Origin: Acidobacteriota bacterium | GTDB taxonomy: Bacteria > Acidobacteriota > Terriglobia > Bryobacterales > Bryobacteraceae | Reading direction: 5' to 3' | Length of the DNA: 64,000 bases | Assembly: GCA_947470805.1 (NCBI GenBank) | Contig: CANIVU010000011.1 | Location: 62,001 to 126,000, forward strand | Shown here: positions 1 through 64,000 of the stretch, in pieces | How positions within the stretch are numbered: the first letter of the stretch is position 1 | Layout: every line of letters begins with the position of its first letter | Made by a program: the position numbers and the translations under genes | The notes under the pieces: model-generated | What the model was told of the DNA's origin: nothing | What the model saw: only the letters and a program-made list of their open reading frames with translations | The model's database searches: none

Positions 1-83
1 CCGTCGCCGCCGCGACCAACGATATTCAGGAAGTCGAAATCCCCACCTGGGACGCGCTCCAACAGCAGCAACAGCAGCAGTAG
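1..83 (+). CDS. 3' end of an unidentified gene
   Basis: The reading frame is open from the left edge and stops at a TAG at 81-83, giving the last 26 residues of a protein. The tail is DALQ followed by a run of glutamines (CAA/CAG codons). Too little remains to name a family. The frame is the only open one here and fits a gene entering from the left. Confidence 0.5.
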   Translation, partial: VAAATNDIQEVEIPTWDALQQQQQQQ

Positions 84-124
84 TCGTTCCGCCTGGCGGC
101 GTCTGGAGTTTAGCATCTGCTTGA

Positions 125-382
125 CTGGCAGCGCGCGCAACGGGAAACGCCCAACTGATCGGTAATATCACCCGTTGGTATGGGCTGGTAATCCGAAATG
201 ATTTCGCAACCTTCATCGAATTGAGAACCATGTTTCCGTCAGTCGATTTGGTTGGCGAGCGATTCGTGTTCAACTTAGGTTCGTATCGGCTTATCTGTGG
301 CGTGTCCCTCATTCGACGGAGCTTTTATTTCAAGGCACCACTAACTCAGGCAGAATAAGATAGGGGAGGTTGGAAGCTATGA
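125..382 (+). pseudogene. higB: Decayed HigB-type mRNA interferase toxin
   Basis: Read in the frame of the TGG at 176, this stretch encodes a HigB-family toxin (Pfam HigB_toxin). It shows WYGLV, then FATFIELRTMFPSVD, VFNLGSYRLI and LTQAE. The family normally ends in LTHAEYD; here the Tyr codon is replaced by TAA at 356-358, and the frame then continues DRGGWKL to TGA at 380-382. The N-terminal family motif around HP and a start codon are not recognisable, and the usual His of THAEYD is Gln. The ancestral TGA overlaps the antitoxin ATG by four bases, the normal higB-higA layout. The toxin should be inactive. Family assignment comes from motif recall but is strong because several motifs occur in order. 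Confidence 0.8.
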
Positions 383-771
383 TTGTGGAAACGGAGTATG
401 TCGAACTCTTGGTAGCCCATCGGCCAGCCAAACCCAGAAATCGTGCGGATTTGGCCGAAATGACGGCGCTCTTGGAGAGCCTCGCGGCCAACGAAACTCC
501 CCAATCGCCCGCCGTCGAACGGTTCATCGAAACGCTGACCGCTCTCGTTATGCAATATGAGGAAGAGATAGAGCCGTCGCCCACGGTAGCGCCCGCCGAA
601 CTCCTCCAATAACTGATGGAAGAACACAACCTACGCCAAGCCGATCTGGTGCCCATCTTCGGCAGCAAGTCTTACGTCAGCCAGGTCCTCTCCGGCCACC
701 GCCCCATCAGCCGCGCAGCCGCCGCCAAACTCGCCATCCATTTCCGCGTCGCCCCCCACACCTTTCTGTAA
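379..771 (+). pseudogene. higA: HigA-type antitoxin split by an in-frame stop
   Basis: From ATG 379 the frame runs 77 codons to TAA at 610-612, then continues in the same frame from ATG 616 to TAA 769-771. The second part encodes a typical HigA XRE-type helix-turn-helix: LMEEHNL, QADLVPIFGS, YVSQVLSGHRPIS, FRVAPHTFL. The first part is the usual acidic helical N-terminus. One codon, between LLQ and LMEEHNL, has become a stop. With the decayed higB just upstream, this is most simply a dead toxin-antitoxin module. The 51-residue downstream part could still be made from ATG 616, but I see no good ribosome binding site for it. Confidence 0.8.
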
Positions 772-1140
772 CCTGCCGCCACCGCAGCGTCTCCCAATAG
801 CCCCCCCTAAACCGGTACCGGCGACCCAACTCCGCTCGCGGAATCACCAATCGTCCCCGCTCACCGTTACCTCCGCCGGCGTCTGGCGCAAAAAGGCAAT
901 AAATTGTCCCCCTTTCCCCGTCGGAACCACGCCCGCGATCGATGGCACCACAAACTTCGGGCGTAATGCGGGCCACCACGTCCGTACCGCTCGCCAAACG
1001 CCGCGCCCCCACGCGCATAACCCCGCCAGCAACCAATAGAATTAATGGTCCAACCTCTACTCCCTTGCAACCCCGAAACGTATGACCTGCCCCGCCGCCC
1101 CCCGCCGTGCAGTATAGTCTCTAGCATCGGTTCCCATTCC
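772..1140 (+). other. Intergenic stretch, no gene supported
   Basis: About 370 bases between the broken higA and the amidohydrolase. Short minus-strand frames exist, but their translations are Arg/Gly-rich and look like shadows of GC-rich DNA. I see no RNA gene or clear terminator. It may be debris of the same decay that hit higBA. Confidence 0.4.
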
Positions 1141-2016
1141 ATGACTCGCCGAGACCTCTTGGCCGCCGCCGCGGCCACCACGACCATGAGCGCCGCACCC
1201 AACTACCGCATCCTCGATCCCCACGTCCACGTCTACAAAAAGGACCCCCGCTTCCCTTACTGGAAGGGCAACCCCTCCCACCCCCAGGACGACAAGTCCC
1301 CCGAAATGCTGATCGAACTGATGAAGGCCAACGGCGTCGCCAAAACCGTCATCATCCAGGTTCGCCACTACATGTTCGACAACTCGTTTCTGCTCCACAC
1401 CTTGAAACAGTACCCCCAATATTTCCAGGGCGTCTGTCGCGTCAATCCCGAAAACCCCGACGCGCCCGAACACTTGGCCGAACTCACCCAGGCCGGCTGC
1501 CGTGGTGTCCGTCTGAGCCCCGCCGCCAACGCCAGCGGCGATTGGATCAACGGCCCGCTCATGAAGCCCCTCTTCAAACGCTGCGACGAGTTGAAGGTGC
1601 CCATGACGCTCCTCGCTCCCATCTCCCGCATGCCCGAAATCGGCAAGCTCATCGACCAGTTTCCCGATCTCACCGTCGTCATCGATCACATGGCCGACAC
1701 GCCCGTCGACCAGCCCGCCGAGCTCGAAAAACTGATCGCCCTGAAGCGCCACCCCAAAGTGTTCGTCAAGGTTTCCCACACTTGGGCCCTGTCGAAACAA
1801 GCCTTCCCCTGGACCGACTCCCAGGCCCACGTCAAACGCCTCCACCAGGCCTTCGGCCCGCAACGCCTCATGTGGGCGACGGATTGGCCGGTGTGTCTCC
1901 CCCACGCCACCTACGCCCAAACACTCGCCGTCGTTCGTGATGAAATGAAGTTTCTGAACGAAGAAGACAAGATGTGGATGCTGTCGAAAACAATTGAGCG
2001 TGTCTGGCCCCTATAA
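1141..2016 (+). CDS. Tat-exported amidohydrolase (amidohydrolase_2 family)
   Basis: A 291-residue TIM-barrel metal-dependent hydrolase of the amidohydrolase_2 / L-fuconolactonase-like group. The ATG at 1141 gives MTRRDLLAAAAATTT, a twin-arginine-like signal, so I prefer it to the upstream ATG at 1045, whose extra residues are unrelated to the family. Visible motifs are the strand-1 metal site DPHVHVY, GVRLSP, the strand with VIDHMA and the late ATDWPVC aspartate motif. It probably hydrolyses a lactone or a similar cyclic or ester substrate in the periplasm; the substrate cannot be told. The end overlaps the next gene's start, so the two are probably cotranscribed. Confidence 0.8.
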   Translation: MTRRDLLAAAAATTTMSAAPNYRILDPHVHVYKKDPRFPYWKGNPSHPQDDKSPEMLIELMKANGVAKTVIIQVRHYMFDNSFLLHTLKQYPQYFQGVCRVNPENPDAPEHLAELTQAGCRGVRLSPAANASGDWINGPLMKPLFKRCDELKVPMTLLAPISRMPEIGKLIDQFPDLTVVIDHMADTPVDQPAELEKLIALKRHPKVFVKVSHTWALSKQAFPWTDSQAHVKRLHQAFGPQRLMWATDWPVCLPHATYAQTLAVVRDEMKFLNEEDKMWMLSKTIERVWPL

Positions 2017-2785
2017 GATCCCTGGCCGCCGGCGCCCCATTCGCGCCGTCCGCTTCTCACCCTTGAAACCGGTGCGCAAGGTGCTCTACGTCCACGGCTA
2101 CGGCGAGCACAAGGAGATGCTCAACTACCGTTTCCTGAGCGATGCCCTCACCGCCCACGGCTTCGAAGTCCACGGCTTCGACCTCCCCGGTCACGGCGAA
2201 GAGCGCGAACTCCCCAAGGTCTGGACGCTCCTGCGCGAAGACATGCACGCCGTCTACGAACACGTGCAACCCGACGCGGTGATCGGGCTCAGCCTCGGCT
2301 CCATCGTCGTCCTCGATTGGGCCATCCACCACAACATCACCGTTCCCCTGGTCACCATCGGCGCCCCGCTCGGCAAAGTCGGCGTCAGCCCCATGGTGCT
2401 CCTCTTCGGTAAACTCCTGTCGATGATCGCCCCCAAGGCCAACCTCTCCCCCAAGCTCGGCGTCAAAGACGTCAGCCGCGACCGCGCCCTCGTCGACACC
2501 TACCTCGCCGACCCGCTCTTCCACCAGCGCGCCACAGGTCCGGCCATCTCCATGTTCTTCGAGGTAGTGCGCAACGTCCGCCGCAACGCCCAGTCCATCC
2601 AATCGCCCCTTCTAATGCTCCATGGCGCGGCCGACACCCTGGCTCACCCCCACCCTCATTTCCTCGACCGCACCAACAGCCCTCGCCGAGAAAAGATCCT
2701 CTACCCCGGCGCGCGCCACAACCTGTTCCTGGAGACCAATCGCGACGAAGTCTTCGCCGACATCGTTCGCTTCCTCCATGCCTGA
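1994..2785 (+). CDS. Alpha/beta hydrolase, monoacylglycerol lipase-like
   Basis: A serine hydrolase of the Hydrolase_4 / PldB lysophospholipase group. The fold starts with the strand VLYVHGYGEH, and the nucleophile elbow is GLSLGS with Ser about 100. The likely acid is Asp about 214 in HGAADTL and the base His about 242 in GARHNLF, in the right order and spacing. There is no ATG near the beginning: the TTG at 1994 or GTG at 2000 must be used, both overlapping the end of the amidohydrolase gene. No signal peptide is visible, so it is probably cytoplasmic. The last codons overlap the start of the DNA glycosylase gene. Confidence 0.82.
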   Translation: MSVSGPYKIPGRRRPIRAVRFSPLKPVRKVLYVHGYGEHKEMLNYRFLSDALTAHGFEVHGFDLPGHGEERELPKVWTLLREDMHAVYEHVQPDAVIGLSLGSIVVLDWAIHHNITVPLVTIGAPLGKVGVSPMVLLFGKLLSMIAPKANLSPKLGVKDVSRDRALVDTYLADPLFHQRATGPAISMFFEVVRNVRRNAQSIQSPLLMLHGAADTLAHPHPHFLDRTNSPRREKILYPGARHNLFLETNRDEVFADIVRFLHA

Positions 2786-3641
2786 ATACCCAGACATCTC
2801 GGTATACATCGAGGCCATCGAGCGCCACGCGCTCGGCCATGCCTTGCAGCAGGTGAAGCTCACCACCCCCTTCCTCCTCCGGACTGTCCAACCGCCGATC
2901 GCGTCCTTCGAACGCCAGACGCTGATCGGCGTCAAACGGGTCGGCAAGCGCATCGCTCTCGGCTTCTCGAGCGGCCAGTGGATGGTGGTCCATCTAATGA
3001 TCGCCGGGCGTCTCCACTGGAACAACAAGCCCCAGGCGCTGGCCACTTGGGTGTTCGACAGCGGCACGATGACCCTCACCGAAGCCGGGTCCAAGCGCCA
3101 GGCCTCGCTGCATCTATTTGAAAAAGAATCAGATATCGCTTCCGTGGACCCGGGCGGATTGGAGGTCTTCACCACGACAGAAGCCGAGTTCGCCGCCCGC
3201 TTCACCGCCGAAAACCACACACTAAAGCGCGCCCTGACCGATCCCCACATCCTCTCCGGCATCGGCAACGCCTTCAGCGACGAGATTCTCCACCACGCCC
3301 AACTCAGCCCGGTGACGCTATCGCAAAAGCTCACCCCCGCCGAACTGGCCCGCCTCCGCGATGCGATCTTCGATCGGCTCAACTACTTCACCGACCTCCT
3401 CCGCCAGCAGACCGGCGCCGGCTTCCCGGAAAAGGTCACCGCCTTCCGCCCGGAGATGGCCGTCCACGGCAAGTTCAAACAACCCTGTCCCCGTTGCTCT
3501 ACACCTGTACAGCGAATTGTGTATGGCGCACACGAAACCAATTACTGCCCCACCTGCCAGACCGGCGGAAAGCTGCTCGCCGACCGGGCTCTCTCCCGCC
3601 TCCTGGGCAGGGATTGGCCCAAGACCCTGAAAGAAGCGTGA
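2778..3641 (+). CDS. Fpg/Nei family DNA glycosylase
   Basis: A 287-residue base-excision repair enzyme (DNA glycosylase/AP lyase). ATG 2778 gives MPEYPD, placing the catalytic Pro2 and Glu3 correctly; anything further upstream would destroy the active site. Then come the lysine in VGKR, the helix-two-turn-helix segment ILSGIGNAFSDEI, and a C-terminal zinc finger with CPRC and CPTC. The finger hairpin reads GAHETNYCPTC, so the arginine usual in Fpg seems to be replaced by another residue, which may affect lesion preference. It starts inside the end of the hydrolase gene (8-base overlap). Whether it acts on 8-oxoguanine (MutM) or oxidised pyrimidines (Nei) is not decidable here. Confidence 0.88.
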   Translation: MPEYPDISVYIEAIERHALGHALQQVKLTTPFLLRTVQPPIASFERQTLIGVKRVGKRIALGFSSGQWMVVHLMIAGRLHWNNKPQALATWVFDSGTMTLTEAGSKRQASLHLFEKESDIASVDPGGLEVFTTTEAEFAARFTAENHTLKRALTDPHILSGIGNAFSDEILHHAQLSPVTLSQKLTPAELARLRDAIFDRLNYFTDLLRQQTGAGFPEKVTAFRPEMAVHGKFKQPCPRCSTPVQRIVYGAHETNYCPTCQTGGKLLADRALSRLLGRDWPKTLKEA

Positions 3642-3648
3642 AAAAAGC

Positions 3649-3984
3649 ATGCAAAACTGCACCAAATGTGGGGCAAAAGGTACACAAAATGCATCATTTT
3701 GCAGCGTTTGCGGTGCAGTTTTTGGACCGCTGACGGCCATTCCTGATAATCCGAAATCATTAATCGCCCTCGGACTGGGCGCCGCCGGCTTCCTGATCTG
3801 CGGTCCGTTCACCGGAATCCCTGCTTTTCTGATGGCCCGATCCATCCTCGCCGGCCCGGTTTCCCCCCGCGATGCGGTACTAGGTAGGCTGGCCTGGTGG
3901 CTCAGCCTAGCCGCTTGCGCCATCTGGTTTTTGATGATCGCCTTCTTCGCCATTGTCACCGGTTCCGGGTGGAGTTTGGTCTAA
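3649..3984 (+). CDS. Small zinc-ribbon membrane protein
   Basis: A 111-residue protein. It opens with a zinc ribbon, C-x2-C at residues 4-7 and C-x2-C at about 18-21 (FCSVCG), followed by two hydrophobic segments: one around SLIALGLGAAGFLICG and one near the C-terminus around WWLSLAACAIWFLMIAFF. The pattern matches zinc-ribbon plus DUF4190-like membrane proteins. It follows the glycosylase by seven bases and is probably cotranscribed. Function unknown. Confidence 0.7.
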   Translation: MQNCTKCGAKGTQNASFCSVCGAVFGPLTAIPDNPKSLIALGLGAAGFLICGPFTGIPAFLMARSILAGPVSPRDAVLGRLAWWLSLAACAIWFLMIAFFAIVTGSGWSLV

Positions 3985-4336
3985 GTCCCGATTTGCGAAC
4001 ATGTTAACGGAAAAACGTAAACGGGAGTGTACAATTGCCCCCTCCTGAGGGCCCGGCTAGTGGCAAAACCTTAAGTTCAATCTTTCCAATCACCTACGCC
4101 ATGTTGTGGATTAATTGAGGAAAACCACAATTAGTAGTTGACCGGGTTCGAAATACCGCTGTATCCTGTAGTTCGCTGGCGAGATACCGCAGTTGTTGGT
4201 AGTTCGTCCCGGGTAGTCTCTCCCGGTTCCTCTCGTCGGCCCGCTTTCCGGTTTCTCCATCCTGTAGATAGCTATAAAAGGTTGGGGGCCGATTCTTGTT
4301 TTTTGCGTTCCAAATCCTCCCCCAAGGTGAATTCAG
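3985..4336 (+). other. Upstream region of nrdAB
   Basis: About 350 bases without a gene, less GC-rich than its surroundings. It holds a spaced inverted repeat TTGTGG (4104-4109) / CCACAA (4125-4130) and a possible promoter (listed separately). I looked for NrdR-box pairs and did not find a convincing match. The plus strand changes from C-rich to G-rich around here. Confidence 0.4.
4138..4167 (+). promoter_or_regulatory. Candidate sigma-70 promoter for nrdAB
   Basis: TTGACC at 4138-4143 and TATCCT at 4162-4167 are separated by 18 bases, 170 bases before the nrdA start. The match is partial and untested. The inverted repeat TTGTGG/CCACAA ends just upstream and could be an operator. Confidence 0.3.
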
Positions 4337-6757
4337 ATGGCGACGACGGCACAGCAAATGAGTATTGGTAACACGCCGACAGCGCAACAGTTGTTTCCGG
4401 ACGTCCGGCCGCAGGTGCCGGAGGCCGCGATGCGTGTGAAGAAGCGCAATGGAGCTTTGGAACCCGTTGATGTTTCCAAGATCATCCGGGCGGTGCAATT
4501 GTGCGGCGCCGGCTTAACCCAGGTCGACCCGATGCGGATCGCGGTCAAGACCATCGGTGGACTTTACGATGGGTCCACGACACGGGAACTGGATCAGCTG
4601 AACATCCAGACCGCGGCATCGTTGATTGCCGAAGAGCCGGAATACTCGCGCCTGGCGGGCCGGTTACTTGCGAATTTTGTGGCGAAGGAAGTGGCGGCGC
4701 AGAACATCTATTCGTTCTCGCAGTCGATTGAGGCCGGTTATAAGGGCGGTCTCATCGGCGATGAGTGCTACGAGTTTGTGAAGGCAAACGCCCGCAAGCT
4801 CAATAGCGCCGTTGATGACCGGAACACCGATCTGTTCGAGTATTTCGGCATTCGCACCGTCTACGATCGGTACCTGTTGAAGGACCCGGAGACGCGCGAC
4901 GTGATCGAGACGCCGCAGTACTTCTTCCTGCGCGTGGCGTGCGGGTTGAGCGTGAACGTCCAGGAAGCGATTGAGTTCTACAAGCTGATCTCGGCGCACG
5001 ACTATATGCCGAGTTCGCCGACCCTGTTCAACTCCGGCACCAAGCATCCGCAGATGTCCAGCTGTTACCTCCTCGATTCCCCCGAGGACAACCTGGAAGG
5101 CATCTACGAACGCTATAAGGACGTCGCGATGCTGTCGAAGTTCGCCGGCGGGATTGGCTTGGCGTACCACCGGATTCGCGCGCGCGGTTCGCTGATCCGC
5201 GGCACCAACGGCCGTTCGAACGGCATTGTTCCGTGGCTGAAGACGCTCGATAGCTCGGTCTGCGCGGTGAACCAGGGCGGGAAACGGAAGGGCGCGGCGT
5301 GCGTCTATCTGGAGCCGTGGCATGCCGATATCGAGGAATTCCTCGAGTTACGCGATAACACCGGCGACGAGGCGCGGCGCACGTATAACCTGAATCTGTC
5401 GAACTGGATTCCCGACATCTTCATGAAGCGCGTGGATGAAGACGGCGTGTGGTCGCTGTTCGATCCGAAGGTGACGCCGCACTTCACCGATCTGTACGGA
5501 CCGGAGTTTGAGGCTGCCTACATCGAGGCCGAATCCAAAGGGCTGTTCATGCGCCAGATGAAGGCGCGCGACATGTACGCCCGGATGATGAAGACACTGG
5601 CGGAAACCGGCAACGGCTGGATGACCTTCAAAGACGCCTGTAACTTGAAGAACAACCAGACGGGCCAGGACAACAACGTCATTCACCTTTCGAACCTGTG
5701 CACGGAGATCACCGAGATCACCAATCAGGGCGAGACGGCGGTCTGCAACCTGGGTTCGGTGAATCTGGCCCGGTATGTGAACGGCGGCGAGTTCGACTTC
5801 GACAAGCTGGCCTACACGGTGCAGTTGGCGGTGCGATTCCTGGACAAGGTCATCGACATCAATTACTACCCGACCAAGGAAGCCGGCGTTTCGAACGCCA
5901 AATGGCGTCCCGTTGGCTTGGGCATCATGGGGCTGCAGGACGTCTTCTTCCAGTTGCGTTTGGCGTTCGACAGTGAGAAGGCCAAGGCCCTGTCGCGGCA
6001 GATTCAGGAAGAGATCTACTACTCGGCGATGGTGACGACGATTGAACTTGCCGAGCAGAGCGGCCCGTTCGCGGCGTTCGAAAAAACCCGTGCGGCCAAG
6101 GGCACCTTCCAATTCGACCTGTGGGGCGTGACGCCTTCGAAGCCCGAGCGGTGGGAAGCGTTGCGGCCGCGGATGATGAAGTCCGGCATGCGGAATTCGT
6201 TGATGATCGCGATTGCGCCGACGGCGACGATTGCCTCCATCGTTGGCTCCTACGAGTGCATCGAGCCGCAGATTTCGAACCTGTTCAAGCGCGAGACGCT
6301 GTCGGGCGATTTCATTCAGATCAATCGCTACCTGGTGAATGAGCTGAAGGCGTTGGGGCTGTGGAACGAAGACCTGCGCAACCGGGTGAAGATGGGCGAG
6401 GGTTCGGTGCAGAACATCGACGAGATCCCCGCTGACATCAAGGACATTTACCGGACGGTGTGGGAAGTGCCGATGCGGGCGTTGATTGACATGGGCGCCG
6501 AGCGGGGGCCGTACATTGACCAGAGTCAGTCGTTGAACTTATTTATTGAGAGTCCGACGATCGGTAAGGTGTCATCTATGTATATGTACGCCTGGAAAAA
6601 GGGGTTGAAGACGACTTACTATCTTCGTTCCCGGCCGGCGTCGAAGATTTCCAAGGCGACAGTGCCGGTGCCCGCTTCGGTGTCGGCTCCGGTTCCGGTG
6701 GCGCAGGCCATCGCTTGTTCGCTCGAAAACCCTGAGAGCTGCGAGGCCTGCCAGTAG
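4337..6757 (+). CDS. nrdA: Ribonucleoside-diphosphate reductase, alpha subunit (class I)
   Basis: The 806-residue large subunit reduces ribonucleoside diphosphates to deoxy forms for DNA synthesis. An ATP-cone allosteric domain (about 35-125, starting VKKRNGALEPVDVSKI) precedes the ten-stranded barrel. Active-site elements include MSSCYLLDSPEDN, the NLCTEI motif (Asn, Cys, Glu of the radical site) and CNLGSVNL. The C-terminal tail ends CSLENPESCEACQ, supplying the CxxC pair that re-reduces the active site. ATG 4337 follows AAGGTGA at a good distance. The nrdB gene starts 15 bases downstream, so the two form an operon. No inteins or breaks seen. Confidence 0.95.
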   Translation: MATTAQQMSIGNTPTAQQLFPDVRPQVPEAAMRVKKRNGALEPVDVSKIIRAVQLCGAGLTQVDPMRIAVKTIGGLYDGSTTRELDQLNIQTAASLIAEEPEYSRLAGRLLANFVAKEVAAQNIYSFSQSIEAGYKGGLIGDECYEFVKANARKLNSAVDDRNTDLFEYFGIRTVYDRYLLKDPETRDVIETPQYFFLRVACGLSVNVQEAIEFYKLISAHDYMPSSPTLFNSGTKHPQMSSCYLLDSPEDNLEGIYERYKDVAMLSKFAGGIGLAYHRIRARGSLIRGTNGRSNGIVPWLKTLDSSVCAVNQGGKRKGAACVYLEPWHADIEEFLELRDNTGDEARRTYNLNLSNWIPDIFMKRVDEDGVWSLFDPKVTPHFTDLYGPEFEAAYIEAESKGLFMRQMKARDMYARMMKTLAETGNGWMTFKDACNLKNNQTGQDNNVIHLSNLCTEITEITNQGETAVCNLGSVNLARYVNGGEFDFDKLAYTVQLAVRFLDKVIDINYYPTKEAGVSNAKWRPVGLGIMGLQDVFFQLRLAFDSEKAKALSRQIQEEIYYSAMVTTIELAEQSGPFAAFEKTRAAKGTFQFDLWGVTPSKPERWEALRPRMMKSGMRNSLMIAIAPTATIASIVGSYECIEPQISNLFKRETLSGDFIQINRYLVNELKALGLWNEDLRNRVKMGEGSVQNIDEIPADIKDIYRTVWEVPMRALIDMGAERGPYIDQSQSLNLFIESPTIGKVSSMYMYAWKKGLKTTYYLRSRPASKISKATVPVPASVSAPVPVAQAIACSLENPESCEACQ

Positions 6758-6772
6758 GCAGAAAGAAATAAC

Positions 6773-7771
6773 ATGATTCTCGATCCTGGTTTTAACCTGA
6801 CCCTTCGGCCGATGAAGTACCCGGGCTTTTACGAAATGTACAAGACCGGTATTAAGAACACGTGGACGGTGGAAGAAGTCGATTTCTCCACCGACGTGAC
6901 CGACCTTCGCCAGAAGATGAATCCGGCGGAGCAGCACCTGATTAAGCGCCTCGTCGCCTTCTTTGCCACGGGCGATTCGATCGTCGGCAACAATCTGGTG
7001 CTGAACCTGTACAAGCACATCAACTCGCCCGAGGCGCGGATGTACCTGTCGCGGCAGCTCTATGAAGAAGCCGTGCACGTGCAGTTCTACCTGACGCTGC
7101 TCGACACCTATATTCCCGATTCGAACGAACGCGCTGCGGCGTTTTCGGCCGTTGAGAACATCGAATCTATCAAGCATAAGGCCGATTTCTGCTTCAAGTG
7201 GATCGACTCCATCAACCAGATGGACTCGATTGAGACCGAAGCGGACATGAAGAACTTCCTGCTGAATCTGGTCTGTTTTGCGTGCTGCATTGAGGGGCTG
7301 TTCTTCTTTGCCGCCTTTGCCTACGTCTACTTCCTGCGGAGCCGCGGGTTGCTGCAGGGCTTGGCCACCGGGACCAATTGGGTGTTCCGCGACGAGAGCG
7401 CGCACATTGATTTTGCGCTCGAAGTGATCGCGACGGTGCGCCGGGAGCGGCCGCACCTGTTCGACGGGGAGCTTGAAGGGCGTGTGAAGGAGATGATCCG
7501 CGACGCTGTGGACTGTGAAGCCAAGTTCGCCGACGACACGCTTTCGGGCGGGGTCAGCGGGTTGTCGAGCGCGTCGATGCGGCAGTATCTGGAGTACATC
7601 GCTGATCGCCGGTTGGCGGCTTTGGGCATTGCTCCGATGTATAACTCGAAGAACCCGTTCGACTTCATGGAACTGCAGGATGTGCAGGAGTTGACGAACT
7701 TCTTCGAACGCCGGGTGAGCTCCTATCAGGTGGCGATCACCGGCGAAGTGAATTTCGCGGAAGAGTTCTAA
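6773..7771 (+). CDS. nrdB: Ribonucleoside-diphosphate reductase, beta subunit (class I)
   Basis: The 332-residue ferritin-like subunit that generates the radical used by NrdA. Diiron ligands are visible: Asp in FATGDSIVGN, Glu and His in EEAVHVQFY, Glu in CCIEGLFFF and Glu/His in RDESAHIDF. In EAVHVQFY the Tyr sits seven residues after the Glu, the position of the radical tyrosine of E. coli NrdB, so this is the tyrosyl-radical type and not the chlamydial type with Phe. The C-terminus ends NFAEEF, an aromatic acidic tail as used to dock on NrdA. A strong terminator follows. Confidence 0.94.
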   Translation: MILDPGFNLTLRPMKYPGFYEMYKTGIKNTWTVEEVDFSTDVTDLRQKMNPAEQHLIKRLVAFFATGDSIVGNNLVLNLYKHINSPEARMYLSRQLYEEAVHVQFYLTLLDTYIPDSNERAAAFSAVENIESIKHKADFCFKWIDSINQMDSIETEADMKNFLLNLVCFACCIEGLFFFAAFAYVYFLRSRGLLQGLATGTNWVFRDESAHIDFALEVIATVRRERPHLFDGELEGRVKEMIRDAVDCEAKFADDTLSGGVSGLSSASMRQYLEYIADRRLAALGIAPMYNSKNPFDFMELQDVQELTNFFERRVSSYQVAITGEVNFAEEF

Positions 7772-7790
7772 AGTTCGCTTGGTGCGAGGG

Positions 7791-7828
7791 CGGCCCCGGC
7801 TGGGAAACTGGCCGGGGCCGTTTTTATT
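7791..7828 (+). terminator. Rho-independent terminator after nrdAB
   Basis: CGGCCCCGGC at 7791-7800 pairs perfectly with GCCGGGGCCG at 7811-7820 across a 10-base loop, followed directly by TTTTTATT. It also lies just beyond the end of the convergent minus-strand gene. Confidence 0.9.
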
Positions 7829-7840
7829 AGTGGGGTGGAG

Positions 7841-8194
7841 TTATTTTTCGTGCGTGAGGGCGCGGACAGCGTCGATGGCCAGGACGGCGGCGTGCTTGGA
7901 TTCGTTGGGGAGACCGTCTAACAGCTCTTCGAGTTGGGCCGCGGTCAGGGTGGCTAATTGAGGGAGTGTCTTGCCGGTGGCCCATTCGGCTAACGCAGAG
8001 CCGGCGGCGATCGACGCCGTGCAGCCCTTGGCCTGGAAAGCCGTCTGGGTGATCACACCGTCTTCCACCAGCGCGCTGAAGCGGAGTATATCGCCGCAAA
8101 TGGGGTTCATCACTTCAACCTGTCGCGCAGGCCAGGGTAGTACTCCGACGCACTTGGGCTCGCGAAAGTGTTGCAAAAGTGTGGCGCTATACAT
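7841..8194 (-). CDS. NifU/SufU-like iron-sulfur scaffold protein
   Basis: A 117-residue IscU/NifU N-terminal-type protein, which in this family holds a nascent Fe-S cluster for transfer to apoproteins. The first ligand motif NPICGD and the second KGCTAS are present. Where the third cysteine is expected (family pattern roughly HCxxLAxDAL) the sequence reads SKHAAVLAIDAV, so that Cys appears to be Ala. No sufS, iscS or other suf gene is adjacent. It may still hold a cluster with another ligand, or act as a carrier. It is divergent from the thioredoxin gene. Confidence 0.82.
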   Translation of the reverse strand: MYSATLLQHFREPKCVGVLPWPARQVEVMNPICGDILRFSALVEDGVITQTAFQAKGCTASIAAGSALAEWATGKTLPQLATLTAAQLEELLDGLPNESKHAAVLAIDAVRALTHEK

Positions 8195-8240
8195 GCGATA
8201 ATTCCCTATCCCCGTTCTTTAATTATTGTAATCCTCCCCC

Positions 8241-9242
8241 ATGCGCCTTGACTCGAAGACCGTTCATGCCCCTGAAATTGGGCCGGTATGGTTAAACTCG
8301 GCACCCCTTACCCTGCGGCAGATGCGCGGGAGGGTGGTATTGGTGGATTTCTGGGATTTCACGTGTGTGAATTGCATTCGCACGCTGCCTTATATTCGCG
8401 AATGGCACCGGCGGTATGAGCCGTTGGGGCTGTCGGTGATTGGCATTCACTCGCCTGAGTTTTATTTTGGCCGGGCGCCGGAGATTCTGGAGCAGGGGAT
8501 TGCCGAGTTCGCACTGCCGTACCCGGTGATGCTGGACAACGACTACACGGCGTGGAAGGCGTTTGCGAACAAGTATTGGCCATCGAAGTACCTCATCGAT
8601 ACCGGGGGCTATATGCGCTACTTCCACGCGGGGGAAGGGGCATATGAGGAGACGGAGTTGGCGATCCAGGAACTGCTGCGGGAGCGGGACCCGGCGGTGG
8701 TGTTGCCGAAGCCGATGGCGTTGCTGCGGCCGCTGGATGGGCCTGGCGTGATGGCATTCTGCCAACCGCCGACGCCGGAGTTGTACATGGGGCACAAGCG
8801 GGGCCGGATTGCGAATGCGGGCGGGTTTGTGGAAGAGAAGGACCACACGTACACGATGGGCGCGGGGCCGATGGAGGACACGCCGGAGTTGGGTGGGGCG
8901 TGGCACTCGCTGGGGGACTGTGTACAGTCGGCTGGAGTGGCGGGTGTATGTGTGATTTATTCGGCGGCGGAGGTCAATCTGGTCGCGTCGCCGACGGGGG
9001 AAAGCGGGTTGGCGCAACTGGTTGTACGGAGGAATGGGGCGCCTGTGGGGCTGGAATGGCGGGGGGATGACATCGAGGTTCGGGGCGATGGGGAGACGGT
9101 AGTTTCCGTAACCCGGCCGCGGATGATATCGTTGATTCGCGGTAAGGAGTACGAGCAGGCTTTATTGGAAGTTTTCTGCGCTGTCCGGGGCGTACAGTTG
9201 TTTGCATTTACCTTTGGAAGTTGCCTGGAGGGCAAGGCGTGA
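8241..9242 (+). CDS. DipZ-like thioredoxin-fold protein
   Basis: 333 residues. The N-terminal half (about 10-150) is a TlpA/AhpC-type thioredoxin domain with the redox motif CVNC at 42-45 in FTCVNCIRTLPY. The C-terminal half (about 180-330) resembles the carbohydrate-binding-like domain that follows thioredoxin in DipZ-type proteins. No signal peptide or DsbD-like membrane part is present, so it may be cytoplasmic, unlike classical DipZ. Its stop overlaps the start of the Nudix gene, so the two are translationally coupled. Confidence 0.78.
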   Translation: MRLDSKTVHAPEIGPVWLNSAPLTLRQMRGRVVLVDFWDFTCVNCIRTLPYIREWHRRYEPLGLSVIGIHSPEFYFGRAPEILEQGIAEFALPYPVMLDNDYTAWKAFANKYWPSKYLIDTGGYMRYFHAGEGAYEETELAIQELLRERDPAVVLPKPMALLRPLDGPGVMAFCQPPTPELYMGHKRGRIANAGGFVEEKDHTYTMGAGPMEDTPELGGAWHSLGDCVQSAGVAGVCVIYSAAEVNLVASPTGESGLAQLVVRRNGAPVGLEWRGDDIEVRGDGETVVSVTRPRMISLIRGKEYEQALLEVFCAVRGVQLFAFTFGSCLEGKA

Positions 9243-9658
9243 GACGGCATGAGATCCGGGTAGTAGCGGGCGTCATTGAGCGTGACGGTTTGGTGCTGGT
9301 GGGGCAGCGCCGGGCGGGCGATCGTTTTCAGTACAAGTGGGAGTTTCCGGGCGGGAAGATTGAACCGGACGAGGACCCGAAAGAGGCGCTGGCGCGGGAG
9401 TTGCGGGAGGAGTTGGGGATTGACGCCGTGATTGGCGAGGAGATGGCGCGTTATGAGCACCAGTATCCGGGGAAAACGGCGATTCTGTTGATCTTTTTGC
9501 GGGTGCCTTCGTTCACCGGTGTGCCGGAAAACCACGTGTTCGAGAGTATTCAGTGGGTGGAACGGGACCAACTGCCCGGGATGGACTTTCTGGACGGGGA
9601 TGTGGACTTTGTGCGGCGGCTGGCGCGGGGGATGTACCGGATGGCGGCGGGGCGGTAG
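9239..9658 (+). CDS. Nudix hydrolase (MutT-like)
   Basis: A 139-residue Nudix hydrolase with a complete box: GGKIEPDEDPKEALARE continuing into REELGI, matching GX5EX7REUXEEXGU. Family members cleave nucleoside diphosphates linked to another group, and the MutT branch removes 8-oxo-dGTP. GTG 9239 overlaps the preceding TGA by four bases (GTGA) and is the most natural start; TTG 9221 in the same frame would add six residues. Coupling to a thioredoxin-like protein hints at an oxidative-damage role, but the substrate is not certain. Confidence 0.88.
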   Translation: MRRHEIRVVAGVIERDGLVLVGQRRAGDRFQYKWEFPGGKIEPDEDPKEALARELREELGIDAVIGEEMARYEHQYPGKTAILLIFLRVPSFTGVPENHVFESIQWVERDQLPGMDFLDGDVDFVRRLARGMYRMAAGR

Positions 9659-9699
9659 TTAGAACGCCCTGCGGTTTACAATACCGGAAGGGGAGAACG

Positions 9700-11010
9700 A
9701 TGGACGATACGTCACAGATTGCAGCGGGTGCGCCGGAAGCCGATGACGAGGAAGAGGGCGGGTTTCATGCCGTGCACCCGGAGCCGCACGCGCTCCCAAT
9801 CCTTGTGGCGACTTCGACCGGGAGAGAGAAAAACACGCTGCGGCTGGAGTTGACCCCGATCGCTTGCTGGAAATTGAACGACGTACGGTTCGCCGTGGGC
9901 TCCTCCTTCATTTTGCCGCGGACGAAACAGGAATTTGGGCGGCTGCTGCGGCTGCGGAAAGACAACCCAGGTGCGCCGCTATCGGTGTTCGGACATGCCG
10001 ATCCGGTTGGCAATGACGCCTTTAATAAAAAGCTGAGCGGAAACCGGGCGGAGGCTATTTATGCCGTCCTGGTGCGCGAGACGGCGCTGTGGGAAACGCT
10101 CTACACGTCAGCGGGCGCCAATGAAGGTTGGGGGTTGAATTCGCTGCGAACCATGCTTGAAACGCTGGGCTATGAGCCGGGGCCACCGTCGGAGTCGACC
10201 GATGAGGAGACCAGGCAAGCGATCGGCAAGTTTCAATCTGCTTCCGATTTACCAGTCGACGGGACCGCCGGGCCGCAGACACGGAAAAAACTTTTCCTGA
10301 AATACATGGACTATCTTTGCCCGGAAACTTTGGGTAAGTCCGAGTTTCTGGGCCGGGGCGAGGACCCGAAAGGCAGAGTAGACTACCAGGGGTGTGGCGA
10401 ATTCAACCCGCTGCTGGTGTTCTCCAAGGCCGAGACCACGGAACTGAGCAGGGCTGAGAACCGGGTGAAACGGAACCTGCAGAACAGCGTGAACCGTCGT
10501 GTGGTGGTGCTGTTCTTCCGGCCGGGGACCTACGTTCCGGCAGCGAAGTGGCCCTGCCCGGGATCGAATGACGTGATTGGGGGATGTCAGAAACGGTTGT
10601 GGTCCGATGGGGACTCGCGACGGTCGCCACAGGAGTTGCGGCGCGAGTTTCGGACGACGGCGAACACGTTTGGCTGCCGGTTCTATCACCGGCTGACCGT
10701 CGATTCGCCGTGCGAGGGGATCCATGTGGTTTCGCCGTTTGTCTACCGGGCGGTGATCCTCTTGGGGGGCGAGGAGAGCGAGGGAGCGTCGAAGCTGGCT
10801 GGGCCGATGGTTTTGGAGGCGCGCGACGGGTCCTACAAAAGCGTGCAGCGGCTGGAAGACGCCACACGCGACGGGCAGCATCTGGTGTTTGAATTTCAAT
10901 TAGAGAACGGCGAGAAAGAGTACGACTGTTACATGGCCGATCAGCCGAAGAAGTTCCGGTGGCGGGCGATTCCGAAGCGGCCGATTGCGTTGAGCGGGGG
11001 CGAGGACTAG
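9700..11010 (+). CDS. OmpA-type and peptidoglycan-binding domain protein, possible secretion/toxin accessory
   Basis: 436 residues from ATG 9700, preceded by GGGGAGAA. Order of parts: an acidic N-terminus; a stretch with VGSSFILP leading to an OmpA-like signature FGHADPVGNDAFNKKLSGNRA (about 88-110); a PG_binding_1-like repeat (about 150-205) with IGKFQSASDLPVDGTAGPQT; and a Cys-rich C-terminal part with VVVLFFRPG, WPCPGS, GGCQKRLWSDG and FGCRFYHRL. I recall the C-terminal signature from proteins near PAAR/VgrG-type loci, but could not check. There is no signal peptide, odd for an OmpA domain and consistent with a cargo or spike-associated protein. Its stop codon is shared with that of the convergent 726-residue gene. 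Confidence 0.65.
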   Translation: MDDTSQIAAGAPEADDEEEGGFHAVHPEPHALPILVATSTGREKNTLRLELTPIACWKLNDVRFAVGSSFILPRTKQEFGRLLRLRKDNPGAPLSVFGHADPVGNDAFNKKLSGNRAEAIYAVLVRETALWETLYTSAGANEGWGLNSLRTMLETLGYEPGPPSESTDEETRQAIGKFQSASDLPVDGTAGPQTRKKLFLKYMDYLCPETLGKSEFLGRGEDPKGRVDYQGCGEFNPLLVFSKAETTELSRAENRVKRNLQNSVNRRVVVLFFRPGTYVPAAKWPCPGSNDVIGGCQKRLWSDGDSRRSPQELRREFRTTANTFGCRFYHRLTVDSPCEGIHVVSPFVYRAVILLGGEESEGASKLAGPMVLEARDGSYKSVQRLEDATRDGQHLVFEFQLENGEKEYDCYMADQPKKFRWRAIPKRPIALSGGED

Positions 11011-13187
11011 ATTTTCCCGAGGTCGGGGCGGCGGTTGATGAGGTGTTCCGCTTCCTGGTAGGCCTTCTCTTTCTCTTCGGGGGATCGGTGATCGTCATCG
11101 TCATAGTAGTAGTGGCCGCGCAGGAATATCTCTTCGGCACCTGGGCGGGTGAGAAATTCGCCGACTTGGCCGACGAGGTAGACGACGGCGCCAACGACGG
11201 CGACGATGACGCCGCTGACCTGGGAGACGCCGAAGGCGGGAGTGAACTCAACGAGAACGCCGGTCATGTAGATATCGGCACCCGTGTACTGGACGGCGGC
11301 CCAGCCCATGCTGCGGCGATCGCCGGCGTCGGCCGCCTCACTCAGGCTGAGCCAGGCGCCGCCCAGTTGCAGCGCGGCACCGGCGACACCGAGCGTTTTT
11401 CCCAGTTTGTCGACGAATTGTTTGGCGCCGGCTTCCCCGTACTTAGCGATCAGTTTTTTCGCGAGTTGATCCTTCGCGAGGCCGACACCGCCTTTGCCGA
11501 TGTCGGTGATTCCCTTTGAAAAATCGACCCAATCCTTGGTGGATTTTCCGTTTTTGGTAAAGAAATAGGCGACGGTGATGGCACCACCGAGGACGCCAAG
11601 GGTGTTGCCGAGCTTGCCGGGGTCGACGCCCCTCAGGTGGTTTTTGATGAGGACTTTGCGCTCATCTTCGAGTTTCTTGGCTGCGTCGGCGTAATCTACA
11701 GCACGTTTGCGGATTTCGGAGACGTGTTTGCTCCATGCGTCGGCAAAGCGGGCGAAAAGGCCAGCCTTGACATCTCCCGTGCGTTTGAAGAAATTGGGGC
11801 CGAGGAATCCCCAGCGTGAGACGTCGGCTTCCTTGAAGTCGTCTTTCATAGCGAGGATGAGGCCGAAATTAGCGATAAACTTTGTGGCCATATCGACGAC
11901 GCGCTGGCCGAAGCTGGTGATGAGTTTGGCGTCCTTGAGCTTGAGCTGGAGTTTGTCGAAGTGGGGATCGGGCTTGGCGGCGGCGAACGGATCCAGAACC
12001 TGTTCGATATCGCCGCAAGTGGGGCATTTGCATTTGGAACGTTTGGCGCCCCAGTTTGCGGCGAAGCCGAGCATGTAGGGATGGACGAACTTTTCGAAGA
12101 CGGGCTGTTGGTTCAGCGTGCCGGCGAACATGCCGACGGCCTCTACGAAAAACTGGTGGGACCAGAGGCAGTGGTAGCCCTTAGGATCATCCCAACCTTC
12201 TAGGACATGGCCGCAGAGGAAGACCAGTTCGAGTTTCTTCTGATCATTTAGGATTTCGTAGAGGGGGTTGAGGGCGGCGTCGTACTTATCGGTGAGTTCT
12301 TTGAAGTAGTATTCGAAGTTCCTGCAGGAGAGGTCCCAGGTGGTGATCTGTCCATCGACGCGATTGAGGTAGTGGCGGCGGCGATCGGTGGCGAGCCAGC
12401 CGTTAATGGCTTCGCGATGGAAGAGCATGACTGCGTGCTCTTCGGATGACTTGATAAAGGCCTCGATTTTTCCGCGGGCATCGCGGGCAGATTTGATGAG
12501 GGCGTCGCACTCTTTGGCGAGTTCGAGAACTTTGGTGAAGGGGAGGACGTCGGGATCTTCGGGGACGTAAAACTGGAGGACGGGGTCGCGGCCGGAGTTA
12601 TCGACCCAGATCTCCTGGACGCGGTGTTTGCTATTAGCACCGTTCTTGCCCTGCAGGGCCGCCCGCTTTTGTTTGAGGCGCTCCAGGTCCGTGTCGTAGA
12701 TGAGGACGCAGGAGGTTCCTTCGGGCTTGCGGGTGGCGTAGGAGAAGGGGAAGAACTCGACGCGTTCGGTGGGATCGCCGTGGGAATCGCAGAAATGGGG
12801 GAAGCCTTTTTCGTCGGTCCATAGGAGGCCGAGGGGGTCGAAGTCGATGGTTTCGGAGAGTTCGGTATCGATGTAGACGTAGTATTCGGCGAGGGGCCAG
12901 CGGTCGGCGACGAGGAGGCGGGTGGCGCGGGAGAAGTAGACGTGGGCTTTGGCGGAGGTAACGGAGGTGCCTTTTTTCTTGCCCTCGTGGAAGGTGTCGT
13001 ACTTCAGGTCGGGGAGCCAGACGACATTGATGGAAGCATCCTCTTTAGCGTTGTTGTAGAGGGTCTGCCATTCGGCCTTCTGCGCGGAATTGGAGGGGTC
13101 GATGGGGAGGCGTTTGCCGTTCTTGTGGAGTTCGGGATGACGGCGGTAGAACTCGGCATCGGCTATTTGGGCGGCTTCTCTGTCCAT
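11007..13187 (-). CDS. Large uncharacterised protein with hydrophobic C-terminus, candidate toxin/effector
   Basis: 726 residues, not recognised as a named family. The N-terminal half is soluble and aromatic-rich (WPLAEYYVYIDTEL, FCDSHGDPTE). A coiled segment near 240 and a probable zinc site KCKCPTCG (about 400) follow. From about 530 on there are several hydrophobic segments, including LGVLGGAITVAYFF, LGVAGAALQLGGAW and VSGVIVAVVGAVVYLVGQVG, and the end is charged with a YYYDDDD run. A soluble half plus colicin-like hydrophobic C-terminus fits a membrane-active effector such as T6SS VasX-type proteins, but this is inference from architecture. It is convergent with, and shares the CTAG stop with, the OmpA/peptidoglycan-binding gene. 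Confidence 0.55.
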   Translation of the reverse strand: MDREAAQIADAEFYRRHPELHKNGKRLPIDPSNSAQKAEWQTLYNNAKEDASINVVWLPDLKYDTFHEGKKKGTSVTSAKAHVYFSRATRLLVADRWPLAEYYVYIDTELSETIDFDPLGLLWTDEKGFPHFCDSHGDPTERVEFFPFSYATRKPEGTSCVLIYDTDLERLKQKRAALQGKNGANSKHRVQEIWVDNSGRDPVLQFYVPEDPDVLPFTKVLELAKECDALIKSARDARGKIEAFIKSSEEHAVMLFHREAINGWLATDRRRHYLNRVDGQITTWDLSCRNFEYYFKELTDKYDAALNPLYEILNDQKKLELVFLCGHVLEGWDDPKGYHCLWSHQFFVEAVGMFAGTLNQQPVFEKFVHPYMLGFAANWGAKRSKCKCPTCGDIEQVLDPFAAAKPDPHFDKLQLKLKDAKLITSFGQRVVDMATKFIANFGLILAMKDDFKEADVSRWGFLGPNFFKRTGDVKAGLFARFADAWSKHVSEIRKRAVDYADAAKKLEDERKVLIKNHLRGVDPGKLGNTLGVLGGAITVAYFFTKNGKSTKDWVDFSKGITDIGKGGVGLAKDQLAKKLIAKYGEAGAKQFVDKLGKTLGVAGAALQLGGAWLSLSEAADAGDRRSMGWAAVQYTGADIYMTGVLVEFTPAFGVSQVSGVIVAVVGAVVYLVGQVGEFLTRPGAEEIFLRGHYYYDDDDHRSPEEKEKAYQEAEHLINRRPDLGKI

Positions 13188-13284
13188 AGGGGCGTGGGGT
13201 GGTGAAAACTGTCGCGGTTAGAAGAGTGTAAACGGCGGGGTGGCGTTTTGCAACGGAGAACAGTCCGAATGATAGGCGTGGATT

Positions 13285-13986
13285 CTATTGCGGACATCTG
13301 GCGGGTTTGGCCGTGACCGGTTCGAATTGGAACTTCGTTGGATTCCAGTTCCAGTTGGTACACGTGGTGGTTTTGCCGCGGGTGCGGAGGGTGGCCATTT
13401 TGCCAGCGCTGATCGGCAGCACTTTGGTGTCGATTGTCTCGCGCCAGTTATGCGTGTTCTCGTCAATTTCAAATACCAAGTACATGTGTCCGCGGAGGAG
13501 GCGGTAGACCTGATAGTTGGTTTGGCCTACGCCGGTGCCGTAGGCGCCACCGGTGTGGATGATGAGGTCCTTGGTATCCGGCCAGACTAGCGATTTCCAC
13601 TCGACGAACGGTTCGGGGGCGTGGCCGGAGGGGCCACAGCAGCTGAAGCTGCCGACGAGCCACCAATCGTCTCCCTCCTGCTTGAGAACGGCGGCGGCGT
13701 TTTCGAGGTTAAGGATGCGCTCGGTGGCCGGATCGGCATCGAGGTTCGCCGAGTGGATGGCGACATCGCCGTCGATCCTGTCGGCCAGCCACTCCCATCC
13801 AAGGACGATAGCTGCCTCCTTCTTCCGGGCTTCGTCTTTGGACGTGAGCGCGGCGAAGAGGGCTTCGGGTGTAGAGTTCAGCTTCACGCGGCGTTCGCGT
13901 CTGGCGGTGGGCTGGTCCTTGGGCAGAGGCTCCGGCGGGGACACGAGCATCATGCCCTGCGCCAGGAGTAAGATGGGCATCCACAC
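13285..13986 (-). CDS. Secreted protein of unknown function
   Basis: About 233 residues. The start is uncertain: GTG 13986 or ATG 13980, both just after the stop of the upstream gene with GGAG nearby; upstream residues in the same frame belong to the neighbour's DNA. The N-terminus MPILLLAQGMMLVSPPEP looks like a short signal peptide. A helical part (about 25-65) with ALFAALTSKDEARKKEA is followed by a beta-rich part with WWLVGSFSCCGPSGH and a final CTNWNW region. No known family. Because it lies behind the candidate effector, an immunity role is thinkable but unsupported. Confidence 0.6.
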   Translation of the reverse strand: MWMPILLLAQGMMLVSPPEPLPKDQPTARRERRVKLNSTPEALFAALTSKDEARKKEAAIVLGWEWLADRIDGDVAIHSANLDADPATERILNLENAAAVLKQEGDDWWLVGSFSCCGPSGHAPEPFVEWKSLVWPDTKDLIIHTGGAYGTGVGQTNYQVYRLLRGHMYLVFEIDENTHNWRETIDTKVLPISAGKMATLRTRGKTTTCTNWNWNPTKFQFEPVTAKPARCPQ

Positions 13987-13996
13987 CGCGTGGCAA

Positions 13997-14584
13997 TTAC
14001 TCCGGTAGTTTGATTTCGATGCCGCGTTCGGAGTTGAAGCGCTTGCTGGCTTCGCGATCGAGCTTGGCGAAGGTAATGCTGTCCTGCTTATGATCCGGCT
14101 GGACGTAGTGGAGCGTGTCACCTTCGGCCCAGAAGGCGACGGCCTGGCGGAGCGTGCCGTCTTTCAGCGCAAGGAGGAAGACCTTGGGCGTGCTGGGCTG
14201 GAAATTGGCGTAGGGCGTGCTGACGGCCGAGTATTCGCGCATCACCGGGTTGGCGGCCGTCTCCTGCTTATAGTCCGGGTTCATGACCAGGATGGGCGCC
14301 GGGGGTGGCGCGGCCTGCTGATTCATGATGACCACGGGTTGGGACTGCAGATACTGCGGCTGTTGGACCCATCCGCCGCCCACATAGCCGCCACCCACGT
14401 AGATCGGCCGCGCACCGGGGCGCTGCGGCATGGGGCGGCCGGCGATGCTACCGCTCAAATTCGTAATGTGGTTATTGATGGCCGGCAACTGGACCGAGGG
14501 CATCCCGGTGGAATGCTGGGGGAACTGGGGTTGGGCAACGGCCGCAACGGTGGCGATGCCGGCTAGGAGTAGAGTCCGGAGCAA
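13997..14584 (-). CDS. Secreted Pro/Gln-rich protein
   Basis: 195 residues if translation starts at the TTG at 14584, which has AGAGG about nine bases upstream and yields the signal peptide LLRTLLLAGIATVAAVAQ. The ATG at 14653 would give a non-secretory extension and overlap the divergent gene. The middle is low-complexity (GGGYVGGGWVQQPQYLQSQ) and the C-terminal 70 residues are a compact domain (VFLLALKDGTLRQAVAFWAEG, LHYVQPDHKQDSI) like those of small acidobacterial secreted proteins. Function unknown. Followed closely by the 13285 gene. Confidence 0.65.
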   Translation of the reverse strand: MLRTLLLAGIATVAAVAQPQFPQHSTGMPSVQLPAINNHITNLSGSIAGRPMPQRPGARPIYVGGGYVGGGWVQQPQYLQSQPVVIMNQQAAPPPAPILVMNPDYKQETAANPVMREYSAVSTPYANFQPSTPKVFLLALKDGTLRQAVAFWAEGDTLHYVQPDHKQDSITFAKLDREASKRFNSERGIEIKLPE

Positions 14585-14651
14585 AGTGGTACCTCTGCAT
14601 TTGAGACTAGTTGGTCCGCCGTTTGGTTGCAAGTGAGTTTTATAATAGACC

Positions 14652-16688
14652 ATGCCGGAACAACGTCACTCAGTTTGTGCTTTGGATTGCCCGGACGCCT
14701 GCGGATTGCTGGTGCAGGTGGAAGACGGGCGGGGAACCAAACTACGGGGGAATCCGGCGCATCCGGTGACGCGCGGGTTCCTGTGCGCCAAGGTGACCAA
14801 GTATCTGGACCGGGAGTATGCGCCCGGCCGGTTGCTCTATCCGCAGAAGCGGGTGGGCGCCAAGGGCGAGGGAAAATTTACGCGTATCTCCTGGGACGAA
14901 GCCCTGGATACGATTGCCGAACGGCTGCAGCGGGTGGCGCAGGAGTGGGGGCCGGAGGCGGTGTTGCCGTATAGCTACGCCGGGTCGATGGGGCTGTTGA
15001 ACGCGAATGGAATGGACCGGCGGTTCTTCCACCGGATTGGCGCGTCGCGGCTGGACCGGACGATTTGCGCGAGCGCCGGTTCCGCGGGGCTGATGGCGAC
15101 GCAGGGATTCCGGATGGGCGTGGCTCCGGAGGACTTTGTCCATTCGCGGCTGATCATCGCCTGGGGCGCGAATGTGTTGACCACGAACGTCCACCTGTGG
15201 CCGTTCATCGTGGAGGCGCGGCGGGCCGGGGCGAAGTTCATTGTGATCGACCCGCACCGGAACCGGACGGCCGTGGCGGCCGATGAGCACCTGTTCATTC
15301 ATCCGGGATCGGACAAGGCGCTGGCGCTGGGGCTGCTGCATGTCATCTTCCGCGATGGGTTGGAGGATTCCGATTACATCTCGCGGTATGCGACCGGGGC
15401 CGATGAACTGCGCGGGTTAGTGCGGGACTATACGCCGGAGCGGGTGGCGGAGTGGACCGGGATCCCGGCGGAGCGGGTGGAATCATTGGCGCGGGAATAT
15501 GCCAACACGCGGCCCGCGGTGATCCGGTTGAACTATGGCGTGCAGCGCAATCCCAACGGCGGGACGGCGGTGCAGACGATTGCGATGTTACCGGTAGTTA
15601 CAGGCGCGTGGCGGGAGCGGGGCGGGGGAATGCAGTTATCCACTTCCCAGGCATTTGGGCTGGACCGGCCGGCGCTTGAGATGCCGGGTTTACAGAAGAA
15701 ATCGGCGCTGGGGCGGGAGGCGCGGATCGTCAACATGTCTCAGTTGGGCCATGCGCTGACGGAATTGGATTCTCCGCCTGTGAAGGCGATGGTGGTGTAT
15801 TGTTCGAATCCGGCGGCGGTGGCGCCCGACCAGGGACGAGTGCAGAAGGGGATGGCGCGTGAGGACCTGTTCACAGTGGTGCTGGAGCAGTTCCAGAACG
15901 ATACGGCGGATTATGCCGACATCCTGTTGCCATCGACTACCTTTCTGGAACATACCGACTTATACACGGCCTACGGTCATTATTACTTACAGCTGGCGCG
16001 GCCCGCGCTGCCGGCGCCCGGGGAATGCAAGAGTAACGTAGAGGTATTCCAGTTACTGGCGCGGCGTATGGGGTTGGAAGACTCCTGCCTGTATGAGAGC
16101 GAGGATGAGATGATCCGGACGCTGCTTGCCAGCGGGCATCCGTACTTAGAGGGGATTACGCTGGAGCGGCTGGAGGCCGAGCACCACGTGCGGCTGACAT
16201 TGCCCGATCCGTTTCTGCCGTTTGCCGAGGGCGGCTTTGGCGGCCCGGAGGGGCGGGCGCAGTTGGGCACGGCGGGGTTGGCGTATGTGCCGCCGCCGGA
16301 GTCGCGGCTGGGGGCGGAGAAGAGTGTTTACCCGTTGGAGATGATCTCGCCGAAAGCGCACGACGCGATGAATTCGACGTTTGGGTACCAGGACGCGCTG
16401 GACGCCGATACCGCCGTGGCCTGGCTGCATGCCGACGACGCGGCGGTACGCGGGATCGCGAATGGCGACCCGGTTCGGCTGTTCAACGACCGGGGGGAAG
16501 TGCGGGCGACGGCCGCCGTGGACGGGAAGACGGCGCCGGGCGTAGTCGCGGTTCCGGCGGTTCGTTGGCCGAGACGTAGCGCAAACAGGGCCGGACTGAA
16601 TACACTGATATCGGACCGTTTGACCGATTTGGGCGGCGGCGCCACATTTTATAGCTGTCTGATACAGGTGGAACGATGCGCAGATTGA
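14652..16688 (+). CDS. Molybdopterin oxidoreductase (anaerobic dehydrogenase family)
   Basis: 678 residues, Mo/W-bis-MGD enzyme of the formate dehydrogenase/BisC superfamily. An N-terminal [4Fe-4S] binding region has Cys in VCALDCPDACG and GFLCAK, with the KV after it as in this family. The molybdopterin domain includes LLYPQKRVG, ISWDEALDTIAERL and ICASAGSAG, which may supply the metal ligand, then IAWGANV and VIDPHRNRTA. The C-terminal molydop_binding domain ends near residue 670. No Tat signal, so probably cytoplasmic. No FeS or membrane partner gene is next to it, so its electron acceptor is unknown. It overlaps the lipoprotein gene downstream by 13 bases. Confidence 0.88.
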   Translation: MPEQRHSVCALDCPDACGLLVQVEDGRGTKLRGNPAHPVTRGFLCAKVTKYLDREYAPGRLLYPQKRVGAKGEGKFTRISWDEALDTIAERLQRVAQEWGPEAVLPYSYAGSMGLLNANGMDRRFFHRIGASRLDRTICASAGSAGLMATQGFRMGVAPEDFVHSRLIIAWGANVLTTNVHLWPFIVEARRAGAKFIVIDPHRNRTAVAADEHLFIHPGSDKALALGLLHVIFRDGLEDSDYISRYATGADELRGLVRDYTPERVAEWTGIPAERVESLAREYANTRPAVIRLNYGVQRNPNGGTAVQTIAMLPVVTGAWRERGGGMQLSTSQAFGLDRPALEMPGLQKKSALGREARIVNMSQLGHALTELDSPPVKAMVVYCSNPAAVAPDQGRVQKGMAREDLFTVVLEQFQNDTADYADILLPSTTFLEHTDLYTAYGHYYLQLARPALPAPGECKSNVEVFQLLARRMGLEDSCLYESEDEMIRTLLASGHPYLEGITLERLEAEHHVRLTLPDPFLPFAEGGFGGPEGRAQLGTAGLAYVPPPESRLGAEKSVYPLEMISPKAHDAMNSTFGYQDALDADTAVAWLHADDAAVRGIANGDPVRLFNDRGEVRATAAVDGKTAPGVVAVPAVRWPRRSANRAGLNTLISDRLTDLGGGATFYSCLIQVERCAD

Positions 16689-17230
16689 CGTTGGTGCTGG
16701 CGTTGGCGGTGGTCACGCTGGCCGGGTGCAAGAAGAGCAAGAAGGACGTGCAGTATGTCGAGGAGGGCGGCTCACAGCTTTCATCGGCCGTGAACGTGGC
16801 CGACCCGAAGGCTGCCATCCAACTGCTGCGCGGGTTCCACGATGTGGAGAACAGCGCTTGGCGCTGGACCGGGCCGAAGTTCGCCGTGGCTCTGCGGCCG
16901 CCGAAAGAGGTGCCGGCCGAAGGCGCCAAACTGTTTATGGAATACGCGGTTCCAGACCTTTTCATTCAGAAGGTGCCATCGACGACGCTGACGATTTCCG
17001 TCAACGGTAAGGCGCTGGAATCGGAAACCATCAGCAAAGCCGGGAGCTTCAAACTGGAGCGCACCGTTTCGACCGATTTGCTGAAGGGCGATGTGGTGAC
17101 AGTGGACTTCGCGCTGGATAAGTTTCTGGCGGCGGGAAGTGTGGACCAGCGGGAGCTGGGGTTGATTGTGAGCGCTGTTGGCCTGCGCGGCACGCCGCCG
17201 CCGGCAGCCCCGGCCGCCCCCGCGAAATGA
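16676..17230 (+). CDS. Lipoprotein with a beta-sandwich-like domain
   Basis: 184 residues. Signal peptide MRRLTLVLALAVVTLAGC with lipobox LAGC, then a lysine-rich linker and one domain (about 45-170) with GFHDVENSAWRWTGP, LTISVNGKAL and VDQRELGLIVSAVGLR, ending in an Ala/Pro tail. The domain order and motifs resemble the C-terminal part of the next gene product. Its stop overlaps the next start (ATGA), so the two are coupled and probably work together at the cell surface or periplasm. Confidence 0.72.
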   Translation: MRRLTLVLALAVVTLAGCKKSKKDVQYVEEGGSQLSSAVNVADPKAAIQLLRGFHDVENSAWRWTGPKFAVALRPPKEVPAEGAKLFMEYAVPDLFIQKVPSTTLTISVNGKALESETISKAGSFKLERTVSTDLLKGDVVTVDFALDKFLAAGSVDQRELGLIVSAVGLRGTPPPAAPAAPAK

Positions 17231-19056
17231 GGGAGCGGCTGGCTGGTTTTGCCCTGGCGTGCGCGGTTTGTTTGTGGCTGTATTGGCCGGGGCTGATGAC
17301 GTGGTTCGCCATGGACGACTTTGCGTGGCTGGGCCTGCGGCAGGCGGCGGGCGACGCGGGTTGGCTGGCCGTGCTGTTCTCACCGAAGGCGCAGGGGACC
17401 GTGAGGCCGTTGTCGGAACGGTTATATTTCCTGGGCTTGGAAGGGCTATTCGGGATTGAAGCGCTGCCGTTCCGGATCGTGGCGTTTGCGACGCAGTTGT
17501 TGAACCTTTGGCTGGTGATACGGCTGGTGGACCGCGTGACGGGCGTGCGCCTGGCAGGGGTGGTCGCGGCGCTGTTGTGGCTGGCGAATTCGGCGTTGGG
17601 GCTGGCCATGTCGTGGACCAGCGCATATAACCAGATCCTGTGGCCGTGCTTCCTCCTGGCCGCCTGCAGCGCGCGCTGGACGTGGCTGGAAACGGGAAGC
17701 CGACGGGCGCGCTGGGCGGAGTGGGCCTTTTTCCTGCTGGGCTTCGGGGCGCTGGAACTGCAGGTGGTGTACCCGGTGATCGCGGCGGCGTTGACGCTTC
17801 TCTACCGGCGGGAGCGTTGGCGGGACTTGCCGCCACTGTTCGCCGTAGCTGGTGCCTATGCGGTGTTTAACCGCGCCATGGCGCCGGCGCAGACGAGCAC
17901 TGTCTATACCCTGTACTGGGATGGCAGTCTGTTTGCGACCTTCGGCACGTATCTGCGGATGGCGACCGGGCTATGGCGGCCGGAGTTGACGCGAGAGTAT
18001 GCCGAGTGGTGGACGGCGGCGGAATACCTGGCGGCGGCGGGCGTGGCGGCGGGGTTGGGATGGATGGCGTGGCGGCGGGAGAAGTGGGGGCTGTTCGGCG
18101 TGGTGTGGTTTCTGGCCACGCTGGGGCCGATTGTGCCGTTGAAGAACCATATCTCCGACTACTACCTAACGGTGCCGGCGATAGGCCTGGCGATGGCAAT
18201 GGGAGTGGTGGTGGCGCGGCGGCCGGTGTGGGCGCTGGCGCCGGTGGTAGCCTATGCGGCCGGCAGCGGGTATTGGGCGCGCCAGACGGTGAATTACAAC
18301 TACGCGCGGGCAGAGCAGGGCCGGGCCCTGTTTGGCGGTGTGCAGGAGGCAATGCGGCTGCATCCGGGGAATCTGATTCTGCTGACGGCGGTGAGTTCGG
18401 AGCAGTATTGGGGCGTCATGAATGACAACCCGTTCCGGCTGGTGCCGGGCTTGAAGGTGTATCTGGCGCCGGGCGGTGAGGAGAATATCGAAAAGCACCC
18501 GGAACTGGGCGACCCGGGCCGGTATGTGCTGCCGGGGCCTGCGGCGCGGGCGGCGCTGGAGGCGGGACAAGCAGTGGTCTATTCGCCCGCCGGGGGAAAG
18601 CTGCGGAACGTCACCGGGCTGTGGCTGGGGATTGCCAAACAGCGTTGGGGGGATGAGTTGTCGCCGCTTGTCGACATGGGGCAGTCGCTGATGGCCGGGC
18701 AGTTGGACAAGGGTTGGCATCCGATTGAACAAGGGTTCCGGTGGTCGGAGGGGGTGGCGTCGTTACGGTTGGGCGCTACGGCGGAGGTACGGAGTTTGAC
18801 CGTGGACGGATTCCGGGGCGGGGAAGCCGGGGCGCGCGGCGCGGTGACGATCGTAGCCGCCGTGAATGGGGTCGATGTGGGCCGATGGGTGATGCCCAAG
18901 GATGACAGTTCGCTGGCTGTAACGGTGCCGTTGCCGGAGGGGTTGGACCGCACCAAGCCGGTGCGTGTCGAGGTGCGCATTACGCCTGTGTTACGAGAGC
19001 CGGGGCCGGGGGGCAGGGAACTGGGCCTGGCATTCGGGAAAATCGGACTGCGATAG
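17227..19056 (+). CDS. Polytopic membrane protein, GT-C glycosyltransferase-like
   Basis: 609 residues. About the first 400 contain many hydrophobic helices. An early acidic pair WFAMDDFAWL sits after the first helix, as in GT39/ArnT-type lipid-linked sugar transferases. The C-terminal soluble part (about 490-609) has GWHPIEQGFRWSEG, AAVNGVDVGRW and GRELGLAFGKIGLR, matching the lipoprotein's domain in layout. Probably transfers a sugar from a lipid carrier on the outer face of the inner membrane; the substrate is unknown. ATG overlaps the stop of the lipoprotein gene. Confidence 0.7.
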   Translation: MRERLAGFALACAVCLWLYWPGLMTWFAMDDFAWLGLRQAAGDAGWLAVLFSPKAQGTVRPLSERLYFLGLEGLFGIEALPFRIVAFATQLLNLWLVIRLVDRVTGVRLAGVVAALLWLANSALGLAMSWTSAYNQILWPCFLLAACSARWTWLETGSRRARWAEWAFFLLGFGALELQVVYPVIAAALTLLYRRERWRDLPPLFAVAGAYAVFNRAMAPAQTSTVYTLYWDGSLFATFGTYLRMATGLWRPELTREYAEWWTAAEYLAAAGVAAGLGWMAWRREKWGLFGVVWFLATLGPIVPLKNHISDYYLTVPAIGLAMAMGVVVARRPVWALAPVVAYAAGSGYWARQTVNYNYARAEQGRALFGGVQEAMRLHPGNLILLTAVSSEQYWGVMNDNPFRLVPGLKVYLAPGGEENIEKHPELGDPGRYVLPGPAARAALEAGQAVVYSPAGGKLRNVTGLWLGIAKQRWGDELSPLVDMGQSLMAGQLDKGWHPIEQGFRWSEGVASLRLGATAEVRSLTVDGFRGGEAGARGAVTIVAAVNGVDVGRWVMPKDDSSLAVTVPLPEGLDRTKPVRVEVRITPVLREPGPGGRELGLAFGKIGLR

Positions 19057-19113
19057 CACTTCGCGCTCAATACGCCGCCGCGTTTGGCCGATGAGTCCCA
19101 AAGCGGTTCGTAG

Positions 19114-21681
19114 ATGTCCTTTTTGACCGAGCAGCAACGACGAGTAATGCTGGCGACGATTGCCGTGGCTTGTGGCTTGCTGAGCTGCGTCTATTTGGCT
19201 CGCCGGTACCAACTGGTGCATTCTCCTGTTTACCGGATTGGTTATGCGAACCAACCGGAACTATTCCGGCCGGAAGTGAGCGGCCAGCCGAGCGGATTTG
19301 CGGTGCGATTGATGCAGGCGGCCTCGCGCCGGTCCGGCGTGAAGCTCCAGTGGGTGTATGCGCCGGAGGGCGCCGACGAGGCGTTATTGAACGGGCGAGT
19401 GGATATCTGGCCGTACCTGCACAACAAGCAGTATTTGCAACCACGAGTCCACTTTACGCGCCCATATTTGGAGTCCGAGTACTCGGTGCTGCGTTTGGAG
19501 ACAACCGCCCCGGCCGGCAGCAAAGGACCGCGCGTGGCGATCCCGACGGGCCAGTTTCACCGGTATTTGGGTGGGCGGCTGTTCCCGGGGGCGGAGTTGG
19601 TGCCCTTTGCCGGGGACCGTGAGATGCTGGCGGCCCTGTGCGGCGGGGACGCCGAATATGTCCTGATTCGTCGGGGGCGGGTCGTTCTGCTGGCAGAGGA
19701 ATGGGCATCGATTTGTACGGCCCCGCTACCGCAATTGGAGCCGGTGGCAAGTCCGGAGCTGGGCATCTCGATTGCCGCGAGCGCCTCTGGGGTGGCTGCG
19801 GCGGAGGCGTTGCGCGACGGGCTCGACGAGTCGTTCGCCGAATCAACGCTGGAACACCTGGTGGGGAACTATTATCTGGACGTTGCCGTCAGCGAAACGA
19901 TTCACGGGTCGGTCCAGGCCACCCGAGAGGCGAACCGGTGGTTATGGTTGGGCGTAGCCGGGCTGGGCGTGCTGCTGCTGGTGACGATCCGGGTGAGCCG
20001 CCAGGTGGCGTCTGCCAATCTGAAATTGCGCCACACGGTGGCCGAGCGGGACCGGTTGGTCAGTGAAGTTCGCAATGCCGAAACAGCCAAAACGCAGTTT
20101 GTGGCCAACATGAGCCACGAGCTGTGCACACCAATGAACGGGATTCTGGGAACGCTCGAGTTGTTGAAGGAATCGCCTATGGAGGTTGACCAGCGGGACC
20201 TCGTGCTGACAGCGACGCGGAGTAGCCGAAGTCTGTACGCGCTGTTGAAACGCCTGCTCGAGTTTTCGCAGATCGAGTCGAATCAGCTGGAATTCGAGAC
20301 GAGGCCGTTTTCGGTTTCTGAGGTTTTAGAATCGTTGGCGACCTCTGCCTGCATCGCGGCGGAAGAGAAGCGGATTGGTTTCCTGCTGCGGATCGACCCG
20401 TCGGCGCCCGGGTGGCTGAGCGGCGATCCGCGGCGCCTGCGCGGGGTGTTGGAATGCCTGATTCAAAACGCCGTGAAGTTCACCTCGGCCGGGCGCGTCC
20501 GCGTGCGGGTGCTGCCGCCGGCGGGCACAGAGGAGTGTATCCGTATCGAGGTCGCCGATACCGGCGTGGGCATCGCACCCGAGCAGCAGGCGAGGATCTT
20601 CGAGGCGTTTGAACAGGCCGACACAAGCATGACGCGGCAATATGGCGGGCTGGGCATCGGGCTGACGATGGCGCTTCGCGTCGCCCGGCGCATGGAGGGC
20701 CGCATCGTGCTGGAAAGCACGCCGGGCGAAGGTTCGGTGTTCACCGTGCACTTGCCGGCGTCGATGCTTTGCGCCGTGCCCCCGGGCCAATCGCCATACC
20801 GTACGAATCGAGGCGGGAAAGCGGCGCAGCGGGCCGTCGTCATCCATTCCGACGCCGAGGTGCGAGGTGTCCTGCAGGAAACCATTTCCGCTACCGGGAT
20901 TCGGGTGCTGGCGTTGGAGAAACTGCCGGTGGGCGGCCTGGTAGGCGACTCGATTGCGCATGTTTTCGTGGAGGAGTCCCAACTGGAGGCGCACTTCCCT
21001 TCGTGGCCGTCGAATGCGCGGGTGATCCTGCTCTATGCACGGGCCGCGACGACGCGCGCACTGATCCCGGGACGAGGCTTCCACGAGCTTGCCAGCCCAT
21101 TTCTGCCTTCTGAAGTCCGTCACCTGCTTCGTGGCGGGACCTTTGCTTTTGGCGCTCCTGTAGCGGCGCCGGGACCGAGGCGCGGCAGGACCGGCGGATT
21201 CGGGCTGCAGATTCTTCTGGTCGATGACAGCCGGACGAATCTCAAGATTGCCGAACAGGTCCTGATTCGTATGGGCTGCAAGGTCAGCACGGCGGAAAAC
21301 GGGCAGCAAGGGCTGGATTTGTTGGCGGTGGCCCATAGCCGCGGCGAGGTCTTCGACCTGGTGTTCATGGATTGCCAGATGCCCGTTCTCGATGGATATG
21401 AGGCAACCCGGCGGCTGCGTCATTCAGATTTCGCGTATCGTTCGATTCCGGTGATCGCCTTGACCGCGCAGATCGGACCCGGCGAACGGGCGCACTGCCT
21501 GGCCGCCGGAATGAACGATTATCTGACCAAGCCGATCTCACGCCAGGCGGTCTGGCGTCTGCTCCAGCGACATGCCTCGCGTGCCAACTCCGACATCGGT
21601 GTAGCGAATTCGGACACGTGTTCCAAAATGCGCCAGGAAGTGGACGCATTGGGGCCTTTGATTGGGGCAAATCCCGCATGA
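19114..21681 (+). CDS. Hybrid sensor histidine kinase / response regulator with solute-binding sensor domain
   Basis: 855 residues. A first membrane segment (about 12-30), a periplasmic SBP_bac_3-like domain (about 40-255), a second membrane segment (about 270-290), HisKA with His about 335 in MSHELCTPMNG, and HATPase (about 435-550; ADTGVGIAPEQ, GGLGIGLT). A degenerate receiver-like region (about 570-690) lacks the phospho-Asp, and a final intact receiver has Asp about 753 in FMDCQMPVLDGYEA. The H-box usually reads SHELRTP; here Arg is Cys. It likely senses an amino acid or similar small ligand. No DNA-binding partner is adjacent. Confidence 0.9.
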   Translation: MSFLTEQQRRVMLATIAVACGLLSCVYLARRYQLVHSPVYRIGYANQPELFRPEVSGQPSGFAVRLMQAASRRSGVKLQWVYAPEGADEALLNGRVDIWPYLHNKQYLQPRVHFTRPYLESEYSVLRLETTAPAGSKGPRVAIPTGQFHRYLGGRLFPGAELVPFAGDREMLAALCGGDAEYVLIRRGRVVLLAEEWASICTAPLPQLEPVASPELGISIAASASGVAAAEALRDGLDESFAESTLEHLVGNYYLDVAVSETIHGSVQATREANRWLWLGVAGLGVLLLVTIRVSRQVASANLKLRHTVAERDRLVSEVRNAETAKTQFVANMSHELCTPMNGILGTLELLKESPMEVDQRDLVLTATRSSRSLYALLKRLLEFSQIESNQLEFETRPFSVSEVLESLATSACIAAEEKRIGFLLRIDPSAPGWLSGDPRRLRGVLECLIQNAVKFTSAGRVRVRVLPPAGTEECIRIEVADTGVGIAPEQQARIFEAFEQADTSMTRQYGGLGIGLTMALRVARRMEGRIVLESTPGEGSVFTVHLPASMLCAVPPGQSPYRTNRGGKAAQRAVVIHSDAEVRGVLQETISATGIRVLALEKLPVGGLVGDSIAHVFVEESQLEAHFPSWPSNARVILLYARAATTRALIPGRGFHELASPFLPSEVRHLLRGGTFAFGAPVAAPGPRRGRTGGFGLQILLVDDSRTNLKIAEQVLIRMGCKVSTAENGQQGLDLLAVAHSRGEVFDLVFMDCQMPVLDGYEATRRLRHSDFAYRSIPVIALTAQIGPGERAHCLAAGMNDYLTKPISRQAVWRLLQRHASRANSDIGVANSDTCSKMRQEVDALGPLIGANPA

Positions 21682-22248
21682 ACCTTTGCTTGGGACGGAT
21701 GAAGTTTGGCTAAAGAATTGGAACGATGGAGTCGATAAGACTACACGGCCAGCGTTTTCAGTAGTTTACGGATTTATTTGGGCGAAGTGGTCAGGAAATT
21801 GTTTCGCGGGTTAATTTGGCCATTGAATTGCTAACCAGTTGTGCTAGGATATATGCGAATCGAAACTAAAGCTCGGCGCAATCGTTCGGCCACCGAACGG
21901 TACGTTCAGGGTGAGACTGGTGCATCCAGTTTTGCGTTGCTGGTCAGGCTGTTCGGTGATCGACAGTCCGTGCAAAGAAATTTTGACCAGGTTTGCTCGC
22001 CGATTTCGCTTTTGAATTTTGAACCTTTTTTCTCGACCATGCGTCCATATGGTCTGAGAGTTGCAACAAAGCCCGCGCCGCCAGGCAAAGGCGAAACGAA
22101 ACGCCAGCAAAAGGCGTATTACTTTGGAGCCAGTGGCGGATTGTTCACTGACTCGATTACAGAGGGTCCGGGACGCTAACAGCGTTTTTGACGTCGGACC
22201 GCTGATCACCGGAAATAACCAGCAAAAGCAATAGGGAGGGATAAAACC
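21682..22248 (+). other. Long intergenic region upstream of the DksA-like gene
   Basis: About 570 bases, visibly richer in A+T than its surroundings. A frame of 112 codons at 21841-22179 starts with ATG but its product shows no domain and is rich in Arg/Lys/Ser; I do not accept it as a gene. A possible promoter lies near 21823-21856, which would give a long leader for the DksA-like gene. The plus strand changes from G-rich to C-rich around here. Confidence 0.4.
21823..21856 (+). promoter_or_regulatory. Candidate promoter in the DksA upstream region
   Basis: TTGAAT (21823-21828) with TAGGAT (21845-21850) at 16 bases, or TTGCTA (21828-21833) with TATATG (21850-21855) at 16 bases. Both are partial sigma-70 matches; untested. 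Confidence 0.25.
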
Positions 22249-22632
22249 ATGACGAATGCTGAATTGAAAGCCTACAAGAAGATTCTGGCTGCGAAAGAAG
22301 CCGAGCTCGTCGGCGCTCTGCGCAACCGCGAGGGTATCGAGATCGAAAAGAGCCCGGACGCGCTGGACGAAGTGCAGCGTGCCGCCGAGCGTGAACTCGC
22401 TATCCGCACACTCGACCGTGAGTCCAGCCTGCTGCGCAACGTCCGCGCCGCTCTGCTCCGTATCGAGGATGAATCGTATGGTGTTTGCCTCCATTGCGAA
22501 GAAGATATCAGCGTGAAGCGCCTCAATGCGGTGCCGTGGGCTCCGTACTGCATCTCCTGCCAGGAACAGTACGACGCGCACAAGATCGAAGGCGACGAAG
22601 TGTTCGACGACATGCTCGTCGGCGCGGCGTAA
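22249..22632 (+). CDS. DksA/TraR-type zinc-finger protein
   Basis: 127 residues. A long alpha-helical hairpin (about 5-75) is followed by a C4 zinc finger with CLHC and CISC about 20 residues apart, the DksA/TraR C4 arrangement. Family members bind RNA polymerase through its secondary channel and modulate promoter opening during starvation. GGGAGGG stands about eight bases before ATG 22249. The coiled-coil tip has an acidic DALDE region in the place where DksA carries its key acidic residues. A terminator follows. Confidence 0.87.
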   Translation: MTNAELKAYKKILAAKEAELVGALRNREGIEIEKSPDALDEVQRAAERELAIRTLDRESSLLRNVRAALLRIEDESYGVCLHCEEDISVKRLNAVPWAPYCISCQEQYDAHKIEGDEVFDDMLVGAA

Positions 22633-22657
22633 TCGCTCTCACGATTCGAAGCGACAA

Positions 22658-22690
22658 GGGGCGCGGCCATTTGGCTCGCCCGCTTTTTCT
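22658..22690 (+). terminator. Rho-independent terminator after the DksA-like gene
   Basis: GGGCG (22659-22663) pairs with CGCCC (22677-22681), with an inner GCC/GGC stem around an ATTT loop, and CGC is followed by TTTTTCTTT. It lies right at the end of the convergent pgeF gene. Confidence 0.75.
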
Positions 22691-23329
22691 TTATGCGGGG
22701 CCGATGGCGATCGCCGAGACCATACGTCCAAGGGCCTTATCGCGCCGGAACGAGTGAAATACATCCACTTCGCACATCGTACAGCGACACAGGCTGTCTA
22801 TCTGCTCGAGCGGAACTCCGCTCTTCTTCAGTTGTTCGACGTTAGCGGCTGCCAGATCCACATGCGGGCGCTCCCCGCTGCGGACGGTGTGGGCGGGGAA
22901 GTGGCTGGCCACCTCTTCGCCGACTTCGAAACAGCAGGTCGCTATGCAGGGTCCCACGGCGGCCAACAGGTCCTCGGGCCGCGATCCATGCGTCCGCACC
23001 ATCTCCGCCACCGTGGCCGCGGTAATCCGGGCCGCTGTTCCCCGCCACCCGGCGTGAACGGCGGCGACGCGTTTTTGCCGCGAATCGGCAATCAGGACCG
23101 GCACGCAATCGGCCGTTCTGATCTCTAGCCAAAGTTCAGGAGAGGTGGCAAGGAGTGCGTCCCCGTCGCCATGATGACCAGGTACGGTCACCGTGACAAT
23201 GGTGGCGGCGTGAACCTGATGCAGGCGAGCGGTTCGGTCCGGAGCGGTCCAGGCGCCATTGTAACGGGTTCCGAAGCCGTGTTGCAGCCACGGCACCTTG
23301 TCGAGTAGCGAGGAACGGATCGGGCTCAT
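22691..23329 (-). CDS. pgeF: PgeF/YfiH-type multicopper (laccase-domain) purine nucleoside enzyme
   Basis: 212 residues from the ATG at 23329, which overlaps the TGA of the epimerase gene by four bases. Typical motifs: HQVHAATIV, DGDAL, the TADCVPVLI strand, the AAVHAGWRGTA signature and GPCIATCCFEVG. Family members were named polyphenol oxidases or laccases and act as purine nucleoside phosphorylase/adenosine deaminase; PgeF in E. coli corrects L-Ser misincorporation into peptidoglycan. Zinc or copper ligands are the His and Cys of TADC and AVHAGW. Probable last gene of a long minus-strand operon. Confidence 0.87.
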   Translation of the reverse strand: MSPIRSSLLDKVPWLQHGFGTRYNGAWTAPDRTARLHQVHAATIVTVTVPGHHGDGDALLATSPELWLEIRTADCVPVLIADSRQKRVAAVHAGWRGTAARITAATVAEMVRTHGSRPEDLLAAVGPCIATCCFEVGEEVASHFPAHTVRSGERPHVDLAAANVEQLKKSGVPLEQIDSLCRCTMCEVDVFHSFRRDKALGRMVSAIAIGPA

Positions 23330-24270
23330 GCCGTGTGAGCGCGGTACCAATCCATTGTCCGGCGGAGTCCTTCTTCGATCGTGAATTTCGGATCATGGCC
23401 GAGTTCGCGCTTAGCAGCCGTGGTGTCGGCCTGCGAGTCACGCACATCGCCTCCGCGGGGCGGACCGTAGTTGGCAGGCAGCGTAATGCCTTCCAGCTTC
23501 TGAATCTCTTCCCATAGGAAGTTCAAGGTATAGCGCCCGCCGTTGCCGGCGTTGAAAACCTTCCCGGATACGCCGGGCACCATCGATGCCTTGCGAACCA
23601 GCGCCGCCACGTCTTCCACATAGGTGAAGTCGCGCGATTGCTCGCCATCACCGAAGATCGTGGGCGCCTTCCGTTCCATGGCGGCCTTCATAAACAGCGA
23701 CAGGACGCCGGAATACGGGCTCGATGGGTCCTGGCGCGGGCCATAGACGTTAAAGAACCGGAGCGATACCGATTCCAGCCCGAAGCAGGAGTCAAACACC
23801 GAGCCGTAATACTCACCCATCAGCTTCTGCAGCGCGTAGGGCGACTTCGGGCTGGGCGCCATCGATTCGGTCTTGGGGAGCACCAGCGTGTCTCCATACG
23901 CCGAGCTCGATGCCGCGTAGACAACGCGCCGCACGCCGCACTCTTTGGCCGCGCGATAGACGTTGAACGTCCCGTTGATGTTCACATCGTGCGATGGAAC
24001 GGGGTCCTGGATAGAACGGGGAACCGACGGAATGGCGGCCAGATGATAAACAACTTCAGCGCCCGGAAAGATACGCACCAGCGCGTCGTAGTCGCGGATG
24101 TCGACCACGTGGGTTTCCACGCGATCCTTCACCTCTTCGAGATTCGAAAGGTGACCACTGTTGAGATTGTCCACCACGCCAACGGATTGCTCTCCGTTCG
24201 CCAGCAGCTCCCGCACGAGCGCGGAGCCAATGAACCCGGCGCCGCCGGTGATGATGCATTTGGGTTGCAT
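23326..24270 (-). CDS. NAD-dependent sugar-nucleotide epimerase/dehydratase
   Basis: 314-residue extended short-chain dehydrogenase. Rossmann motif GGAGFIGS at 9-16, catalytic Ser/Thr region VVYAASSSAYG, and YxxxK in SPYALQKLMGE; RFFNVYGPRQDP and FGDGEQSRDFTYVEDV are typical of UDP-N-acetylglucosamine/UDP-glucose 4-epimerases (WbpP/GalE-like). It probably makes a UDP-sugar for surface glycans. Spaced two bases after the TIM-barrel gene and overlapping pgeF by four bases. Confidence 0.87.
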   Translation of the reverse strand: MQPKCIITGGAGFIGSALVRELLANGEQSVGVVDNLNSGHLSNLEEVKDRVETHVVDIRDYDALVRIFPGAEVVYHLAAIPSVPRSIQDPVPSHDVNINGTFNVYRAAKECGVRRVVYAASSSAYGDTLVLPKTESMAPSPKSPYALQKLMGEYYGSVFDSCFGLESVSLRFFNVYGPRQDPSSPYSGVLSLFMKAAMERKAPTIFGDGEQSRDFTYVEDVAALVRKASMVPGVSGKVFNAGNGGRYTLNFLWEEIQKLEGITLPANYGPPRGGDVRDSQADTTAAKRELGHDPKFTIEEGLRRTMDWYRAHTA

Positions 24271-24272
24271 AG

Positions 24273-25112
24273 TTAAAGTCCGAGCGCCTCGATCTGCGCC
24301 TCCATATGCCGGATCGATTCGTTGGAGATGGTTTCCGAGCCGAACGAAAAATCGAAGGCCTCCATCGAAATCCAGCCCTGGTAGCCGCGTTGGGCCAGGA
24401 CGGACAGGACAGGCTTGAAGTCGTAGTTCCCCTTGCCGGGGTGTTTGCCGTCGAGCTCATTGACGTGCACGTGCCGAATGACCGGATAATGCCGCTCCAC
24501 CAGCACCGCGTGCGGTTCGTCTTCGGCAATCGCATTGTGGCTGTCAAACATCGTTTGCACGGCGGGGCTCCCGATTTCGGCCACCCACTTGGCGGCTTCG
24601 TCGAGGGAGGTCACAACATCCGTATCGGCAGGCGGCAGCGCTTCAATAAGCAAAGTGACGCCCCGTTGTTCGGCCCAATGCCCGGCCGCGCGCATGCCAT
24701 CCACATAGTTCTTCGTCGCCTCGGCTGGGGTAAGACCACCGGTCGACGTGCGCTGCTTCGGCGAACCGAAAATCATGACGCCGTTCGGCCCCAGATCGGC
24801 ACAGAGATCGATCAGATCGTGTATGTGCCGCCAGCTCCGCGCGCGCAGCCCGTGGTCCGGCGTCGTCACATGCAATCCCGCCGGGGAAACCATCAACCAG
24901 TGCAGCCCAACGAATTCCAAACCCTCATCCGCGATAATGGCGCGCGTCTCACGCCGCGTGGCCGGGGTGATCGTACAAGGATCGTCGGCGAGCGTGAACG
25001 GCGCGATTTCGATGCCGGTGTAGCCGGCCTTCTTAATCGACTGGCAGGCGGCGCGGAAATCCCAGCCTTTGTAGACCTCATTGCAGATGGCGTGACGGAA
25101 ACGGAAGGGCAT
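24273..25112 (-). CDS. TIM-barrel sugar isomerase/epimerase
   Basis: 279 residues of the AP-endonuclease-2-type TIM barrel (Hyi, tagatose/psicose 3-epimerase relatives). Metal-site motifs include GIEIAPF, GLHWLM, IEALPP (Glu), DSHNA (Asp, His), HVHVNE and SMEAFDF (Glu). Members isomerise or epimerise ketoses, inosose or 3-keto-sugars. No signal peptide, so cytoplasmic. Between a zinc dehydrogenase and an epimerase, it fits a pathway using oxidised sugars; the substrate is unknown. Confidence 0.82.
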   Translation of the reverse strand: MPFRFRHAICNEVYKGWDFRAACQSIKKAGYTGIEIAPFTLADDPCTITPATRRETRAIIADEGLEFVGLHWLMVSPAGLHVTTPDHGLRARSWRHIHDLIDLCADLGPNGVMIFGSPKQRTSTGGLTPAEATKNYVDGMRAAGHWAEQRGVTLLIEALPPADTDVVTSLDEAAKWVAEIGSPAVQTMFDSHNAIAEDEPHAVLVERHYPVIRHVHVNELDGKHPGKGNYDFKPVLSVLAQRGYQGWISMEAFDFSFGSETISNESIRHMEAQIEALGL

Positions 25113-25138
25113 GAAATACCAGTGTACGAGTTCTTTCT

Positions 25139-26155
25139 CTAATCAGAAATTCGATGGACAATCTTCACTGCCGCGCCCGGCGGATGGACGACGGCTTCGG
25201 CCGCCTGCGCGAGCGGCAAACGATGGAACAACGGATCGAGCCAGCCCCGGTCGTAGCCCCGCAAACGCGCTACGGCGAGTTCAAAATGGTGAAAGGACGC
25301 GTTCACGCTGGCCGCCAGAATGTGATTGCCAATGATCATATCCAGGCACGGCAACCGCACCTCGGCCGGTCGTGCCCCCAGCAAAATCACAACCCCCAGC
25401 CGCCGCAGCACGCGCATCGATTCGACGGCCAGCGCCGCGCTGCCGCAGGCCTCGATGACGATGTCGGCGCTGACGCCATCAAGTGTCCGCGTATAGCGAA
25501 CCCCGTTGCGGATCAACAGTTGTGCCCGCTCCGAGTCCTCGTTCTCGCGCGACAGTACGGTAACCTCAAACCCGCAATTTAGCGCGCACCAGGCGGTCAA
25601 GATCCCAATCGGGCCAGCTCCTAGGACCAACACATGCCGCGGTTCACCCGGGTGCAGCCGCAACGCCAGTTCCCACGCCTTTTCCACCACGCTGGCCGGT
25701 TCCACCAGGACCGCGACATCGGTCAACTCGGTAGGCACCGGCACCAGATCGTCTTCGTGATCGACGGCGAAATCGCACAAATACCCGTGCAACCCGAAGA
25801 TGCCGCGCTCGACATATTCGCCCGTCAGGCAGTTGTCGCGGCGTCCCCGGCGGCACATGGCGCAACCCGGTCCGCAGTTGCGGCGAACGAGCGGCACTAC
25901 CCACTGCCCCACCTGCAGTCGGCTCACGCCACTGCCCAGCGCCTCCACCACCGCCACCGCTTCATGCCCCAAAATCAGGCCTGTCTCCCCCGCCGGCGGG
26001 GCGCCAAACTCAAACTCAGCCACGCCGCGATCCGTCCCGCAAACCCCGCACTCGATCAAGCGCAGCCGTACCTCGCCCGCCCCCGGCGCAGCCGGTTCGG
26101 CGTGGTCGGTCACGGCCAACCGCCGGGCTTCGAAATCGAGCCGGAGCGCCCGCAT
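25139..26155 (-). CDS. Zinc-dependent medium-chain dehydrogenase (glucose dehydrogenase-like)
   Basis: 338 residues from the ATG at 26155, two bases after the stop of the fusion gene. Catalytic zinc site CGVCGTD (about 36-42) with GHEAVAVVEALG, structural zinc loop CGPGCAMCRRGRRDNC and the NAD(P) fold VLVLGAGPIGIL. The combination with GVAEFEFGAPPAG and FGLHGYLCDF resembles glucose/galactose 1-dehydrogenase-type enzymes more than ethanol dehydrogenases. Likely oxidises a sugar or polyol with NAD(P). The frame extends further upstream, but that part overlaps the neighbour. Confidence 0.82.
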   Translation of the reverse strand: MRALRLDFEARRLAVTDHAEPAAPGAGEVRLRLIECGVCGTDRGVAEFEFGAPPAGETGLILGHEAVAVVEALGSGVSRLQVGQWVVPLVRRNCGPGCAMCRRGRRDNCLTGEYVERGIFGLHGYLCDFAVDHEDDLVPVPTELTDVAVLVEPASVVEKAWELALRLHPGEPRHVLVLGAGPIGILTAWCALNCGFEVTVLSRENEDSERAQLLIRNGVRYTRTLDGVSADIVIEACGSAALAVESMRVLRRLGVVILLGARPAEVRLPCLDMIIGNHILAASVNASFHHFELAVARLRGYDRGWLDPLFHRLPLAQAAEAVVHPPGAAVKIVHRISD

Positions 26156-26157
26156 AC

Positions 26158-27564
26158 TCAGGGTCGCGTGGCCACGGCGAACAGCGTCAACCCAGGCCAG
26201 GGAAGAATCGGATCCAGCCGCCGCCAAATCCACACCGTCTTGTCAAACAGCTTCAACGTAAACCGGTTCAGCCGCTGACTGCCGAACAGCTTACCGCTTA
26301 CCAGCCAAGCCGCATAGGCCATCGAGTTGAATCGCTGAATCGATGTCACCTCAAGGCCCGCATCGGCGATCAGCCGGCCCAGCTCGCCTTTGTCATAACG
26401 GCGCTTATGTCCCAGCGTCCGATCCATATTGCAATAGAGCGCCTGGGAACTGGGAACGATCACCAGCAGTTTCCCCCCGGGCGCGAGCTTCGAAGCCAGG
26501 TTCTTCACCAACGCCGCCGGATCGCTAGAAAACTCCAGCACCCCTGCCGCAATCACCGTGTCAAAATCGGACGGCAATTCGGCGCATGCCTTGGCGTCTT
26601 CCGGATCCAGATTCCGGACCTGCACATTGGGCGTCCGCAGGAACCGGTTGCGCAAAGCGTGTAAATAAAGCGGATCCTTTTCGGCGGCCAGATACAGCTG
26701 CCGTTTCCCCATCATCCGCCCGACTAGATTCCCAATCCCGGCCCCAACCTCCAGCACCCGATCCCCCAGCTGCGGCCGCAACATCGCGGTCAGCCACGCC
26801 ACGTACTGCGGCGTACCGGTGATGTTGTGCAGATGCCCGCGGCCGTACGGCTCCACATAGAGATCGTCGATCAGCCAGAAGTAAATGATCGCGCCCAGCG
26901 CCTTGATCCCGTCCTTCCACCCGATCTTCTTGCCCTCTTCAAACGTCCGTCCGTGGTAGCTGATCGGTACTTCGTAAATCCGCAGCTTCCGCTTGGAGGA
27001 CTTCATCGTGATCTCCGGCTCGAAGCCGAAGCGATTGGAGCGGATCGGAATGCTCTTCAACAGATCGGTACGGAAAACTTTGTAGCAGGTCTCCATATCG
27101 GTCAGGTTCAAATTGCAGAACATGTTGGACAGAATGGTCAACGTCTTGTTGATCATCGAGTGCCAGAACGGCAACACGCGGGACTGCTCGGCGGCCAGAT
27201 AGCGGGAGCCGAAAACGGCGTCGGCGTGGCCATCGAGCAGCGGCCGGAGCAGCCGGGAATACTCGTTCGGGTCGTACTCCAAATCGGCGTCCTGCACCAG
27301 GCAGAAGTCCCCGGTGGCGTGGGCAATGGCGGTCCGAATGGCCGCGCCCTTCCCTTCGTTGACGGGCTTCTTTATCAGCCGCATCTCCGGGTGCGCGGCC
27401 ACGATGCGATCAAGAATTGCACTTGTGCCGTCGGTGGAACAGTCGTCCACCAGAATAATCTCCCGTTCGATGCCGTCCGGGAGCGGTGCTTCCATCACCT
27501 TGGCCAAGCTGGTTTCCACCACCGCCCGTTCGTTATAGACCGGGACAAGTATCGATAATCGCAT
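26158..27564 (-). CDS. Fusion of a family 2 glycosyltransferase and a SAM methyltransferase
   Basis: 468 residues. The first half (about 1-230) is a dolichol-phosphate-mannose-synthase-like GT2: LSILVPVYNE, VDDCSTDGT, NEGKGAAIR, the DADLEYDP metal motif, GSRYLA and ETCYKVFR. The second half (about 250-468) is a class I methyltransferase: VLEVGAGIGNLVG, AAEKDPLYL, FDTVIAAGVLEFSSDP and GGKLLVIVPSS. No membrane helices, so a cytoplasmic or peripheral enzyme, perhaps glycosylating a lipid carrier and methylating the sugar. No stop or frameshift separates the halves. Immediately follows the GMC pair on the same strand. Confidence 0.85.
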   Translation of the reverse strand: MRLSILVPVYNERAVVETSLAKVMEAPLPDGIEREIILVDDCSTDGTSAILDRIVAAHPEMRLIKKPVNEGKGAAIRTAIAHATGDFCLVQDADLEYDPNEYSRLLRPLLDGHADAVFGSRYLAAEQSRVLPFWHSMINKTLTILSNMFCNLNLTDMETCYKVFRTDLLKSIPIRSNRFGFEPEITMKSSKRKLRIYEVPISYHGRTFEEGKKIGWKDGIKALGAIIYFWLIDDLYVEPYGRGHLHNITGTPQYVAWLTAMLRPQLGDRVLEVGAGIGNLVGRMMGKRQLYLAAEKDPLYLHALRNRFLRTPNVQVRNLDPEDAKACAELPSDFDTVIAAGVLEFSSDPAALVKNLASKLAPGGKLLVIVPSSQALYCNMDRTLGHKRRYDKGELGRLIADAGLEVTSIQRFNSMAYAAWLVSGKLFGSQRLNRFTLKLFDKTVWIWRRLDPILPWPGLTLFAVATRP

Positions 27565-27576
27565 GGGCTCCTTGGG

Positions 27577-28272
27577 CTAAACGATGCGGAACGGGCTCCG
27601 GTTGAAGGCGTAGTCGATGGCCTCCTGCGGAACCTCGTACTTGGAAATCGCGACGTTGCCGATGTAGTTGACGTCCTTAACGCCGATCGGGCTGGTGTAG
27701 AACGCATCGACGATGAGCTTCCGTGCCCAATCGAAAAACTTCACGCCCGGCGCCAGATCCGTGCCGGGCTTCACCGTATAACCCGCGAAGCTCTTATACT
27801 GCGGCGCCCGGGCGAACAACGCCTGCTCGGCGCCCTGTTCGCGGACGACCCGCTCGGCCGCAACGATGTCGTCCAGCATCGCCGTCTGCTCGGCCGCCGT
27901 GGCGGAGACAAACTCCTTGCCAGCGCGCTTTCGCATCTCGGCGTCGAACCATGACAAGCCACCGGTGAAAATCACCGCCAGTTCCTGGTTCTGGCTGCAC
28001 AGCAGATCGATAAACTGCGGCGCGCCCGCGTCAACGGCGCTCCCGGAGCGATCATCGGCCGGCACCACGATCTCCGAAAGCCGCGTAATCGTCGCCCATT
28101 CGTGCGCGTTGAACTGCTTCGGCGTGTACTTGCCGCCCTTGGTGTCGGCCGCGGCGGCGCTGTGGACATGTTCAGCCGCCTGCGCGTCAAGTTCCCGCAG
28201 TGATCCGGCAACCGTCAGGCTCAATGCAATCTTTCGCAGCGCGTCACGCCGTGTGGAGGTGGAGTTAGACAT
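27577..28272 (-). CDS. Tat-exported gluconate 2-dehydrogenase subunit 3-like protein
   Basis: 231 residues. The N-terminus STSTRRDALRKIALSLTVAGSL is a twin-arginine signal. The body shows the Gluconate_2-dh3 pattern: EWATITRLSEIVVPADDRSG, AGAPQFIDLL, AQTAMLDD-like segments and the final YAFNRSPFRI. Subunit 3 accompanies a GMC flavoprotein and carries it through the Tat pathway. It overlaps the GMC gene by eight bases, confirming they form one enzyme. Confidence 0.85.
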   Translation of the reverse strand: MSNSTSTRRDALRKIALSLTVAGSLRELDAQAAEHVHSAAAADTKGGKYTPKQFNAHEWATITRLSEIVVPADDRSGSAVDAGAPQFIDLLCSQNQELAVIFTGGLSWFDAEMRKRAGKEFVSATAAEQTAMLDDIVAAERVVREQGAEQALFARAPQYKSFAGYTVKPGTDLAPGVKFFDWARKLIVDAFYTSPIGVKDVNYIGNVAISKYEVPQEAIDYAFNRSPFRIV

Positions 28273-29983
28273 TACCTTTCCTCATTTCTTCAGCCAAATG
28301 ATCGGCCGCCCGCCAGGCGAACGCGTTGATGGTCAGCGTGGGATTCTTGTCGGGATTGGAGACGAAGAACCCGCCGTCCACCACATAGAGGTTCTTCACC
28401 TCATGTGCCTGGTTGAACTTGTTCAATGCCGAGTCGCGTTTGTCGTTGCCCATCCGCACGGTGCCCACTTCGTGGATAATCGTGCCGGGCGTGGAAATGC
28501 CGTCTGCCTCCCGCTGCGCCGCGCTCAACCCGGTAACCCGTCCGCCCATCCCAGTGATGATGTCGGCGAACGTCTTTTCCATGTGGCGCGCCTGCTTCCA
28601 CTCATAATCGGACCATTTGAAGTGGAACTTTAGCACCGGAATGCCCCAGCGGTCGACAACGTTGCGATCGATCTCGCAGTAGCTGTGAATGTTCGGAATC
28701 ATCTCGCCACGGCCGGCGAAGCCGATCGAGGCCCCGTACTCCTTCCGCGCCAATTCCTTGATGCCCTTGCCATACCCCGCCCGGCGCGCCGCGCCCTGGA
28801 ACGAGCCAATGCCCGGCATCCCATAGCCGCCGCCAATCTCCACGTGATACCCGCGCGGGAAATCCAGTTGATGATGTTTGTCCCACTTCCACCACGGCAT
28901 GTACAAATGCGCGCCGCCGAAGCCGTCAGTGTTGTAATGCGGCATCCCTTCCATCGCCGGTACGTAACCGTTCAACCCGAAGCCCACCGTGTCCATCAGG
29001 AACCGGCCCACCACGCCCGACGTGTTCGCCACGCCGTTCGGGAACTCCTTCGTCTTCGAGTTCAACAGAATACGGGCCGACTCGCAGGCGCTCGCCGCCA
29101 GCACCACCGCGCGGGCATGAATGACCTTTTCCCGTCGCGTGTTCTTGTCGATATAAACAACGCCCGTCGCCTTGCCATTCCCATCGGTGAGCACCTCGCG
29201 CACCATCGCGTTATCGAACACCTTCAACTTGCCCGACTTCATCGCCGGGAAAATCTCCACCTGCGAACTCGAATACGCCGACGCCGTCTGGCACCCGCGC
29301 CCGCATTGGCCGCAGTAGTGGCACGGGATGCGCCCCTTCATCGGTTCGGTCACAATCGCGCGGCGATTGGGGATACAGGCGATCCCTAACTTATCGCAAG
29401 ACTTCTTAATCAGTAACTCATGCACCTTCGGCGGCGGCGGTTTCAGGAACTGCCCATTCGGCGCGCTCGGCATGTCGTTATGATTCTCGCCAGTTACTCC
29501 GACAAAGCGCTCGGCCTTGTCATAATACGGCGACATCTCTTCATAACTTACCGGCCAGTCATAGCCCAACCCGTCTTTGGAATACGGCTTGAAATCGTAC
29601 GGCGAAAAACGGAACGACATTCGCCCGTAGTGGTTGGTGCGTCCGCCCAGGATGCGCGAACGGAACCAGCGGAACTCGCTGCCCTCGCCGACGGTGTACG
29701 GCTCACCGTCGAGTTCCCAACCGCCCGAGGTCGTCGAGAAGTAGCCAAACGGCTTCCCCTTGCCGAAATAGGCCGCGCCGCCGTCCTCGGCGCCCCGGTG
29801 CGGGACGTCGTAGGGCATCTGGTGCTCTTTAAATTCCTTGGCGACGTTCAGCATCGGGCCTGCTTCCAGCAGGGCACACTTGATGCCATGTTCGGTCAAA
29901 ACACGAACCGTCGTACCGCCTCCGGCGCCGGAGCCGACCACGACAACGTCAAACACTTCAGGGCTGCGCTGTACCTGTGCCAT
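28265..29983 (-). CDS. GMC-family flavin oxidoreductase (large subunit)
   Basis: 572 residues. FAD-binding VVVGSGAGGGTTVRVL at about 14-29 and ALLEAGP, then GRTNHYGRMSFRF, a Cys cluster CHYCGQCGRGC (about 215-225), HARAVVLAASACESARIL, and the C-terminal GMC signature with HEVGTVRMG and the NPTLTINAFAWRAAD region. It has no signal peptide but its partner has a Tat signal, so it is probably exported by hitchhiking. It likely oxidises a sugar or sugar derivative (gluconate-2-, fructose- or glycoside-3-dehydrogenase type) and passes electrons to a cytochrome or quinone. Probable first gene of the sugar operon running to pgeF. Confidence 0.88.
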   Translation of the reverse strand: MAQVQRSPEVFDVVVVGSGAGGGTTVRVLTEHGIKCALLEAGPMLNVAKEFKEHQMPYDVPHRGAEDGGAAYFGKGKPFGYFSTTSGGWELDGEPYTVGEGSEFRWFRSRILGGRTNHYGRMSFRFSPYDFKPYSKDGLGYDWPVSYEEMSPYYDKAERFVGVTGENHNDMPSAPNGQFLKPPPPKVHELLIKKSCDKLGIACIPNRRAIVTEPMKGRIPCHYCGQCGRGCQTASAYSSSQVEIFPAMKSGKLKVFDNAMVREVLTDGNGKATGVVYIDKNTRREKVIHARAVVLAASACESARILLNSKTKEFPNGVANTSGVVGRFLMDTVGFGLNGYVPAMEGMPHYNTDGFGGAHLYMPWWKWDKHHQLDFPRGYHVEIGGGYGMPGIGSFQGAARRAGYGKGIKELARKEYGASIGFAGRGEMIPNIHSYCEIDRNVVDRWGIPVLKFHFKWSDYEWKQARHMEKTFADIITGMGGRVTGLSAAQREADGISTPGTIIHEVGTVRMGNDKRDSALNKFNQAHEVKNLYVVDGGFFVSNPDKNPTLTINAFAWRAADHLAEEMRKGNV

Positions 29984-30015
29984 TCCGACATTCTACCGCC
30001 CTTCGGGCAGCCCGG

Positions 30016-30255
30016 TTAAAACAGAAGCGTCTGCCGCTCGTCAGCCGACGCCGCGGCCGCCTTCGGACGAACCGGGTCCATCTCATTGCGCGCCTTCCGG
30101 ATCATCTCCATCAGCCGCGCATGCGTGTCGTGAATCTCCAGCAGCAACTCGCAACGCTTGCAGCCGCCACGGATTCCGCCCCGGCCGTCATTCGGATCAA
30201 ACCCCGGATGCCGGTCGCAACGCCCTTTGAAACTGACTGTTCCGAGCTTTACCAT
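30016..30255 (-). CDS. Small Cys/His-rich protein
   Basis: 79 residues from ATG 30255. A putative zinc site: CDRHPGF with GGIRGGCKRCELL, i.e. C-x2-H and C-x2-C about 20 residues apart, followed by a helical stretch (HDTHARLMEMIRKARNEMD). Looks like a real small metal-binding protein, divergent from the YdcF-like gene by 37 bases. Family not recognised. Confidence 0.5.
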   Translation of the reverse strand: MVKLGTVSFKGRCDRHPGFDPNDGRGGIRGGCKRCELLLEIHDTHARLMEMIRKARNEMDPVRPKAAAASADERQTLLF

Positions 30256-30292
30256 GCCAGAATTGCCAACTATCGTATCATTCTCTGCATAG

Positions 30293-30994
30293 ATGCCGAC
30301 TCCCAATGCCGTCATTGTCGCCGGGCATGCCATCTGCACCGATCCCGCTCAGCCCCTCGACGAAGCCAACTGGATCCTCCTCCCCTTCCAACGCAACGAA
30401 GTCCCCTGCTACATCGGCCACATCGAAGCCGGCGTCCGCGCCGCCGCCGCCGACCCCGATGCGCTCCTCGTCTTCACCGGCGGCTACTCCCGCCCCGGCG
30501 CCGGCCCCCGCAGCGAAGCCCAGTCCTACTACTGGATCGCCGATCACTTCGGCTGGTTCGGCCACCCCGAAGTGCGCAACCGTGCTCTCACCGAAGAGTT
30601 CGCCCGGGACTCTTATGAAAACCTGCTCTACTCCATCTGCCGCGTGCGCGAATACTCGGGCGCCTATCCCGGCCACGTCCATTTCGTAAGTTGGGAGTTC
30701 AAACGCGAACGGTTCGACTTACACCGCAGTACCATGTGCTGGCCCGCTAAACGATTCACTTACATCGGCGCCAATAACCCGCCCGACTTACAACAAGCCA
30801 TCGAAGCCGAAACTCGCAACCGCAGCGCCTACGTAGCCGACCCCTACTCCAGTTCCCCGGAATTCCGCGCCAAGCGCGACGCGCGCAACCCCTACCGCCG
30901 CTCGGCCGGCTACCTGCTCCACTGCCCCGAACTCGCCCCACTCATCGAGCACGCGGGCCCGGCGTTCTACGATGGCCCTCTGCCGTGGGAATAG
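30293..30994 (+). CDS. DUF218/YdcF-like protein
   Basis: 233 residues. Starts NAVIVAGHAICTD, then LLVFTGGYSR, SEAQSYYWIA, RDSYENLLYSICRVRE and HVHFVSWEFKRERFDLH, the ordered pattern of the DUF218 (SanA/YdcF/ElyC) fold. No membrane segment, unlike ElyC or SanA, so a cytoplasmic member. YdcF binds SAM in vitro, but the physiological role of the family is unclear. The next gene starts within its last codons. Confidence 0.75.
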   Translation: MPTPNAVIVAGHAICTDPAQPLDEANWILLPFQRNEVPCYIGHIEAGVRAAAADPDALLVFTGGYSRPGAGPRSEAQSYYWIADHFGWFGHPEVRNRALTEEFARDSYENLLYSICRVREYSGAYPGHVHFVSWEFKRERFDLHRSTMCWPAKRFTYIGANNPPDLQQAIEAETRNRSAYVADPYSSSPEFRAKRDARNPYRRSAGYLLHCPELAPLIEHAGPAFYDGPLPWE

Positions 30995-31389
30995 CAATCC
31001 GCCTGGCCGTTCTCCTCCTCCTCTTCGGCGTGCGCTACGCTTGGCGTCCCGCGCCCGCGCGCGGCCTCGCCGTCCAAATCCCGCAAACGCCCACGCCCTG
31101 CATCGATGGCGCCTCTGGCCATCGTCTCCACGTCCTCGCCAACGGCGCCGTCCAAATCGACGGCGTCACTGCCCAACTCCCCGCGACTCTGAAACAGCTC
31201 TACGCCAACCGCGCCGAACGCGTCCTCTTCCTCACCGCCGAACCCGCCACCACAATGCAAACCGTCGCCACCGTCATCGACATCGCCGCCGCACAAATCG
31301 ACGTCATCGCCATCGTCCCGCCCTCGCTCGCCCACGCCACCTGCTGGACCGTCCACCAACCCGCCCGCAGCCGCGCGAGCACCCAATAG
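30985..31389 (+). CDS. ExbD/TolR-like small membrane protein
   Basis: 134 residues from a GTG at 30985 that overlaps the preceding gene by ten bases. One N-terminal membrane helix (about 3-18, IAIRLAVLLLLFGV) is followed by a periplasmic domain resembling ExbD/TolR: LHVLANGAVQIDGVTAQL, RVLFLTAEPATTMQTVATVIDIA, IDVIAIVPPS. These proteins energise outer-membrane processes together with ExbB/TolQ and TonB/TolA, but no such partner is visible here, and the family's membrane Asp is not obvious in the helix. Could be a diverged orphan. Confidence 0.5.
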   Translation: MGIAIRLAVLLLLFGVRYAWRPAPARGLAVQIPQTPTPCIDGASGHRLHVLANGAVQIDGVTAQLPATLKQLYANRAERVLFLTAEPATTMQTVATVIDIAAAQIDVIAIVPPSLAHATCWTVHQPARSRASTQ

Positions 31390-31485
31390 AACCCGGCCAC
31401 GACTCAAAAGCCGCGCCGGTTAAATCCCAGTTAAATCACCCCCGCCAACGAGACGCCGCCCTTCCATTTCGGTGTTAATAGGTCC

Positions 31486-33987
31486 ATGGCATCGAAGACG
31501 CAAAAGTCATTTCTCTTCCTCTATCTACTAACTTTCGCGGCCCCGGCGTTCGCCCAAACAACCACCCGCCCGGTGATCGATTCCGTCATTACCGCCAGCG
31601 CTTTCGGCGGTTACAACGCCCTCGCCGCCCCCGGCTCTTACATCGAAATCTACGGCTCCAATCTCGCCGGCACCACCCGCGGTTGGTCCACCGCCGACTT
31701 CAATGGCTCAATAGCCCCCACCTCGCTCGATGGCGTCACCGTCACCGTCAACGCCACGCCCGCCTTCGTCAATTACGTCAGCCCGCGTCAGCTAAACGTC
31801 CAGATTCCGGACACCATCCCCGCCGGCGGCGCGGTCAACGTCGTCGTCACCTATCAGGGCCAATCCAGTGCCCCGGCCTCACTCACCATCTCCGCCCAGC
31901 AGCCCGGAATCCTCGCCCCAGCCAGCTTTAAAGTGGGCGCCACCCAGTATGTTGCCGCTGTCCATTCCGACACCGGCGCCTTCGTCAGCAATGGAAACAT
32001 CCCAGGCGTCGCCGCCGCTCCCGCCAAGCCCGGCGAGACGCTCATCCTCTACGGCACCGGCTTCGGCACCGTCTCGCAAACCAAAGTAGCCGGCCAAATC
32101 GCCTCCGGCGCAGCCTCTCTTTCCAGCCCCTTCACCATGACCATGGGCGGCGCCGCCACCACCGTCTCCTACGCCGGCCTCGCCCCCGGCCTCGTCGGCG
32201 TCTACCAGTTCAACGTCGTCGTCCCCCCGGCCGTCTCCTCGGGCGATGTACCGGTTGTCTACACCCTCAACGGCCTCGCCGCCACGCGCCAGACGCTCTC
32301 CATCTCCGCCTCCGCCGGCACCGTCAGTGCCCCGGGCGCGCCTACAGCCGTCTCCGCCACCAGCGGCAACGCCAGCGCCACCATCTCCTTCACCGCGCCC
32401 GGCGCCAACGGCGGCTCCGCCATCACCCGCTACACCGCCACCTGCACCGCCGCCAATAGCGCCCTCACCGGCACCGCCGCCGCCAGCCCCATCCTCGTCA
32501 GCGGCCTCTCGAACGGTGTCTCCTATCTCTGCACTGTCTCGGCCACCAACAGTGCCGGCACCGGTCCGGCCTCCGCCGGCGTCACCGTCACCCCGGTCGC
32601 CTCCACCACCGGCGGTACCGTCACCAGCACCCTCTGGATCCCCCCGGCCATTTCCGGTACCACCTTCAATCTCACCCTCGCCAAGGCCACCAAACAGTAC
32701 CGTACCGGCGCCACCACCAACACCTACGGCTACAATGGCAGCGATTTCTGGGGACCCACGCTAATCATGAACAAGGGCGACAAGGTGCAGATGAACGTCA
32801 CCAATAACCTCTCGGAATCCACCACCACTCACTGGCACGGCTTCCACATTCCGCCGGACACCGACGGCGGCCCGCACCAGCCCTTCGGCCCTGGCGAAAC
32901 CTGGTCGCCATCCTTCGAAATCAAGAACAACGCGGGCACGTATTGGTACCACCCGCACCTCCACGAAAAGACCGCCGAACAACTCACCTACGGTGCCGGC
33001 GGCATGATCATCATCCGCGACCCCGCCGAAGCCGCGCTCACCCTGCCCCGCACCTACGGTGTTGACGACATTCCTCTCGTCCTCACCAGCCGCCGCTTCC
33101 TTACCAACAATCAATTCAACATCAACCCGGCCAACGGCGCCTACGGCGACTTCGCCCTTACTAACGGAACCCTCGACGCCCAAACCACCCTGCCCAAACA
33201 GTCCGTTCGCCTGCGCATCCTGAATGCCGAAATTGAACGCGCCTATAACCTCGGCTTCAGCGATGGCCGCACGTTCTACGTCATCGGCAACGACGGCGGT
33301 CTGCTCAACGCCCCTGTCCCCGTCACGCGCGCCAAACTCTATGTCGGCGAACGCCTCGAAATCCTTGTCGATCTCTCGAAGGACAACACCGGTGCGCAAG
33401 TCGATCTGCAGGCCTACAATGGCGGCCAGACCTTCGGCTTCCCCGGCGGCGAACCCGGAACCACCGGTGCCTTCGGCAGCCTGCTGAATAACACCACCTT
33501 CCGCGTCCTCCGCATCAACGTCGGCGCCGCAACCGCCGGCGCCATCACCGCTCTTCCCGCCAAGCTGATCGAAAACACCTACTGGACCTCCGCTGACGTC
33601 ACCAACAAACGCACCGTCACCATCACCGACAAAGGGCCGGGTACCCCATTCAACTTCGACAATCTTGCCTTCGACATGGACAAGATCAATCAAACCGTCG
33701 CCCTCGACGCCGTCGAACAATGGACCATCGTCAACGACCGCGTCTTCAGCCACTCCTTCCATATCCACGACGTCCAGTTCAAAATCGTCTCTCGCAGCTC
33801 CGGCAAAATCGAAGACTATGAACAGGGCTGGAAAGATACCGTCGCCGTTCCCCTCGGCGAATCCGTTACCTTCATCGCTAAGTTCGATGACTTCGCCGAC
33901 GTCGTCAATCCCTTCAGGTACCACTGTCATTTCTCCAATCATGAAGATGAAGGAATGATGGGTCAGTTCCTGGTTATTAAGAAGTAA
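31486..33987 (+). CDS. Multicopper oxidase with N-terminal Ig-like and Fn3 domains
   Basis: 833 residues. Signal peptide about 1-23 (ending AAPAFA|Q). About 28-275 is the TIGR03437-type Ig-like region common in Solibacter exported proteins (GSYIEIYGSNLAGTT, VNYVSPRQLNVQIP, ILYGTGFG). About 283-370 is a fibronectin type III domain. About 385-833 is a multicopper oxidase: HWHGFH (about 449), WYHPHLH (about 488), HSFHIHDVQF (about 756) and HCHFSNHEDEGMM (about 816), giving all type 1, 2 and 3 copper ligands. Probably oxidises Cu(I), Fe(II) or phenolics outside the cell. First of a tight three-gene operon with mbnP- and mbnH-like genes. Confidence 0.9.
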   Translation: MASKTQKSFLFLYLLTFAAPAFAQTTTRPVIDSVITASAFGGYNALAAPGSYIEIYGSNLAGTTRGWSTADFNGSIAPTSLDGVTVTVNATPAFVNYVSPRQLNVQIPDTIPAGGAVNVVVTYQGQSSAPASLTISAQQPGILAPASFKVGATQYVAAVHSDTGAFVSNGNIPGVAAAPAKPGETLILYGTGFGTVSQTKVAGQIASGAASLSSPFTMTMGGAATTVSYAGLAPGLVGVYQFNVVVPPAVSSGDVPVVYTLNGLAATRQTLSISASAGTVSAPGAPTAVSATSGNASATISFTAPGANGGSAITRYTATCTAANSALTGTAAASPILVSGLSNGVSYLCTVSATNSAGTGPASAGVTVTPVASTTGGTVTSTLWIPPAISGTTFNLTLAKATKQYRTGATTNTYGYNGSDFWGPTLIMNKGDKVQMNVTNNLSESTTTHWHGFHIPPDTDGGPHQPFGPGETWSPSFEIKNNAGTYWYHPHLHEKTAEQLTYGAGGMIIIRDPAEAALTLPRTYGVDDIPLVLTSRRFLTNNQFNINPANGAYGDFALTNGTLDAQTTLPKQSVRLRILNAEIERAYNLGFSDGRTFYVIGNDGGLLNAPVPVTRAKLYVGERLEILVDLSKDNTGAQVDLQAYNGGQTFGFPGGEPGTTGAFGSLLNNTTFRVLRINVGAATAGAITALPAKLIENTYWTSADVTNKRTVTITDKGPGTPFNFDNLAFDMDKINQTVALDAVEQWTIVNDRVFSHSFHIHDVQFKIVSRSSGKIEDYEQGWKDTVAVPLGESVTFIAKFDDFADVVNPFRYHCHFSNHEDEGMMGQFLVIKK

Positions 33988-33991
33988 CTCC

Positions 33992-34750
33992 ATGCGGTTC
34001 TTACTGGCCATGTTGCTAACTGCAATCGGATGGGGCGGGGAACCCGTCTCCATCCGGTTCCGGGCCGTCGCCGGTGACGCCCCTCTCCTCTGCGGCCAAA
34101 AGTACGGGGGCATCGGCGTCACCGGCTCCACCATCACCCCGCGCGATTTCCGTTTCTACATTCATGATCTGCAACTGATCAACGAACAGGGCAATCCCGT
34201 CCCCGTCGAACTCGATCAGGACGACAAATGGCAGACCGGCAACGTCACCCTCCTGGACTTTGAAAACGCCACTGGCTCCTGCCGCAACGGCTCCCCGGAC
34301 ATGCACACCGCCGCCACCGGCCAGGTCCCTCCCGGCAAATACCGCGGCCTCCGTTTCACCCTCGGCGTCCCGGTGGACAAGAACCACACGGACCTCATGG
34401 CCATGCCCTCACCGCTCAACCTCACGGCCCTTTCCTGGGTCTGGAACGCCGGCCGCAAGTTCGCCCGCCTGGACTTCTCCAGCACCGGGAACCCCCGCGG
34501 CTACCTGGTCCACCTCGGCAGCACCGGCTGCGTCGATGGCCGCTGCGCCTCGCCCAATCGCTTCGAAATCGCACTCCCCACCTTCGACCCCTCCCGCGAT
34601 ACCGTCCTCGCCGACCTCGCCGCCCTTCTCAAAAACGTCAACGTCGACGAACCCGCCAAGGACGGCGCCGGCTGCATGTCCTCGCCCGAAACGCCCGCCT
34701 GTGGGCCCATCCTCGCTAACTTCAAAACCGCCTTCTTCCGCCTGCCATGA
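33992..34750 (+). CDS. mbnP: MbnP-like copper protein (metallo-mystery pair, four-Cys)
   Basis: 252 residues, signal peptide about 1-17. The family hallmark stretches are visible: RFYIHDLQLINEQGNPV, DKWQTGNVTLLDFENATGSC, GKYRGLRFTLGVPV, LTALSWVWNAGRKF and GCVDGRC. Conserved Trp at 80, 149 and 151 and several Cys (34, 97, 180, 185 and later) are present. In the studied methanotroph pair, MbnH oxidises a Trp of MbnP to kynurenine and the product protein binds copper; which Trp applies here is not settled, W80 being one candidate. Starts four bases after the multicopper oxidase gene and overlaps the MbnH gene by four bases. Confidence 0.88.
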   Translation: MRFLLAMLLTAIGWGGEPVSIRFRAVAGDAPLLCGQKYGGIGVTGSTITPRDFRFYIHDLQLINEQGNPVPVELDQDDKWQTGNVTLLDFENATGSCRNGSPDMHTAATGQVPPGKYRGLRFTLGVPVDKNHTDLMAMPSPLNLTALSWVWNAGRKFARLDFSSTGNPRGYLVHLGSTGCVDGRCASPNRFEIALPTFDPSRDTVLADLAALLKNVNVDEPAKDGAGCMSSPETPACGPILANFKTAFFRLP

Positions 34751-36204
34751 GATACCTGCTCCTCCTCTCCCTTTCCCTCGCCGCACTGGCCCACGACGCC
34801 AACGGCCGCACCAGCGCGCCCCTCGAATCGCGGCGCATCCTGAACCCGCTAAAGCCGAACGAGCAGCGCCTCTTCAACGCCAGCGCCGTCTTCACCCGGC
34901 TCTGCTCCCAGTGCCACGGCGAAGACGGCAAATCAAAGACGAAGCAGGCCGCCACCCTGCCCACCCGCCCCACCGATCTCACCAACTACCTCATGAAGCA
35001 AATGAAGGACGGCGAGATCTTCTGGATCGTCACCAACGGCGTCGTCGGGAAGATGCCGGCATTCTCTCCGCAACTCACGGAAGAGCAGCGCTGGGAACTG
35101 GTCTTCTGGGTCCGCGAACTTCGCACCCGCCAGCTCTACAAGGAGCGCATCCAGCTCGGTACTTACAAATGGAAACTCCCTCCCGGCTTCCCCTATCCCA
35201 ACGTACCTTCCACCAACCTCATGACCGCCGCCAAAGTCGAACTCGGCCGCCATCTCTTCTACGATCGCCGTCTCTCCCTCAACCAGACGCAGTCCTGCGC
35301 CACCTGCCACCAGCAGGCCCGCGCCTTCACCGACGGCAAACCGCGCGGCGTCGGCTCCACCGGCCAACACCACCCGCGCGGGTCCATGAGCCTCGTCAAC
35401 GTTGCCTATAACACCGTCCTCACCTGGGCCAATCCCAACATCAGAAAACTCGAAGAACAAGCCCTCGCCCCGCTCTTTGGCGATCATCCCGTCGAGCTCG
35501 GCCTCACCGGCAAGGAAGACCTCCTGCTCTCCCGCCTCCAGGCCGACCCGTGCTACAAATCGCTCTTCCCCGCCGCCTTCCCCGAAGAAGCCAATCCCTT
35601 CACCATCGCCAATCTCACCCGTGCCATCGCCTCCTTCGAACGCACCCTCCTCTCCGGCGATTCTCCTTACGACGCCTACCGCCGCGGCGATGATCCCGAT
35701 GCCATCTCCCCAGCCGCCAAGCGCGGCGAAACGCTCTTCTTCAGCGAACGCCTGGAATGTTTCCACTGCCACGGCGGCTTCAACTTCACCGGCACCCTCG
35801 ACTACCTCGGCAAAGGCATCGCCGAAGCCGAGTTCCACAACAACGGTCTCTCCCTGGACGCCGGGCTTTTTGAATTCACCCGCCTCGAAGAAGACAAGGG
35901 CCGCTTCAAAGCCCCCACCCTCCGCAACATCGCCCTCACCGCTCCCTACATGCACGACGGCCGGATCAAAACGCTCGATGCCGCCATCGACCACTACCGC
36001 GCCGGCGGCGATCCAGCCAACCCCAACAGAAGCGAGTTCATCAAGCCTTTCAAGCTAACCACTGCCGAAAAGGCCGATCTCCTCGCCTTCCTCGAAAGTC
36101 TCACGGACCCCTCCATCGCTACCAACCCGCAATGGTCCGATCCCTGGCCTCCGCGCCGCAGCCGGATGACGCCGTCACCGGCGCCCGCAAGGTATCGTGA
36201 ATAG
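34747..36204 (+). CDS. mbnH: MbnH-type MauG-like peroxidase with an extra fused cytochrome c
   Basis: 485 residues, signal peptide about 1-15. Three CXXCH haem sites: CSQCH (53-57), CATCH (184-188) and CFHCH (338-342). The last two, with RHLFYDRRLS, SMSLVNVAYN, SGDSPYDAYRRG, GRFKAPTLRNIALTAPYMHDG, form the usual diheme MbnH/cytochrome-c-peroxidase core. The first belongs to an added class I cytochrome c domain (about 38-125) with a likely axial Met in GKMPAF. Known MbnH proteins that I recall are diheme, so the third haem may be an electron inlet or outlet. ATGA overlap with mbnP; the LysR gene follows without a gap. Confidence 0.9.
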   Translation: MRYLLLLSLSLAALAHDANGRTSAPLESRRILNPLKPNEQRLFNASAVFTRLCSQCHGEDGKSKTKQAATLPTRPTDLTNYLMKQMKDGEIFWIVTNGVVGKMPAFSPQLTEEQRWELVFWVRELRTRQLYKERIQLGTYKWKLPPGFPYPNVPSTNLMTAAKVELGRHLFYDRRLSLNQTQSCATCHQQARAFTDGKPRGVGSTGQHHPRGSMSLVNVAYNTVLTWANPNIRKLEEQALAPLFGDHPVELGLTGKEDLLLSRLQADPCYKSLFPAAFPEEANPFTIANLTRAIASFERTLLSGDSPYDAYRRGDDPDAISPAAKRGETLFFSERLECFHCHGGFNFTGTLDYLGKGIAEAEFHNNGLSLDAGLFEFTRLEEDKGRFKAPTLRNIALTAPYMHDGRIKTLDAAIDHYRAGGDPANPNRSEFIKPFKLTTAEKADLLAFLESLTDPSIATNPQWSDPWPPRRSRMTPSPAPARYRE

Positions 36205-37125
36205 GTGGAATGGCTCAATTACCATCACCTTCTCTACTTCTGGGCGGTGGCCAAAGAAGGAAGCGTCACCCGCGCCTGTGAACGTCTGCGCCTAGCGCAA
36301 CCAACCATCAGCGGGCAGCTCAAGGTCCTGGAAGAAACACTCGGCGAAAAGTTGTTCGTCAAATCCGGGCGCGGCTTGGTGCTCACCGAAGTGGGCCAGG
36401 TGGTATTCCAATACGCCGAGGAGATCTTCGGCATCGGCCGTGAGTTGCAGGATGTTCTGAAGGGGCGCCCCCGCGGCCGCCCGCTCCGCCTCCTCGCCGG
36501 TATCTCCGATATGGTCCCGAAGTTGATCGCCTACCGCATCCTCCAACCCGCCCTCACAATGCCCGAGCCCGTCCAACTCGTGTGCGAAGAAGATGCCGCC
36601 GAACGCCTCCTGACGGACCTCGCAGAGCACCGCTTGGACGTTGTCCTTTCCGACGTCCCCATCACCGCCGCCACCGGCGTCAAGGCCTTCAATCACCTCC
36701 TCGGCACCTCCGCCGTCACCTGGTACGGCGCGCCCGAACTCGCCACCCGCTACCGCAAAGGTTTTCCCAACAGCCTGAACGGCGCGCCCGTTCTCCTTCC
36801 CAGTCAGGGCTCCCTCCTCCGCCGCTCGCTCGATCACTGGTTCGACGTCCGCGGCATCCGCCCCGTCGTCGCCGGCGAATTCAAGGACAGCGCGCTCATG
36901 AAAGCCTTCGGCCAGGCCGGCGCCGGTGTCTTCGCCGCCCCCAACGCCATTGCAAAAGAGATCCGCGCCCAGTACCGCTGCGGCGTGATCGGCCTGGCGG
37001 AGTCCGTCACCGAAAGCTACTACGCCATCTCCGTCGAACGGAGGCTCAAGCATCCGGCCGTCGCCGCCATCTGCGAGGCCGCCCGCGGCCAGCTGTTTGC
37101 GCACTCCGCAACACATCGGAAATAA
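36205..37125 (+). CDS. LysR-family regulator, NhaR type
   Basis: 306 residues. GTG 36205 directly follows the TAG of the mbnH-like gene; MEWLNYHHLLYFWAVAKEG is the usual beginning of NhaR proteins. Winged helix at about 5-65 (EGSVTRACERLRLAQPT, GQLKVLEETLGEKLF), effector domain after that. NhaR classically responds to sodium, but here it is the last gene of the copper/haem operon and most likely controls it. No clear operator was recognised upstream of the operon. Confidence 0.85.
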   Translation: MEWLNYHHLLYFWAVAKEGSVTRACERLRLAQPTISGQLKVLEETLGEKLFVKSGRGLVLTEVGQVVFQYAEEIFGIGRELQDVLKGRPRGRPLRLLAGISDMVPKLIAYRILQPALTMPEPVQLVCEEDAAERLLTDLAEHRLDVVLSDVPITAATGVKAFNHLLGTSAVTWYGAPELATRYRKGFPNSLNGAPVLLPSQGSLLRRSLDHWFDVRGIRPVVAGEFKDSALMKAFGQAGAGVFAAPNAIAKEIRAQYRCGVIGLAESVTESYYAISVERRLKHPAVAAICEAARGQLFAHSATHRK

Positions 37126-37170
37126 CGATTCGTTGTAGCTGAAACATCTATTTGTAGAATGAGTCGGACC

Positions 37171-37194
37171 GCCCTACTCTGGGAAGCGTAGGGC
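37171..37194 (+). promoter_or_regulatory. Hairpin in the leader of the 37241 gene
   Basis: GCCCTAC (37171-37177) and GTAGGGC (37188-37194) form a perfect 7-bp stem with a 10-base loop, without a T-run, about 45 bases before the start of the next gene. It may be a leader structure or a weak terminator for the LysR gene. Confidence 0.35.
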
Positions 37195-37240
37195 CACTCC
37201 ACAGCGGCCCTAACATCAAAAACCGTACTGGAGTCCACTC

Positions 37241-37690
37241 ATGCGTACCCTGCTTTTCGCCGTCAATTGCCTCGTCTTTGCCGGTCTTCCGGCCGCCGCC
37301 CTGGAAAAGGAAATGGTCGGCAAGATCGTCCAATCGGCCCAGAATATCGCCCGCGACGCCAACAGCATCAACCAGTCGCTGAAGACGAAGAAGTTCGACG
37401 CCGCCACCGTCACCAAGAACATCGAAGCCATGGAAGCCGACATCGCTGCTCTGCACGAAGTCGTCAGCAAATTTGAGGCCACCAACCCCACCTTCAGCGA
37501 TCGGGATCGCGCCGACTGGAAGCTTCTCAAGGACAAGGTCCAACTCATCGAGATCATGCACGGACAGAAGAAGAAGCTCGCCGCCGAAGACTTCGCCAAG
37601 AACCGTTCGCTGGTCCGCGCTCATGCCACCGGTTTGGCGATGCGTGCGAAACGGCTCCAGGCAACGGCTGAAAAGCTCAGCCGCGGCTGA
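37241..37690 (+). CDS. Small secreted helical protein, unknown
   Basis: 149 residues. Signal peptide MRTLLFAVNCLVFAGLPAAA, then an almost wholly helical, charged protein (NIARDANSINQSLKTKKFDAAT, DIAALHEVVSKFEA, KLLKDKVQLIEIM). Possibly periplasmic four-helix-bundle type. ATG 37241 has GGAG six bases or so upstream. Followed closely by a DUF2934 gene and htrA-like gene, so may belong to an envelope stress operon. Confidence 0.65.
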   Translation: MRTLLFAVNCLVFAGLPAAALEKEMVGKIVQSAQNIARDANSINQSLKTKKFDAATVTKNIEAMEADIAALHEVVSKFEATNPTFSDRDRADWKLLKDKVQLIEIMHGQKKKLAAEDFAKNRSLVRAHATGLAMRAKRLQATAEKLSRG

Positions 37691-37727
37691 TCCCGTCGCC
37701 ACCCGCCCCGTCTGCGAGGAAGATCCA

Positions 37728-37907
37728 ATGAAAAAGAAAAAAGCACCTGTCGCCCCACCGCTCCCTGCACATGCCGACATTGCAGCCCTGGCGCACTCCT
37801 ACTGGGAGGCGGAGGGCTGCCCGGAGGGCGCCGAGTGGCGCCACTGGCTGCAAGCCGAAGCCGCGCTCAGCGCCACCCCAAAGTCCGATCCCAAAGGAAG
37901 CGAATGA
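37728..37907 (+). CDS. DUF2934 small protein
   Basis: 59 residues. The hallmark of DUF2934 is visible: IAALAHSYWEAEGCPEGAEWRHWLQAE. A basic start KKKKAPVAPP and an acidic end. Function unknown; such proteins are common and often tied to stress genes. Its TGA overlaps the ATG of the next gene (ATGA), so it is translationally coupled to the protease. Confidence 0.75.
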   Translation: MKKKKAPVAPPLPAHADIAALAHSYWEAEGCPEGAEWRHWLQAEAALSATPKSDPKGSE

Positions 37908-39268
37908 AACCCTCGCTGTTGCTGTTATCCACCCTCGTCTGCTTCGGCGGTCCCCAGTTGCGGGACTTCAGCCGCCTCTATCAATCGCTCGTTGAACGCG
38001 TGGACCCGGCGGTGGTGCAAGTCGTCACCACCGGGTTCTCCCCCTCCGGCGATGGCACGCCCGTCCTCAGCGCCAAACGCGGAACCGGCTCCGGCGTGCT
38101 GGTCGATGCCGGTGGCTACATTGTCACCAACGCGCACGTCGTGGGCGAAGTACGCCGCGTCCAGGTGCTCCTGCCGCTCCTCACCGAGGAGCGGCGCCGC
38201 CCGGGTGCCCGTCTCAAACCCGGCGGGAAACTCGTCCCCGCCGAAGTGGTCGGTCTGGACCGCGAAACCGACATCGCTGTCCTCAAAATCGGCGGCGACG
38301 GCTACCCCTTCCTCCCCTTCGCCGATTCCGATCTCCTCCGCCAGGGCCAGCTCGTCTTCGCCTTCGGCAGCCCCTACGGCCTCGACAATTCGGTCACCAT
38401 GGGCGTCATCAGTTCGGTCTCCCGGCAGGTCCGCGCCGAGGACCCAATGGCCTACATCCAAACCGACGCCTCCATCAATCCAGGCAATAGCGGCGGCCCG
38501 CTCGTCGATGCCGACGGCGCCATCGCCGGCATCAACACCTTCATCCTCTCCCGCTCCGGCGGTCACGAAGGCGTCGGCTTCGCCGCCCCGGCCAACATCG
38601 TGAAACTCGTCTACGAACAGATTCGCGCCGATGGCCGCGTGCGCCGTGGCCAGATCGGCGTCCTGCCCCAAACCATCACGCCCGACCTCGCCGCCGCGCT
38701 GAAACTGTCCACCGATTGGGGCGTCATCCTCGCCGACGTCACGCCCGGCGGCGCCGCCGAATCGGCCGGCCTGCGTGTCAATGACATCATCCTCCGCGCC
38801 GATGGCAAGGTCCTCGAAACCGCTCGCCAGTTCGGTGCCGCCATCTACCAGAAGGCCGGCAAGCAGATGGAAGTAGAGATCCTCCGTGGCGATCAACCGC
38901 TGACCTTCCAAGTCGCCGTGCTCGAACGGCCCAAGGATCCGGACCGCATCCTGTCTCTGGTCCGCGGAGACAGCAACGCCGTCCCGCAGTTGGGCATCCT
39001 GGCCGTCGATCTCGACGCGCGCGTCACCCCGCTGCTCCCGTCCCTTCGCCGCCTCTCCGGTGTCGTCGTTGCCGGGATCGTCATCCAGATCAGAGGTGCC
39101 GAAGACGTCCTCCACGCCGGCGACGTGATCTATTCCATCAACGGCCAGTCCATCCACTCGCTAGCCGAACTGAAGACCGCGGCCGCCACGCTCCGCCACG
39201 GTCAACCAGTGGCCCTCTACGTGGAGCGTCTCGGCCAACTCCAGTACCTGCTACTCGAAGCCGAGTAA
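37904..39268 (+). CDS. HtrA/DegP-like serine protease with two PDZ-like domains
   Basis: 454 residues. ATG 37904 gives the signal-like MKPSLLLLSTLVCFG; earlier starts overlap the DUF2934 gene. Catalytic triad: His78 in VTNAHVVG, Asp123 in DRETDIAVLKI, Ser196 in GNSGGPLV. Two PDZ-like regions follow, about 260-345 (GVILADVTPGGAAESAGLRVND) and about 365-450 (GDVIYSINGQSIHS). Periplasmic protein quality control, similar to DegP/DegQ. Convergent with the MFS gene. Confidence 0.9.
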   Translation: MKPSLLLLSTLVCFGGPQLRDFSRLYQSLVERVDPAVVQVVTTGFSPSGDGTPVLSAKRGTGSGVLVDAGGYIVTNAHVVGEVRRVQVLLPLLTEERRRPGARLKPGGKLVPAEVVGLDRETDIAVLKIGGDGYPFLPFADSDLLRQGQLVFAFGSPYGLDNSVTMGVISSVSRQVRAEDPMAYIQTDASINPGNSGGPLVDADGAIAGINTFILSRSGGHEGVGFAAPANIVKLVYEQIRADGRVRRGQIGVLPQTITPDLAAALKLSTDWGVILADVTPGGAAESAGLRVNDIILRADGKVLETARQFGAAIYQKAGKQMEVEILRGDQPLTFQVAVLERPKDPDRILSLVRGDSNAVPQLGILAVDLDARVTPLLPSLRRLSGVVVAGIVIQIRGAEDVLHAGDVIYSINGQSIHSLAELKTAAATLRHGQPVALYVERLGQLQYLLLEAE

Positions 39269-39269
39269 C

Positions 39270-40430
39270 TCACCGGCGGGCGGCTGCCGGCAGCATCGCC
39301 AGCGCCAGCCGCCCCGCCAACACACACACGAAAGTGAATGCCAACGGCATCGTGTAACTCCCCGTCGCCGCCCACAGCACCGAGAGCAGGGAAGGGAACC
39401 ACGTCTGCCCCACCGTGTTCACCGGCACAATCACCCCCATTACCCGGCCCAACGATTTCCCGCCGTAAAAATCAGTCGCCAGCAACGGCACCATCAGCGA
39501 ATCCGAACTGATCCCCAGCCCAAACAAGAAACCAAAAACATACGGCACCACCGGCCGGTCCAACCACAGCAGCAACGGCATGCTTCCCGCCATCAGCGCG
39601 AACGCCACCGTGATCACCTGCCGCTTCGGAAACCGCTCCGCCCCCCAGGCAAACAGGAATCGCCCTGCCGCGCCCGCCGTCAACATCGCCATCAACGTCC
39701 ACCCGAACACCGCGTCCAACCGGGCCTGTTCACTGAACCCAGCCTCCCGGAAGATCAGCTTCAAATGCTGGCTCACGCCCCCAATCCCGGCAATCGAAAT
39801 CGTACTGCCCAGCAGCAACAACCAAAACGGCCGGTCCCACCGGAACACCGGTTCCCCGTCAACCTCCTCCGCCGTCTGCACCCGCACATCCGGCAGCCCG
39901 AACAACGCCACCGGAACCGCCAACAACATCACCGCGCCCATCGCCAATAACGCCCCCCGGAACCCCAGCGCCCCCGTCAACGGCCGCGCCAACAGCGCCA
40001 CCGACACCGCCCCCAACGCGCTGATCCCAAAAAACGCCACCGCGAACGCCCGCCCGCGCCGCAACCCGAAGACCTCGGAGAGCAGGATCTGATGCGCCAG
40101 CGGCCCGGCAAACGTCCACCCGGCCATGTACAAAACCCACACCGCGTAGTAGCCAACCAGCCCGCCACCCATCACGCCGAACCCCGCCATTGCCGCCGCG
40201 CACACCGGTGCCCCGCAAACGATCCCCCACTTCGGCGGCACCCGCGGCACCAGCCACGGCCCCGCCACCAGCGTCACAAATGTGCCCACCGGCAGCCCCA
40301 GCATCATCGCCGCGCGCGACCAGCCGTAGGCCGCCTCAAAGTAGTCGTAGAAGAACGGAATCCCGTAGTAGGGAATCCCCACGATCAAGCCCAGAATCAG
40401 GCTCGACGCCAGCGCCACGCTCCACGGCAC
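39270..40430 (-). CDS. Major facilitator superfamily transporter
   Basis: 386 residues from a GTG at 40430, directly after the stop of galT. About 12 hydrophobic helices with a central cytoplasmic loop (QTAEEVDGEPVFRWDRPF). The GLRRGRAFAVAFFG region after helix 4 resembles oxalate/formate-type MFS. Exports or imports an unknown organic acid or sugar. Operon mate of galT and yraN-like gene. Confidence 0.82.
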   Translation of the reverse strand: MPWSVALASSLILGLIVGIPYYGIPFFYDYFEAAYGWSRAAMMLGLPVGTFVTLVAGPWLVPRVPPKWGIVCGAPVCAAAMAGFGVMGGGLVGYYAVWVLYMAGWTFAGPLAHQILLSEVFGLRRGRAFAVAFFGISALGAVSVALLARPLTGALGFRGALLAMGAVMLLAVPVALFGLPDVRVQTAEEVDGEPVFRWDRPFWLLLLGSTISIAGIGGVSQHLKLIFREAGFSEQARLDAVFGWTLMAMLTAGAAGRFLFAWGAERFPKRQVITVAFALMAGSMPLLLWLDRPVVPYVFGFLFGLGISSDSLMVPLLATDFYGGKSLGRVMGVIVPVNTVGQTWFPSLLSVLWAATGSYTMPLAFTFVCVLAGRLALAMLPAAARR

Positions 40431-40431
40431 G

Positions 40432-41421
40432 CTAATCCCGCAGGAACCGCGCCGACTCCTCCGGCGGCGTCGGATTGATAAAGAACCCCGTCCCCCACTC
40501 GAAACCCGCCACTCGCGTCAGTTTCGGAATAATCTCCACGTGCCAGTGGTAGTGCGAATACCCCGGCTCCTGCACCGGCGCCGTATGGATGATCAAGTTG
40601 TACGCCGGCCGCTCCAACACCCGGTCCATCTTCTTCAACACCGACTTCAACATCCACGCCAGGTTATACACCTCCCGCTCCTGAATATTCTCGAAATGAG
40701 AATCGTGCCGGAACGGAATAATCCACGTCTCAAACGGGAACCGCGACGCGAACGGACAAGTAGCCAGAAACTCCTCCGTCTGCAACACCACCCGCTCCCC
40801 ATCCCGCACCTCCTGCCGCAAAATATCGCAGTACACGCAGCGCTCTTTAAAGTCGAAATACTTCCGCGCCCCGTCCAGTTCCTCCTGCGCCCGCTTCGGC
40901 ACCACCGGCAACGCGATGATCTGCGAGTGCGGATGCTCCAGGCTCGACCCGGCCGCCTCCCCGTGGTTCTTGAACAACATCACGTACCGCAACCGCCGGT
41001 CTTTTTTCAGGTCCACCACGCGGTCCCGGAACGCCCAGATCAACTCCGCCACCTGGCGCTCTTCCATTTCCGCCAGAGTCTTCATGTGGTCCGGACTTTC
41101 GATCACCACCTCATGCGCGCCCACGCCATTCATCCGGTCGTAAAGCCCCTCGCCCTGCCGGTCCAGGTCGCCCTCCACCCGCAGGGCAGGGAACTTGTTC
41201 GGCACCACCCGCAGGCTCCAGCGCGAATTGCCGCGCAGCCCCTCCGTCGAATAGGCCAACACCTCCGGCGGCGTCTTGTCCTCGTTGCCGGGGCAGAACG
41301 GGCAGAACCGCGCCCCGGTCACCAGCACGCTCTCCTGTTTGAAGTCCGAAGGACGGCGCGCGCGGTCGGTGCTGATAATCACCCAGCGCCCAGTGATCGG
41401 ATCCTTGCGTAATTCAGGCAT
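40432..41421 (-). CDS. galT: Galactose-1-phosphate uridylyltransferase
   Basis: 329 residues from the ATG at 41421. MPELRKDPITGRWVIIS, then zinc-binding FCPFCPGNE, NKFPAL, the active-site loop SSLEHPHSQIIA with the HPH nucleophile motif and the C-terminal HYHWHVEIIPK. Catalyses UDP-glucose plus galactose-1-phosphate to UDP-galactose plus glucose-1-phosphate (Leloir pathway). Length fits the bacterial type. Other Leloir genes are not adjacent, though an epimerase is at 23326. Confidence 0.93.
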   Translation of the reverse strand: MPELRKDPITGRWVIISTDRARRPSDFKQESVLVTGARFCPFCPGNEDKTPPEVLAYSTEGLRGNSRWSLRVVPNKFPALRVEGDLDRQGEGLYDRMNGVGAHEVVIESPDHMKTLAEMEERQVAELIWAFRDRVVDLKKDRRLRYVMLFKNHGEAAGSSLEHPHSQIIALPVVPKRAQEELDGARKYFDFKERCVYCDILRQEVRDGERVVLQTEEFLATCPFASRFPFETWIIPFRHDSHFENIQEREVYNLAWMLKSVLKKMDRVLERPAYNLIIHTAPVQEPGYSHYHWHVEIIPKLTRVAGFEWGTGFFINPTPPEESARFLRD

Positions 41422-41440
41422 GAACCCCCTATTATAGAGA

Positions 41441-41896
41441 TCAAACCGGCAACCGCCCGCCCAGGGCATAGACATCCCTGTGGTACTCCACCTTCTCCGT
41501 CTCGCCGATCAGCACCGTCAACACGTCGAACCGCACCCCCATCTCCAACATCTCCGCCCGCTTGATCCACGCCCGCGCCGCCTGCCCAATATGCCAGGCT
41601 TTCTCCGCATCCACCGCCCGCAACGGATGGCTCACCTCGTCCGACGCCCGCGTCTTCACCTCGACAATCACCAGCGTCTCCCCATCCACCGCCACCATGT
41701 CGATCTCCAGCTTCCGCATCGGGTGCCGGTAGTTCCGCGCCACCACCCGCCAACCCATCTCCTGCTCCACAAAACGATGCGCCAGGTCCTCCCCGCGCCG
41801 CGCCAAGGCCATGTGCGGCGCTTCGTGCCGCTGCCGCCCCGCGTGCCGCATCAGGTCCAGCAAGGGCGTAATCGAAAAATGCGAGGTCCGGCTCAC
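41441..41896 (-). CDS. YraN/UPF0102 family putative nuclease
   Basis: 151 residues. Holliday-junction-resolvase-like fold: ARRGEDLAHRFV, RNYRHPMRKLEIDMVAVDGETLVIVEVKTRAS with the E..D...E.K metal site. GTG at 41896; an ATG at 41851 would give a slightly shorter form. Role in the family is not firmly known. First gene of the yraN-galT-MFS operon. Confidence 0.85.
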   Translation of the reverse strand: MSRTSHFSITPLLDLMRHAGRQRHEAPHMALARRGEDLAHRFVEQEMGWRVVARNYRHPMRKLEIDMVAVDGETLVIVEVKTRASDEVSHPLRAVDAEKAWHIGQAARAWIKRAEMLEMGVRFDVLTVLIGETEKVEYHRDVYALGGRLPV

Positions 41897-41928
41897 ACTC
41901 TATGAGTGGGCGCCGCGCCGGAAAATTC

Positions 41929-42807
41929 TCACTCCGGCGACTTCACAACCTCCAAAAAAGCGCGCGCCGCGTGGCTCAACGCCCGCCGCTTCGGCGTCAC
42001 CAGATGCACCTTCCGCTCCACGTTCAACTCCTCAATCCGCACTTCACACAACAACCCCTTCTCCACTTCCTGCTCCACGCACATCTTCGGCAGGAACGAC
42101 ACGCCCTCATTGCGCGCCACCATCCGGCGAATCGTCTCCACCGTCGGCATCTCCACGTCCATGTTCAACGGTACCCGCTGCCGCTGAAACTCCCGCAAAA
42201 CAATCTCCCGATAAGGAGACAAGACGTTATGCGCGATAAACGTCTCCATCCCCAGTTCGCTAATCGATACCGTCCCGCGCTGCGCAAACCGGTGCTCCGG
42301 GCTCACTACAAACGCCAGATGGTCCGTATAGATCACCTGCGAATGCAGCCGCTCATCCTGCGGGTCGTAGCTGATCACGCCCAACTCCAACTCCCCATCA
42401 ATCAACTGCCCCGGAATCTTGCTCGATAAACTCCGCCGCACCCGTACCTTCACCTTCGGATACAGCCGCCGATAATTCACGATGTGCTGCAGCAAATACA
42501 GCGAAGTCGACTCATTCGCCCCCACAATCAACACGCCCGCCGAGTTGTCCCGCATCTCCGCCAGCGAATTGGCCATCTCCAATTCCAAATTCTCGAACCG
42601 CCGCGAAAAGTCGAAAACAATCTTCCCCGCATCCGTCAACAACAGCTCTTTCCCCGAACGGTCAATCAGCCGCTCCCCCAACTCTGCCTCCAACCGCTGC
42701 ACCGCCAACGACACCGCCGGCTGCGTCCGCAACAACTTCTCCGCCGCCCGCGAAAAACTCTTCTCCGTCGCCACCGTCTGAAACACCTTCAACGAATGCA
42801 GTTCCAT
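41929..42807 (-). CDS. LysR-family regulator of the leucine operon (inferred)
   Basis: 292 residues. Helix-turn-helix at about 1-60 (SLKVFQTVATEKSFSRAAEKL, TQPAVSLAVQRLEAELG) and a substrate-binding domain (ESTSLYLLQHIVNYRR, LELGVISYDP). Divergent from leuABCD with a 177-base shared control region containing two inverted repeats. That layout suggests it controls the leucine genes, perhaps in response to an isopropylmalate-type effector; the ligand is not visible in the sequence. Confidence 0.87.
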   Translation of the reverse strand: MELHSLKVFQTVATEKSFSRAAEKLLRTQPAVSLAVQRLEAELGERLIDRSGKELLLTDAGKIVFDFSRRFENLELEMANSLAEMRDNSAGVLIVGANESTSLYLLQHIVNYRRLYPKVKVRVRRSLSSKIPGQLIDGELELGVISYDPQDERLHSQVIYTDHLAFVVSPEHRFAQRGTVSISELGMETFIAHNVLSPYREIVLREFQRQRVPLNMDVEMPTVETIRRMVARNEGVSFLPKMCVEQEVEKGLLCEVRIEELNVERKVHLVTPKRRALSHAARAFLEVVKSPE

Positions 42808-42808
42808 C

Positions 42809-42834
42809 CTTATCCGACGCTCCCTTCGGATAAG
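42809..42834. promoter_or_regulatory. Perfect 9-bp inverted repeat, likely LysR operator
   Basis: CTTATCCGA (42809-42817) and TCGGATAAG (42826-42834) are perfect reverse complements separated by 8 bases. It sits right before the LysR start, so it could act in autoregulation. Related half-sites occur nearby (CTTATCGG and TCCGATAA). Confidence 0.6.
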
Positions 42835-42842
42835 CCAAGTTT

Positions 42843-42868
42843 ATACCATTAGCTTTGCTTATCGGTAT
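42843..42868. promoter_or_regulatory. Second, imperfect dyad between lysR and leuA
   Basis: ATACC (42843-42847) mirrors GGTAT (42864-42868), and the inner arms TTAGC and GCTTA flank a TTT centre with one mismatch. Its right arm carries CTTATCGG, like the first repeat, so it may be the second site bound by the LysR protein to activate leuA. Confidence 0.45.
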
Positions 42869-42884
42869 GGCTAGTCGAATAAAT

Positions 42885-42913
42885 TTGCTAAATCTGTATT
42901 GCACTCCGATAAT
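42885..42913 (+). promoter_or_regulatory. Probable leuA promoter
   Basis: TTGCTA (42885-42890), 17-base spacer and GATAAT (42908-42913), about 70 bases before the leuA start and just downstream of the dyads. A good -10 with a weak -35 is what an activator-dependent promoter would show. Confidence 0.55.
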
Positions 42914-42984
42914 AAAAAAATCAATCTGCCGGGAAGTCGGCCTACCCGCCGCTCCCTGTGGACTACATCGCGGAGGCAACAACC

Positions 42985-44151
42985 ATGAGTCAGCGAGTAT
43001 ACATTTTCGATACCACGTTGCGTGACGGAGAACAGTCCCCGGGCTGTTCCATGACAGTACCTGAGAAGCTCAAGATGGCGGCCAAACTGGTCGACCTCGG
43101 CGTCGACATCATGGAGGCCGGCTTCCCCATTGCCTCCATCGGTGACTTCGAAGCCGTCGAAGCCGTCTCCAAGGAGTTCAGCGAAATGCAGGTCGCGGCG
43201 CTCGCGCGCTGCACCAAGCTGGACATCGATCGTGCGGCCGAAGCGCTCAAACACACCAAGCGCCCGCGCATCCACACGTTCATGGCGACCAGCGACATCC
43301 ACCTCCAGTTCAAGTTGAAGAAATCGCGCGAACAGGTTCTGGAAGAAGTAGTTAAGTCCGTGACACTGGCGCGGACATACTGCGACGATGTCGAATTCTC
43401 CGCCGAAGACGCCGCCCGCACGGATCCTGATTATCTCGAACAGGTCTCCAAAGCCGCCGTCGCCGCCGGTGCCCGCACCATCAACCTGCCGGACACCGTG
43501 GGCTACTCCATCCCCAGCGAATACTCGGCCCTGATCGGCCGCATCTGCAAGGCGCTCGGCGATACGGCCATCGTCTCCGTCCACTGCCACGACGATCTCG
43601 GCCTGGCCGTCGCCAACTCGCTCGCCGCCATCGAAGCCGGCGCCCGCCAGATCGAATGCACCATCAACGGCATCGGTGAACGGGCCGGCAACTGCTCGCT
43701 CGAAGAGATCGTCATGATCCTCAAAACCCGTGGCGACAAGCTCCCGTACTACACCAACATCAATACGGAACACCTCTTCGCCGCCAGCCAGACGTTGAGC
43801 TCGGTCATCACCTTCGGCCCCCAGCCCAATAAAGCGATCGTCGGTGAAAACGCCTTCGCCCACGAAGCCGGCATCCACCAGGACGGCTACCTGAAGAACA
43901 AGTCCACCTACGAGATCATCGACCCCAAAACCGTCGGCGTCCCCCAAGGTAAACTGGTTCTCGGCAAGCATAGCGGCCGCCACGCGCTGAAAGACCGTTG
44001 CTCGGATCTGGGTTTTGAACTCACCAAGGAAGAGCTCGATTTCGTCTATCACGGCTTCTGCGAACTGGCCGACCGCGTGAAAGGTGTCCGCAACGACGCC
44101 ATCGCCAACATCTGCCGCGAAGCCAAGAAAGCACAGGGTGTCAGCGCCTAA
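42985..44151 (+). CDS. leuA: 2-isopropylmalate synthase, short form
   Basis: 388 residues from ATG 42985, preceded by GGAGG. Catalyses acetyl-CoA plus 2-oxoisovalerate to 2-isopropylmalate, the first committed step to leucine. HMGL-like TIM barrel: [13 protein letters not shown] (metal site), [24 protein letters not shown] (metal His), NGIGERAGN. After the helical region GKHSGRHAL the protein ends near [15 protein letters not shown]. The C-terminal LeuA_dimer domain that binds leucine (total about 500-560 residues in most enzymes) is absent. Homocitrate or citramalate synthase are alternatives, but leuBCD follow immediately. Confidence 0.92.
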
Positions 44152-44181
44152 CCGCGTAGCGCCTAATCAAGTAAGGATTCC

Positions 44182-45264
44182 ATGCAACTCAACGTACTCA
44201 CTGTCCCCGGTGACGGTATCGGCACCGAAGTAACCCGCGAAGCGGTCAAGGTCCTCGAAAAGGTCGTCTCCAAGTACGGCCACTCGCTCAAACTCACCGA
44301 CGCGCTCCTCGGCGGCATCGCCATCCACCAGACCGGCTCCCCCTTTCCCGACGACACTGCCCGCAAGGCCCTCGATGCCGACGCCACCCTCATGGGCGCC
44401 GTCGGCCTCCCGGAGTTCGACAACGCGCCCCCCGAAAAGCGCCCCGAAAAAGGCCTCCTCGGCATTCGCAAGATCCTCGGTGTCTACGCCAACCTTCGCC
44501 CCGTGAAGGCCTGGCCGGCGTTGATCGAATCTTCCCCGCTCAAGAACCACATCGTCGAAGGCGTGGACATGATCATCGTCCGCGAACTCAACGGCGGCAT
44601 CTACTACGGCACCCCCCGCGGCATCGAAGGCTCCGGCGACACGGAACGTGGCACCAACACCATGACCTACACCCGCGCCGAAATCGCCCGCATCACCCGC
44701 ATGGGCTTCCACCTCGCCCGCGGCCGTAAGAAGAAACTGACCTCCGTAGACAAGTCGAACGTTCTCGAAACCTCGCAGCTTTGGCGTCGCGTGGTCAACG
44801 AAATCGCCCCCGAATTCCCCGACGTCGAACTCGAGCACATCCTGGTCGACAACTGCGCCATGCAGCTCATCCTCCGCCCCAAGCAGTTCGACGTGGTGGT
44901 GATGGAGAACATGTTCGGCGACATCCTGAGCGACGAAGGTGCCGTGCTCGCCGGCTCCATCGGCATGCTCCCCAGCGCCTCCATCGGCGAACGCAAGCCC
45001 AACGGCGCCTTCGTCGGGCTGTACGAACCCGTCCACGGTTCGGCCCCCGACATCGCCGGCCAGAACAAGGCCAACCCGCTCGGCGCCATCGGCTCCGTCA
45101 GCGCCATGCTCGAATACAGCTTCGGCCTGAAGGAAGAAGCCGCCGCCGTCAACGCCGCCATGGAAGCCGTTCTCAACAGTGGCCGCGTCACCGCGGACCT
45201 CAAGCCGAAAGGCACCCCCGCCACCACATCTGAAGTAGGAGACGCTGTCGCCAATGCCATCTAA
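44182..45264 (+). CDS. leuB: 3-isopropylmalate dehydrogenase
   Basis: 360 residues. Oxidatively decarboxylates 3-isopropylmalate with NAD. Motifs: [10 protein letters not shown], the substrate-binding [55 protein letters not shown] and [12 protein letters not shown]. Starts 30 bases after leuA and overlaps leuC by 11 bases. Confidence 0.95.
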
Positions 45265-46663
45265 GCCCCGCACAATCATCGAAAAGGTGTGGGATAACCA
45301 CATCGTCGCCGAACGCGAAGGCGCCCCGTCGCTGCTCTTCATCGACCTGCACCTCGTCCACGAAGTCACCTCGCCCCAGGCCTTCAGCGGCCTCCGCCAG
45401 CGGGGTGTCAAGGTTCGCCGTCCGGACTTGACCTTCTGCACCGTCGATCACTCCACCCCCACCACGCCGCGCAGCCTGCCCATCGTCGATCCCATCGCCG
45501 CCACGCAGGTCGCCCAGCTCGAAAAGAACGCCCAGGAATTCGGCATCCCCTACTTCGGTTTCCAGAACCGCGATCAGGGCATCGTCCACGTCATCGGACC
45601 GGAAAACGGCCTCACCCAACCGGGCATGACCGTCGTCTGCGGCGACTCCCACACCGCCACCCACGGCGCGTTCGGCGCCTTGGCCTTCGGCATCGGGACC
45701 TCCGAAGTCGAAATGGTGCTCGCCAGCCAGACGCTGCTCCAAAAGAAGTCGAAGTCGTATGAAGTCCGCGTCGAAGGCACGCTGAAACCCGGCGTCACTG
45801 CCAAGGACATCATCCTCGCCCTCTGCGCCAAAATCGGCATCGGCGGCGGCACCGGCTGCGTGTTTGAATACACCGGCTCGGCCATCCGCGCCCTGTCCAT
45901 GGAAGAGCGCATGACCGTCTGCAACATGTCCATCGAAGCCGGCGCCCGCGCCGGTCTGGTGGCTCCGGACGAAAAGACGTTCGAATATCTCAAGGGTCGC
46001 CGCTTCGCACCGAAGGGCGAAAAGTGGGATGAAGCCGTCGCCAAGTGGAAGGAACTCGTCACCGACGAAGGCGCCACCTACGACCACTCCATCTTGATCG
46101 ATGCCGACTCGCTCGAACCCATGATCACCTTCGGCACCAACCCCGGCATGGGCATGGCCATTAGCGCCAACGTCCCGGACCCGGCTAACGTGACCGATTC
46201 GCTCGAACGCGAGTCGCTCCGCAAAGCCCTCGTCTACATGGGCCTCCAAGCCGGTCAGCCCATCGCCGGCCAGAAGATCGATGTGGTCTTCGTCGGCTCC
46301 TGCACCAACTCGCGCATGTCGGACCTCCGCGCCGCCGCGGGCGTCCTCAAAGGTCGCAAGGTCTCCCCCAGCGTCCGGACGATGATCGTCCCCGGTTCGC
46401 AGGAGATCAAGCGCCAGGCCGAAGCGGAAGGCTTGGACCAGATCTTCAAGGATGCCGGCGCCGAATGGCGCGAAGCCGGTTGCTCCATGTGCATCGCCAT
46501 GAACGGGGATCAACTCACCCCCGGTCAGTACAGCGTGTCCACTTCTAACCGCAACTTCGAAGGCCGCCAGGGCAAGGGCGGGCGCACGTTCCTGGCCAGC
46601 CCGCAAACCGCGGCAGCTTCGGCCATCATGGGCGTCGTCACCGACGTTCGGACCCTCGCCTAG
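45254..46663 (+). CDS. leuC: 3-isopropylmalate dehydratase large subunit
   Basis: 469 residues, the aconitase-fold large subunit that isomerises 2- to 3-isopropylmalate using a [4Fe-4S] cluster. Cluster ligands: Cys in [11 protein letters not shown], and the pair in [24 protein letters not shown] and [14 protein letters not shown] are the substrate-site motifs. Forms a complex with LeuD encoded 15 bases downstream. Confidence 0.95.
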
Positions 46664-46677
46664 AAAGGAATCGCACG

Positions 46678-47277
46678 ATGAAATTTGAATCCACAGTTAC
46701 GCAGATCCAGGCCGATAACATCGACACGGATCAGATCATTCCCGCGCGCTTCCTGAAGACCATCAGCAAGGACGGCTTGGGCGACCAGCTCTTCTTCGAC
46801 TGGCGCTACAACGCCGACGGTTCGCACAAAGCCGACTTCATCCTCAACACCGACAAAGCCAAGGCCTCCAAGGTCCTCTTCGCCGGCGACAACTTCGGCT
46901 GCGGCTCCTCCCGCGAACACGCCCCGTGGGCCCTCACCCAGTACGGCTTTCAAGCGGTCATCTCCACCAGCTTCGCCGACATCTTCAAGCAGAACTCGCT
47001 CAAGAACCGCCTGCTGCCGCTCGTCGTCAGCAAGGAAGTTCACCAGCAACTGCGCGAAGCCCTGGAAGCCATCCCCGACCTCCAGGTCTCTGTCGACGTC
47101 GAAACCCAGACCTTCACCTGGCCCGGTGGCCCCGCGGTCACCTTCACCATCGACGCCTTCGCCAAGCATTGCCTGCTCGCCGGTGTCGATGAAATCGGCT
47201 ATGTGCTCCAGCACGAAGCCGAAATCGCCGCCTACGAAGCCAAGCGTTTCAGCACCCTGAACACGCTCGCCAGCTAG
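46678..47277 (+). CDS. leuD: 3-isopropylmalate dehydratase small subunit
   Basis: 199 residues. DNIDTDQIIPARFL and FGCGSSREHAPWAL are the LeuD signature, and the swivelling aconitase domain supplies the substrate-specific loop. Preceded by AAAGGA and followed by a terminator, so it closes the leuABCD operon. Confidence 0.95.
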   Translation: MKFESTVTQIQADNIDTDQIIPARFLKTISKDGLGDQLFFDWRYNADGSHKADFILNTDKAKASKVLFAGDNFGCGSSREHAPWALTQYGFQAVISTSFADIFKQNSLKNRLLPLVVSKEVHQQLREALEAIPDLQVSVDVETQTFTWPGGPAVTFTIDAFAKHCLLAGVDEIGYVLQHEAEIAAYEAKRFSTLNTLAS

Positions 47278-47296
47278 CATTCGCCGCAAACCAAAC

Positions 47297-47329
47297 GGCC
47301 CGCTCTGTGCAAACAGGCGGGCCTTTTTC
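47297..47329 (+). terminator. Rho-independent terminator of leuABCD
   Basis: GGCCCGC (47297-47303) pairs with GCGGGCC (47317-47323), with a second inner stem CTGT/ACAG around a GCAA loop, then TTTTT. Confidence 0.9.
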
Positions 47330-47369
47330 CTTTCCAGGAAGGACTTCGCCTATACTTGAGTTCATCATA

Positions 47370-48836
47370 ATGCCCACGGAAAGCCGTTCCCTCGGCCGCC
47401 GCGATGCTCTGACACTTCTCGCAGTCGCCTTCGTCCTCTCTCGCCTCTTCTACTTCTTCCTCGGTGTCCGGTTTGATGAGGTTCCCCTCGAGTTCTACAA
47501 CCAATACATAGACCCTCTCCTCCTCCGCAACGATCTCTGGACCAGCCTCTACTACCTCAAAGAGCAGCCTCCGCTGTACAATCTCTTCCTCGGCCTCGTC
47601 GTTCAGCTGTTTCCCGCACACACCACCGCCGCCTTCGCCGGCGCCTATCTCGCCATCGGCCTCGCCCTCATCCTTTGCCTGTTCTCCCTCCTCGAGCGCT
47701 TCGCCGTCCCCCGGCCTCTCGCCCTCACCATCGCCCTCGTTTTCTCCTGCAACCCCGTCACCATCCTCTACGAAAACCTGCTCTTCTTCGAATACCCGAT
47801 CACGTTTCTGCTCTGCCTCGCCGCACTCGCCCTGCACCGGTTCGCCACCTCCGGCCGCCGTCTGGACGCCACCGTCTTCTTCTCCTGCCTCGCCCTCATC
47901 AGCGGGATTCGGAGCATCTTCCATCTGGTCTGGTTTCTTCTGCTGGCCGCTATGGTCTTCTACGCCCTGCCCCGCTGGCGCCGCACCACCGCCACCGCCC
48001 TCATCCTCCCCGCCGCTCTTGTCTTCTTCATGTACGGCAAGAGTTTGGTCCTCTTCGGGAACTGGGTCCCCGGCGCCGATGTCTATGCCTCCGCCAACTT
48101 AGCCATCATGTCCACGCGCGCCGTTCCTCCCGCCAAACTGCAAGCCCTCATCGACTCCGGCGCCATCTCACCCGCCTACCTGAGAACCAACATCTACAAC
48201 GTCAAAAACTCCCCCATCATGGACCTGGTTCCCATCCCCCCAAAGACCGGCGCCGCCGTCCTCGACGATCGGATCAAATCCAATGGCTTAGTGAATTGGA
48301 ACTCCCTTTGGATGGCTGAATACGGTAAACGTCTGCGGAAAGATGCCAATGTCGTCCTCCGCCTCTACCCCATCTATTACCTCTACGCCACCCGTTACAA
48401 CTTCGGTCTGGCCATCGAACCGGCCTCCCGGAATTTCCCCTTCGACGGCCGCACCGGCGCCTACGATAACGTCAAGTTCCTCGCCAAACCTCTGCAATTC
48501 TACGTCGCCCTCAGCGCCGGCAAGTTCGGTGATCAACGTCCTTGGCTCAATCTGATCCTCTACCCGGTCCTGCTTGTCTACGGCCTCTGGCTGGTCGCCA
48601 GCTGGTTCATCGCCGGTTGGAAACAACGCAAACTTCCCGACGGCCCGGCCGGGATCACCATCTTCTTCATCGTCTCCAATATCTACTTCCTCTGCGCCGC
48701 CGTCGTGTTCATTTCCGAAGCCGACCATAACCGCTACCGCGACGAAGTGTCCGCCTTATTCGCGGTCGTCCTTGGTCTCGGCCTCTCCGCGGCCTTCACT
48801 CGCTTAAAAGCCGGAAGCTATCCGTCAAACCGGTAA
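47370..48836 (+). CDS. Polytopic membrane protein, GT-C-like
   Basis: 488 residues from ATG 47370. About ten hydrophobic helices. Early extracytoplasmic loop with VRFDEVPLEFYNQYIDPLLL and YYLKEQPPLYNL, like ArnT/PMT-type glycosyltransferases that have acidic residues after helix 1. The late SEADHNRYRDEV loop is also typical. Substrate unknown. Its last 19 bases overlap the convergent response-regulator gene. Confidence 0.72.
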   Translation: MPTESRSLGRRDALTLLAVAFVLSRLFYFFLGVRFDEVPLEFYNQYIDPLLLRNDLWTSLYYLKEQPPLYNLFLGLVVQLFPAHTTAAFAGAYLAIGLALILCLFSLLERFAVPRPLALTIALVFSCNPVTILYENLLFFEYPITFLLCLAALALHRFATSGRRLDATVFFSCLALISGIRSIFHLVWFLLLAAMVFYALPRWRRTTATALILPAALVFFMYGKSLVLFGNWVPGADVYASANLAIMSTRAVPPAKLQALIDSGAISPAYLRTNIYNVKNSPIMDLVPIPPKTGAAVLDDRIKSNGLVNWNSLWMAEYGKRLRKDANVVLRLYPIYYLYATRYNFGLAIEPASRNFPFDGRTGAYDNVKFLAKPLQFYVALSAGKFGDQRPWLNLILYPVLLVYGLWLVASWFIAGWKQRKLPDGPAGITIFFIVSNIYFLCAAVVFISEADHNRYRDEVSALFAVVLGLGLSAAFTRLKAGSYPSNR

Positions 48837-49495
48837 CCCATCCCCCGCACAGTCACTAAGTGCACCGGCGCCGATGGGTCTTTTTCTATCTTCTGCCGCA
48901 GCCAGGTCATATGCACGTCCACTGTCCGCGTATTCGGCGTAGCATGGTATCCCCAAACTTCTTTCAATAAAATGTCCCGGCTCACCAACTCCCCCCGCCG
49001 TTGTGCCAAAAACCGCAGCAATTGATACTCTTTTGCCGACAGCGCCACCTCCTGCCCCTCCCGCCGCACCACCGCCGCCTTGGCGTCAATTTCGATATCT
49101 CCTATCCGTAAGTTCTCCGCCAGCGGCTCTTTCTTCGCCCGGCGTAATAATGCTTCAATCCGCGCCAGTAACTCCGGCGTATGAAACGGCTTCGGTAAAT
49201 AGTCATCCGCGCCTATCTTCAGTCCCGCCACCCGGTCGTCCACCTGCCCTCGCGCCGTCAACATCAGCACCGGCGTATCTACCCCCTCGTCCCGCAGCGT
49301 CCGGCAAATCGTGAACCCGTCCATCCCCGGCAGCATCACGTCCAGCAGGATCAGGTCATACCCCGCCTGCCGCGCCGCCGCCAACCCGCTCAGCCCGTCC
49401 GCCCGGCTCTCCACCGTGAACCCCTCGGCCGTCAGCCGGTCGGTCAACGTCAGCCGCAATCCCGGTTCGTCTTCAATCATCAATAGCAGTGCCAT
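48818..49495 (-). CDS. OmpR-family response regulator
   Basis: 225 residues. Receiver domain with DEPG start, phospho-Asp in LILLDVMLPGMDGF (about 52), Thr in LMLTARGQ and Lys in LPKPFHT; winged-helix DNA-binding domain from about 130 with EVALSAKEYQLLRFLAQRRG and RTVDVHMTWLRQKI. Follows the histidine kinase gene by about three bases. The pair is divergent from a Spy/CpxP-like gene and probably regulates it. Confidence 0.93.
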   Translation of the reverse strand: MALLLMIEDEPGLRLTLTDRLTAEGFTVESRADGLSGLAAARQAGYDLILLDVMLPGMDGFTICRTLRDEGVDTPVLMLTARGQVDDRVAGLKIGADDYLPKPFHTPELLARIEALLRRAKKEPLAENLRIGDIEIDAKAAVVRREGQEVALSAKEYQLLRFLAQRRGELVSRDILLKEVWGYHATPNTRTVDVHMTWLRQKIEKDPSAPVHLVTVRGMGYRFDG

Positions 49496-49498
49496 AAG

Positions 49499-51070
49499 TT
49501 ACTCGCAAGGTATCGTCAAAACAAATCGCGCCCCGCCCTCCGGTTTATTGCTCGCCTTCACCGAACCCCCATGCGCCCGTGCAATCCGGTCCACCAGCGC
49601 CAACCCCAAGCCGCTCCCCTTCCGCTGCTGCGCCCGGCTCTCCACGCCCCGGTAGAACGGATCGAACAGATGCGGCAGATCGGCCGGCGAAATCCCCGCC
49701 CCCCGGTCCTCCACCGTAAACACCCCATTCTCCGCCCGTATCCCCACCCACTTCCCGCCACCATGCCGCAGCGCATTCTCCACCAGGTTCCGCAACGCCA
49801 CGTGCAACGCTCCCGCGTCCCCGCTCAACGTCCCGTTCGTGTACGCAATATCCCACTCGCATCCCTGCCGCTCGGCCACCGGCCGCATCTCCCGCTCCAG
49901 ATTCGCCATCAGGTCGGACACCAATATTGCCCGCTTCTCCAATGGAATCCGGTCCGCCTCATACTCGCTGAACCGCAGCACCTGGTCCACCATCCCCGTC
50001 AGCCGCGTCCCCTCGTCCCGCACCAGTGCCCCGTACTCGCGCACCTTCGCCGGGTCTTTCACATACCCCCCGGCCAGGTTATCGCCCGCCGAAACAATCA
50101 CCGCCAGCGGTGTCCGCAACTCATGCGAAACCCCCGCCGTGAACTCCAGTTGCAACCGCGCCAGCCTCTGGGACCGCCGCAGCGCAAACCCCACCGCTAC
50201 CATCGCCATCGCCAGGAATAACAGCGTCACCCCGCTCACCGCCAGGTTCTTCACCCGCGTACGCGCCACGACGCTCTCTAAAGTCCCGTCCCGATGCGTC
50301 GCCTCCAGTCGCCAAATCCCCGGCCCCGCAAACCCGGCCCCCGGCGGCCGCCCGCCCTTCTTCTTCTTCCATCCCCCGCGCCCCGGCGGCGGCCCCGGCG
50401 GCGCTGAACCCCGGTTAATCTGCCGGAACACCGGTACCGCAACATCGCCCCTCACGGCCTCGCTGAACTTCACAACCCGAACCGAATACTCGTTCAGGTA
50501 GATCTCCCCCAACTGTTCCTTCACCAACCGCGGCAGGAATTGGTCCACAATCGTCCGCTCGTCCAACTCCAACACCACAAACCCCGTCCGCTCGTCTTCT
50601 TCCCCAAACGCCGGTCCCAACAACGCCGCCGGATCGGCGTGAATCGGACCCTCCCGCACCACCTGCTCGTTCCACCACTCCGGCACCGCCACCCCCACCA
50701 TCCGCCTCTGCGCCGCGTCCCATACCTCGGCCCGCACGCCATCCTCCCCCTCCGTCGCCCGCAACACCCGCAGCAACGGCAACCCATCCTCCCCGGCTGT
50801 ATAGTTGGCAATTCGCTGTTCCAAGGGCACCCCGTCCCCGCCCCGCGGCCCAACCAGCGTCGCGTGCAACTGCCCCGCCGCCCGATCCGTCTCGGCCGAC
50901 ACCCGTTCCAACGCCGCCGTCAGCTCCCGCGTCCGCCTCTGCTGATCGGCCTCAGCCACCTCGCTGATCCACCGGTACTGCAACCACGCCAGCGGCAACA
51001 GCGCCAGCAAAGCGCCGCCCACCAGAACGTTCACCTGCTTTTCACTCATTCGCATGGGGTGCACGTCCAT
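49499..51070 (-). CDS. Sensor histidine kinase
   Basis: About 523 residues from the ATG at 51070; ATGs at 51055 and 51049 are alternatives with no clear ribosome site. First membrane helix VNVLVGGALLALLPLAWLQYRW, a large periplasmic sensor part (about 40-275) with a Gly/Pro/Lys-rich insert (PPGPPPGRGGWKKKKGGRPP), and a second helix NLAVSGVTLLFLAMAMVAVGFAL. HisKA with His in GVSHELRTPLAVIVSAGDN, then HATPase (FDPFYRG, KGSGLGLALV). Envelope-stress type signalling with the adjacent regulator. Confidence 0.9.
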   Translation of the reverse strand: MDVHPMRMSEKQVNVLVGGALLALLPLAWLQYRWISEVAEADQQRRTRELTAALERVSAETDRAAGQLHATLVGPRGGDGVPLEQRIANYTAGEDGLPLLRVLRATEGEDGVRAEVWDAAQRRMVGVAVPEWWNEQVVREGPIHADPAALLGPAFGEEDERTGFVVLELDERTIVDQFLPRLVKEQLGEIYLNEYSVRVVKFSEAVRGDVAVPVFRQINRGSAPPGPPPGRGGWKKKKGGRPPGAGFAGPGIWRLEATHRDGTLESVVARTRVKNLAVSGVTLLFLAMAMVAVGFALRRSQRLARLQLEFTAGVSHELRTPLAVIVSAGDNLAGGYVKDPAKVREYGALVRDEGTRLTGMVDQVLRFSEYEADRIPLEKRAILVSDLMANLEREMRPVAERQGCEWDIAYTNGTLSGDAGALHVALRNLVENALRHGGGKWVGIRAENGVFTVEDRGAGISPADLPHLFDPFYRGVESRAQQRKGSGLGLALVDRIARAHGGSVKASNKPEGGARFVLTIPCE

Positions 51071-51212
51071 TGTCAGCCATAAAGGGAACACCCGGGCGCG
51101 ACCCCCTTCCGATTTAGCCAATCCTTAACCAACTTCTCCCCTCTGGCCGCGTTCAACACTGCAGAGGCTGCGAATTACCCGCCGCCCAAGCCGAAAAGCA
51201 AAGGAAATCCAA

Positions 51213-51755
51213 ATGAAAACTCCGATCGTTCTCACCCTCCTCGCCGCCGCCGTCAGCTTCGCGCAACCCCCGGCCGCCGCCCCCGCCTTCACCGAGCTGA
51301 AGACCTACCTCAACCTTTCCGACACCCAACTCACCTCCATCACGGCGGCCAACAGTGCCGCCCGCACCGCCAATCGCGCCCTCGCCGATCAGATGCACAC
51401 CAAACAGCAAACCCTCCAAACCGCCATCACCAACGGCAGTACCGACGCCGCCGCCATCGGCAAGGCAGTCCTTGAAATCGCCGCCATTCGCAAACAACTC
51501 GACGCCGCCCACACCAAACTCCGAGAACAAGCCACCAGCTTCCTCTCCGCCGATCAGAAGACAAAGCTGAAAGCCCTCGAAGACGCCGAAAAGCTCCAAC
51601 CCGCCATCGGCCAGGCCCATGGGCTCGAACTCCTCGCCCAGCCCGCTAACGCCGCCGGCCGTCCGGTCTCCGGCCCCGGCATGGGCGGACCCGGTATGGG
51701 TGGTCCAGGCATGAACGGACCCGGCCCGCGCCACTTCGGAAATCGCCCCGAATAA
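51213..51755 (+). CDS. Spy/CpxP-like periplasmic protein with a Gly-Pro-Met tail
   Basis: 180 residues. Signal peptide MKTPIVLTLLAAAVSFAQ. The body is helical with LNLSDTQLTSI near the start and FLSADQKTKLKAL further on, i.e. two LTxxQ-like motifs as in Spy/CpxP chaperone or metal-resistance proteins. The tail (about 152-175) repeats GPGMG three times and ends GPRHFGNRPE; Met and His could bind metal. Divergent from the two-component genes, like cpxP next to cpxRA. Confidence 0.75.
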   Translation: MKTPIVLTLLAAAVSFAQPPAAAPAFTELKTYLNLSDTQLTSITAANSAARTANRALADQMHTKQQTLQTAITNGSTDAAAIGKAVLEIAAIRKQLDAAHTKLREQATSFLSADQKTKLKALEDAEKLQPAIGQAHGLELLAQPANAAGRPVSGPGMGGPGMGGPGMNGPGPRHFGNRPE

Positions 51756-51869
51756 TTTTGAAATAGAGAGAGAATATTCCCTCCGGATTCACACTATGTA
51801 AATGTAAGGCGCGATTGCATCGCACCTTCACTCTCTCTCCGAAGTTCCATTCCAGTTCCAAATCCTCTC

Positions 51870-51906
51870 GGCCCGCCGTTTCTCCCAACGGCGGGCCTCT
51901 CCTTTT
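51870..51906 (+). terminator. Rho-independent terminator
   Basis: GGCCCGCCGTT (51870-51880) pairs perfectly with AACGGCGGGCC (51887-51897) across TCTCCC, followed by TCTCCTTTT. Ends the Spy/CpxP-like transcript about 115 bases beyond its stop and isolates the next cassette. Confidence 0.85.
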
Positions 51907-51962
51907 CATCCGGACCCCTTGAAAATCAATGCGCGATAGAATAACCCCAAGGAGTAACTCCC

Positions 51963-52724
51963 GTGCCCGAAACAATCAACCTCGATAACTACGCCGATCT
52001 CCGCGACATCTCCCGCCAATTCTGCGGCACGCTCCAATCCCAGGCCTCCGGCTACCTGGAAACCACCCGCCTCCTCTTCCGTCCCGGTGCCGTCTTCGGG
52101 CCCTATATCACCGGCAGCCACAAGGACAACCCGCGCGATGCCGCCGTCGCCTTCGCCAGCTTCAAAGCCTACTTCGCCGAAGTCGCCTCCGCCAAACCCC
52201 TGGCGCTCGACCCGGCCCTCCCCGACGCCTTCGAAATCCCCTTCGCCACCCCCGTCCTCAACCCCTTCACCTACGGTCACGAAATCACCACCCGCACCGG
52301 TCCCAAGACCGTCACCGTCTCGAGTCCCCTCCGCTGGGTCCTCAGCTTTCCCGATTTCCCCCTCGCCCGCTTCCGCGAACTCGCCGCCGCCCCCAAACGC
52401 TCCGCCGAAGAATTGAAACCCTTCGCCCTCAACTACGCCGCCCTCCACTTCGTCGTCACCCGCAACCCCCGTCTCCTGGCCCTCTTTGAAGCCCTCCGCT
52501 TCCCCATCACCTCCGAAAAAATCCCCGCCCTCGGCGATTTCCCCGTCCTCATCCTCCACGCCCCCGCCGGCGCCGTCCGCCCGCCCGACGACGTAATCGC
52601 GCAAGTCGTCAAATACTCCGGCCAAGACGCCATCGAAGAGGTGCTCGACTACGATAAGTGGGCCAACTTAACCGACCCCATCGCCGAACAATTCAAACCC
52701 GTCGGCGAATCCATGCAATTCTAA
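51963..52724 (+). CDS. Unrecognised protein, first gene of a four-gene cassette
   Basis: 253 residues from GTG 51963, with AAGGAG about six bases before it. Not recognised. No signal peptide, membrane helix or known catalytic motif; features are FCGTLQSQASGYLETTRLLF, GSHKDNPRDAAVAFASFKAYF, a beta-rich middle (TYGHEITTRTGPKTVTV) and a folded C-terminal half. Cytoplasmic, moderately hydrophobic. Seven bases separate it from the next cassette gene. Confidence 0.7.
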   Translation: MPETINLDNYADLRDISRQFCGTLQSQASGYLETTRLLFRPGAVFGPYITGSHKDNPRDAAVAFASFKAYFAEVASAKPLALDPALPDAFEIPFATPVLNPFTYGHEITTRTGPKTVTVSSPLRWVLSFPDFPLARFRELAAAPKRSAEELKPFALNYAALHFVVTRNPRLLALFEALRFPITSEKIPALGDFPVLILHAPAGAVRPPDDVIAQVVKYSGQDAIEEVLDYDKWANLTDPIAEQFKPVGESMQF

Positions 52725-52731
52725 TCCCCCG

Positions 52732-52980
52732 ATGCCCGACGGTTTGATCGAAACAAACGCGGCTCCCATCCGGCGGATCACCAAGTCCGTAACCGATCTG
52801 TCGAACCCCAGTCTCGATCCGTTCATTGTGTGGCTTTCCACGGACCCGGACCCGTACTTCGCCCACGACCCCCTCCTCAAAATTGTTCTCGCCGGTGCCA
52901 TCGGTTTTCGCGACGCCGCCCAGGTATCGCTCACCGTCGACGGCGCCCGCGTCATCCACCGTGTCGCGGTATTCCAATGA
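52732..52980 (+). CDS. Unrecognised small protein, second gene of the cassette
   Basis: 82 residues from ATG 52732, no signal peptide. DPFIVWLSTDPDPYFAHDPLL and VSLTVDGARVIHRVAVFQ suggest a small mixed alpha/beta fold. Its TGA overlaps the next ATG by four bases (ATGA), which strongly supports both as real genes. Confidence 0.65.
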   Translation: MPDGLIETNAAPIRRITKSVTDLSNPSLDPFIVWLSTDPDPYFAHDPLLKIVLAGAIGFRDAAQVSLTVDGARVIHRVAVFQ

Positions 52981-53477
52981 GAACGCCTGGCGACGGCATC
53001 GTCTATCAGTTCACCCAGTCCCCGCTTGGGGACGACGGCCTCTGCCAATCTTTTACGCTCAGCTTCGACGCCATCCCCACCGGCCGCACCAATGATCCCG
53101 GCGCCCTGCAGCTGGCCGCCATCAGCTTTCTCACCCATGCCAACCCGGTCGATCCTGGGGTCTACGATACGGAACTCCTCTCCGTCACTCTCTGGAACGG
53201 CAACATCAGCCATCCCGCTCCCCAGCCTGCGCCTCCCGCGGCTCCCTGGCCGGACATCCCCGTTTCTCCCGCCTCCTCGGTTTACGTAGCCATCGAAAAA
53301 CTCGAAGCCGGCGAAAACGAAACCTTGCTAGTCCACACCAGTGCCGGCCCGCCCTTCACCGTCACCGATCCCGGTTTGCAGGCACTCGTCTGCGCTATGT
53401 TCTGCCGCTCCGTGACGTATCCCACCTTCTACCCGGATAGCAGCAACACGGTCCAAGGAGTCGAGTGTGCCATCTAG
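52977..53477 (+). CDS. Unrecognised beta-rich protein, third gene of the cassette
   Basis: 166 residues from ATG 52977, in overlap with the preceding gene. Beta-rich: QSFTLSFDAIP, LQLAAISFLTHANPVDPG, LLSVTLWNGN, a Pro/Ala linker (HPAPQPAPPAAPWPD) and YVAIEKLEAGENETLLVH, FTVTDPGLQAL. Jelly-roll-like in feel, no family recognised. Overlaps the fourth gene by 11 bases. Confidence 0.65.
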   Translation: MRTPGDGIVYQFTQSPLGDDGLCQSFTLSFDAIPTGRTNDPGALQLAAISFLTHANPVDPGVYDTELLSVTLWNGNISHPAPQPAPPAAPWPDIPVSPASSVYVAIEKLEAGENETLLVHTSAGPPFTVTDPGLQALVCAMFCRSVTYPTFYPDSSNTVQGVECAI

Positions 53478-53682
53478 CGGGTTCGTCACTCGCGTGTCCA
53501 GTCAGTTCAACAGCACCGGCGTTTTCGTCGAAATCTTCATCGACGGCGCCCCCTACTTTACTCGCCAGCCAATCATCGCCACAATGGCGGTAGCCGCCAT
53601 GCACAGCCCGGAATCAAGCCGTCGAAAAGTCGCCTTCACGGCCGACACGGACCGTTGGTTACTCCAGTTCTCTATTCTCTAA
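53467..53682 (+). CDS. Unrecognised small protein, fourth gene of the cassette
   Basis: 71 residues from GTG 53467, overlapping the end of the third gene, with AAGGAG about six bases upstream. Contains FVEIFIDGAPYF, IIATMAVAAMHS and KVAFTADTDRWLLQF. No domain recognised. Stops five bases before the start of the fucosidase gene. Confidence 0.55.
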   Translation: MPSSGFVTRVSSQFNSTGVFVEIFIDGAPYFTRQPIIATMAVAAMHSPESSRRKVAFTADTDRWLLQFSIL

Positions 53683-53687
53683 CTCCA

Positions 53688-56045
53688 ATGCTGACCCGCC
53701 GCCACTTCCTCGCCTCCCCCGCCGCCCTCGCCGCCGTCCCCACGCCAATCAACCCCCACGCCCTCTGGTACAAACAACCCGCCAAACTCTGGACCGAAGC
53801 CCTCCCCGTCGGCAACGGCCGCCTCGGCGCCATGGTCTTCGGCGGCGTCGAGTCCGAACGCCTCCAACTCAACGAAGACACCCTCTGGTCCGGCGCCCCC
53901 AAGGACTGGAACAACCCCGCCGCCAAAGCCGTCCTCCCCGAAGTCCGCCGCCTCCTCCGCCAGCAGAAATACACCGAAGCCGACGCCCTTTGTAAGAAAA
54001 TGCAGGGCCCCTACAACCAGTCCTACCTCCCCCTCGCCGACCTCTATCTCCAGTTCGAAGGCCTCAACGAACCAACCAACTACCGCCGCGAACTCAACCT
54101 CGATACCGCCATCGCCACCACCACCTTCCAGTCCGGCCAAACCACCTACACCCGCGAAGTCTTTGCCAGTTTTCCCGATCAATTAATCGTCGTCCGCTGC
54201 ACCGCCACCGGCCCCGATAAGCTCAACTTCTCCGCCACTCTCTCCAGTCCTCTCCGCGCCAAAACCGCCGCCGCCGGCCCCACCTCCCTCCAGCTCACCG
54301 GCAAAGCCCCCGCCAACGTCGACCCCAACTACTACCGCACCCCCAACCCCATCACCTACGACGAAGCCGAAGGCAAGGGAATGCGCTTCGCCGCCCTCCT
54401 CGACGCCAAAGCCGAAGGCGGCAAAATTACCGTCAAAGGCGACAAACTCACCGTCGAAAACGCCAAAGCCGTCATCCTCACCCTCTCCGCCGCCACAGGT
54501 TTCAAGACCTACGCCGAAGCCCCCGACAAACCAATTGAGGCCATCCTCGCCGCCGCCCGCGCTCACCAATCCGCCAAGCCCTACAACAAGCTCCGCGCCG
54601 CCCACATCGCCGATCACCAATCCCTCTTCCGCCGCGTCTCGCTCAACATCAACTCCACCTCCCGCGCCCACCTCCCCACCGACGAGCGCCTGGAGGTTTT
54701 CAAGAAATCCCCCGAAGACGACGCCCTCCACTCCCTATATTTCCAGTACGGCCGCTATCTCCTAATCGCCAGCTCCCGCCCCGGCACTCAACCCGCCAAC
54801 CTCCAAGGCATCTGGAACGACAGCGTCCGCCCGCCCTGGAGCTCCAACTGGACCACCAACATCAACGTCCAGATGAACTACTGGCACGCCGAAACTGCCA
54901 ACCTCTCCGAGTGCCACCAGCCGCTGTTCGATCTCACCGAGGGCCTCAGTACAAACGGCGCCAAAACCGCCCAAATCAACTACGGCGCCCGCGGCTGGGT
55001 CACCCATCACAACGCCGACATCTGGCGCCAAACCGCCCCCGTCGGCAACTTCGGTCTCGGCAGCCCCACCTGGGCCAACTGGCAGATGAGCGGCCCCTGG
55101 TTCTGCCAGCATCTCTGGGAACACTACGCCTTCACCGGCGATAAAAACTTCCTCCAAACCCGCGCCTACCCCGTCCTCAAAGGCGCCGCCGAATTCTGCC
55201 TCGATATGCTGATCGATGACGGGCAGGGAAGGTTCACCACCGCCCCGTCTTTCTCCACCGAAAATACCTTCAAAACCCCCGATGGCAAGCGCGCCGAATC
55301 CAGCGAAGGCTGCACCATGGACATCGCCCTCGTCCGCGAACTGTTCACCAACACCGCCGCCGCCGCCCAGCTGCTCAACATCGATTCCAACTTCCGCCAG
55401 ACGCTGCTCGACAAGCTGCCCAAACTCCTCCCCTACCAAATCGGCAAGCACGGCCAGCTCCAGGAATGGGCTCAGGATTTCGACGAATCCGAACCCGGCC
55501 AGCGCCACATGTCCCACATGTACCCGCTCTACCCCGGCAACGAATTCACCCGCCGCCGCAACCCCGCCCAGTGGCGCGCCAGCCAGGTCTCGCTCGAACG
55601 CCGCCTCGCCGCCGGTGGTGCCTACACCGGCTGGTCCCGCGCCTGGGCCATCTGCTTCTGGGCCCGCCTGGAAAACGGTGAAAAGGCCTACGAATCCCTC
55701 TGCCGCCTGCTCGATCATTCCACCGGCCCCAACCTCTTCGACACCCACCCGGCCGGCTCCAGTTGGATCTTCCAAATCGACGGCAACTTCGGCGGCGCCG
55801 CCGGCATCGTCGAGTTCCTCCTCCAAAGCCACGAAGACGAAATCCGCCTCCTCCCCGCGCTCCCCAAAGCCTGGAAGGACGGTAGCGTCCGGGGCCTCCG
55901 CGCCCGCGGCAACATCGAAGTGGATATCACCTGGGCCAACGGCAAAGTGGTCAACTCCGCCTTCCGTTCCCCCATCGCCCAAACCATCAAAGTCGATGGC
56001 AAAACCATCCAGCTCAAACCCCAAAAGAATACGGCCGGCATCTGA
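53688..56045 (+). CDS. GH95-family alpha-L-fucosidase
   Basis: 785 residues. ATG 53688 gives MLTRRHFLASPAALAAVPTP, a Tat-type signal; the ATG at 53655 adds a non-signal stretch. Large GH95 pattern: WTEALPVGNGRLGAMVFGG, LQLNEDTLWSG, the catalytic-region asparagines in NINVQMNYWHAETANLSE, SEGCTMD carrying the probable acid Glu, and SWIFQIDGNFGGAAGI. Acts by inversion on fucosylated or galactosylated glycans, probably in the periplasm. Tightly linked to the unknown cassette upstream, which may or may not share its role. Confidence 0.9.
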   Translation: MLTRRHFLASPAALAAVPTPINPHALWYKQPAKLWTEALPVGNGRLGAMVFGGVESERLQLNEDTLWSGAPKDWNNPAAKAVLPEVRRLLRQQKYTEADALCKKMQGPYNQSYLPLADLYLQFEGLNEPTNYRRELNLDTAIATTTFQSGQTTYTREVFASFPDQLIVVRCTATGPDKLNFSATLSSPLRAKTAAAGPTSLQLTGKAPANVDPNYYRTPNPITYDEAEGKGMRFAALLDAKAEGGKITVKGDKLTVENAKAVILTLSAATGFKTYAEAPDKPIEAILAAARAHQSAKPYNKLRAAHIADHQSLFRRVSLNINSTSRAHLPTDERLEVFKKSPEDDALHSLYFQYGRYLLIASSRPGTQPANLQGIWNDSVRPPWSSNWTTNINVQMNYWHAETANLSECHQPLFDLTEGLSTNGAKTAQINYGARGWVTHHNADIWRQTAPVGNFGLGSPTWANWQMSGPWFCQHLWEHYAFTGDKNFLQTRAYPVLKGAAEFCLDMLIDDGQGRFTTAPSFSTENTFKTPDGKRAESSEGCTMDIALVRELFTNTAAAAQLLNIDSNFRQTLLDKLPKLLPYQIGKHGQLQEWAQDFDESEPGQRHMSHMYPLYPGNEFTRRRNPAQWRASQVSLERRLAAGGAYTGWSRAWAICFWARLENGEKAYESLCRLLDHSTGPNLFDTHPAGSSWIFQIDGNFGGAAGIVEFLLQSHEDEIRLLPALPKAWKDGSVRGLRARGNIEVDITWANGKVVNSAFRSPIAQTIKVDGKTIQLKPQKNTAGI

Positions 56046-56067
56046 CCGACTTGCTATCCTGCTGGCA

Positions 56068-56937
56068 ATGGCTAAAACGGAAAAACGGCGCATTGGCATT
56101 CATACTTCAACCAGTGGAGCGCTGTTCAACGCCGCGACAAAGGCGATCGAGTTGGGTGCGAACTGTTTTCAGATCTTCTCGGGAAGCCCGCGGACCTGGG
56201 CCGCACCCGCTCCCAAACCGGAGGCCGTCGCCAAAATGGCCGAACTCCGCGCCGCGCACGATCTGACACCCCTGGTGATTCACGCGAACTACCTGATTAA
56301 CCTATGCTCGGCGGATGCGGCGAACCGGCCCAAATCGATCACCGCGTTTCGCGGAGAGTTGGAGCGCGCCGTGACGATCGGCGCGGAGTATTTGGTCGTC
56401 CATCCCGGATCGGCGAAGGATCATGAGCACCGCGATGGCGCCATCGCTGCCTTTGCCGAGGGCTTGGCGGAGGCGGCAAAAGGATTGGCCGTCGGTGGCG
56501 TCTCCATCCTGCTCGAAAACACCGCCGGCCACGGGAATCTGCTGGGCGGGGACCTGGCGGATCTCCACGCCATTCGCGAACTCGCCGCCGCCCATGTCCC
56601 CTTTCCAATCGGCTATTGTCTGGACACCTGCCACTCCTACGCGGCCGGCTACGAGATTACGACCGAAGCCGGGTTGAAGGCGTTCATCGGCGAGGCGGAG
56701 GAGACGCTAGGCCTGGAAAATGTGCCCGTTTTCCACGCCAATGATTCCAAAGGCGAGTTAGGATCCCATCTGGACCGGCATGCCAACATCGGCGAGGGCT
56801 ATATTGGAATAGAGGCATTTCGACGGATTCTGAATGCGCGCCCGCTGCGCGACAAGGCCTTTATATTGGAAACGCCGATTGATAACGACGGCGATGACCA
56901 ACGGAACGTCGAAGCCCTCTGGTCTTTAATCAAATAA
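56068..56937 (+). CDS. nfo: Endonuclease IV (AP endonuclease)
   Basis: 289 residues from ATG 56068. TIM barrel with three-zinc-site motifs: GIHTSTSGAL, NCFQIFSGSPRTW, VIHANYLINL, VHPGS, LLENTAGHGN (Glu), CLDTCHSYAAGY, FHANDSKGELGSHLDRHANIGEG and ILETPID. Cuts DNA 5' to abasic sites in base excision repair. Follows the fucosidase by 22 bases and precedes leuS by six. Confidence 0.92.
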   Translation: MAKTEKRRIGIHTSTSGALFNAATKAIELGANCFQIFSGSPRTWAAPAPKPEAVAKMAELRAAHDLTPLVIHANYLINLCSADAANRPKSITAFRGELERAVTIGAEYLVVHPGSAKDHEHRDGAIAAFAEGLAEAAKGLAVGGVSILLENTAGHGNLLGGDLADLHAIRELAAAHVPFPIGYCLDTCHSYAAGYEITTEAGLKAFIGEAEETLGLENVPVFHANDSKGELGSHLDRHANIGEGYIGIEAFRRILNARPLRDKAFILETPIDNDGDDQRNVEALWSLIK

Positions 56938-56943
56938 CCCACC

Positions 56944-59388
56944 ATGCCCGAACAAGTTTATAGCCATCAGGAAATTGAATCGAAGTGGAGCGAACGCTGG
57001 GCGGCTGACCCGAAGCTCTTCGCGCCGGAAGAGAACTCCACGAAGCCGAAGTTCTACGTGCTCGAGATGTTGCCGTATCCGTCGGGCGCCCTTCACATCG
57101 GGCATGTGCGGAACTATTCAATCGGCGACGCGCTGGCTCGCTATAAGTGGATGCGCGGCTTCAACGTCCTCCACCCCATGGGCTGGGATGCCTTCGGTTT
57201 GCCCGCGGAAAACGCGGCCATCAAGAACAACCGGCAACCGGGCGAATGGACCCGCGACAACATCGAACAGATGAAGCGCCAGCACCGGCGCATGGGCTTC
57301 TCCTACGACTGGAATCGCGAAGTTTCCACCTGCGAACCCGAATACTACAAGTGGAACCAGTGGTTCTTCATCCGCATGTTCGAAAAGGGCCTCGCCTACC
57401 GCAAACAGGCCCTGCTTAACTGGTGCAACGAATGCGCCACCGTCCTCGCCAACGAACAGGTGGTCGATGGCTGCTGCTGGCGCCATGAAACCGTTCCCGT
57501 CGTCCAAAAAGAACTCACCCAGTGGTTCATCAAAATCACCGCCTACGCCGACGAGCTCCTGAAAGATATCGGCAACCTGCAAGGCGGCTGGCCGGACCGC
57601 GTCCTCGCCATGCAGACCAACTGGATCGGCAAAAGCGAAGGCGCTGAAGTCGATTTCACCCTCGAAACCGGCGAAAAAGTCCGCGTCTTCACCACCCGTG
57701 TCGACACCATCTACGGCGCAACCTGCGTCATCCTCGCCCCGGAACACGATCTGGTCAAGCAATACGTCACCGGCGAAAAAGCAGCCGAAGTGAAGGCGAT
57801 GATCGACAAACGCGCCACCCAGGGGCCCGGCGACGTCGAAAAGGAAGGCATCTTCACCGGCCTCTACGCCATCAACCCCTTCAACGGCGCCCGCGTCCCC
57901 GTCTGGGTTGCCAACTTCGTTCTCACCGGCTACGGCACCGGCGCCATCATGGCCGTCCCCGCCCACGACGAACGCGACTTCGAATTCTGCACCAAATACG
58001 AAATCCCCATCGTCCCCGTCATCCGCCCGGTGGATGGTGTGCTGCCGGAGACGGTCGCCGAGTCCTTCGGCGATTACGGCATCGTCGAAAACAGCGGCCC
58101 CTGGTCCGGCCTGTCCAGCGCGGACGCCCGCAAACAAATGGCCGCACACGCCCAGTCGAACGGCTTCGGCGAAGCCGCCATTACCTTCCGAATTAAGGAT
58201 TGGGGCATCTCCCGCCAGCGTTACTGGGGCACGCCCATCCCCATGGTCCACTGCGCCACCTGTGGCGTCGTGCCCGTGCCGGACGATCAACTCCCCGTCC
58301 TGCTGCCAGCTAACGTCCAGTTCACCGGAACCGGTCAGTCACCCCTCGCCGCCAGCGAAAGCTTCGTCAACACCACCTGCCCCAAATGCGGCGGTCCCGC
58401 CAAACGCGAATGCGACACCATGGACACGTTCGTTGATTCCAGTTGGTACTTCTACCGCTACTGCGATCCCCACAACGACAAAGCCCCCTTCGACCCCAAG
58501 AAAATCGCCTACTGGTTCCCCATCGATCAGTACATCGGCGGTGTCGAACACGCCATTCTTCACCTGATCTACTCCCGCTTCTGGACCAAGATGATGCGCG
58601 ACATCGGTCTCATCGCAAACGATGAACCCGCCGCCCGTCTCTTCACCCAGGGCATGGTCATCAAGGACGGCGCCAAGATGTCCAAGTCAAAGGGGAACGT
58701 GGTCAGCGCCGACGACATGATGGACCAGTTCGGTGCCGACACCGGCCGCCTCTTCGAACTCTTCGCCGCCCCGCCCGAACGCGACATGGATTGGACAACG
58801 GCCGGTGCCGAAGGCGCCTATCGGTTCATCAACCGCGTCTTCAAGTTCGTCACCCGCAACGCCGATCGGCTCGACACCGGCGGCGAACCCACCGAAGCCG
58901 ACCGTAAGGTGCTCCGCAAGCTCCACCAGACCATCCAGAAGATCACCAGTGACTTCGACAGCCGCTGGCACTTCAATACGTCCATCGCGGCGTTCATGGA
59001 GCTGGTGAACGAGATCTACGCCAACGAAGCCCAGCTAACCGGCCCCGCCCTGAAAGAAATCCTGGAGAAGGTGGTCCTCCTCCTGGCCCCCTTCACGCCC
59101 TACGTGTGCGAAGAGATGTGGGAGATCATGGGCCGCACCGGCCCGGTGTTCAAGCAACCCTGGCCTGAGTACAACCCCGAACTCGCCAAGAAGGACGGAG
59201 CCGAAGTGGTAGTGCAGGTGAACGGCAAACTCCGTTCGCGCATGACGGTGCCGTTCGGGACTTCGAAGGAAGATGTCGAGCGTATGGCGCTCGCCGACGA
59301 GAAGGTTGCGCCATTTGTCGAAGGCAAGCCCGTCGTGAAAGTGATCTTCGTGCCGGATAAGCTGGTGAACCTGGTCGTGAAGGGGTAG
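56944..59388 (+). CDS. leuS: Leucyl-tRNA synthetase
   Basis: 814 residues, bacterial type. Class Ia: LPYPSGALHIGHVRNY with HIGH at 51-54, zinc-type NWCNECATVLANEQVVDG, the editing domain with TRVDTIYGATC, the leucine-specific GGVEHAILHLIYSRFW and KMSKS at 578-582 (DGAKMSKSKGN). The C-terminal anticodon-binding and LeuS-terminal domains are present. Charges tRNA-Leu. Its stop directly adjoins the decayed M43 copy. Confidence 0.95.
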   Translation: MPEQVYSHQEIESKWSERWAADPKLFAPEENSTKPKFYVLEMLPYPSGALHIGHVRNYSIGDALARYKWMRGFNVLHPMGWDAFGLPAENAAIKNNRQPGEWTRDNIEQMKRQHRRMGFSYDWNREVSTCEPEYYKWNQWFFIRMFEKGLAYRKQALLNWCNECATVLANEQVVDGCCWRHETVPVVQKELTQWFIKITAYADELLKDIGNLQGGWPDRVLAMQTNWIGKSEGAEVDFTLETGEKVRVFTTRVDTIYGATCVILAPEHDLVKQYVTGEKAAEVKAMIDKRATQGPGDVEKEGIFTGLYAINPFNGARVPVWVANFVLTGYGTGAIMAVPAHDERDFEFCTKYEIPIVPVIRPVDGVLPETVAESFGDYGIVENSGPWSGLSSADARKQMAAHAQSNGFGEAAITFRIKDWGISRQRYWGTPIPMVHCATCGVVPVPDDQLPVLLPANVQFTGTGQSPLAASESFVNTTCPKCGGPAKRECDTMDTFVDSSWYFYRYCDPHNDKAPFDPKKIAYWFPIDQYIGGVEHAILHLIYSRFWTKMMRDIGLIANDEPAARLFTQGMVIKDGAKMSKSKGNVVSADDMMDQFGADTGRLFELFAAPPERDMDWTTAGAEGAYRFINRVFKFVTRNADRLDTGGEPTEADRKVLRKLHQTIQKITSDFDSRWHFNTSIAAFMELVNEIYANEAQLTGPALKEILEKVVLLLAPFTPYVCEEMWEIMGRTGPVFKQPWPEYNPELAKKDGAEVVVQVNGKLRSRMTVPFGTSKEDVERMALADEKVAPFVEGKPVVKVIFVPDKLVNLVVKG

Positions 59389-59400
59389 TTACTTTTCGAG

Positions 59401-60065
59401 GTGCCGTTGGTGTTAGGATCCCGACCGGACTGGGCGAGTAAGCAGTCGTTTATCGACAGCGGCGCTCGTTGCGGGTCCAGGACCTTTAATGAGGACGAAG
59501 CGCAGGATGAGGAAGAGAAGCTCAAAGGCGCGCTGAAGAAGGTCGGGCAAGTGGCGGAAATACCGCTTTACCGGTAGTCATCCCCGTCCATGTTCACATC
59601 ATCATGAATTCCCCTTCCGAAGGCGCGGTTTCGCAGACGCAAATGGCCGATCAGATTACGGTCTTGAATAATGCCTACGCGTCCTCCGGGTTCCAGTTCA
59701 CGCTGTCGTCCTACAACACCGTTGTGAACGCCAGTTGGTACACGGTGAACTACGGTTCGGCCGCGCCGTACAACCTGGGCGACACGGCGACCCACGAGAT
59801 CGGACACTGGCTCGGGCTCTATCACACCTTCCAGGGCGGATGTAAGGACGGCGCCAATCAGGGGGATTTGATCACTGACACGCCAGCCGAAAAGTCGGCC
59901 ACCTACGGGTGCCCGGCGTCGCGCGACTCGTGCCCGCGGAACGCGGGGTTGGATCCGATTCAGAACTTCATGGATTACACCGACGATGCGTGCATGAATC
60001 AGTTCACCCCGGTGCAGGGCACGCGAATGCGGGACCAGTGGGCGGCCTACCGGGCCGGCAAGTAA
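59401..60065 (+). pseudogene. Decayed M43-type metalloprotease copy
   Basis: The stretch is a second, broken copy of the downstream metalloprotease gene. Frame 1 from 59401 gives ASKQSFIDSGARCGSRTF, matching the intact [18 protein letters not shown], then stops at TAG 59575-59577. The match resumes in another frame as VVIPVHVHIIM and runs to a TAA at 60065, with HEIGHWLGLYHTF and [14 protein letters not shown]. About 60 residues between WYT and AAPYNLGD are missing. Signal peptide and start are gone, so it cannot make the normal secreted enzyme. The part from ATG 59604 could be read as a 153-residue ORF but lacks the secretion signal. Confidence 0.82.
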
Positions 60066-60067
60066 GT

Positions 60068-60391
60068 TCAGCGGGGGAGTGGCGAACTCTCCCATTCAAT
60101 CGTGACAGCGCCTGACGTGCACACCCATGCCGTCAGGCGCTCTCCCGTTTTGGGGCTGTGACCGGCGATCTTTTCTACCGGTACGGAGACGGTTTCCGTG
60201 GTGGCGTCGTCGGTTTGGATCGTCAGCCTGGCCTGTGCCTTGTCGCGGGAGAACTTCTTGAGGACACCCGTGTAGCTGGTGAGATTGTTGCGATCACAGC
60301 CGACATTGGCCGGCGGGCGGAGGCGGCCCTGGGAAAAGGAAACGGTGGCGGTAAGAAAAATGGCGGCTAAGTAGATTGTTTTGGTTCGCAT
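60068..60391 (-). CDS. Small secreted protein
   Basis: 107 residues from the ATG at 60391. Signal peptide MRTKTIYLAAIFLTATVSFS, then NVGCDRNNLTSYTGVLKKFS and a beta-rich part ending GAVTIEWESSP; two cysteines could pair. Function unknown. Stands between the two M43 copies on the opposite strand. Confidence 0.6.
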   Translation of the reverse strand: MRTKTIYLAAIFLTATVSFSQGRLRPPANVGCDRNNLTSYTGVLKKFSRDKAQARLTIQTDDATTETVSVPVEKIAGHSPKTGERLTAWVCTSGAVTIEWESSPLPR

Positions 60392-60461
60392 GGTCTTGAT
60401 ATGTGAAAAAATGCGAGCTGATATCTGTGGCGCGTCGACGCCAACACTAGGAGGGTACACC

Positions 60462-61385
60462 TTGAATAGACTCATTGCCATCGCAATCGGTTGCAGTTGC
60501 CTGGTTTTCGGACAGGGTCAGTCCGATGAACATCGTCCGTTTGTCATTAACGGGCATTCGTTTGCAAGCCAACAGTCCTTTGTTGAGAGCGGGGCGCGCT
60601 GCGCGTCGAAGAATTTCGCGCCGGACGAAATTGACGAGATTGACGCGAAGATGAAGCTGGACCAGAACCTGGCAAAGGCGGCGGGTACGTTCGCGGGAGT
60701 GACTGGCGGGACGATTCCCGTGTACTGGCATGTCATCAATAACGGGTCGACGACTGCCTTGGGGAACATCACAGATACACAGATCGCGTCGCAGATCGCC
60801 GTTCTGAATTCGGTGTATGCGCCAACCGGTTGGCAATTCCAACTCATTTCCACGGACCGGACGACGAATGCCACTTGGTATACGGCGACGCCGGGAACAA
60901 CGGCGGAGACCCAGATGAAGAACGCGCTTCGGCTGGGTTCGGCGCAACATTTGAATATCTATTCGAATAACATGGGTGGCGGGCTGCTGGGGTGGGCGAC
61001 CTTCCCCAGTGACTATGCGGCAAAACCGAAGATGGACGGCGTGGTCATCCTGTTTTCTTCACTCCCGGGTGGCACTGCCGCGCCGTATAACCTCGGCGAC
61101 ACGGCGACGCACGAGATCGGCCACTGGATGGGTCTGTATCACACCTTCCAGGGCGGTTGCGCGAAGAATGCGACAACGGGCGGAGATCAGGTGGCGGATA
61201 CGCCGGCGGAAAAGTCGGCGGCCTTTGGTTGCCCGATCGGGCGGAACACCTGCACGACTATCGCGGGCAACGATCCGATCACAAACTTCATGGATTACAC
61301 GGACGATTCCTGTATGAATACGTTTTCCGCCGGACAGGATGCGCGGATGGACTCGATGTATTCAACGTATCGTCTGAACAAGTAA
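60462..61385 (+). CDS. Secreted M43 (pappalysin-type) zinc metalloprotease
   Basis: 307 residues if initiated at the TTG at 60462, which has AGGAGGG about eight bases upstream and yields the signal [18 protein letters not shown]; the ATG at 60381 would add residues unlike a signal. Zinc motif [11 protein letters not shown] at 217-227, then [12 protein letters not shown] and the Met-turn [11 protein letters not shown]. Secreted endoprotease of the M43 group. The N-terminal part ([16 protein letters not shown]) is probably a propeptide. Ends inside the gluQ gene's terminal codons. Confidence 0.9.
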
Positions 61386-62120
61386 TTCCCGGCAGGTCGC
61401 GGCTGTGTGTAGAGGCTCTTCGCCCAGAAAGCGGAGAGCCTCTTTTAGTGTCTGCAGATCGCCGTTTGGCGGGATGGCGGGCGCTTTGGTTTGTTTGCTC
61501 AGCTTTTCCCCGGCGGCGTTGGTGGCGATGGGTAAGTGAATATAGGTGGGGACAGGCGCGTTGAGTAACTGGTGCAAGTAAATCTGCGGCGGCGTGGAGT
61601 CGAGTAAGTCCGCTCCCCGGACCACGTGGGTGATGCCTTGGGCGGCGTCATCGACAACCACGACCAACTGGTAGGCGTAGAGGCCGTCGGCGCGGCGAAG
61701 AACGAAGTCGCCGCATGCCATATCGTCCGGAACACGGAGTCGGATGGCGCGCGGTTCCCGGTCCGGCGGGATGCCATTCCGGCATGTGCCGGGGTAGCGG
61801 TCGCCAACCTCCTTCCGGGTGCAGGCGCAGGGGAAGGTGTGGGCCTTCAGAGCCTCTACGGCCGCGGCGTACAACGGGTGGCGCCGGGTCTGCCGGACGA
61901 CCTCCTCGTCCCATTCCAAACCGTAGGCCTCCAACGTCTTAAGGATCAGTGTGTCGGCCCCGGGGACGCACCGGGGTTCATCGATGTCCTCAATACGGAC
62001 CAGCCATTTGCCATTATGGCGGCGGGCATCGAGCCACGAGCCGACGGCGGCGACGAGCGATCCGAAGTGCAGCGGGCCGGTGGGGGAGGGCGCGAACCGG
62101 CCGCGGTAGCCGTCAGCCAT
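61362..62120 (-). CDS. gluQ: Glutamyl-Q tRNA(Asp) synthetase
   Basis: 252 residues. Catalytic core of a glutamyl-tRNA synthetase without the anticodon-binding domain: [20 protein letters not shown] (HFGS in place of HIGH), zinc ligands CACTR with a later YPGTC, and [10 protein letters not shown] for KMSKS. Attaches glutamate to queuosine at position 34 of tRNA-Asp. The C-terminus overlaps the M43 gene by 24 bases in convergent fashion and carries that gene's terminator. Starts eight bases inside the upstream isomerase gene. Confidence 0.92.
61412..61446 (+). terminator. Rho-independent terminator inside the gluQ coding region
   Basis: GAGGCTCT (61412-61419) pairs perfectly with AGAGCCTC (61435-61442), followed by TTTT. 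It terminates the plus-strand M43 transcript while being codons on the minus strand. Confidence 0.7.
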
Positions 62121-63033
62121 CGACTTTCAGAGTTTCCTTCAGGTAGCGGAGGCTGATGGCCGCGCTCTCCTTGGGCGGGCGCTGGGGGGAGGTGTCGAGC
62201 TCGGTGGTCAGCCAGCCCTTCCAGGCAATGTTGTCCAGGTGTTTCTTCAGGCTGGGGAAATCCACGCCGCCCGAGCCCAGCGGGAAGAAGGGCGGATTAG
62301 CCATCATATCGCCCGGGCGGTCGAGGCGCGTTTTGGCCCCAGCGTAGGTCTCCGGCTTGGTGTCCTTCAGGTGGTATTCAACAACGCGATGGTTGAGCTT
62401 GAACGCCAGCGCTACTGGGTCGATACCGGCCATGGTGGTGTGGCCGGTGTCGAGTACGAATGCCACTGTCTTCGGGTCGGTATGTGTCATCACGGAGTCG
62501 ATTTCGCGCTGGTTTTCGAACTGGCTCCACATGTGCGCGTGCGGCGCGAGCAGGATGCCCTCCGCCGCGGTTCGTTTTCCGAGTTGGTTGAAGGTCTCGG
62601 CGATGTGTTTGAGGTCTTCTTCCGTCGTGCCATTAGCCCGGCGGGGGCCGGAGTTGATCTTCAGATGTTTGCCGCCGAGCTGGCGGACGAAACGCGCGAG
62701 CTTGGTGTGTTCGTCCAGGATTTGAGCCCGCTTCTTCGGGTCTTCAAAGTGCATCTCCATGGGGCCGGAGTTGGAGACGGTAAGGATAAAGACGCCGATT
62801 TGCCGGGCTCGCGCGACCACGTCGGCCGGTTTGTCGATGTCGTCTTTCAGGAAGCTGAAGAACGTTTCAACGTGGCGGTAGCCAACTTCATGAGCCTCCC
62901 GCGAGGCAAGCCAGAAGTCCTTCTCCCAGCCGCCGCGGGTATTGTTGGTCACCGCGATCTGGTAGTGGGGTTTATCGGCGGCCAGGAGGGCGGGGAGGAA
63001 CGGAAGGGAGAGGGCAGCGCGGCGGGTCCACAT
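62113..63033 (-). CDS. Tat-exported TIM-barrel sugar isomerase/epimerase-like protein
   Basis: 306 residues from ATG 63033, giving [22 protein letters not shown], a signal with twin arginines; the frame's longest form from 63192 overlaps the permease gene and is not used. The domain shows [32 protein letters not shown] (metal His), FVLDTGHTT (Asp/His), YHLKDTKP and LTTELDTS (Glu). Probably periplasmic; perhaps acts on 3-keto-glycosides, unproved. Overlaps gluQ by 8 bases. Confidence 0.82.
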
Positions 63034-63083
63034 GCATGGGAACATATCACAGCTGGAAAAACCAAATTGTGTGTGACACGGTT

Positions 63084-64000
63084 TTAGTCGTTCCGGAGGA
63101 CGTCGGCGGGGTTGAGGCGCGAAGCGCGGCGGGCCGGGAGCCACGCGGCCAAGAGAGAAATTCCGCTGAGTACCGCAATCGCCACAGCCCACGTTGTGAC
63201 GTCCGTCGGTTCAACCCCAAACAGGAAGGCCGCAAGCGAACGCTGCGCCGCCAGCGAGAGCACAAGCCCAAGGCAAATACCTGCAACGGCAAGCTTTACC
63301 GCCCCGATCAGCGTCTGGCGGGCGAGATCGGCTCCCGTCGCGCCAAGCGCCAGTCGCACGCCGAATTCGTTGCGGCGTTGCTCCACAATGTAGGTCATCA
63401 CCCCATAGACGCCGGCCAGGGCCAGCAGCACGGCGATGACGGAGAACACGCCCAACAAAACCGTCCGGAACCGCGGCAGCGAAATTGTGCCTGACACCAT
63501 TTCTTCCAGCGTTTCAAAGCGGAGCGCCACGTCGGGCCGGTCCCGGTGAATGAGTTGGCGGACGGGTTCAGAGAGCGTAGCCGGGGCGACCTTGGTACGG
63601 AAAACCACTTGCAGCTCATCGGCATACAACGGGTGCTGCTGGTAGGGCATGTAGAGCTCGGCGATGGGGGCAGCGTCGGGCGTGCTGCTGCGGACGTCGC
63701 CGACGACGCCCACGATGGTCATCCAGACCGGCTTGTCCAGCCCGCATTGGATGCGCTTGCCCAACGGGTCCTCTTTGGGAAAGTGCTGCCGGGCGAGTGC
63801 TTCGCTGACGATGGCCACCGCCGGCGCTTCGATGCTGTCGCGAACCGTGAAGTCGCGGCCGACGCGTAGCGGAATACTCAGCGTTTGGAAGTAGTTCGCG
63901 CCGGCCAGTCGGAAGCGGGATTGCGGGAGATCGGCGGCCCGGCTGGAGGCCCAGTCTTGTTTCCCTTCGATGATGAAGGACCCGCTGGAATTGTAGGTGC
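63084..64000 (-). CDS. FtsX-like permease, ADOP type (5' end beyond window)
   Basis: The frame is open from the right edge to TAA at 63084, giving the C-terminal 304 residues. A MacB-type periplasmic segment precedes ANYFQTLSIPLRVGRDF and VAIVSEALARQHFPKEDPLG, followed by membrane segments TVLLGVFSVIAVLLALAGVYGVM and a final helix region ending LPARRASRLNPADVLRND. This is the ABC transporter permease type (ADOP) abundant in Acidobacteria. The partner ATPase is not seen. Confidence 0.88.
   Translation of the reverse strand, partial: TYNSSGSFIIEGKQDWASSRAADLPQSRFRLAGANYFQTLSIPLRVGRDFTVRDSIEAPAVAIVSEALARQHFPKEDPLGKRIQCGLDKPVWMTIVGVVGDVRSSTPDAAPIAELYMPYQQHPLYADELQVVFRTKVAPATLSEPVRQLIHRDRPDVALRFETLEEMVSGTISLPRFRTVLLGVFSVIAVLLALAGVYGVMTYIVEQRRNEFGVRLALGATGADLARQTLIGAVKLAVAGICLGLVLSLAAQRSLAAFLFGVEPTDVTTWAVAIAVLSGISLLAAWLPARRASRLNPADVLRND

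Follow-up and report, generated by a model that had tools for sequence, protein, structure and literature searches.

In characterised MbnP proteins the first Trp of a WxW motif becomes kynurenine, and Manesis et al., in PNAS in 2021, reportedly found that it is MbnH that converts this residue and thereby enables copper binding. Among methanotrophs, kynurenine at a copper site together with a co-transcribed di-haem peroxidase is described for MopE/SACCP and CorA/CorB in the pertinent sections of PMC3912023, and a passage of PMC9426467 places MbnPH-like genes in copper operons. Section 12 of the methanobactin paper PMC3621798 presents MbnP as lacking marked similarity to MopE/CorA, and the text of that paper on MbnP/MbnH names no multicopper oxidase (MCO). 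No description of an MCO linked to MbnPH was found in our literature search, although Manesis 2021 (PNAS) may contain a mention.

The locus described here lies in a stretch of 64,000 nucleotides (the window, by which we mean the whole of the DNA analysed) from a genome of 8.7 Mb that is reported to be 100% complete with 3.1% contamination. Four ORFs adjoin one another on the + strand: an MCO of 833 aa (31486-33987), after a gap of 4 bp an MbnP of 252 aa (33992-34750), overlapping it by 4 bp (ATGA) a cytochrome c fused to MbnH of 485 aa with three CxxCH motifs (34747-36204), and, with no gap at all, an NhaR-type LysR regulator (36205-37125). This layout is that of the first-pass annotation, and the families it named, an MCO with extra domains among them, were recovered with Pfam and NCBIfam; its description of MbnP as a four-Cys protein, however, has to be corrected, as six Cys residues occupy columns that are invariant across an 11-sequence alignment. 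Upstream of the MCO gene, two copies of GTTAAATC lie 11 bp apart (31419-31437, + strand) and may form a regulator site; the motif was not found in the upstream stretches of four relatives. Judged by eye, the leaders of MCO, MbnP and MbnH are Sec-like, which suggests export, though not surface location. In the MCO this signal-like leader, in which no twin-arginine motif was found, is followed by a Soli_cterm/TIG module (residues about 45-273), an fn3 domain (285-368) and a three-domain MCO (394-831).

Both proteins of the pair have the sequence features that the chemistry known for MbnH/MbnP requires. MbnP scores 245.7 bits against TIGR04052 (curated cut-off 140) and is a relative of PDB 7l6g (E 1.1e-34), while MbnH scores 431.3 bits against TIGR04039 (cut-off 362.85), covers positions 1-336 of the 336 in that profile and is a relative of PDB 6e1c (E 4.8e-83); we take these two structures to be the MbnP-type protein and the MbnH-type di-haem enzyme of Methylosinus trichosporium OB3b, respectively. 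The WxW motif of MbnP is formed by W149 and W151, each of which is a Trp in all but one of the 93 distinct sequences aligned, the exception being a gap, and the conserved His residues are 132 and 174. At its C-terminal end the window MbnP is shorter than ten aligned relatives. In MbnH, CxxCH motifs at residues 184 and 338 belong to the enzyme domain and a third, at residue 53, to the N-terminal cytochrome c domain. This fusion is not peculiar to the window locus, since it recurs in Acidobacteriota loci without an MCO, and domain fusions tie cytochrome c, MbnP and MbnH together in other members of the phylum (L028, L034 and L029). The cytochrome c-MbnH proteins of relatives, those of the other five MCO-linked loci included, end in a CusF-like copper domain (PF11604), which is missing from the window protein even though its family profile is complete. 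The same domain is also absent from one non-MCO protein, L140.

The coupling of MCO, MbnP and cytochrome-fused MbnH extends beyond the window genome. In the window's order, 19 of 257 genomes encode MbnP (18 over the cut-off), and in six of these 19 (the window, L148, L150, L151, L152 and L153) a Soli-fn3-MCO gene lies directly upstream of MbnP and is followed by cytochrome c-MbnH, the three genes being tightly packed in the five genomes besides the window as well. No MCO was present in the stretches fetched (3.0 to 20 kb) around the other 13 MbnP loci; of these, the L154 locus is broken, and the contigs of L138 and L141 gave no match to MbnH. The co-occurrence proposed in the first-pass annotation is thus borne out for MCO, MbnP and MbnH, but not for LysR, as no LysR close to the window's lies with the other five. 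When the whole MCO served as the query, with three candidates scored per genome shown, 10 of the 257 order genomes matched; in three of them the match covered the Soli-fn3 part only, and in seven it covered the oxidase with over 800 bits. All seven of the latter also have MbnP, adjacent in six and on another contig in G409. Under independence the chance of such co-occurrence would be 3.7e-9, a value that overstates the case because the genomes are related, five of the seven belonging to one genus.

Wider sampling did not add to this set. Across the phylum sample MbnP was present in 11 of 396 genomes, and in the 10 neighbourhoods other than the window's MbnH was always adjacent to or fused with MbnP, and the queries with MCO and with LysR gave no match; a search with the oxidase core matched 10 of 376 genomes, the window included, none of the others above 43% identity with up to four candidates scored per genome shown. 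Among the best 80 of 464 relatives in the collection, an MCO accompanies three (L039, L042 and L046), which appear to be among the order genomes. Kynurenine-dependent copper family proteins occur in several phyla: MbnP was found in 20 of 398 genomes from the phylum of a Cupriavidus genome (G650) and in 76 of 282 from that of a Polyangiaceae MAG (G651), and MbnH was present in 15 of 18 and 17 of 20 neighbourhoods, respectively. Neither an MCO nor a cytochrome c match was found in any of these 38 neighbourhoods, some of which lie on short contigs where neighbours may be cut off. Plasmids, searched with MbnP only, gave matches on 11 records, the best at 40.4% identity. The coupling is real and recurring and, in these samples, limited to one clade.

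The surroundings of the non-MCO loci of the order differ from those of the MCO loci. An Fe/Mn superoxide dismutase query matched seven of the 13 non-MCO loci (one of the matches lying ~6 kb away and one in the broken L154) vs none of the six MCO loci, a small CusF-like ORF is present in 5/13 vs 0/6, and the non-MCO locus L139 carries SCO1, PepSY_TM and a TonB-dependent receptor. Such neighbours support a copper role, and the copper context seen in relatives comprises the CusF domain, a CusF-like lipoprotein, SCO1 and TonB-type receptors.

Whether the LysR regulator (252.6 bits against NF008284, cut-off 219) belongs to the unit is decided mainly by a sister species. The first-pass annotation had it as the fourth member of a single operon and suggested a copper-linked electron pathway outside the cell, which LysR would then regulate; the common strand and zero-gap spacing of mbnH and lysR are in keeping with this. 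However, the sister genome G492 (75% complete, MAG-like) encodes the same LysR, spread over two contig pieces that are 95% and 89% identical, together with both flanks but without the cassette. The gene next upstream of LysR on its contig C583 is the orthologue of window 30985-31389, after which come orthologues of 30293-30994, 28265-29983 and 27577-28272 (66-99% identity), and the genes downstream, from 37241 on, are also common to both genomes. By blastn, the G492 locus L165 aligns to window positions 27434-31353 (88.1%) and 36178-36809 (84.7%), and the two blocks lie 29 bp apart in G492 but 4,824 bp apart in the window (31354-36177), so that this stretch is either a gained cassette or one that was lost in G492. 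LysR relatives in G493, G479 and G491 (73-74% identity) likewise lack relatives of the window's MCO, MbnP and MbnH in the stretches fetched, and the other five MCO cassettes gave no match to the window LysR query, a response regulator and a histidine kinase lying beside the operon instead in two cases (L042 and L151). On these grounds LysR was rejected as an ancestral operon member; it is a bystander, a backbone gene outside the three-gene unit, and an operon of all four genes seems to us very improbable. In favour of the alternative that the site held the cassette ancestrally and G492 lost it by deletion, the 29 bp being a scar, with no horizontal gain at all, a single cassette-free site was seen, which carries most of the weight since conservation of the LysR leader does not extend to the more distant congeners G493, G479 and G491, and the composition of the cassette resembles that of its flanks (GC 0.632 vs 0.611 and 0.628, no clear difference). 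Against deletion, no match to the whole MCO was found in the other 18 genomes of the genus, only two of which have MbnP, both in a non-MCO context, and the trees place MbnH and MbnP of the window among proteins from MCO cassettes of other genera, apart from those of congener G491. The six MCO-linked loci form one clade in both trees with moderate supports that lie below the tool's star level (96/79 for MbnH, 86/74 for MbnP), and the two rows at the shortest path length from the window MbnH are non-MCO ones; the MCO gene tree, built for congruence, is poorly resolved, its CueO branch being too long. The end of mbnH also speaks against deletion: the gene lacks the CusF domain, and homology to G492 resumes at 36178, such that its last 8 codons lie in sequence which G492 has upstream of LysR, the simplest reading being that the domain was probably lost at the cassette/LysR junction. 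A search for repeats at the cassette ends gave a 10-bp direct repeat (31355 and 36121) that does not bracket the insert and could be a chance match, and no transposase or integrase was found among ten neighbouring proteins scanned with Pfam. Because the whole MCO found no match in the other genomes of the genus, MbnP occurs there only in a non-MCO context and the proteins group with those of other genera, gain of the cassette is favoured over loss, and we regard the ancestral alternative as unlikely.

A different kind of objection is that the MCO could serve copper tolerance as a cuprous oxidase of the CueO type and owe its place next to MbnPH to chance or to joint copper regulation. The copper context would suit such an enzyme, CueO is the best NCBIfam model (NF008205, 353.7 bits) and the best PDB matches are CueO-like enzymes, but the score falls below the curated cut-off of 525 and the comparison of sites points elsewhere. 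With the CueO copper-ligand and Cu(I) substrate-site residues numbered as we presume them to be, all 12 columns of type 1, 2 and 3 copper ligands are identical in the window MCO, whereas the substrate site M355/D360/D439/M441 is represented by a gap, a gap, R752 and F754. Across all eight MCO homologues aligned, the window's included, these four residues are not conserved and the Met-rich insert is missing; the 440-aa MCO core contains six Met residues vs 29 in the whole of CueO. On this site analysis we rejected a CueO-type cuprous oxidase as the identity of the MCO; furthermore, the MCO-MbnPH linkage in six genomes argues against chance placement. Taken as a whole, this explanation appears to us to have a low probability.

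The explanation that we prefer, and consider fairly probable, is that three genes for exported copper proteins (MCO, MbnP and cytochrome c-MbnH) reached this lineage together as one cassette, set down directly in front of the resident LysR gene, with MbnH maturing the copper site of MbnP. By analogy with the characterised family, MbnH would oxidise Trp 149, the first Trp of the WxW motif, to kynurenine and thereby create the copper site, and the fused cytochrome c would act as the electron partner of MbnH. Less firmly, the MCO might serve as an oxidase or as a copper client of the MbnP/MbnH system, its substrate being the weakest step of the proposal. It is conceivable that the MCO has shifted the system from handling Cu(I) towards Cu(II) or another substrate, because it lacks the Cu(I) site of CueO and because the clade has lost Met ligands elsewhere. 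The two CusF Met positions (xAM and xMEF), the presumed metal ligands of the domain, are both kept in all nine CusF-bearing non-MCO proteins of the order, whereas in the CusF-bearing proteins of the MCO clade the second Met is Arg in 5/5 and the first is lost in 4/5. Similarly, 86 of 92 MbnP sequences, the window's included, retain Met 229; the six exceptions comprise four of the six MCO-clade proteins together with L036 and L087. The losses seen in the MCO clade all belong to that single clade, however, and do not count as independent. An exchange of Met between MbnP positions 147 and 229 found no support in the 92 sequences (Fisher p = 0.22). The substitution of the second CusF Met, the disappearance of the whole domain from the window protein, the loss of MbnP Met 229 and the missing Cu(I) site could together mean that, in one Acidobacteriota clade, an MCO was built into a kynurenine-copper system and changed its chemistry to Cu(II) or another copper/O2 oxidation, the genes for MCO, MbnP and MbnH being transferred as one unit; we offer this broader proposition only tentatively and find it rather doubtful as it stands.

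We argue that a variant in which an oxygen-using copper oxidase has been added, presumed copper ligands are lost elsewhere and the genes apparently move as a block offers testable contrasts, namely between clades with and without the MCO and between CusF domains with and without their Met residues. The cassette-free site further illustrates that a zero-gap neighbour can resemble an operon member without being one.

Set against described systems, the MCO shares with CueO the three-domain fold assignment and the 12 copper ligands, and differs from it in a core that is only 34% identical and without the Cu(I) substrate site or the Met-rich insert, in the N-terminal Soli-fn3 module and in a leader where no twin-arginine motif was found. 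With MopE/SACCP and CorA/CorB the window pair would have in common kynurenine at a copper site and a di-haem peroxidase, as its family membership suggests. The window MbnH stands apart from its own relatives in lacking their CusF-like domain. Closest of all is the MbnP/MbnH pair itself (TIGR04052/TIGR04039, the “metallo-mystery pair” of GenProp0940): both window proteins score over the family cut-offs, are adjacent and retain the WxW motif and the conserved His residues, but here the pair is linked to an MCO and a cytochrome c is fused to MbnH, and the MCO-linked MbnP/MbnH unit is thus a variation on that known pair.

An indication of how cytochrome c, MbnP and MbnH relate to one another comes from single ORFs of other Acidobacteriota, in which they occur as fusions: all three together at L028:6960-9332 (minus strand), MbnP with MbnH at L034:8146-10260 (plus strand), and cytochrome c with MbnP at L029:7778-9061 (plus strand). 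These shared reading frames suggest a joint function for the three. In the congener G479, several overlapping frames share out the MbnP and MbnH matches (L154:3017-5806, minus strand), which looks like a locus in decay or one that is poorly assembled.

Within the MbnP alignment (window numbering), a Met lies two residues ahead of the WxW motif, at position 147, in five of the six sequences without Met 229; the association of Met 147 with the absence of Met 229 is not significant across 92 sequences (p = 0.22). The genome of the window carries additional MbnH/MauG-like di-haem genes on contigs C1, C2 and C14 (loci L011, L012 and L013), which score 266, 248 and 144 bits, respectively, all below the MbnH cut-off.

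A Soli(-fn3)-PEBP-YHYH protein and an ORF of 183-220 aa form a recurrent gene pair. In L151 and L152 this pair adjoins the MCO cassette; the copies in L190, L191, L192, L193, L195 and L196 lie elsewhere, and in L196 the two genes are fused. The single copy of the partner ORF that was scanned, from L042, has no Pfam match.

Finally, two copies of GTTAAATC lie 5' of the MCO, within the cassette (window 31419-31437); the motif was not found in the 5' stretches of four relatives. The 11-bp spacing of the copies is similar to that of OmpR-type sites.
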